DNA from: a virus
Direction: 5' to 3' (one strand)
Length of the DNA: 21,282 nucleotides
IMG/VR virus record: IMGVR_UViG_3300047552_000997
Location: 1-21,282 of that record
A model generated the notes under the pieces. That model did no database searches. It saw nothing but the letters and a program-made list of their open reading frames with translations, and was not told the origin of the DNA. Made by a program: the position numbers and the translations under genes. Shown here piece by piece: positions 1-21,282 of the stretch (the stretch's first letter is position 1; each line of letters begins with the position of its first letter).

Positions 1-236
1 CAAGCGGCGGCACGTATTACACATCGGCAACCATGACGACCGGGACATCACTGTACAAATTCGTTCGGTTTTCAGCGATTGTTGACATGAGCGCAAGCAG
101 CGCCACATCGTGCGTGTTTTGCATTCAGCTAAGCGCAAGCGGGGGCGCCAACGGAATCACCTTTGCTGACTTGATGGTAGAGCGACTTATGGACAACGGA
201 ACCGTCCCGAGCGCGTTCGTTCCAGGCGTTTCTTGA
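1..236 (+). CDS. C-terminal end of a phage structural (tail-fibre-like) protein, 5'-truncated
   Basis: The frame is open from the left edge of the window (codons in phase with position 3) to a TGA at 234-236, so only the last 77 residues are present. The peptide is rich in Gly, Ser, Thr and Ala, with short beta-prone stretches such as SLYKFVRFSAIVDMS and ending in SAFVPGVS. This style is typical of receptor-binding or tail-fibre C-terminal domains, where the final strands describe a jelly-roll. I do not recognise a named family. Its place immediately before attP and int is where a lambdoid phage carries the end of its tail module. An internal ATG at 33 is probably not a start, since the open frame continues upstream. 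Confidence 0.55.
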   Translation, partial: SGGTYYTSATMTTGTSLYKFVRFSAIVDMSASSATSCVFCIQLSASGGANGITFADLMVERLMDNGTVPSAFVPGVS

Positions 237-242
237 GCCTGT

Positions 243-260
243 TGCATCATCCTTGCATCA
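243..260 (+). repeat. Paired TGCATCA direct repeats, left arm
   Basis: TGCATCA occurs at 243-249 and 254-260, an 11-bp centre-to-centre pitch (about one helical turn). The same pair with the same pitch recurs at 437-454. These are candidate arm-type integrase-binding sites. Confidence 0.6.
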
Positions 261-294
261 GTTTGCCTTGAAAGCCGCGTAGACTGCGGGTGTC

Positions 295-312
295 TGGTGC
301 CGAGGGTCGGAA
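295..312 (-). other. attP core: match to a tRNA 3' end
   Basis: Read on the minus strand this is TTCCGACCCTCGGCACCA. It has the form T-loop end plus T-stem (CCGAC), acceptor 3' strand (CCTCGGC), discriminator A and CCA. The implied 5' acceptor strand GCCGAGG occurs in betaproteobacterial tRNA-Leu genes (from memory). The match stops at 312/313, where a tRNA would continue toward TCGAACC. That is expected if the phage carries only the 3' segment needed to restore the tRNA on integration. Confidence 0.65.
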
Positions 313-436
313 ACGGCTGCATTTTATCCCCATTTCTCACTTCTTGTCACGATCTCTCATCGCGTAGCAGATCAGCGCGTTACGTCGCGCGTGTTCCTCT
401 CTCGCGCTATCATGTCCTATCATCCGTTGCCTACCG

Positions 437-454
437 TGCATCAAGTTTGCATCA
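437..454 (+). repeat. Paired TGCATCA direct repeats, right arm, abutting the int start codon
   Basis: TGCATCA occurs at 437-443 and 448-454, again at 11-bp pitch, and the second copy ends one base before the int ATG. Integrase bound here would cover the place where an int ribosome-binding site should be; no Shine-Dalgarno sequence is visible. This suggests int could repress its own expression. Confidence 0.6.
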
Positions 455-1441
455 ATGGCATCGATTTCGAAAAGGGGAAGGCGATGGTTCGCTCAGGTTC
501 GACGCGGCGGGATCTCGCAATCTCGCTCGTTCGCTCGGAGATTGGAAGCCGAGGCATGGGCGGCGGAACTCGAGCGTCGAATTGAATCGGGCAAGCCGAT
601 CACTGGCAGCGGCCGCACGTCGCTCGCGGCCGTCATGGCGCGCTATGCCGCAGAGGTGTCACCAACCAAGCGCGGCGCCAGGTGGGAGATCATACGGCTT
701 GAACACATCGCGCGCGATCAGATTGCAGAGATCGACATCGAACGACTCACGCCGGAAGACATCGGCCAGTGGCGCGACCGGCGCTTGCGCGAGGTTCAGG
801 CCGGGACAGTCCTTCGCGACATCACGCTACTGACTGCGGTACTCGAGCACGCGCGGCGAGAGTGGCGATTGATCGAAACGAATCCGATCCGTGACGTTCG
901 GAAGCCGCAAGCACCGAAGGCACGCACCAGACTGCCGACAGACGATGAAATAGAGCGAATCTGTATCGCGCTCGGATACGACGAGGAATCGCCAGTCACG
1001 ACGCACCAACAACAGATCGCCGTTGCGTTCCTGCTGGCGGTAGAAACGGCCATGAGGGCCGGTGAGTTGCTTTCGCTGACCTGGGGTAAGGTGGACCTTG
1101 TTAGACGCGTAGCGCGCCTAGAAAAGACCAAGAACGGCGACTCTCGGGACGTGCCGTTATCGAGTCGCGCGGTGGAACTGTTCACCACGTTGCGCGTTGT
1201 TGATCCGGTGCGATGTTTCACAGTCGGAGCACGGACCCGCGATGTTCTGTTCAGGCGCGCCCGCGATGCGGCCGGAATTGTTGGCCTCACGTTTCACGAT
1301 TCGCGCGCGCTCGCACTCACGCGGCTTTCGTCCAAGTTCGACGTGCTGCAATTGGCGCGCATCGCTGGGCATCGAGATCCTAAGAGCCTCATGGCGTATT
1401 ATCGGGAGTCTGCTGAGGAACTTGCTCGGAAGCTTGATTGA
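455..1441 (+). CDS. int: Phage tyrosine recombinase (integrase)
   Basis: This 328-aa protein would catalyse site-specific recombination between attP and the host attB. Its N-terminus (MASISKRGRRWFAQVRRGG) matches the usual beta-hairpin arm/core-binding start of phage integrases, which supports the ATG at 455. Residues about 55-150 form the SAM-like core-binding domain. The catalytic domain shows Arg201 (TAMRAGE), a Lys in EKTKNGD (about 224-226), His281-x-x-Arg284 (FHDSR), His306 (AGHRD) and the Tyr nucleophile at 315/316 (MAYYRES). All catalytic positions are present and the length is normal. It is convergent with the leftward operon and overlaps its last gene by 53 bp, so strong leftward transcription would make antisense RNA over the int 3' end. 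Confidence 0.95.
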   Translation: MASISKRGRRWFAQVRRGGISQSRSFARRLEAEAWAAELERRIESGKPITGSGRTSLAAVMARYAAEVSPTKRGARWEIIRLEHIARDQIAEIDIERLTPEDIGQWRDRRLREVQAGTVLRDITLLTAVLEHARREWRLIETNPIRDVRKPQAPKARTRLPTDDEIERICIALGYDEESPVTTHQQQIAVAFLLAVETAMRAGELLSLTWGKVDLVRRVARLEKTKNGDSRDVPLSSRAVELFTTLRVVDPVRCFTVGARTRDVLFRRARDAAGIVGLTFHDSRALALTRLSSKFDVLQLARIAGHRDPKSLMAYYRESAEELARKLD

Positions 1442-1637
1442 CCGGCCAAAACCAGTCCGCGTCATACCACGTCGTCTCGCGCCCGTTACGCAATGTCGGA
1501 CGGACTCGGAACAGTATGCCGCTTTGACTGCGCTGGCGATCTGAACGGTCGATTATCGTGACCCGAGTTGGCGTTCCAATGTGGTTGTAATCGGTCAACG
1601 CTTCATCACCGATCTGCAGGTTTCGGCCTGGTTTCAT
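1389..1637 (-). CDS. Hypothetical protein, last gene of the leftward operon
   Basis: The 82-aa product begins MKPGRNLQIGDEALTDYN. It reads like a small SH3-like or beta-barrel fold (IGDEALT..TRVTIIDR....GILFRVRPTLR..WYDADWFWP), a style common in small phage proteins of unknown role. The start ATG overlaps the stop of the gene before it (ATGA), which fixes the start. The 3' end overlaps the 3' end of int on the other strand. I do not recognise a named family. Confidence 0.65.
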   Translation of the reverse strand: MKPGRNLQIGDEALTDYNHIGTPTRVTIIDRSDRQRSQSGILFRVRPTLRNGRETTWYDADWFWPVNQASEQVPQQTPDNTP

Positions 1638-1903
1638 TTGATCGTCTTCCGTATATCGTCCGCGATATCTGCAATCACGTCCCATGAATTCATCAACTTG
1701 ATTTCCCACGATTCCGCAATTGCCGCGCATTCCTCGCGCGCCTTCCTGTCCGCTTCCGCGATGTCTGGCTGCATAGCATCGATTGCGGCTTGTGCCTCTG
1801 CTATGTAGCACTCCCACGCGAAAGAATCGTCCGTCGTCATGCTGTCTGGGTTTCGTCCATCTTCAAAGCATATCGCCCGCGCGACTCGCTCAGTCGTTTC
1901 CAT
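1634..1903 (-). CDS. Small phage protein with ERVARAI/AQAAIDAM and AREECA modules
   Basis: The 89-aa product starts METTERVARAIC and contains EAQAAIDAM followed by ADRKAREECAAI, ending in DDIRKTIK. The first half resembles the N-terminus of the protein at 2720-3049, and the second half resembles the protein at 3046-3300, so it looks like a recombined form of two neighbours. It overlaps the upstream gene by 14 bp. Such alanine-rich helical proteins are common in early regions of Burkholderia-type phages and have no known function. Confidence 0.7.
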   Translation of the reverse strand: METTERVARAICFEDGRNPDSMTTDDSFAWECYIAEAQAAIDAMQPDIAEADRKAREECAAIAESWEIKLMNSWDVIADIADDIRKTIK

Positions 1904-2147
1904 TGACTTTCTCCCGTATCGTTTTCCTGTATGCAGCGATTCCTTCCTTCCAGCCTTTTTCGTAGCAAAATGACTGCTCGCCATAAAGTGCGCCGGTTCC
2001 TACTTGCTGCAATGTCTTAGGCTTAGGCTTAGGAGCCTTCGTTCTGAGCGCCACATTGATTGCTGCATTCCACGCAATACGCATTAGCACTGTGTGTTCT
2101 GGTTTCGTGAAATCATCACCTGGGCCATGCCACTCTTCGAAAGTCAT
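1890..2147 (-). CDS. Hypothetical small phage protein
   Basis: The 85-aa product begins MTFEEWHGPGDDFTKPEH. The start is chosen because a good ribosome-binding stretch (GAGGGG) lies just upstream, and because longer forms would overlap the Xis-like gene. It contains a PKPKPK run encoded by a three-copy CTTAGG hexamer (near 2017-2034), then a C-terminal half YEKGWKEGIAAYRKTIREK that is probably helical. No family is recognised. Confidence 0.65.
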   Translation of the reverse strand: MTFEEWHGPGDDFTKPEHTVLMRIAWNAAINVALRTKAPKPKPKTLQQVGTGALYGEQSFCYEKGWKEGIAAYRKTIREKVNGND

Positions 2148-2149
2148 CA

Positions 2150-2344
2150 CTAACCCCTCTGCCTCTCTGCCCATTTCTTGACCTCCGCAGGTATCCAGCG
2201 GCGGCACGCCTTTCCGATCCGCACAGACTTCGGAAACGTCGGACTCGCTGCGACTCGGTACGCTGTTGCATCGGCAACGTGGAGCCACGCGGCGAGATCA
2301 GTGATCGACCATAGGCGGTCGTCGGGGGATGGTTTGTTGGTCAT
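2150..2344 (-). CDS. AlpA/excisionase-like HTH protein
   Basis: This 64-aa protein carries a winged MerR/AlpA-type helix-turn-helix (LWSITDLAAWLHVADATAYR) followed by the wing pattern FPKSVRIGKACRRWIPAEVKKW, the hallmark of AlpA and phage Xis (HTH_17) proteins. Such proteins bind att DNA or int promoters and act as recombination directionality factors. Its place at the int-proximal end of the leftward operon supports an excisionase role. Start at 2344: the ATG overlaps the TGA of the upstream gene. An AlpA-type transcription regulator is the main alternative. Confidence 0.75.
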   Translation of the reverse strand: MTNKPSPDDRLWSITDLAAWLHVADATAYRVAASPTFPKSVRIGKACRRWIPAEVKKWAERQRG

Positions 2345-2514
2345 CTCTTTTCGTACCATTTGAACTCTGGACCGCATCCGAACCGCTGAGAATAGGACAG
2401 GTCAAGCCATCTCTTTTCTGGATCTCCGCTACAATGCGGAATTCCGAAACGGTAATTTCCGTATGAGTCGGGATGGTAATGCGTGCATGTTTCGCATGTT
2501 TTTTGCTCTTTCAT
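2341..2514 (-). CDS. Small CxxC zinc-binding protein
   Basis: The 57-aa product begins MKEQKTCETCTHYHPDSYG. It has a CETC knuckle, a later HC and a GCG near the end, a likely Zn-binding pattern seen in many small phage proteins. Its start overlaps the stop of the Lar-like gene (ATGA) and its stop overlaps the Xis-like start. A longer form from 2532 is possible but less coupled. Confidence 0.65.
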   Translation of the reverse strand: MKEQKTCETCTHYHPDSYGNYRFGIPHCSGDPEKRWLDLSYSQRFGCGPEFKWYEKR

Positions 2515-2723
2515 GTCGCCCTCGTATTCCATTCTTCGATTGCGTCTTGTCTCGCTTTTGCCATTCGTTCATCTGGCGTTCCCTTGTCATACGAGGGGAT
2601 TCTGACATCCCCAGCACGGGCGCCGCATTCTGAGCATTCAGCGGCAACCCAGCGAAACGTTGAACCGTCAACGATCTCGACCTTTGTAGACCCGCAGAAT
2701 GGGCATGGCTTTGGTTCGGTCAT
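2511..2723 (-). CDS. Lar-like restriction alleviation protein
   Basis: The 70-aa protein has the family layout: PCPFCGS near the N-terminus (residues 6-12), a central AECSECGARAG, and a C-terminal AIEEWNTRA. The two CxxC pairs suggest one zinc ribbon. Lar (Rac prophage) and Ral (lambda) modulate type I restriction-modification and protect phage DNA; many family members are assigned only by similarity. Start and stop both overlap the neighbouring genes by 4 bp. With the orphan methyltransferase at 12697 this gives the phage two candidate anti-restriction functions. Confidence 0.8.
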   Translation of the reverse strand: MTEPKPCPFCGSTKVEIVDGSTFRWVAAECSECGARAGDVRIPSYDKGTPDERMAKARQDAIEEWNTRAT

Positions 2724-3049
2724 TTCGGCGGCTCAGGTAACGGCATCCAGTGAGTCGGAGACCATAGCATTTGTCCAGAATCTTCTTCGTACCAATCGTT
2801 CCCATCAGATGATTGAGCGAACGCGATAAGCCGACCTTTTGTCGGGTCGCCAAACTTATGAAATGCGATCATCACGCAAGTATCATCCGGCGCGCTCTCA
2901 ATCGGCTGCCATCCGTCGCCCATCGCGTCGATTGCGGCTTGTGCTTCGTCTTTGAAATTCTCCCACTCATTCAGTCCGTATATCGAAAAGTCAGGATCTC
3001 GACCCTTTGAAACGCATATCGCCCGCGCAACGCGCTCAAGTCTGGTCAT
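2720..3049 (-). CDS. DUF551-like protein with ERVARAI N-terminal module
   Basis: The 109-aa protein has two parts. Residues 1-43 (MTRLERVARAIC ... DEAQAAIDAM) match the N-terminus of the 1634-1903 product. Residues about 46-109 form a DUF551-like module with the signature GWQPIESAPDD and a C-terminal SPTHWMPLPEPP. DUF551 proteins are small phage proteins of unknown role. The start overlaps the upstream stop (ATGA). Confidence 0.8.
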   Translation of the reverse strand: MTRLERVARAICVSKGRDPDFSIYGLNEWENFKDEAQAAIDAMGDGWQPIESAPDDTCVMIAFHKFGDPTKGRLIAFAQSSDGNDWYEEDSGQMLWSPTHWMPLPEPPK

Positions 3050-3300
3050 TTCATCGTTTCCCGTATTCTGTCCGCGCAGCGTAATGCTGCGTTAGCCCGT
3101 GCTGCGTCATACTCGACTGATGCACGCTTTTCGCAAATCCCCGCGCACTCCTCGCGGGCCGCTCGGTCTGCTGCTTTCCATGCTGCCCATGCCGCATTTG
3201 ATTCAATGCCTAAATAATAACCTCCAAGCGATTCTGACCACTGTAATAGCGCGTGTGGTAATGCTTCGCGAGCCCATTCCTCGAATTTCTCTCGTGTCAT
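3046..3300 (-). CDS. Small alanine-rich phage protein (AREECA type)
   Basis: The 84-aa protein begins MTREKFEEWAREAL and carries AWAAWKAADRAAREECAGICEKRA and a C-terminal ALRCADRIRETMK. These features are typical of small early proteins of beta- and gammaproteobacterial phages. The last half resembles the C-terminus of the 1634-1903 product. It is predicted to be almost entirely helical. Start at 3300 is preceded by a GCGGAGGAA ribosome-binding site that lies inside the short interrupted frame 3304-3408. Confidence 0.75.
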   Translation of the reverse strand: MTREKFEEWAREALPHALLQWSESLGGYYLGIESNAAWAAWKAADRAAREECAGICEKRASVEYDAARANAALRCADRIRETMK

Positions 3301-3303
3301 CTT

Positions 3304-3408
3304 TCATTCCTCCGCGTTGGTGGACCCGTCCTGGGCTCGCACCCGGCTCGACGTATCAGCTCGCCGCAAACCCTAAGTGTCGTCGCGGGTCCGTAAATCA
3401 AAATGCAT
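3304..3408 (-). pseudogene. Short leader-like frame with an in-frame amber stop
   Basis: An ATG at 3408 overlaps the end of the upstream gene. The frame MHFDLRTRDDT is closed by TAG (3373-3375) and then stays open as GLRRADTSSRVRAQDGSTNAEE until TGA at 3304-3306, next to the following start. The open second half reads like a natural gene tail. This could be a decayed small gene, a readthrough gene, or chance. Confidence 0.3.
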
Positions 3409-3763
3409 CGCCTTTTAACCAGGTGCGCCTGTCTTTCATCCACTGTTTGGCCTTTTCTGGATTTGACGGCGGGTCGGCTTGTTCAATCAAGCGACGCGCA
3501 GACGAAAGCATTTCTCCTGCCCAATCTGCGATTTCATATAGCCCTTCGCTGTCACCGAGAGGTGAGCCAAAGGCAATATGCTGATTCATTACTTCGTTGC
3601 TCATGCACGCCTCGTAAATCCGTAAATGGTGGAGCAGGCAGGATTTCCACCTACCGTCCCGGTATTCGCCGGGTGTGAAGCACTCGCTAACGAGATTTCG
3701 CAGGCACTCTTTATGCGGCGCGGTTGCCTTTTTCAGCCCCGAGTCCGCTCCTGCTCTACACAC
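3398..3763 (-). CDS. Hypothetical phage protein, start uncertain
   Basis: The full frame from a GTG at 3763 gives 121 aa. The part from an ATG at 3604 (MSNEVMNQHIAFGSPLGDSEGLYEIADWAGEML) gives 67 aa ending in WMKDRRTWLKGDAF. The shorter start has a close GAGG; the longer region HKECLRNLVSECFTPGEYRDGRWKSCL also looks protein-like, so two in-frame forms or a fused pair are possible. The C-terminal half is amphipathic helix-rich. No family is recognised. The copy of GATTTACG just before 3604 resembles those before 3763 and 5516. Confidence 0.55.
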   Translation of the reverse strand: MCRAGADSGLKKATAPHKECLRNLVSECFTPGEYRDGRWKSCLLHHLRIYEACMSNEVMNQHIAFGSPLGDSEGLYEIADWAGEMLSSARRLIEQADPPSNPEKAKQWMKDRRTWLKGDAF

Positions 3764-3881
3764 ACGCGCTGTGACGCTGCCCCGTAAATCAGTGCCGGTC
3801 TCTCCCGACTGTCACTAGTTGGACTGTCCTGCGCGCGATCTGTCGCCCGTCTAGTCGTCACACCCATTGCATGGTGCGGAG
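3764..3881. other. Gene-free interval in the leftward operon
   Basis: The roughly 120 bp between the 43-aa ORF and the 3398-3763 gene show several stops in each minus-strand frame and no good start. A GATTTACGGGG element lies at about 3778-3788 (minus strand). The frame of the downstream gene stays open back to paired stops at about 3830, so remnants of a longer N-terminus are possible. Confidence 0.4.
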
Positions 3882-4013
3882 TTACACCACGTACGGACTA
3901 CCCGTACGGCGCTCCAGCCATTGCGCTCTTTCGGTTTTGATGCCGCTGTGCTTTAGGTGTGTCACCACCTTGGCTGTCTCCTTGTCGGCGCACGAGGCAG
4001 TGACATACCTCAT
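3882..4013 (-). CDS. 43-aa ORF, operon-coupled
   Basis: The product is MRYVTASCADKETAKVV followed by THLKHSGIKTERAQWLERR and ends SPYVV. The ATG lies in an ATGA overlap with the 24-aa frame before it, which argues for translation by coupling. The alpha/beta pattern YVTASCADKETAKVVTHLKHSGIKT resembles a small ferredoxin-like half (strand, helix, strand). No family is recognised. Confidence 0.5.
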   Translation of the reverse strand: MRYVTASCADKETAKVVTHLKHSGIKTERAQWLERRTGSPYVV

Positions 4014-4084
4014 TTGCCTAGCACTAGGTGGCCCCCGGTGATTACCCAGTCACCATACCCTTGTGCTGCAAGGGTGGGGGCCAT
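4010..4084 (-). CDS. 24-aa ORF linking two coupled genes
   Basis: The frame encodes MAPTLAAQGYGDWVITGGHL then VLGK. Its ATG comes 2 bp after the stop of the 4087-4443 gene and its TGA overlaps the next ATG. Being exactly joined at both ends, in a region where every real gene is joined this way, is its only support. It may be a coupling relay or a short peptide. Confidence 0.4.
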   Translation of the reverse strand: MAPTLAAQGYGDWVITGGHLVLGK

Positions 4085-4086
4085 AA

Positions 4087-4443
4087 TCAAACATGCGTCC
4101 ACGTCTCGCCGCGCCAGATCTTCAAGATAGTGGACTGTGATACTTCGAATTTCTCTGCAACCTCGCGCGCTGCTTCCAAATACCGCAACCGCTTCGGCTC
4201 AAGCTGGCGCACGATCCGAACATCATCATCCGTAAGCTTTGCCGTATGCGATGCAGCACCGACGCGGCCAGGTCGTCGAATCTTTCGGCCGTCCTCGGCC
4301 TTGCTTGCCTTTTGTGATTCTCGCCATGCCACATTCTTGCAGGGACTGCACCATGAATGATGCACCCATTTGCCCTGACGGTTGCGGACTATTCGGAACT
4401 CGGAGAGTGGTTTTTCTGTGCGACACTTCGGACAGCGTTTCAT
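4087..4443 (-). CDS. Zinc-ribbon plus HTH DNA-binding protein
   Basis: The 118-aa protein begins MKRCPKCRTEKPLSEF, giving one CxxC knuckle, and SWCSPCKN (about residues 30-36) gives the second, together a zinc ribbon. The C-terminal third (KLTDDDVRIVRQL ... AREVAEKFEVSQSTILKIWRGETWTHV) is the helix-turn-helix that often follows HNH nucleases in phages. No HNH catalytic core is visible between them, so this looks like a DNA-binding relic or regulator related to homing-endonuclease proteins. The start at 4443 overlaps the stop of the previous gene (ATGA). Confidence 0.7.
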   Translation of the reverse strand: MKRCPKCRTEKPLSEFRIVRNRQGKWVHHSWCSPCKNVAWRESQKASKAEDGRKIRRPGRVGAASHTAKLTDDDVRIVRQLEPKRLRYLEAAREVAEKFEVSQSTILKIWRGETWTHV

Positions 4444-4628
4444 TTTTCCAATCCCAACATCTCGATTGCCTTTCCGATCGCCTCGGCCGCTTCGCGCCAT
4501 GATTCAACGTTGAATCCGTTCTGAACAATCGTCACCGTTGCGATTGCTTCATCGAACACTTCGACTTTGAAAATGGTATCGTGAACCTCATCCACTCCGC
4601 AGACCTTTTCAATTTCCAAGTTAATCAT
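4440..4628 (-). CDS. Hypothetical 62-aa protein
   Basis: The product starts MINLEIEKVCGVDEVHDTIF and ends EAAEAIGKAIEMLGLEK. It looks like a small alpha/beta protein with a beta-hairpin half and a C-terminal helix. The start is set by ATGA overlap with the upstream gene. An in-frame upstream ATG at 4706 would lie inside the upstream gene and is less likely. No family is recognised. Confidence 0.65.
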   Translation of the reverse strand: MINLEIEKVCGVDEVHDTIFKVEVFDEAIATVTIVQNGFNVESWREAAEAIGKAIEMLGLEK

Positions 4629-4975
4629 TCCAGTCCAACTCCCAAGTAAAACCGCTGTTGCATTCGCCCGATCTCGGTCGATTCGAACCCGTTGCCGTCC
4701 TTCCACTTCACGCCGATATCGCCTTGTCCTTCGTTCGTTTCCGACCGTGGACGAAACCCACGCATACCGGGCCGACGTTCCATGTAGCTATGCTTGCAAG
4801 CCGAGCATCCACGATACTGAGCAGCGTTGGCCTTGATCCCGCGCAACCCTGCGGCAGATCGAACCGTGATCGTGCCGCAGTTTGTGCATTGCGTGCGCCA
4901 TGTATTTGGCTCAGGACCGCGCCCTAGCACTTCGCTTGCGCCGTATACCTTCCCGGTGTGGTCGATTGCTTTCAT
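4625..4975 (-). CDS. Zinc-ribbon protein of phage HNH-associated type
   Basis: The 116-aa protein begins MKAIDHTGKVYGASEVLGRG. It has CTNCG (about residues 32-36) and GCSAC (about 56-60), the four cysteines of a zinc ribbon. This N-terminal layout (strand, W-x-x-x-C-x-x-C-G, then a second C pair) is common upstream of HNH or AP2 domains in phage proteins. The C-terminal half (SETNEGQGDIGVKWKDGNGF) shows no nuclease motif. It probably binds nucleic acid; function unknown. Confidence 0.65.
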   Translation of the reverse strand: MKAIDHTGKVYGASEVLGRGPEPNTWRTQCTNCGTITVRSAAGLRGIKANAAQYRGCSACKHSYMERRPGMRGFRPRSETNEGQGDIGVKWKDGNGFESTEIGRMQQRFYLGVGLE

Positions 4976-4991
4976 TCGAAAGCTGTATTAC

Positions 4992-5516
4992 CTAATGGAC
5001 CAATGCCGCGTGAGCAGTATCAAGGGCTTTTGATGCAATCGCGATTGACGCTAACCGATCGCGGTCCTGATGCGAACCTGCTATGCGTTCCAGATCATCC
5101 AACCCTCTGCGCGCCGATTGAATTTTGCTGTTGAAGATTTCGAGCGCAGACAACCATTCGTCGGGCCTGGACATCGCGACGGATACGCTCTGATACCCGC
5201 GTACATGAGACCCGTCGTCTCTGGTTTGTTGGATTGAAACGAATACAGGCACAGTTGATCCGTCGTCCTTTTTTTCAATAACCGCACGGATCAACTGGCG
5301 CGCCTGCCATTCGCGGTATCGTGCCGCCGCAACCGAGTTGCGCCATTCAAAAGCACCGTGCAACGGGCTTGATTTCGATTCTGCCGCCGCAACAACAGCG
5401 GCCGGAGTCAGCAGGCCATCGGATGCAAGAATCGATTCCAGTTCATCCAGTGCCGCCGCAGGATCGACGCCTTTCGTTTGCGCGAAAGATGCGTCCTTCC
5501 AAACAATTTTTCCCAT
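4992..5516 (-). CDS. Hypothetical phage protein, 174 aa
   Basis: The protein begins MGKIVWKDASFAQTKGVDPAAALDELESI. The central LHGAFEWRNSVAAARYREWQARQLIRAVI pattern is seen in a group of small phage proteins of unknown function. A beta-rich middle (VPVFVSIQQTRDDGSHVRGYQSV) is followed by a helical C-terminus with a likely coiled coil (ALEIFNSKIQSARRGLDDLERI). It follows pentamer array A in the direction of transcription. A GATTTACGGGT element sits just before its ATG and may supply the ribosome-binding site. Confidence 0.75.
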   Translation of the reverse strand: MGKIVWKDASFAQTKGVDPAAALDELESILASDGLLTPAAVVAAAESKSSPLHGAFEWRNSVAAARYREWQARQLIRAVIEKKDDGSTVPVFVSIQQTRDDGSHVRGYQSVSVAMSRPDEWLSALEIFNSKIQSARRGLDDLERIAGSHQDRDRLASIAIASKALDTAHAALVH

Positions 5517-5561
5517 AAATCACCCGTAAATCTGATGCCGTCCGTGGCCGTGAAGTCCAAT

Positions 5562-5715
5562 GCCTGCCATGATTTGCCCTGCCTGGCCTGGCCAAGCCGT
5601 GCCCCGCCACGCCTGCCCTGAGTTGCCTGGCCTCGTCGCGCCACACCCAGACACGCCTTGCCTGCCGTGATTTGCCGGGCCGTGCCTCGCCACGCCGCGC
5701 CGGGCCTTGCCTGCC
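5562..5715. repeat. Pentanucleotide array A, (GGCNN)n on the transcribed minus strand
   Basis: On the plus strand the unit is NNGCC at strict 5-bp pitch: eight units at 5574-5613 and eight at 5672-5711, with a few 4-bp slips between. Every third to tenth unit is replaced by a punctuation motif TGCC-N-TGA-K-TTGCC (5564, 5614, 5663), spaced 50 and 49 bp. The array starts 4 bp after the stop of the 5720-6325 gene and ends before the 4992-5516 gene. Because GGCNN contains no stop in most phases it stays open in all minus-strand frames, giving false ORFs rich in Gly, Ala, Arg and Gln. Confidence 0.85.
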
Positions 5716-5719
5716 TCGA

Positions 5720-6325
5720 TTACGCCGTACGCTTCACCCGGAAGCGTCCGAATTCGCCGCCTTTTTCCGGCCTCCATTCGCCAATCCCGACACCGAATCC
5801 AGCTCGGTCAATCAAGTTGCAGATATCAGAGAGTTGCAACAGTTCTGCATCGAACTCGATTTCGATATCGACCTCCCACGAATCAAACTGCGGGCGGTAT
5901 CTCAGGTCCGTGCTTCCCATTCCGACCCTGACATAATCCTCGCGGATCGACGGGTTATCGCATCGCATCGGGATAACGCCGGACGGATCAGAAGACGGAA
6001 TGAATAGTGCCTTTCTGACAAGGGTTTTTTCGATTCCCAAGTCCTTGTGAGCAGCGCCGATGATTGCCGACTTGATAGCCAACAGCGGGACGCCATGATT
6101 GCCATCTGGTGTCAGATACGCGGCCGCTTCGGCTTCCGCTTGTGGATCTCGGATCTCGCGCGTTTTCGTCTTGCGCCCTGCGTGCTTTTCCCGCATCTCG
6201 CGCTTTGCCTTCTCGCTCCACTGATGCTGAATCAGCGGAGAGATTCCCTGAATCGTGATCATAGTTCGCGCGATATTCATCGGTTTCAACGCGACGACGC
6301 TTTCTGTTGCTTTTGCCATTGTCAT
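5720..6325 (-). CDS. Conserved-looking phage protein of unknown function between the pentamer arrays
   Basis: The 201-aa protein begins MTMAKATESVVALKPMNIARTMITIQGISPLIQHQWSEK in short blocks. It continues with a Lys/Arg-rich segment (KAKREMREKHAGRKTKTREI), then GVPLLAIKSAIIGAA and a C-terminal block AGFGVGIGEWRPEKGGEFGRF. The last block resembles the glycine-rich ends of RAMP/Cas7-like folds, but this is only a resemblance. Start at 6325: GGAG lies 6 bp upstream. It is the only gene boxed by the two arrays and sits in the operon just after the ERF/YqaJ pair, so a role in recombination or nucleic-acid handling is reasonable but unproven. Confidence 0.75.
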   Translation of the reverse strand: MTMAKATESVVALKPMNIARTMITIQGISPLIQHQWSEKAKREMREKHAGRKTKTREIRDPQAEAEAAAYLTPDGNHGVPLLAIKSAIIGAAHKDLGIEKTLVRKALFIPSSDPSGVIPMRCDNPSIREDYVRVGMGSTDLRYRPQFDSWEVDIEIEFDAELLQLSDICNLIDRAGFGVGIGEWRPEKGGEFGRFRVKRTA

Positions 6326-6380
6326 TTACTCCACCGATCTCGGCCCGGTGTCTGCCGTTTCCGCGAATTTGCGGATAACC

Positions 6381-6675
6381 TGCCTGCCCTGAGTTGCCAT
6401 GCCTAGCCCGGCCGTTGCCACGCCAAGACCAGCCTGCCATGCCTCACCGTGAACCGCCCAGCCTTGGCCCGCCCTGCCTGCCGCGAGTTTCCGCGCCCTG
6501 CCAAGCCACGCCACGCCGAGCCCTGCCTGCCCAGCCACAACTTGACTTGCCATGCCGAGACTCGCCATTCCACGCCTGCCGTGCGGTGCCGTGCGGTGCC
6601 GTGACTTACCCCGACTGCCATGAGTTGCCACGCCTAGCCTTGCCCGGACTCGCCTTGCCGAGCCTCGCCTGCCAA
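6381..6675. repeat. Pentanucleotide array B, (GGCNN)n on the transcribed minus strand
   Basis: About 295 bp of degenerate 5-bp repeat of the same consensus as array A. The punctuation motif recurs at 6385-6398 and 6616-6629, with a weaker copy at 6479-6492. A 10-bp unit GTGCGGTGCC is duplicated exactly at 6581-6600. The array begins right after the stop of the exported-protein gene (6679) and ends about 55 bp before the start of the 5720-6325 gene. It is more degenerate than array A. Confidence 0.8.
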
Positions 6676-6678
6676 CCG

Positions 6679-7134
6679 CTACTCAACAGCCTGAAACAAC
6701 CCGCCACGCGCACCCCTGGCAGCAGGCCCTCCACAGTCCACGCGCTCCCATGCTGGCGCGCTCCAAGATCTGAAATAGATCACGTTGTCTGTCGCATTCG
6801 GCGGTATCCTCATGCTGACATTCAGCCTGATGTCAGGCTCTCCGCTTGTGGTGTGCAGATACATGCTCGCGACACCATAAAGCGGGTACGTGCTTTGTGG
6901 TTCATAGGTCGGCTGCATGTCGCCCTCAATACGACGCCGATACCCTAGAGGCGTTTTGTACGGCCGCGCGTATCGCACCGAGATCACTTGCTTAGTTTCG
7001 CCGAGCGAATCTCGCTGCACATAGCACGCATCAATGGCTCCGTTCGTCTCGAATTCTTCCGGCGTGATCGCGTGGGCTGGGACGACTGTTGCCAGGAGCA
7101 GCAGCAGAAAAAGAAGGATTGCGATGGTTTTCAT
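6679..7134 (-). CDS. Exported protein of unknown function
   Basis: The 151-aa protein has a clear Sec signal peptide (MKTIAILLFLLLLLATVVPA, cleavage after AHA near residue 22). The mature domain has a likely disulphide pair (Cys near 37 and Cys near 134) and beta-prone sequence (QVISVRYARPY, DIRLNVSMRIPP, VIYFRSWSAPAWERVDC). The last 15 residues (GGPAARGARGGLF) look like repeat array B running into the gene, so the C-terminus may have been extended by the array. Its ATG overlaps the exonuclease stop. An early exported phage protein could act in superinfection exclusion or envelope modification; that is speculation. Confidence 0.75.
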   Translation of the reverse strand: MKTIAILLFLLLLLATVVPAHAITPEEFETNGAIDACYVQRDSLGETKQVISVRYARPYKTPLGYRRRIEGDMQPTYEPQSTYPLYGVASMYLHTTSGEPDIRLNVSMRIPPNATDNVIYFRSWSAPAWERVDCGGPAARGARGGLFQAVE

Positions 7135-7742
7135 GTGGGTTCCACGTTTAACAATTTTTCGATGATCTCACACGCTTCAGCGTCGGCTTTGATAACCTCC
7201 GCTTCGATCTCCTTGATGCGGTTATCGTCCCGCTCGAATGGAATAACGCACAGTTGTAGCCGTTCAGGCAATCTCGGATCGAACGACACGAAGTCGCAAG
7301 CCTCGGCTCCGGTACATGCCATCTGCGCAAGCATTTGCAACTGGTACTTTCCAGGGACGCGCCTTTCTGTCATGTACTCGATATGAGTCGCAGTATTCGG
7401 ACACTTGATCTCGACCAGTTTCGCACCGATAAGCCCGTCAGGTGACGCACCGAAAAACTCAAGAGACGGGTGGACGATAAAGCCGCACTCGTCAACAAAC
7501 TCGCCAGTAATTGCGCTGTATGCGTTCCGTGCGTTTGGTTCCTGCTCCGTTCCCCAGTCCATAGCGGCATTCGAGTAATCGTCCTGCCGCTTTCCGGTCA
7601 ATCGTTCGCAGACAATCCGCGAGATTGCATTTTTACGACTGGCGGCAGGCCCGCTCTTGGTTGTTGCCATGATGTCAGCGACGATGCTCGCGGTTATCTT
7701 CCCGATCCGCGCTTCAAACCATGCTTCTGTGCGTTGTTCCAT
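7131..7742 (-). CDS. YqaJ-type viral recombinase exonuclease
   Basis: This 203-aa PD-(D/E)xK nuclease is of the lambda-exonuclease/YqaJ family. It resects double-stranded ends to give the 3' single strands used by the annealase. Visible motifs: EAWFEARIGKITAS at the N-terminus (residues 6-19), WGTEQEP (63-69), GASPDGLIG (98-106) with catalytic Asp102, LVEIKCP (109-115) with Glu111 and Lys113, and the downstream KYQLQMLAQ helix. All catalytic residues are present. Start at 7742 is set by overlap with the ERF stop (TGATG); a GTG one codon earlier is possible. It pairs with the next gene upstream. Confidence 0.92.
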   Translation of the reverse strand: MEQRTEAWFEARIGKITASIVADIMATTKSGPAASRKNAISRIVCERLTGKRQDDYSNAAMDWGTEQEPNARNAYSAITGEFVDECGFIVHPSLEFFGASPDGLIGAKLVEIKCPNTATHIEYMTERRVPGKYQLQMLAQMACTGAEACDFVSFDPRLPERLQLCVIPFERDDNRIKEIEAEVIKADAEACEIIEKLLNVEPT

Positions 7743-8296
7743 CACGCGGCCTCAATCTGTGTTTTTCGCGCCTTGAACGCTTGCGCGTACAACATGCGAT
7801 CGCTTGCGCTCATTGCCTTGTATGCGGACTGCAAATCGGCAACCGTGTCGATTGAGTTGATTGCCTCAACCGTGTGCGGATTTACTTGCGCTTGTTGCGC
7901 AGGTTGTTTTCTATTTATCGCGCCTTCAGCGTCGTCATCTTCTGGCGAGATTCCAACCGTTGCGCAGAGGGCGTAACGTCGGGCGTATGTAATCGCGCTA
8001 CCGTACCCCTGGGCGTCGTTTTTCGTTGCCGGAATGCTCATGACGGATTCGATCGACTCGCCTGACTTGTGCATTAGGATTGTCCGAAGACGCACCGTTC
8101 CCGGTTCAGATTCCAGAGGCATCTGGATCACGCTCAATCCGTTGCGGGTGAGTGGTTCACGGCACGCGTCCCAGCATGAGGCCAGGTCCGCATATTTCGA
8201 CCTGAAATGCGGGTTTGTTGAATCCTTGCGCGCCTTTTCCATCTCGCCTTGTGCGGCGGATAATGCAGCGGCAAGATTCGATAATGTGTTGTCCAT
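7742..8296 (-). CDS. erf: ERF-family single-strand annealing protein
   Basis: The 184-aa protein promotes annealing of complementary single strands during phage recombination or genome circularisation. The ERF core is clear: AQGEMEKARKDSTNPHFRSKYADLASCWDACREPL (written in part; residues 15-49), then NGLSVIQMP and GYGSAITYARRYALCATVGISPEDDDA. A Gln/Pro linker (KQPAQQAQVNPHT) leads to a C-terminal helical domain. The start MDNTLSNLAAAL at 8296 overlaps the upstream stop; the longer frame from 8335 is unlikely. Direct coupling to a YqaJ nuclease is a classic two-component recombination pair. Confidence 0.93.
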   Translation of the reverse strand: MDNTLSNLAAALSAAQGEMEKARKDSTNPHFRSKYADLASCWDACREPLTRNGLSVIQMPLESEPGTVRLRTILMHKSGESIESVMSIPATKNDAQGYGSAITYARRYALCATVGISPEDDDAEGAINRKQPAQQAQVNPHTVEAINSIDTVADLQSAYKAMSASDRMLYAQAFKARKTQIEAA

Positions 8297-8481
8297 CAAT
8301 GCCACCTTCTTGGCAAATGCACGCGGTTTTCGCAACGCTCGACCGGACCGCTCACGAAGATCTCAATCTCGTCCGCCTCGGTCGGAGATTCGAGCCAATC
8401 CACGAATGACCAACCGGAAACCACAGCGCGTTCAAGCGCCGAGAGAATCCAAACAAGCGACTCAACTAATAACCGTTTCAT
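8296..8481 (-). CDS. Hypothetical 61-aa protein
   Basis: The product begins MKRLLVESLVWILSALERAV, an amphipathic or membrane-leaning helix, followed by an acidic stretch (SPTEADEIEIFVSG). The stop overlaps the ERF start (TGATG) and the start overlaps the previous gene by 20 bp, as expected for a coupled gene. No family is recognised; it may be a small ERF-partner protein by position only. Confidence 0.6.
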   Translation of the reverse strand: MKRLLVESLVWILSALERAVVSGWSFVDWLESPTEADEIEIFVSGPVERCENRVHLPRRWH

Positions 8482-8722
8482 GCCTTGTTTCCTGTTCTAG
8501 TCGACACGTAAGCCCCCAATGTGAATACTCGCCAATCTCCTGCATGACACGACGACCGGCCAGGCTAAGCCCGTCAGTCTCTGTCAGGTATTGAAGCTGG
8601 AAGCTCGTTTTGTACCCGCCAATCTCAGCTAGGCGATTGAAGAACCGAGCTTGCTCATGGTTGTCCATTTCCCAAAAACGCATGGCGACTTCTTCAGGAG
8701 TTAATGTAATGCGCACTTCCAT
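8462..8722 (-). CDS. Hypothetical 86-aa phage protein
   Basis: The product begins MEVRITLTPEEVAMRFWEMDNHEQARFFNRLAEI, with a helical middle and LTETDGLSLAGRRVMQEIGEY near the end. The N-terminal pattern (Pro-Glu-Glu-x-A, then DxxxQARFFNxLAE) is found in small early phage proteins of unknown function. Start at 8722: the ATG overlaps the TAA of the previous gene (TAATG). Confidence 0.7.
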   Translation of the reverse strand: MEVRITLTPEEVAMRFWEMDNHEQARFFNRLAEIGGYKTSFQLQYLTETDGLSLAGRRVMQEIGEYSHWGLTCRLEQETRHETVIS

Positions 8723-8865
8723 TATTCAATCTCCCGGTAATCTTCTGTTCGCGCCATCCACCAGCGCAGAGCCGCCGCGCTGTTCCATCCTGCGACCCGA
8801 CGAATCCATTCAAGCTCTCTCATCTCGTCCGAGAGTAGGCGCCAGCTAAGAGGCATCGGTTTCAT
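8722..8865 (-). CDS. Hypothetical 47-aa protein
   Basis: The product is MKPMPLSWRLLSDEMRELEW then IRRVAGWNSAAALRWWMART and a short acidic end. It is Trp- and Arg-rich and probably helical. It overlaps the upstream gene by 20 bp and the downstream gene by 1 bp, in keeping with the operon. Its length is below usual ORF cut-offs, so it may be missing from automated annotations. Confidence 0.6.
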   Translation of the reverse strand: MKPMPLSWRLLSDEMRELEWIRRVAGWNSAAALRWWMARTEDYREIE

Positions 8866-9013
8866 CGCAGTCCTCGTGCAGATCGTCGAATTCATCAAAC
8901 AGATCCAAGAAGTCGTCCGATCCGTCGTCCGGGTTTCTCGGATCTAGCGGATTGCCCGAATAGGCTGGCCAAGTCGCAGAGTCGCCTGGTCCGAGCGTTG
9001 TGTATTTGCTCAT
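8846..9013 (-). CDS. Very acidic 55-aa protein
   Basis: The product begins MSKYTTLGPGDSATWPAYSG and ends in a dense Asp/Glu tail (DDGSDDFLDLFDEFDDLHED). About 19 of its last 30 residues are acidic. Such polyanionic proteins can mimic DNA and block nucleic-acid-binding host proteins, but acidity alone does not show this. Start at 9013 overlaps the previous stop (ATGA). Confidence 0.65.
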   Translation of the reverse strand: MSKYTTLGPGDSATWPAYSGNPLDPRNPDDGSDDFLDLFDEFDDLHEDCDETDAS

Positions 9014-9213
9014 GCCGCTTCCTCCGTGTCCTTGCTGTCATAGCGAGGCATCAATACGTAGATGTCATCGGCATGAATTGCAATCCGAGTGCATTCGTTG
9101 CCGCTGTATAGCTTGATCGTTTGATACACGCCAGGAATGTCAGCACTTTCGTAACCATTTGGATCAGATACTTCGATCCGATCTATTCGAACAGCGTCGA
9201 TGCAATGAATCAT
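9010..9213 (-). CDS. Hypothetical 67-aa protein
   Basis: The product begins MIHCIDAVRIDRIEVSDPNGY and contains PGVYQTIKLYSGNECTRIAIHADDIYVLMP, a mainly beta pattern. The start at 9213 is coupled by ATGA to the small membrane gene upstream. An alternative in-frame ATG at 9360 has a GGGG ribosome-binding site, but would give an unlikely Arg/Cys-rich extension overlapping that gene. Confidence 0.65.
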   Translation of the reverse strand: MIHCIDAVRIDRIEVSDPNGYESADIPGVYQTIKLYSGNECTRIAIHADDIYVLMPRYDSKDTEEAA

Positions 9214-9320
9214 CGCGCGCCCTCCGAGATCATGCCGAGCAGATCGACAACAACAACGAGTGCGATCACTGCGCTCGCGCAGATCGCGGCCAGCGTTGGC
9301 CAGATTGCTTCTTTGTTCAT
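9210..9320 (-). CDS. 36-aa single-span membrane protein, first gene of the leftward operon
   Basis: The frame encodes MNKEAIWPTLAAICASAVIA followed by LVVVVDLLGMISEGAR. One transmembrane helix (about residues 9-29) is evident. A strong GGAGG ribosome-binding site lies 6 bp upstream, and the TGA overlaps the next ATG. It is the first gene after pL, so it should be made very early after infection. Function unknown. Confidence 0.6.
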   Translation of the reverse strand: MNKEAIWPTLAAICASAVIALVVVVDLLGMISEGAR

Positions 9321-9403
9321 GTGTTCCTCCGAGAGATTGGCGCCATCCGTGGCGAAACATTGTCGTCCCCTTCACCGTACCAGGTCGTGTTCGGCAAGGC
9401 GTG

Positions 9404-9437
9404 GTCAAAATATAGCGATTCCGGTAGAACGTGTCAA
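9404..9437 (-). promoter_or_regulatory. pL promoter with repressor operator
   Basis: On the minus strand TTGACA (9437-9432) and TATATT (9414-9409) are separated by 17 bp, a consensus sigma-70 promoter that fires leftward with a start near 9402. The segment GGAATCGCTATATTTTGAC (9422-9404) matches the pR element at 10117-10135 in 18 of 19 positions, marking it as an operator shared by repressor and Cro. Confidence 0.85.
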
Positions 9438-9452
9438 CAGGAAATCCGATAT
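9438..9452 (+). promoter_or_regulatory. Possible third operator copy
   Basis: The plus-strand sequence ACAGGAAATCCGATATTTT beginning near 9436 resembles the pR stretch ACAGGAATCGCTATATTCT with one inserted base. It lies just upstream of the pL -35, in opposite orientation. It could be an additional repressor site. Confidence 0.35.
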
Positions 9453-9466
9453 TTTTTTGCAGACAG

Positions 9467-9489
9467 AAAAAAGCCCGCGTGATGCGGGC
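9467..9489 (-). terminator. Intrinsic terminator of the repressor operon
   Basis: On the minus strand a perfect 6-bp stem GCCCGC/GCGGGC with a 5-nt loop is followed by six T residues. It lies 7 bp after the stop of the 43-aa ORF and just before pL, so it insulates repressor transcription from the leftward operon. Confidence 0.85.
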
Positions 9490-9495
9490 CTGGTG

Positions 9496-9627
9496 TCAGG
9501 TTGGATTCGTTGTTCTGAGCAGCTCGCGCAAGGCTTCGCGCAATCGCGCCAGTTGTCGAGCCGTCAGTTGTGAGAGTTCATCTTTGAGCGTTTTTCTTTC
9601 GTCTTGCAACTCGGCAACTCCGATCAT
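9496..9627 (-). CDS. 43-aa coiled-coil ORF downstream of the repressor
   Basis: The frame encodes MIGVAELQDERKTLKDELSQ then LTARQLARLREALRELL and ends TTNPT. Leucines fall at heptad spacing (L7, L14, L18, L21, and on), so most of the peptide is a predicted coiled coil. It lies between the repressor gene and the terminator and ends 7 bp before the hairpin, as the last gene of an operon would. The ribosome-binding site is weak. It could be an oligomerisation partner of the repressor; that is inference. Confidence 0.55.
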   Translation of the reverse strand: MIGVAELQDERKTLKDELSQLTARQLARLREALRELLRTTNPT

Positions 9628-9668
9628 GCGTGCCTACCACACGGAAGACACGCATATTGTACCGAGTC

Positions 9669-9692
9669 AATACGTACTGGTCCGTACGTATT
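9669..9692. repeat. 9-bp inverted repeat built of TACGTA motifs
   Basis: AATACGTAC and GTACGTATT are perfect 9-bp inverted arms separated by TGGTCC. TACGTA occurs three times within 30 bp (671-676, 685-690 and 695-700 of the 9 kb block). It lies immediately after the repressor stop codon. It lacks a U-tract, so it is not a simple terminator; it may be an mRNA 3' hairpin or a binding site. Confidence 0.6.
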
Positions 9693-9693
9693 T

Positions 9694-10029
9694 CTACGTA
9701 GTTCCGTCGCGCGAGACTGTATCAATCAGTGTGCGGAACATTGCGCGCTGCTCATCGGACAGAACGTCCCAATCATCCAGCAGGCGAAGAACGTGCTCAT
9801 CGATCTCAGTTGCGCCGCGCTCCGGTTCCATCGGTAGAGCACCGCGCACGATCCACTCGGGCCGAACGCGCAAAGCGTTTGCGATGTCCACAATGTACGT
9901 GGTGGACTTCTGGCGCCCATTCTCAAGATCGGAAATCACCGCTTGTTGCGTGCGTGCTATGCGCGCGAGTTCAACTTGTGTCATTCCGCGCAGCTTCCGT
10001 GCCTGTTTGATCCGCAATCCGATTGACAT
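9694..10029 (-). CDS. Phage repressor (CI-like, HTH_XRE, no peptidase domain)
   Basis: The 111-aa protein starts MSIGLRIKQARKLRGMTQVE and has a canonical XRE-type helix-turn-helix at residues about 6-60 (LRGMTQVELARIARTQQAVISDLENGRQKST ... IANALRVRPEWI, in short form). The remaining 50 residues are acidic and helical and lack a LexA-type Ser/Lys peptidase, so self-cleavage on SOS induction is not expected; induction may need an antirepressor. It is divergent from cro across a 109-bp control region. Start at 10029 has AGGA 9 bp upstream; longer frames would run across pR. Confidence 0.88.
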   Translation of the reverse strand: MSIGLRIKQARKLRGMTQVELARIARTQQAVISDLENGRQKSTTYIVDIANALRVRPEWIVRGALPMEPERGATEIDEHVLRLLDDWDVLSDEQRAMFRTLIDTVSRDGTT

Positions 10030-10102
10030 CACTGTTCCTGATTTGAGTTCAGACGATCGCAGAATGCCAAAAATACGCACCGGAATGCCTGTGTCTTTTT
10101 GA

Positions 10103-10138
10103 TTGACAACAATACAGGAATCGCTATATTCTGACGGC
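10103..10138 (+). promoter_or_regulatory. pR promoter with operator
   Basis: TTGACA (10103-10108) and TATATT (10125-10130) are 16 bp apart. The operator-like GGAATCGCTATATTCTGAC (10117-10135) overlaps the -10 and matches the pL copy in 18 of 19 positions. The expected transcription start (10136-10138) is 1-3 nt before the cro ATG, so the transcript should be leaderless or nearly so. Confidence 0.85.
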
Positions 10139-10333
10139 ATGGACTGGCAAAACATCATCAAAGACTTGCTCGGTTCTGGACTGACTCAGATGGAGCTTGC
10201 GAAAGCTCTCGGAGTGAGCCAGGCGTTGATTCACGACATCTACGCCGGGAAGCGTGCAGGCGATCCGCAGTGGCGCCACGGGCAACAACTCATCGCACTG
10301 CACAAACGACGCTGCAAAAAGAGGGCAGCGTGA
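10139..10333 (+). CDS. Cro-like HTH protein
   Basis: The 64-aa protein begins MDWQNIIKDLLGSGLTQMEL and has a compact helix-turn-helix (LTQMELAKALGVSQALIHDI, residues about 16-35) followed by YAGKRAGDPQWRHGQQLIAL and a basic tail KRRCKKRAA. Position opposite the repressor and first under pR makes it the Cro equivalent. No ribosome-binding site precedes the ATG, and the promoter places the RNA 5' end almost at the start codon, suggesting leaderless translation. A longer frame from 10103 would start within the -35. Confidence 0.85.
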   Translation: MDWQNIIKDLLGSGLTQMELAKALGVSQALIHDIYAGKRAGDPQWRHGQQLIALHKRRCKKRAA

Positions 10334-10407
10334 CCATTTCTCCGCGCGCCACCGACGCGGAAATATCGGGGTGTGTTCTACCTCCCATTACCCGCAGCCT
10401 GGATTAG
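10330..10407 (+). CDS. Possible 25-aa leader peptide ending in the terminator loop
   Basis: A GTG at 10330 overlaps the cro stop (GTGA) and opens a 25-codon frame, VTISPRATDAEISGCVLPPI then TRSLD, that stops at TAG (10405-10407) inside the loop of the terminator at 10391-10427. A ribosome finishing here would cover the 5' arm of the hairpin. No homology is recognised; the evidence is only the two exact positions. Confidence 0.3.
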   Translation: MTISPRATDAEISGCVLPPITRSLD

Positions 10408-10427
10408 TCCGACTGCGGGATTTTTTT
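10391..10427 (+). terminator. Strong intrinsic terminator after cro (tR1-like)
   Basis: A perfect 7-bp stem CCCGCAG/CTGCGGG (10391-10397 and 10413-10419) with a 15-nt loop is followed by A and seven T (10421-10427). It lies between cro and the delayed-early genes, as tR1 does in lambda. Downstream genes would need readthrough, antitermination or the leader effect noted at 10330-10407. Confidence 0.9.
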
Positions 10428-10437
10428 GGAGCATCGC

Positions 10438-10644
10438 ATGACACCAGACGAGAAGGATATCTGCGTCAAGGTTTATCTATCAGGCGCCGACTGGCTAGGA
10501 CTGAAAGACATGGCCGAATCGCACGGTCTCAGTCAGTCCGCGTGCATTCGGCAGATGGTCCGACACGCAATCGAACATCACGCTCGCAAACAGTTTGCCG
10601 CAGAGAGACGCGCGGCAGATAGAACCGGATCAGACCCGGACTAG
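10438..10644 (+). CDS. Ribbon-helix-helix-like small regulator
   Basis: The 68-aa product MTPDEKDICVKVYLSGADWL ... has the pattern of an Arc/MetJ fold: a short strand (CVKVYLS) followed by helices DWLGLKDMAESHGLS and SACIRQMVRHAIEHHA. Such proteins bind DNA as dimers. GGAG at 10428-10431 lies 7 bp before the ATG, inside the terminator tail. It is the first gene past the terminator and probably regulates the early region. A TTG start at 10426 is possible but less likely. Confidence 0.75.
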   Translation: MTPDEKDICVKVYLSGADWLGLKDMAESHGLSQSACIRQMVRHAIEHHARKQFAAERRAADRTGSDPD

Positions 10645-10648
10645 GCCC

Positions 10649-10888
10649 ATGAGCGTCGAAACAGATTCAACGTACCGGCTCCGTCTCCCGAGTGAACAGC
10701 CACCTCCTCACGGCAAGACGCTACTCCTCCTGACCTGGGCCGGGACTATCTGCAAGGGTCAATGGGACGGCAGCGATTGCGCATGGGCGCCGCTACCGAA
10801 GGAGACGGCCGCGATCAAGGAAGCGCGCGCCGAATACTGGCGAACAAAGGCAAACGCGGGCGTTTATGGGGGCCGGGGACTGCTATGA
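10649..10888 (+). CDS. Hypothetical 79-aa phage protein
   Basis: The product begins MSVETDSTYRLRLPSEQPPP and contains GKTLLLLTWAGTICKGQWDGSDCAWAPLPKE, an SH3-like run of strands ending with WAPLP. That pattern is common in small phage proteins of the DUF551 neighbourhood but not assigned here. The C-terminus is helical (AAIKEARAEYWRTKA). Its ATG is 5 bp after the upstream stop, and its stop overlaps the next ATG. Confidence 0.65.
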   Translation: MSVETDSTYRLRLPSEQPPPHGKTLLLLTWAGTICKGQWDGSDCAWAPLPKETAAIKEARAEYWRTKANAGVYGGRGLL

Positions 10889-11094
10889 AAGTGCCAACCG
10901 CATGGAACGCACGCCAAGACCAGCTAACAAGGCGTGGACATTGCGCGATTTGCGGAAAAAGCACGAAGCGGGGCGACCATACGGCGTGCAGCCTGGAAGG
11001 CGAGCGACGACATAGCGCAGACGGATCAAAGCCGGCCAATAACAGAGAGAAGCATTACGCGACCGGGAGACTTCCAAAGTGGATGTTCTCGTGA
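10885..11094 (+). CDS. Small zinc-binding protein
   Basis: The 69-aa product begins MKVPTAWNARQDQLTRRGHC and has HCAICGKSTKRGDHTAC, a C-x2-C...H-x2-C zinc knuckle. It is otherwise basic and lacks recognisable domains. The ATG lies in an ATGA overlap with the preceding stop. Probably binds nucleic acid; function unknown. Confidence 0.65.
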   Translation: MKVPTAWNARQDQLTRRGHCAICGKSTKRGDHTACSLEGERRHSADGSKPANNREKHYATGRLPKWMFS

Positions 11095-11303
11095 CGACCG
11101 AATGCCGCTGGTGCAAGTACAGCGTCGCATCGCTTGTCGATTACAAGCCGCTTTTGATGTGCCTGTTCTGGCGTCGGCAGGCCCGCGATACGTGCCCTGA
11201 GTTCGAACGCGAACCAGGCGCAGACGATGATTTTTCGCAACCCGACGACGGGCAAACGTCGCCGGATCACTTCCACCAATCGCCGAAGGAGGGCGACCAA
11301 TGA
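11091..11303 (+). CDS. Small Cys-rich protein with acidic tail
   Basis: With a GTG start at 11091 (GTGA overlap) the product is 70 aa, beginning VTTECRWCKYSVASLVDYKP. Four cysteines (CRWC, LMC, DTC) suggest a zinc site, followed by PEFEREPGADDDFSQPDD, an acidic linker. An ATG at 11079 would also work. The pattern C..C..C..CPxFEREPGADD recurs in small phage proteins. It precedes and is coupled to the helicase. Confidence 0.65.
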   Translation: MTTECRWCKYSVASLVDYKPLLMCLFWRRQARDTCPEFEREPGADDDFSQPDDGQTSPDHFHQSPKEGDQ

Positions 11304-12700
11304 CCACAACAGATTATCACAGCTTTCTATCTGAAAAGCTGGCTTTCGGATCATTCGACGGCATACCGATCGAGTCACTTCCTGACTGGCTTTTCCCGCA
11401 TCAACAGGATCTCGTTCGCTGGGCGTTGCGCCGTGGGCGCGGTGCGATCTTTGCCGACACTGGCCTCGGCAAGACCCGCATGCAGCTCGCATGGGCCGAC
11501 GCAATTGTGAATCACACGGGCGGAAGCATCCTGATCCTGGCGCCGCTGGCAGTTGCAGAGCAGACGGTAGAAGAAGGCGCATCGGTCGGCGTGACCGTCA
11601 CGCACTGCCGCACGGGTGACGATGTTCGGGACGGAATCAACATCACCAACTATGAACGGCTGCATCGGTTCGATCCGTCGCAGTTCGTCGGCGTCGTTCT
11701 GGACGAGTCGAGCATCATAAAGCACGAAACATCGAAGACGTTGCAGATGTTGCTGGATGCGTTTGCGCGCACTCCGTACCGACTCTGCGCCACCGCAACC
11801 CCAGCTCCGAACGACTGGACCGAACTCGGCACCCACGCGGAGTTCCTTGGAGTCCGATCGCACACGGAAATGCTCTGCGAGTTCTTCGTTCATGACGGCG
11901 GCGAAACGCAGACATGGCGACTCAAGAAGCACGCACGGCGCGAGTTCTGGCGCTGGGTTTCTTCGTGGGGCGCGCTGATCCGCAGTCCTGCCGATCTCGG
12001 GCATGACGACTCAGCCTATCGGCTTCCTCCTGTCACCGTTCATCAGCACACCGTCGAGTCGCCTGTTCTGTTCGGGCAACTGTTCGCTATGGAAGCGCAG
12101 ACGCTGAGCGAGCGCAGAACGGCTCGGCGTGAGTCGATTGCGCAACGTGTTGCGGCTTGTGCCGAGATCGTCAACGCGACGGATGAGACATGGCTTGTGT
12201 GGTGCGAACTCAATGCCGAAGGAGATGCACTACGACAGGCCATACCCGGATCGGTGGAGGTCCGTGGTTCTGATTCGGTCGAGGACAAGGAACGCCGGTT
12301 GCTCGACTTCGCGCATGGCAAAACGCGCGTGCTGATCAGCAAGCCATCGATCTGCGGGTTCGGGCTGAATCTCCAAGTCTGCCACAACATGGCCTTTGTG
12401 GGAGTGACCGACTCATGGGAGTCCTACTACCAGGCAGTGCGCAGATGCTGGCGCTTCGGGCAAACCAAGCCAGTTGACGTTCACATTTTCTGCGCCGAAT
12501 CGGAGGGCGCCGTCGTTGCCAATCTGGCCCGCAAGGAAACCGCAGCAAAAGCCATGCAGCAGGAACTTGCACGAGAAACGATCGATGCGGTGCGCGAATC
12601 CGTACTCGGATCGGTGCGCGAAACAAACGCATACACAGCACAGAAACGCATTGCCATTCCGTCATGGTTGGCATCTGAAAACATCGAGGTAGCAGCATGA
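11300..12700 (+). CDS. SNF2/DEAD-type superfamily 2 helicase
   Basis: This 466-aa SF2 protein shows motif I DTGLGKT (residues 53-59), motif Ia-like ILAPLAVAEQ, motif II DESS (135-138; the final His of DEAH-type is Ser), motif III ATATP (165-169) and the motif VI-like QAVRRCWRFGQ (378-388) typical of SNF2-type proteins. It probably remodels or unwinds DNA during phage replication or recombination. It starts in an overlap with the upstream gene after a clear GGAGGG ribosome-binding site, and its stop overlaps the methyltransferase start. The pair helicase plus methyltransferase is frequent in phages of Burkholderia type. Confidence 0.9.
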   Translation: MTTTDYHSFLSEKLAFGSFDGIPIESLPDWLFPHQQDLVRWALRRGRGAIFADTGLGKTRMQLAWADAIVNHTGGSILILAPLAVAEQTVEEGASVGVTVTHCRTGDDVRDGINITNYERLHRFDPSQFVGVVLDESSIIKHETSKTLQMLLDAFARTPYRLCATATPAPNDWTELGTHAEFLGVRSHTEMLCEFFVHDGGETQTWRLKKHARREFWRWVSSWGALIRSPADLGHDDSAYRLPPVTVHQHTVESPVLFGQLFAMEAQTLSERRTARRESIAQRVAACAEIVNATDETWLVWCELNAEGDALRQAIPGSVEVRGSDSVEDKERRLLDFAHGKTRVLISKPSICGFGLNLQVCHNMAFVGVTDSWESYYQAVRRCWRFGQTKPVDVHIFCAESEGAVVANLARKETAAKAMQQELARETIDAVRESVLGSVRETNAYTAQKRIAIPSWLASENIEVAA

Positions 12701-13593
12701 ACGTCGTTAATCAGGCCAACGGAAAAGACTGGACGCTTTACCACGGAGATTGTTGCGAAGTTCTCGGACTGCTACCGGATGCGAGTATCGATTACTCCAT
12801 CTTTTCTCCTCCGTTTGCGTCACTTTACACATACTCGAATAGTCCGCGCGATCTCGGGAACTGCCGAAACTACGATGATTTCTTCAACCATTTCAGCTTC
12901 GTGATCTCCGAGTTGCGCAGGGTTATGAAGCCAGGCCGCAACGTCTCGTTTCACTGCATGCTGCTACCGACCAGCAAGGAGCGGGACGGGTATATCGGAC
13001 TGCGAGACTTTCGAGGTGATCTGATCCGAGCATTTCAGAATCACGGGTTCATTCATCACTCCGAAGTCGTGATTTGGAAAGACCCAGTGACATCCATGCA
13101 GCGCACCAAGGCGCTCGGTCTGCTTCACAAGACCGTACGCGGAAACGCCAGTATGTCGCGGCAGGGGATACCCGACTATCTGATAACGATGCGGAATCCC
13201 GGAGAGATCATTGATCGGGTGACGCACGATCCAGCCGATTACCCGGTATCGAAATGGCAGCAGATTGCCTCGCCTATCTGGACCGATATCAACCCATCGG
13301 ACACCCTGCAATACACCTCAGCACGCGAGCACGAAGACGAGCGCCATATCTGCCCGCTACAACTCGAGGTGATCAGGCGTGGCGTGGATCTCTGGACGAA
13401 TCCTGGAGATGTGATCTTGTCGCCATTTGCCGGAATCGGATCTGAGGGACATGTATCCGTGCAGATGAATCGACGCTTCGTCGGAATTGAACTCAAAACC
13501 AGCTACTTCGAACAGGCCGCGCGCAATCTCAAGAACGCACGCAGTGGCAATGCCGACCTGTTCGATCTGATCGATGACGAGGCATTCGCATAA
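12697..13593 (+). CDS. Orphan site-specific DNA methyltransferase
   Basis: The 298-aa protein carries motif IV SPPF (residues 37-40) before motif I-like FAGIGSEG (244-251), the beta-class order found in N4-cytosine and N6-adenine methyltransferases. SPPF/SPPY is commonest in N4-cytosine enzymes, but the base cannot be fixed from this. HICPLQLEVIRRGVDLWTNPGD and RRFVGIELKTSYFEQA complete the usual C-terminal pattern. No partner endonuclease is nearby, so self-protection or regulation is likely. The start overlaps the helicase stop (ATGA). Confidence 0.9.
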   Translation: MNVVNQANGKDWTLYHGDCCEVLGLLPDASIDYSIFSPPFASLYTYSNSPRDLGNCRNYDDFFNHFSFVISELRRVMKPGRNVSFHCMLLPTSKERDGYIGLRDFRGDLIRAFQNHGFIHHSEVVIWKDPVTSMQRTKALGLLHKTVRGNASMSRQGIPDYLITMRNPGEIIDRVTHDPADYPVSKWQQIASPIWTDINPSDTLQYTSAREHEDERHICPLQLEVIRRGVDLWTNPGDVILSPFAGIGSEGHVSVQMNRRFVGIELKTSYFEQAARNLKNARSGNADLFDLIDDEAFA

Positions 13594-14463
13594 ATGGCCA
13601 GGATACGAACGATCAAGCCGGAATTTTTCCGGCATGAAGAACTGCAAGACATCGAGATCGCGAATCCAGGCAAGTACGTGATGCTCGTGTTCGCTGGACT
13701 TTGGGGCCACTGCGACAGCAAGGGGCGATTCGAGTACCGGCCCCGACAACTCAAGCTCGACATCCTGCCGTTTCTGTCCTTCGACATGAGCGAGACGTTG
13801 CAAATCCTCTGCAATGCTCGACTCGTTGAACGCTACGAAGTCGAAGGTAAAGCGTACGGATTCATTCCATCATTCGAAAAGCATCAACGACTTAGCGGGA
13901 AGGAATCAAGCGAAGGAGAGAAATACCCAAGCATCGAAAAAGCAGACAAAGAAGCAACGTGGAAGCAACGGGGAAGCAACGGGGAAGCAGTAGAGAAATT
14001 CCAGAACTTCACAAATGTCCAGGAAAGGGAAAGGGAAAGGGAAGGGAATAGGAACATGGAAATGGAAGGGGGATGCAAGGGGGAAACCATGTCGGACCCC
14101 GAACCAGAACCGCATGCCGAACCGCCAACCAAGCAGAAAGCCGCTCGCAGTCGCTCGCTTGACTGTGACAACGATCAGGACTTCTCGGAATTCTGGCAGC
14201 AATACCCCAAGCGCCACGGGACCGACAGCAAAGCTGCGGCTTACCGCTGTTGGGCCGCTCGCATTCGAGACGGTTGTGGACCAGGGACGATGATCCTCGG
14301 CGCCCAGCGATACGCCGCGCATTGCGATGCGAAAGGGATCACCGGGACCGAGTACGTCATGCAGGCCGCGCGATTCATCGGCCGCGATAGGCACTTCGAA
14401 AACGACTGGAGGAAACCCAATGCACCCCGTTCCGTCTACGACGTCAACGACCGCCCTTTCTGA
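13594..14463 (+). CDS. O-like phage replication protein
   Basis: The 289-aa protein starts MARIRTIKPEFFRHEELQDI, followed by a winged-helix-like domain (GLWGHCDSKGRFEYRPRQLKLDILPF ... YGFIPSFEKHQ). This is the N-terminus of many phage replication initiators. Residues 100-190 form a low-complexity linker that houses the candidate origin. The C-terminal domain shows FSEFWQQYPKRHGTDSKAAAYRCW, a helicase-loader-binding style. It begins directly after the methyltransferase stop (TAA-ATG) and overlaps the next gene by 44 bp. Lambda O has the same layout with an internal origin. Confidence 0.85.
   Translation: MARIRTIKPEFFRHEELQDIEIANPGKYVMLVFAGLWGHCDSKGRFEYRPRQLKLDILPFLSFDMSETLQILCNARLVERYEVEGKAYGFIPSFEKHQRLSGKESSEGEKYPSIEKADKEATWKQRGSNGEAVEKFQNFTNVQEREREREGNRNMEMEGGCKGETMSDPEPEPHAEPPTKQKAARSRSLDCDNDQDFSEFWQQYPKRHGTDSKAAAYRCWAARIRDGCGPGTMILGAQRYAAHCDAKGITGTEYVMQAARFIGRDRHFENDWRKPNAPRSVYDVNDRPF
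13951..13994 (+). repeat. 11-bp iteron array, candidate replication origin
   Basis: GAAGCAACG begins at 13951, 13962 and 13973 and a fourth, partial copy (GAAGCA) at 13984: exact 11-bp pitch. Eleven is not a multiple of three, so the copies are read in three different frames and encode ATWKQRGSNGEAVEK with no repeat at protein level. The repeat is therefore kept at DNA level, as origin iterons would be. Confidence 0.7.
14021..14076 (+). repeat. Strand-asymmetric purine tract beside the iterons
   Basis: From 14021 a hexamer repeat (AGGGAA/GGGAAA, about four copies) extends into further purine-rich sequence to about 14076, almost free of pyrimidines. It encodes the ERERERE stretch of the replication protein (residues 143-151). 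Together with the iterons 30 bp upstream it recalls the iteron-plus-asymmetric-tract design of the lambda origin. Confidence 0.6.
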
Positions 14464-15103
14464 GTCGGACCCGATGCGATCCGCAGTGCGTTCCGTGTTC
14501 CAGGCGGCAAAGGCCGATTGGGGAGTGAAGTTCACCAAGCAGTTCACGAAAACCGGAGATCCGGCCGACCTCACCGAAAACGCATGGTGCTGGCGATTGC
14601 ACGATCGCACCAAAGACACGCGACCTGACTGCGTGATCGACGGTTACGAGCGAGCAGTGCGAGAAAAAGCACCGTACATGCCGGAACTCGTGGATATCGC
14701 AACTGCGACCCGTGCCGTGTTCGCTGATTCGATCCGCAACGAGTACGCGATCAAGCAAGCAAGTGAGCCACGCATTCCGCCAGGATCAGGGATCGCCGGT
14801 TATGTCGCGCACTTGGAAGCCCAGAACGAAGGCAACGACATTGCCGCGGGCTGCATCGAGATCATGCGAGAGATCCTCACAAGACCGGCGCCGAAAGATG
14901 CGGACGAACGGAATACGCGACTCGACAAGGCGATTTCAGCACACGAAAAGCTGATGGCAACAGCGCCGCGAATTCGCCATCGCGGAATGCCGAAAACCTG
15001 CCCGGTCCACGATTGCGGAAAGCCGGGACAAATCGCAATGACAACTCACTCCGAGAGTACGGATCAGGTTTATTTCTGCGCCGAGCACTTCCGCAATGGA
15101 TGA
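14420..15103 (+). CDS. Putative replication partner protein (P-like position)
   Basis: The 227-aa protein begins MHPVPSTTSTTALSESDPMR. The middle part (WGVKFTKQFTKTG ... TENAWCWRLHDRTKDTRP, YERAVREKAPYMPELVDI) has the flavour of phage P-type helicase loaders, which load the host DnaB. The C-terminus holds CPVHDCGKPGQIAM and YFCAEHF, a likely four-ligand zinc site unusual for P. GGAGG at 14408-14412 fixes the start at 14420. No Walker motifs are present, so it is not a DnaC-type ATPase. Confidence 0.65.
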   Translation: MHPVPSTTSTTALSESDPMRSAVRSVFQAAKADWGVKFTKQFTKTGDPADLTENAWCWRLHDRTKDTRPDCVIDGYERAVREKAPYMPELVDIATATRAVFADSIRNEYAIKQASEPRIPPGSGIAGYVAHLEAQNEGNDIAAGCIEIMREILTRPAPKDADERNTRLDKAISAHEKLMATAPRIRHRGMPKTCPVHDCGKPGQIAMTTHSESTDQVYFCAEHFRNG

Positions 15104-15353
15104 CATCGACAAGCGGATTCTCGCGTTTGCATTGTCCGTCCCGAATGAAGCCGACCGCAAACGCGCAGTGTTCGAACGGCTCAAGACCGAGTCGCCGGAT
15201 GTTGCCGAGTGGATCTCGCAGATGTCGCAGGCATTCGGCCGGCCGGCCGCGATCGTCATCAAGTTTCGCAGCGGCGAGTTGTTTCGATCGGGCCGGATCA
15301 TGGCAGCACAAGATTACCCAGACTTTGCGAAACGATGCGAGCGAAACGCTTAG
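15096..15353 (+). CDS. Hypothetical 85-aa protein
   Basis: The product begins MDDIDKRILAFALSVPNEAD and is mostly helical with a central MSQAFGRPAAIVIKFRSGELF. It overlaps the previous stop by 8 bp and the VRR-NUC start by 19 bp. No family is recognised. Confidence 0.65.
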   Translation: MDDIDKRILAFALSVPNEADRKRAVFERLKTESPDVAEWISQMSQAFGRPAAIVIKFRSGELFRSGRIMAAQDYPDFAKRCERNA

Positions 15354-15721
15354 CCACATTTCGCCGTGACGAACACACGGAGCAGTGCGTGCTGATGACC
15401 TGGCTACAAATCCGTCACCCGGACGTGTGGCCGAGTGCCTACGCAATCCCAAACGGCGGACACCGCCATGTGGCTGTGGCGGCACGGATGAAAGATGAAG
15501 GCGTGAAACCTGGCGTGCCGGATCTCTGCATCGCAATCCCACGCGGATCTCGGCATGGGCTTTATCTCGAACTGAAAGCGACAGGAACAACCGCATCGGC
15601 GGTTTCGAAGGAACAGCGCGAATGGATCGCGCGGCTACGGACGGCAGGTTACGCGGCGGAAGTCGCGCATGGATTCGAACAGGCAACGCAAATCATCGAG
15701 GAGTACTTAGGCAATGCATGA
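15335..15721 (+). CDS. VRR-NUC domain nuclease
   Basis: This 128-aa protein matches stand-alone phage VRR-NUC enzymes of the PD-(D/E)xK class. Motifs: AIPNGGHRHVAVAARMKDEG (residues 38-56), PGVPD with catalytic Asp63, and LELKATG with Glu79 and Lys81, then KEQREWIARL. Family members act on branched or nicked DNA, such as Holliday junctions in some cases. The start at 15335 (MRAKRLATFRRDEHTEQCVL) is preferred; an ATG 21 codons later is possible. It sits in the replication module. Confidence 0.92.
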   Translation: MRAKRLATFRRDEHTEQCVLMTWLQIRHPDVWPSAYAIPNGGHRHVAVAARMKDEGVKPGVPDLCIAIPRGSRHGLYLELKATGTTASAVSKEQREWIARLRTAGYAAEVAHGFEQATQIIEEYLGNA

Positions 15722-15980
15722 ATGCAGAGGTTGCGGTAAACAATTTCGCTCTGTTGGCGCATTTGACATGCACCGTACAGGACGACATGGGAAAGACAGG
15801 CGATGCATGACAAGCGAAGAAATGCAAAAAATCGGGATGATCGATCGAAATGGATACTGGATAGGATCAGAAATGCCGAACGCAGCCATCGTCAGACGTG
15901 AAATTTTCAACGCAAACGAAATGCCAGCTACAACGGTAGCGGGTAAGGGTGAAACGCTTAAATTTGAGGCTACAGCATGA
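15714..15980 (+). CDS. Small zinc-finger protein
   Basis: The 88-aa protein starts MHECRGCGKQFRSVGAFDMH, a C2H2-like finger (C4, C7, H20, H25). RRCMTSEEMQKIGM and NGYWIGSEMP follow. This arrangement (CxGCGxxF...AFDxHR ... RC...EM) recurs in small replication-module proteins of phages; role unknown but probably nucleic-acid binding. Two start codons (15714, 15718) are adjacent; only the first is in frame. Confidence 0.75.
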   Translation: MHECRGCGKQFRSVGAFDMHRTGRHGKDRRCMTSEEMQKIGMIDRNGYWIGSEMPNAAIVRREIFNANEMPATTVAGKGETLKFEATA

Positions 15981-16285
15981 TTCTAAAAAACCTCGTCGTC
16001 ACCAACGGCGAATACACAACACGCGACGGCGAAACCAAGCGACGCTACGTGACCATAGGGCAACTGCACGAGCACGAAGGGCGGCAGTACATCACGCTCG
16101 ACGCTCATGTGAACCTCGCTGGATTCCAACGGAAGGAAGGAGAGTCACGTGTGTTCGCGAATTTGTACGACCCACAACCAAGGGGACATGAAACGCAAAG
16201 CGCGGCGCCACGGTCAGAAATGGCGCCTTCGCGTGCCAGTTCCGCGCCGTCAGATGTCCCGTTTGAGGACGATATCCCGTTTTGA
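15977..16285 (+). CDS. SSB-like protein with acidic DDIPF tail
   Basis: The 102-aa protein has a beta-rich N-terminal domain (MILKNLVVTNGEYTTRDGET ... YVTIGQLHEHEGRQYITLDAHVN in part), consistent with an OB fold. A flexible Ser/Pro/Ala linker leads to DVPFEDDIPF. The last residues copy the acidic C-terminal tip of bacterial SSB, which recruits partner enzymes such as exonucleases, PriA and RecQ. It probably coats single-stranded DNA during phage replication; being shorter than SSB, it is a divergent member or analogue. Start overlaps the upstream stop (ATGA). Confidence 0.75.
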   Translation: MILKNLVVTNGEYTTRDGETKRRYVTIGQLHEHEGRQYITLDAHVNLAGFQRKEGESRVFANLYDPQPRGHETQSAAPRSEMAPSRASSAPSDVPFEDDIPF

Positions 16286-16293
16286 GGTGAAAC

Positions 16294-16611
16294 ATGGACT
16301 TTGACACCTACCAGACCAGGGCCGCGCAAACGGCAATCTACCCAGGCAAGGATTACCCGGTTTTCGGACTCGCAGAGGAAGCGGGCGAAGTCTGCGGAAT
16401 CATTGCCAAGGCAAGCAGGGACAACGGCGGCATCTTGGATGGAGAGAAAGTATTGAAGCTCAGAAAGGAACTCGGAGATGTCCTATGGATGGTGGCGATG
16501 ATTAGCTACGAGTACGGGCTATCGCTGCAAGATGTTGCACAAGCCAATCTCGAAAAACTGGCAGACCGCAAGAATCGCGGAGTGCTCGGAGGATCGGGAG
16601 ATGATCGATGA
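16294..16611 (+). CDS. MazG-like nucleotide pyrophosphohydrolase
   Basis: The 105-aa protein has the all-alpha NTP-PPase signature: GLAEEAGEVCGIIAK (E28, E29, E32) and KLRKELGDVLWMVA (E59, D62), the metal-binding residues of MazG. Phage MazG enzymes hydrolyse (d)NTPs or alarmone-like nucleotides and may keep the host permissive. A GAGGTGAAAC ribosome-binding site precedes the ATG. It is followed by a DUF1599-like gene, a frequent pair in phages. Confidence 0.9.
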   Translation: MDFDTYQTRAAQTAIYPGKDYPVFGLAEEAGEVCGIIAKASRDNGGILDGEKVLKLRKELGDVLWMVAMISYEYGLSLQDVAQANLEKLADRKNRGVLGGSGDDR

Positions 16612-16877
16612 ATACTCAGGAATTGATCGTCATGGTGTGCGATGAAATCAAGGACGTTCTGCTACAGAAAAACTCGGCCTATGGAGACTCTGCGATCAAC
16701 CCGCTGCGTGTATTCAGTCGGGCCGATTCGATCGAGCAAATCAACGTGCGGATTGACGACAAGCTATCCCGCATCGCTCGGGGATCAAATGCCGGTGAAG
16801 ATACAGAACTTGACTTGATCGGGTATCTCGTTTTGAAGCGCGTTGCGAAACTTGCAGGAGAATCCAATGGAAGATAA
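16608..16877 (+). CDS. DUF1599-like (nucleotide modification associated) protein
   Basis: The 89-aa protein carries LLQKNSAYGDSAINPLRVFS and RIDDKLSRIARGSN, followed by EDTELDLIGYLVLKRVA, the pattern of the DUF1599 / nucleotide-modification-associated family. Members occur with MazG-like and thymidylate-type genes in phages and are thought to act on nucleotides. The ATG overlaps the MazG-like stop. Confidence 0.85.
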   Translation: MNTQELIVMVCDEIKDVLLQKNSAYGDSAINPLRVFSRADSIEQINVRIDDKLSRIARGSNAGEDTELDLIGYLVLKRVAKLAGESNGR

Positions 16878-16989
16878 CCACGAAGAATGCTCGGGCCGAA
16901 TGCTCGGAGTTGTCCTGATTTCATCGCTCGCGATGTTGTGCGGGTTTGTCGCTGGGATGTATTTCGGATACGCATTGGCCATCTCATGA
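16867..16989 (+). CDS. 40-aa single-span membrane protein
   Basis: The frame encodes MEDNHEECSGRMLGVVLISS followed by LAMLCGFVAGMYFGYALAIS. One transmembrane helix with small-residue GxxxG-like spacing is evident. It overlaps the upstream gene by 11 bp and the next ATG by 4 bp. Function unknown. Confidence 0.6.
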   Translation: MEDNHEECSGRMLGVVLISSLAMLCGFVAGMYFGYALAIS

Positions 16990-17231
16990 AACTACCAGGC
17001 GCTCTCGGTGAAATTGCAGCAATCGCAGGAATTCCAGCTGCGCTCGCAATCGCAGAGCGCCTCGGTGGGCAATTCGTCTACATCCAACGGGCCGATTCAA
17101 TCTTGCGCAACGACAGGAACGAGAAGATCCGAAACGATCACAAGACAGGCCTCACAATCGAAGTTCTGGCAGTCCGATACAGGCTATCGAAGCGGCAAAT
17201 CATCAACATCCTGGACGTGGAAGACGAGTGA
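16986..17231 (+). CDS. Mor-like transcription regulator
   Basis: The 81-aa protein begins MKLPGALGEIAAIAGIPAAL and matches the C-terminal part of Mor/C activators of Mu-like phages: AIAERLGGQFVYIQ, then a helix-turn-helix TIEVLAVRYRLSKRQIINIL. Mor-type dimers activate middle or late promoters by bending DNA just upstream of a weak -10. It lacks much of the N-terminal domain of Mu Mor (129 aa), but short Mor-like proteins are common in other phages. It is the last gene before the lysis cassette, next to the dyad at 17228-17255. Confidence 0.8.
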   Translation: MKLPGALGEIAAIAGIPAALAIAERLGGQFVYIQRADSILRNDRNEKIRNDHKTGLTIEVLAVRYRLSKRQIINILDVEDE

Positions 17232-17255
17232 AATAAACCATATGGAACGTTTCAC
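17228..17255. promoter_or_regulatory. 28-bp dyad, candidate Mor-like operator / late promoter
   Basis: GTGAAA (17228-17233), CCATATGG (17238-17245, itself palindromic) and TTTCAC (17250-17255) are placed symmetrically with 4-bp spacers, so 20 of 28 positions obey the dyad. A run of six T (17257-17262) follows. It overlaps the Mor-like stop and lies 43 bp before the next gene, fitting autoregulation or activation of late genes. A weak terminator is the alternative. Confidence 0.55.
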
Positions 17256-17297
17256 CTTTTTTGCGCTACGGTCAGGCGATAAATCGGAGATCACGCC

Positions 17298-17588
17298 ATG
17301 AACTCAATGCTCTACTGGTTACTCACTCAACTCGCGAATTACATCCTCGGTGAGCAAATCATCGAGCGCGTCGTCGCCGCTGTTGGCCGATGGGCAGAGA
17401 AAAAGTTCAAGGAAGGAACGCCAGACTCAGACGCTAATTCACTGCGACGGCATGGCGTTTTGGACGAGATCAAGGCGTGGGGCGAAGACCCGAAAGACCC
17501 GTGCCCGAGCTTGTCGGAATCGTTCCGGCGCCTGGCGCTTGAGCTTGGCTTTCGACTGTTCAAGATCGGCCAGGAGCAAACCAAATGA
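17298..17588 (+). CDS. Hypothetical 96-aa protein, first gene of the lysis cassette
   Basis: The product begins MNSMLYWLLTQLANYILGEQ with an amphipathic N-terminal helix, then VVAAVGRWAEKKFKEGTPDS and a helical C-terminus (LSESFRRLALELGFRLF). The helix could bind the inner membrane face. It is coupled to the next gene by ATGA. No family is recognised; a holin-accessory role is possible only from position. Confidence 0.65.
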   Translation: MNSMLYWLLTQLANYILGEQIIERVVAAVGRWAEKKFKEGTPDSDANSLRRHGVLDEIKAWGEDPKDPCPSLSESFRRLALELGFRLFKIGQEQTK

Positions 17589-17806
17589 AAGGCTGGCTCA
17601 CGAAAACAGCAGGCGCGCTTTTGATCCTGTACGGCATCATCGGCGCAATCTCAGGACTGCATGACTTCGACTCGGCATTCCTCATGGTCGGAAACGGACT
17701 TGGCTATATCGGACTCCGCAGAAACCAAGACACGATCAAGGCCGATATCATCGCGGCACAAGTAAGCCCGCCGAGCATCGATGACATTGTGAGGCGCAAT
17801 CAGTGA
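17585..17806 (+). CDS. Small two-span membrane protein, possible lysis accessory
   Basis: The 73-aa product begins MKGWLTKTAGALLILYGIIG, with two hydrophobic spans (about 8-25 and 30-46) split by SGLHDFDS and a cytoplasmic-like tail DDIVRRNQ. The pattern resembles small membrane proteins found beside endolysins in proteobacterial phages. It may be a second holin or antiholin. The stop overlaps the endolysin GTG. Confidence 0.65.
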   Translation: MKGWLTKTAGALLILYGIIGAISGLHDFDSAFLMVGNGLGYIGLRRNQDTIKADIIAAQVSPPSIDDIVRRNQ

Positions 17807-18258
17807 GGCAAGTATCGTTGCGCGGCCTCGCACTGATTCGAGAATTCGAAGGATGCAAACTGCGCGCGTACAAATGCCCTGCCGGTGTCTGGACGATCGG
17901 ATACGGAACGACTCGCATAGCCGGTAAGCCGGTAAAGCCGTCGCTCTGGATAAGTCAAGCAGAGGCCGAGATTCTGCTACAGCATCAAGTCGAAGATCAT
18001 TGGGAAGAAGCCGAAAAGCAAATCCTGCACGCGGACGAACTCGCACAAGAACAAGTCGATGCGCTGGCATCGTTTGTTTTCAACGTCGGAGTCGGGGCGT
18101 TTCAAGGCTCAACTCTGCTCAAGCTGTTGAACCAGGGACTCGACACGAAAGCCGCTGATGAATTCACGAAGTGGAACAAAGCAGGAGGCAAAGTATCGCG
18201 CGGACTTGTGCGCAGACGTCGTGCTGAAAAAGAACTCTTTTTAAGGGGTATCCAATGA
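17803..18258 (+). CDS. Endolysin, T4-type lysozyme (GH24 muramidase)
   Basis: The 151-aa enzyme cleaves the MurNAc-GlcNAc bond of peptidoglycan. The catalytic triad of the family is visible as Glu16 (REFEGCKLRAY), Cys25 (YKCPAGVW, at the Asp position as in the E-x8-D/C-x5-T variants) and Thr31 (WTIGYGTT). ALASFVFNVGVGAFQGSTLLKLLN and GLVRRRRAEKELFL are normal GH24 elements. There is no signal-anchor N-terminus, so it should need a true holin. The start is GTG at 17803 overlapping the previous TGA. Confidence 0.94.
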   Translation: MRQVSLRGLALIREFEGCKLRAYKCPAGVWTIGYGTTRIAGKPVKPSLWISQAEAEILLQHQVEDHWEEAEKQILHADELAQEQVDALASFVFNVGVGAFQGSTLLKLLNQGLDTKAADEFTKWNKAGGKVSRGLVRRRRAEKELFLRGIQ

Positions 18259-18476
18259 AAAACCTGTTTGTGATCGCGTTTCTGTTTTCGGCTCAGGCTG
18301 GCGCTATGGAAGTCAGCGAGGCAATGACCTACCAAGGGAGCGACATCTTTTTCGAACGAGTACATCACCCGAAACCACCTCCGCCGAAATGCGATCCCGT
18401 ACCGATACCCGCAGCCTTGTGGCTGTTCGCGTCGTCTCTCGCAGGCATCGGCCTAATTTCCCGCCGCGCTAAATGA
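18255..18476 (+). CDS. Phage-encoded VPLPA/PEP-CTERM sorting-signal mini-protein
   Basis: The 73-aa protein has a signal peptide (MKNLFVIAFLFSAQAGA), a 30-residue middle with a proline run HHPKPPPPKCDP, and a C-terminal VPIPAALWLFASSLAGIGLI followed by SRRAK. That ending has all three parts of the VPLPA/PEP-CTERM signal: motif, hydrophobic helix and Arg-rich end. In bacteria with exosortase (EpsH/XrtA family) such proteins are cleaved and moved to the envelope or exopolysaccharide. The gene is coupled to the endolysin stop (CAATGA) behind an AAGGGG ribosome-binding site. Confidence 0.8.
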   Translation: MKNLFVIAFLFSAQAGAMEVSEAMTYQGSDIFFERVHHPKPPPPKCDPVPIPAALWLFASSLAGIGLISRRAK

Positions 18477-18757
18477 TCTCCTACCTCGCGACCACTGCCC
18501 GCGCTGCGACTCTCGCGTGTCTCTGCGCGGGTTTTTTTGGTTGCGTTCAAGTAGGACCGAAGGATTTACGACTCGCTGGACCTGCACCTGTACAAAATCC
18601 AGTGATCGGGCCGAAACCATGCCTTTGTACGCTCCCACCAATCCCGCAAACCGTGCATATCACGATCGAACCAGGGAAACCTGTGGAAGCTGACGAAGGC
18701 GGAAAAGCACTGCTACGCGCATACGTCAAAGCAAGGGAATCGGGGCGTGCGCTTTGA
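18473..18757 (+). CDS. Putative lipoprotein, possible o-spanin-like
   Basis: The 94-aa protein begins MISYLATTARAATLACLCAG and has a weak lipobox FFGC with Cys24. A proline-rich region follows (PAPVQNPVIGPKP ... TLPPIPQ) and then a charged helical end. Proline-rich lipoproteins next to endolysins are often Rz1-type outer-membrane spanins, but no overlapping Rz-type partner is seen, so the call is tentative. A terminator-like hairpin (18498-18538) lies within the codons for the signal peptide, so the lipobox region is made of terminator sequence. The ATG overlaps the previous stop. Confidence 0.55.
   Translation: MISYLATTARAATLACLCAGFFGCVQVGPKDLRLAGPAPVQNPVIGPKPCLCTLPPIPQTVHITIEPGKPVEADEGGKALLRAYVKARESGRAL
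18498..18538 (+). terminator. Intrinsic terminator inside the lipoprotein gene
   Basis: A 7-bp perfect stem CCCGCGC/GCGCGGG (18498-18504 and 18525-18531) is followed by seven T (18532-18538). The 20-nt loop holds a small inner hairpin GCGA-CTC-TCGC. It falls just after the PEP-CTERM gene, so it may end a shorter transcript unless ribosomes or antitermination carry RNA polymerase through. Confidence 0.75.
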
Positions 18758-19160
18758 GAAATACGCCGACGAAGTTTCGGACGCAATAGATCGACTTGAG
18801 GAAGTATGGCAAGACGTGACATCCGAGGCGAATACGCCGACCGGACACAGAAACCGTGTCAAGCGCGTCAGCATCGCAATGGGAAACGTTTTGGCGGCAT
18901 TGCAGAAACTCGACGATTTTTGGCAGCAGTCGAAACCGAGTCAGAAACCGGAGAATGCAGCGAAAAGGATGTCATGGGCCAGCGTGCCCGAACTCATCGC
19001 CGCAGGGGATTTTAGACAACGCATGATCGACCGATTAAATGCCATGTTTTCGCAGAAAGCACTTGCAGATCGGTACGGAGTCAGCAAGCGAACCGTGGAA
19101 GGCTGGTATCAGGGCCGCACAGGCAAGGACATGATTAACCACTTCGTGGATCGGTCATGA
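18747..19160 (+). CDS. HTH-containing phage protein
   Basis: With a GTG start the product is 137 aa. The N-terminal half is helical (DEVSDAIDRLEEVWQDVTSE, LAALQKLDDFWQQ), and the C-terminal part has a helix-turn-helix SQKALADRYGVSKRTVEGWYQGRTG. It could be a late regulator or a DNA-binding packaging helper. It overlaps the upstream gene by 11 bp and the next start by 4 bp. A regulator in the middle of a lysis cassette is unusual. Confidence 0.7.
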   Translation: MRFEKYADEVSDAIDRLEEVWQDVTSEANTPTGHRNRVKRVSIAMGNVLAALQKLDDFWQQSKPSQKPENAAKRMSWASVPELIAAGDFRQRMIDRLNAMFSQKALADRYGVSKRTVEGWYQGRTGKDMINHFVDRS

Positions 19161-19267
19161 CCAAGCGTCAACGATTCAAGGCCGCACGAATCGCACTGTA
19201 TACGATGATCGGATGGATGGTCGGATGGACCGCCGCGCTCCTGTGTGTAGGACTGCTCGCGTCATGA
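19157..19267 (+). CDS. 36-aa single-span membrane protein
   Basis: The frame encodes MTKRQRFKAARIALYTMIGW followed by MVGWTAALLCVGLLAS. A basic N-terminus and one transmembrane helix predict N-in topology. Both ends overlap neighbouring genes by 4 bp (TCATGA each), the main support for translation. Confidence 0.6.
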   Translation: MTKRQRFKAARIALYTMIGWMVGWTAALLCVGLLAS

Positions 19268-19428
19268 TCCTGATCGCATTGCTACTCTGCGGATGCGTCC
19301 ACGTCGATTGTTCATCGTCAGGCCGAATGCTATGGGCCGAACAATGGCAGCAAGTACCGGGCGCAAAAAAAGGCATGATCGATGGCGGCATGGCGGTTAT
19401 TTCTTGCGATTGGGGGATCGTTCGATGA
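19264..19428 (+). CDS. 54-aa putative lipoprotein
   Basis: The product begins MILIALLLCGCVHVDCSSSG, a short hydrophobic signal with a lipobox-like LLLCGC (lipidated Cys9 or Cys11). The mature part is small and Trp-containing (MLWAEQWQQVPGAKKGM). Start and stop overlap the neighbours. It is the second candidate o-spanin-type lipoprotein here, smaller than the one at 18473. Confidence 0.6.
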   Translation: MILIALLLCGCVHVDCSSSGRMLWAEQWQQVPGAKKGMIDGGMAVISCDWGIVR

Positions 19429-19547
19429 AGGCAATCACGGGCGCGTGGACTTTGATTTGGTTCGCTGGGCATCGCTACGGGTGGGACACCATAGCAATCT
19501 CGGCGGTCATAGTGGTCGGCTCAGCATGGGCCGTTTTTTTGGCGTGA
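19425..19547 (+). CDS. 40-aa single-span membrane protein
   Basis: The frame encodes MKAITGAWTLIWFAGHRYGW followed by DTIAISAVIVVGSAWAVFLA. A hydrophobic helix fills the second half. It starts in an ATGA overlap. The last third of the coding sequence forms a terminator hairpin (19517-19540), the T-run of which encodes the Val-Phe-Leu near the end. Confidence 0.55.
   Translation: MKAITGAWTLIWFAGHRYGWDTIAISAVIVVGSAWAVFLA
19517..19540 (+). terminator. Intrinsic terminator inside the 40-aa membrane gene
   Basis: CGGCTC (19517-19522) pairs with GGGCCG (19528-19533), with one G-T pair, around loop AGCAT, followed by seven T (19534-19540). It precedes the H-NS-like gene by 21 bp, so that gene may be expressed only on readthrough or from its own signal. 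Confidence 0.65.
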
Positions 19548-19561
19548 CAAACGAGGGTGAA

Positions 19562-19732
19562 ATGGCAAGGGTTCAATCGAAGGAATCACCACTGAAAGGC
19601 AAGACTCTCCAGGTGAAGTACCGCAATCCGAAAAACCCCGCAGAAGCGTGGACCGGGCGCGGCCATACGCCGAACTGGATCAAGCGCGAATTGAACCAGG
19701 GAGTCGATCTGGAATCGCTCAAGGTTTCGTGA
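19562..19732 (+). CDS. H-NS-like DNA-binding-domain-only protein
   Basis: The 56-aa protein is MARVQSKESPLKGKTLQVKY followed by RNPKNPAEAWTGRGHTPNWI and a short tail. The second block is the H-NS C-terminal domain, with AWTGRGHTP at the place of the minor-groove loop (TWTGQGRTP in E. coli H-NS; betaproteobacterial homologues have Y-R-D-P...WSGRGRAP). The N-terminal oligomerisation domain of H-NS is absent. A monomeric H-NS head could compete with host H-NS and prevent silencing of AT-rich phage genes. GAGGGTGA lies just before the ATG. Confidence 0.8.
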   Translation: MARVQSKESPLKGKTLQVKYRNPKNPAEAWTGRGHTPNWIKRELNQGVDLESLKVS

Positions 19733-19959
19733 TGACAGAAAACCGCTGCACACAGCAGGAGTGCCACTTGAACCAAGCGCGACGGCAATTCTCACTGCTT
19801 TGGGCGGCGGTTTTTCTCGCATGGCTGGCAACTGGCGCCGTGTTCCTGCTCGGAACATACCGCAGCCAGGAAATAGACCAAAACATCATCACACGCATGG
19901 ATCTGATCGAAAGAGGGATAAATGCATGCATCCTAAATTCTAGCGATGATACCGAATGA
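19732..19959 (+). CDS. 75-aa single-span membrane protein
   Basis: The product begins MTENRCTQQECHLNQARRQF, with one transmembrane helix (LLWAAVFLAWLATGAVFLLG, residues about 22-41) and a periplasmic-like helical end (EIDQNIITRMDLIERGINAC). N-in, C-out with a short outer helix is Rz-like topology, but the outer part is much too short for a spanin. It starts at the A of the previous TGA (TGATG) and overlaps the holin-like gene by 14 bp. Confidence 0.65.
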   Translation: MTENRCTQQECHLNQARRQFSLLWAAVFLAWLATGAVFLLGTYRSQEIDQNIITRMDLIERGINACILNSSDDTE

Positions 19960-20263
19960 TGCAGGGCGTTTTCCGCCAGACCTCCCGCCGACCTCCTACG
20001 CATGGGCCGTATGGCTCAGTTCGTTCGGGGCGCTTTCGGCCTATCTCGTGAAGCTCAAGGCGCAATCAAGTAACGCTTTCTCGCTCTGCTCGCTTGCATC
20101 GGAAACCGTAATCGCATCATTCGTCGGCATCGTGACAATGTATATCTGCGACTGGCAAGGATTGAGCGGACAACTCACGGCCGTTTCGATCGCAGTCAAC
20201 GCGCACTTTTCCACTAGGGCGCTTTTCCTTCTCCGCAAGCGATGGATGGGAGAAGATGAATAA
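19946..20263 (+). CDS. Holin, LydA / superfamily III-like
   Basis: The 105-aa protein begins MIPNDAGRFPPDLPPTSYAW. Three hydrophobic segments are visible at about 17-35, 50-69 and 75-96, with the basic loop VKLKAQSS between the first two and a charged tail (RKRWMGEDE). This is close to LydA-type holins (phage holin superfamily III). Holins form the membrane lesion that lets a cytosolic endolysin reach the wall, as required by the endolysin at 17803. It lies over 1.6 kb downstream of the endolysin, an unusual separation. Confidence 0.75.
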   Translation: MIPNDAGRFPPDLPPTSYAWAVWLSSFGALSAYLVKLKAQSSNAFSLCSLASETVIASFVGIVTMYICDWQGLSGQLTAVSIAVNAHFSTRALFLLRKRWMGEDE

Positions 20264-20624
20264 CACTCGCAACGCAACGAAGAAAGTCGCTTACGTTGCT
20301 GGCCCTTACCGAGACAGTCGGGGCCAGTGGTTCGTCCACCAGAACATCGAGTCGGCCAGAAGGGTCTCTGCCGAGTTGTGGGCGCGTGGATACGCCGTTA
20401 TTTGTCCTCACTCAAACACCGCGCACTTTGACGGCGTGTGCGACGACCAGTCCTTCTTGGATGGGCTGATAGACATCATGCTCCGCTGCGATCTCGTCGT
20501 CCTGGCGCCCAACTGGCAAAACTCATCCGGCACCCACGCAGAGATCGATGCGGCAAAACAATCGGGAATCCCTGTTTTCGAGTGGCCGGATCTCGAGCAT
20601 GCCGTCTGGTGCGAAGATGAGTAA
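20256..20624 (+). CDS. DUF4406-like / nucleoside 2-deoxyribosyltransferase-like protein
   Basis: The 122-aa protein shows VAYVAGPYRD (residues 11-20), NIESARRVSAELWARGYAVICPH, DIMLRCDLVVLAPNWQNSSGTHAEIDAAKQSGIPVFEW (in parts), the Rossmann-like pattern of the NDT/DUF4406 family. The Asp and Glu positions in MLRCDLVV and SGTHAEI match catalytic places of NDTs. It may act on nucleotides with the MazG-like and DUF1599-like proteins. Start at 20256 overlaps the holin stop behind GGGAGAAG. Confidence 0.85.
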   Translation: MNNTRNATKKVAYVAGPYRDSRGQWFVHQNIESARRVSAELWARGYAVICPHSNTAHFDGVCDDQSFLDGLIDIMLRCDLVVLAPNWQNSSGTHAEIDAAKQSGIPVFEWPDLEHAVWCEDE

Positions 20625-21282
20625 CCTTTTCGCTCTCAACACGATCAAGAAAGTCGCTGGAATTTCCAAGTCGCGCTACATCGAGCCACGATTCGAGCCT
20701 GAAATAGCCGATTGTTTTTTGAAGTACGACAACGCGGCCGAACTCGCAACGGAGATCGGAAACCCGGCAAAAGGATCGCGCTTTTACTGCATCATCAACG
20801 GAAACTTCATCTTTGGTGACTTCATCGAGGCGCTAATCGTCGAGAACGAATGGGAAGTTGAAGAACTGACCATCTCAACGCTCAGTATGTCCGATGAGAA
20901 CGTGGATAGCCTATCCGGACTTTTGAGCGGTGGACACGTCGCACAACTGAACCTGATCGTCTCGGACTTCTTTTTCTCGCACGAACGTAGCGGAATGGTT
21001 CCATACCTGTACGAAAAGCTGGACATCGAGAACAGGTTTCAACTCGCCGTTGCCAGCGTTCACACGAAAATATGCCTCATCCGAACGATCGGAGGAAACA
21101 AGATCGTCATTCACGGATCGGCAAACCTTCGGACAAGTTCGAACGTCGAGCAAATCATGATCGAGAACAATGATGATCTGTACGACTTCAACGCGGAGAT
21201 CCACAACGCGATCATCGACCGATACAAGACCATCAACAAATCACTGCGGAGAACTGAACTATGGCGAGCGGTTCTGGAAAGC
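20617..21282 (+). CDS. Phage PLD-like domain protein, 3'-truncated by the window
   Basis: The frame is open from an ATG overlapping the previous stop to the window edge (222 codons). It begins MSNLFALNTIKKVAGISKSR and shows VHTKICLI (His149-x-Lys151) followed by KIVIHGSANLRTSSNVEQIM, the HxK...GSAN...N...E signature of phospholipase-D-like nucleases. The aspartate of a full HKD motif is missing, as in other phage relatives of this type. Such proteins often precede terminase genes, which suggests that the packaging module starts just beyond the window. Nuclease activity is unproven. Confidence 0.8.
   Translation, partial: MSNLFALNTIKKVAGISKSRYIEPRFEPEIADCFLKYDNAAELATEIGNPAKGSRFYCIINGNFIFGDFIEALIVENEWEVEELTISTLSMSDENVDSLSGLLSGGHVAQLNLIVSDFFFSHERSGMVPYLYEKLDIENRFQLAVASVHTKICLIRTIGGNKIVIHGSANLRTSSNVEQIMIENNDDLYDFNAEIHNAIIDRYKTINKSLRRTELWRAVLES

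What the first reader, a model, noticed from the sequence alone, without database searches (positions are those of the whole stretch)
5562..6675. Two (GGCNN)n pentanucleotide arrays box a single unknown gene
Arrays A (5562-5715) and B (6381-6675) share the same strict 5-bp consensus, and both lie as intercistronic spacers in one leftward transcript. Array A starts within 5 bp of the stop of the 5720-6325 gene, and array B starts directly after the stop of the exported-protein gene. Elsewhere in this operon genes overlap by 4 bp, so about 450 bp of repeat spacer is a strong exception. The NN positions vary freely while GGC is kept, which points to selection on GGC phasing (two units per helical turn) or on the RNA. 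Possible roles: boundary sequences for cassette exchange by the neighbouring ERF/YqaJ system, a protein-binding array, or a structured mRNA spacer. Exchange between A and B would excise or swap the gene.
Basis: partly seen in the sequence, partly recalled or inferred. Interest (0 to 1): 0.85.

Follow-up and report, generated by a model that had tools for sequence, protein, structure and literature searches.

The report
Phage VIPR guide-RNA locus (CRISPR-like)
The two five-base repeat arrays are stretches of guide RNA belonging to a recently described phage weapon called VIPR, in which a small CRISPR-related protein (the 'boxed' gene) uses the variable letters of each repeat to find and silence genes of competing viruses.

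Summary
In detail: two strand-specific GGCNN arrays lie before and after one gene in a leftward phage operon, far above chance. The interpretation (cassette-exchange boundaries, protein-binding array or mRNA spacer) is not the best one. The boxed gene (5720-6325) is a RAMP/Cas7-like protein: its profile matches PDB 36pp 'SUSP1 Vipr protein' at E 3e-32, and its model matches Csm3/Cas7-type subunits. The locus is therefore a VIPR system (PMC13142463, preprint 2026): vipr, an accessory gene (4992-5516) and vrRNA guide arrays whose NN dinucleotides pair with DNA, skipping one base. About 120 relatives carry the same gene pair, with arrays on the gene sense strand (55,574 nt against 69 nt antisense). 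In this clade a 4-nt step (GGCA|GGC) separates head-to-tail guides. Two guides decoded by the published rule hit sensible targets: the vipr gene of rival phages (own copy mismatched) and a prophage exonuclease, 23 of 24 bases. The window's own guides found no convincing target. New member of a known kind; guide boundaries, whole-guide turnover and these targets are not in the text I could read.

The parts
5720..6325 (-). vipr gene: RAMP/Cas7-like guide-RNA-binding protein, 201 aa (phrog_4652)
   Evidence: profile A3 vs PDB 36pp 'SUSP1 Vipr protein' E 3.3e-32; AlphaFold2 pLDDT 93.2; Foldseek to Csm subunits E 2.3e-6; VIA-align Z 11.2 over 151 residues; phrog_4652
4992..5516 (-). accessory gene (vap-like), 174 aa (phrog_15946); function unknown, predicted N-terminal helices, beta hairpin, C-terminal helical hairpin
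   Evidence: phrog_15946; 78 of 80 loci found through this protein also carry vipr; model pLDDT 94.6 with no clear PDB match
5560..5715 (-). vrRNA array A, three head-to-tail guides in the vipr-accessory spacer
   Evidence: segmentation; periodicity statistics
5667..5711 (-). guide A1, NN code AA CC GC GT GA AC CC AA AC
5618..5662 (-). guide A2, NN code AA GT TG GT GC GA CA AA AG
5569..5613 (-). guide A3, NN code GT GG AC TT CA CA AG AA AT
6380..6673 (-). vrRNA array B, six guides upstream of vipr
   Evidence: segmentation; periodicity statistics
6620..6669 (-). guide B1, NN code GA TC AA GA CG AA TA GT AA AT
6581..6615 (-). guide B2, only 7 units, low complexity (GG AA AC AC AC AC AC); overlaps a perfect 10-bp tandem repeat
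6532..6576 (-). guide B3, NN code GT AT GA TC AT AA AA GT TG
6483..6527 (-). guide B4, NN code AG TC GT GT TT AG GC AA GC
6439..6478 (-). guide B5, NN code AG GG AA TG GG AC GA AT
6389..6434 (-). guide B6, contains one 6-nt unit (possibly damaged), NN code TG TT GT AA(c) CG TA AT AA AG

Best explanation
This is a VIPR (Viral Interference Programmable Repeat) locus of a temperate phage. The leftward operon yields mRNA for vipr and its accessory protein, plus vrRNAs from arrays A and B. Vipr subunits (a minimal RAMP, related to Cas7/Csm3) line up on the RNA, one per GGYNN unit, gripping GGY and exposing NN. The NN dinucleotides pair with double-stranded DNA while one target base per unit is skipped, usually a codon wobble base; binding blocks transcription of a competitor's gene. 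In this clade guides are packed head to tail and a 4-nt step GGCA|GGC marks where one ends and the next begins; the window carries about nine guides. Shown here: Vipr homology and RAMP fold, array code, strand rule, linkage, guide boundaries in two decoded cases, two plausible targets in relatives. Taken from the preprint: RNA expression, Vipr-vrRNA complex, 1-nt skip, silencing. Inferred: that the window's locus is active and silences rival phages, and that each subunit takes one unit.
For: Vipr homology: A3 profile vs 36pp E 3e-32; the SUSP1-type phage protein L012, nearly identical to 36pp, belongs to the same family phrog_4652. RAMP fold. Array code: GGC conserved, NN free, over 9,821 five-nt units. 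Sense strand only: 141 array regions sense, 1 antisense; 124 of 131 loci have an array, including phages with 41-43% G+C. Linkage vipr-accessory 35/40 and 78/80. Target 1: the L113 guide GA GA AT GT CG GT GG AT matches vipr codons for EDMVRVGM exactly in 9 other loci, in frame with wobble skipped; no exact hit under skip 0, 2, 3 or 4; its own vipr has 3 mismatches. Target 2: guide V2 of a Varibaculum prophage (L133) matches 23 of 24 bases in a phage-type DUF2800 exonuclease gene beside phage DNA polymerase and ssDNA-binding genes; about 7e-4 such hits expected by chance; reversed-pattern control 0 of 396 genomes; two of the other three hits (3 mismatches) are homologous genes. In both cases pairing fills the run between two 4-nt steps and stops there.
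Against: No target found for the window's guides: full-length A1, A2 and A3 gave no exact hit in IMG/VR; 8-unit B1 and A1 gave 6 and 15 hits, which look like chance. Over all 570 guides, exact targets in about 4.4 million local positions were not significantly more than for shuffled guides (4 guides vs mean 1.9), so skip-rule support in this clade rests on two guides; a second L133 guide (V1) found nothing. No conserved structured 3' tail like that of SUSP1 vrRNAs was seen, and Rfam has no match. In the window the last two units of most guides are nearly constant (AA, then A plus any base) and may be a handle rather than guide. No expression data. The supporting paper is a preprint.
Confidence: 0.95

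Rival explanations
1. The arrays are boundary sequences for recombination (cassette exchange) by the neighbouring ERF/YqaJ system, so that A-B exchange excises or swaps the gene.
For: ERF and YqaJ genes lie next to it; low-complexity G+C-rich repeats recombine easily; arrays of related phages differ by whole blocks.
Against: Array position varies (one side, either side, or downstream of the second gene) while the gene pair stays; Cheoctovirus loci have only one array and no ERF/YqaJ among the annotated neighbours; strict strand bias and free NN positions are not expected of recombination substrates; the gene is a Vipr homologue.
Confidence: 0.02
2. The arrays are a protein-binding RNA or DNA element without guide function: Vipr (or the accessory protein) coats GGCNN RNA to control its own mRNA, as TRAP does with triplets spaced by 2 nt.
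For: Arrays sit in the operon's own mRNA on the sense strand; a 5-nt unit with 8-11 units resembles a ring or filament site; the window's guides show no target.
Against: NN diversity (0.02-0.23 bits) and whole-guide turnover are unnecessary for a binding site; two decoded targets; experiments with SUSP1 VIPR (PMC13142463).
Confidence: 0.04
3. Simple repeat expansion (slippage) of a G+C-rich pentamer with no function.
For: Local perfect 10-bp repeats inside B (6577-6603).
Against: Same code in about 120 loci over diverse phages and hosts, including genomes of 41-43% G+C; GGC kept while NN is random; one strand only; tied to one gene pair.
Confidence: 0.01

Closest known systems
VIPR system of Escherichia phage SUSP1 (PMC13142463; PDB 36pp)
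   Same: Homologous Vipr protein (E 3e-32, same phrog_4652), small two-gene phage locus, arrays of GGY/NN units before and after the genes.
   Different: Accessory protein unrelated by profile to the gene next to vipr in the SUSP1-type phage L012 (phrog_15946 vs phrog_5926; hhalign probability 0.2%); guides packed head to tail with a 4-nt step instead of about 100-nt units with an invariant structured tail; GGC dominates here, GGT is common in L012.
VIPR types with 'staggered arrays with overlapping vrRNAs' (PMC13142463, main text; their fig. S18 not readable here)
   Same: Possibly the same architecture: guides follow each other without separate tails.
CRISPR class 1 backbone subunits Csm3/Cas7
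   Same: Same fold (Foldseek E 2.3e-6; VIA-align Z 11.2); RNA-lined oligomer and periodic interruption of pairing are established for Csm3/Cas7 and reported for Vipr.
   Different: No CRISPR repeat-spacer array or other cas gene seen at the locus; 5-nt unit with 3 conserved letters instead of contiguous spacers; phage-encoded; no spacer-acquisition genes seen.

Membership tests
VIPR system | Vipr protein, a minimal RAMP | tested here: met
   profile vs 36pp E 3.3e-32; single-sequence phmmer E 1.1e-6; RAMP fold
VIPR system | vrRNA of alternating conserved GGY and hypervariable NN, 9-16 repeats | tested here: met
   GGCNN units, NN 0.23/0.02 bits; nine guides of 7-10 units in the window, at or slightly below the lower end of the range in the paper
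VIPR system | accessory vap gene beside vipr | tested here: inconclusive
   A tightly linked gene is there, but whether it is one of vap1-6 could not be read; not homologous by profile to the gene next to vipr in SUSP1-type phage L012
VIPR system | invariant 3' tail on vrRNA | tested here: inconclusive
   No dedicated tail seen at array ends; no Rfam match; a near-constant GGCAAMTCAN motif ends most window guides
VIPR system | target recognition by NN with 1-nt skip | tested here: inconclusive
   Two decoded guides in relatives; none for the window's own guides; no overall excess
VIPR system | encoded by phages or proviruses | tested here: met
   Window is a virus record with integrase, repressor, endolysin and replication genes
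VIPR system | vrRNA expressed and bound by Vipr | not testable with these tools
   needs RNA sequencing and pull-down
CRISPR-Cas | direct repeats with unique contiguous spacers and cas genes | tested here: not met
   TRF and array segmentation show only 5-nt units and their 49-nt blocks; the two locus proteins match no PADLOC or NCBIfam CRISPR model

The most novel reading that the evidence does not exclude
This clade of VIPR has its own guide grammar: several head-to-tail guides delimited only by a 4-nt register slip (GGCA|GGC), read from a shared transcript without individual tails, and arrays that gain and lose whole guides between near-identical phages. That would imply a guide acquisition or exchange process analogous to spacer turnover in CRISPR, with rivals' vipr genes among the targets.
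Probability: 0.35. Interest if true: 0.8.

Novelty: new member of a known kind. Interest (0 to 1): 0.6.

Why it matters
VIPR is a newly reported way of reading DNA with RNA, proposed to predate CRISPR. This window adds a member in a clade found in mycobacteriophages, Gordonia phages, a cyanophage, a Varibaculum prophage and many uncultured phages. The arrays of closely related Cheoctovirus phages differ by whole guides, so how a phage obtains new guides, the open question between VIPR and adaptive immunity, could be studied in Mycobacterium smegmatis, an easy laboratory host.

Tried and rejected
Helical-turn spacing, recombination boundaries and slippage were rejected after the comparative survey. 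A TRAP-like ring was considered before the structure search and is kept only as a minor rival. Targets for window guides: full-length A1, A2, A3 none; 8-unit A1 and B1 chance-like. The conserved Cheoctovirus guide core gave 2 hits, about the chance expectation. The systematic guide-target scan of local phage DNA gave no overall excess. A genome scan with close relatives of vipr found none, so the window's host stays unknown. The accessory protein's model has no convincing PDB match. The preprint's supplement could not be consulted, so its type assignment (I-VII) is open.

Full report
OBSERVATION. Arrays A (5560-5715) and B (6380-6673) exist as described. Lag-5 identity is 0.59 and 0.51, against shuffle means of 0.32 and 0.30 (0 of 2000 shuffles as high), and no other part of the window exceeds 0.36. 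On the coding strand the unit is GGCNN; the three fixed positions carry 1.1-1.5 bits, the NN positions 0.23 and 0.02 bits. The period is interrupted every 7-10 units by a 4-nt step, GGCA|GGC, so that most blocks are 49 nt.

RELATIVES. A blastn search of the region against phages found the same kind of array in Cheoctovirus mycobacteriophages and in cyanophage Cy-LDV1. In each case it sits beside the same two genes: X (window 5720-6325, phrog_4652) and Y (window 4992-5516, phrog_15946). Searching IMG/VR with X and with Y gave 120 loci. Loci found through Y carry X in 78 of 80 cases, and loci found through X carry Y in 35 of 40; the two Y loci without X have Y at the very start of the contig. 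An array scan found 141 array regions (55,574 nt) on the sense strand and one (69 nt) on the other; 124 of 131 loci have one.

IDENTITY OF GENE X. Its sequence looked like a RAMP protein (Gly-rich C-terminal loop). The profile of 64 relatives matches PDB 36pp, 'SUSP1 Vipr protein', at E 3.3e-32. The AlphaFold2 model (pLDDT 93.2) matches Csm-type CRISPR subunits (Foldseek E 2.3e-6; VIA-align Z 11.2, rmsd 3.8 over 151 residues). Literature: PMC13142463 (bioRxiv, April/June 2026) describes VIPR systems: vipr, an accessory vap gene and vrRNAs of GGY/NN repeats whose NN dinucleotides pair with double-stranded DNA with one skipped base per unit; they repress competing phages. The window fits this description. 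The text I could read does not mention this locus or the phrog_15946 accessory; the supplement could not be read.

GUIDE BOUNDARIES. In the relatives there are 1,318 four-nt steps, about half exactly GGCAGGC. The number of units between steps is bimodal: a main peak at 7-11 and a smaller one at 1-4 whose meaning is unexplained. In the two guides with a decoded target, pairing covers exactly the run between two steps (8 of 8 units in L113; 12 units, 23 of 24 bases, in L133) and is absent beyond. I infer that the step separates guides.

TARGETS. Guides were decoded as xNN. Guide GA GA AT GT CG GT GG AT of L113 matches the vipr gene of nine other VIPR phages exactly and of five more with one mismatch, in frame, with the wobble base skipped (peptide EDMVRVGM); L113's own vipr has three mismatches. 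These are homologous sites, so they count as one event, and chance for one such event in that scan was not negligible (about 0.1 by my estimate). The stronger case is guide V2 of a Varibaculum cambriense prophage (L133): one genome of the same order has a 23/24 match, with 0.0007 expected, in a DUF2800 exonuclease gene next to a phage DNA polymerase and ssDNA-binding gene; two further hits with three mismatches are homologous genes, and the reversed pattern gives none. A second L133 guide found nothing. A systematic scan of all guides over about 4.4 million local positions showed no significant excess. The window's own guides gave no convincing target.

TURNOVER. Cheoctovirus phages with nearly identical Vipr differ by whole guides: L026 equals L027 plus two guides (apart from one NN change), L030 equals L029 plus one, while outer guides are shared.

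ACCESSORY PROTEIN. Y is predicted with high confidence (pLDDT 94.6) but has no clear structural relative and is not related by profile to the gene next to vipr in the SUSP1-type phage L012. Its role is open; by analogy with vap1 in the preprint it may help binding or repression.

VERDICT. Real, and a member of a very recently described kind. The new material is the clade's guide punctuation, strict strand rule, whole-guide turnover, and two decoded targets including a rival's vipr gene.

Noticed in passing
window 6577-6603: Perfect 10-bp tandem repeat (TGCCGTGCGG x2.7) inside array B makes guide B2 low-complexity and short; probably a decayed or slipped guide.
   Followed up: partly
L018 4810-7550: A whole array block is duplicated (the same series of guides occurs twice) together with a second copy of the accessory gene Y.
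   Followed up: no
related arrays in general (for example L026-L030): Besides guides of 7-12 units there is a second class of 1-4 units between 4-nt steps (for example AC-AT in Cheoctovirus); its meaning is unknown.
   Followed up: no
L012 3147-3419 and 4742-4848: The Felix O1-like Shigella phage vB_SflM_004 carries a VIPR locus with GGT-rich arrays on both sides of vipr; its Vipr is nearly identical to the SUSP1 protein in PDB 36pp.
   Followed up: partly
L133 10000-11231: Varibaculum cambriense prophage has vipr, the same accessory gene and an array with two long guides, one matching a prophage exonuclease gene of a related genome.
   Followed up: yes
window 13951-13989: Tandem repeat of an 11-mer (GAAGCAACGGG x3.5) inside the replication-initiation gene 13594-14463.
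   Followed up: no
window 6679-7134: Small predicted exported protein (151 aa, N-terminal signal-like segment) directly upstream of array B; no Pfam or PHROG match.
   Followed up: partly
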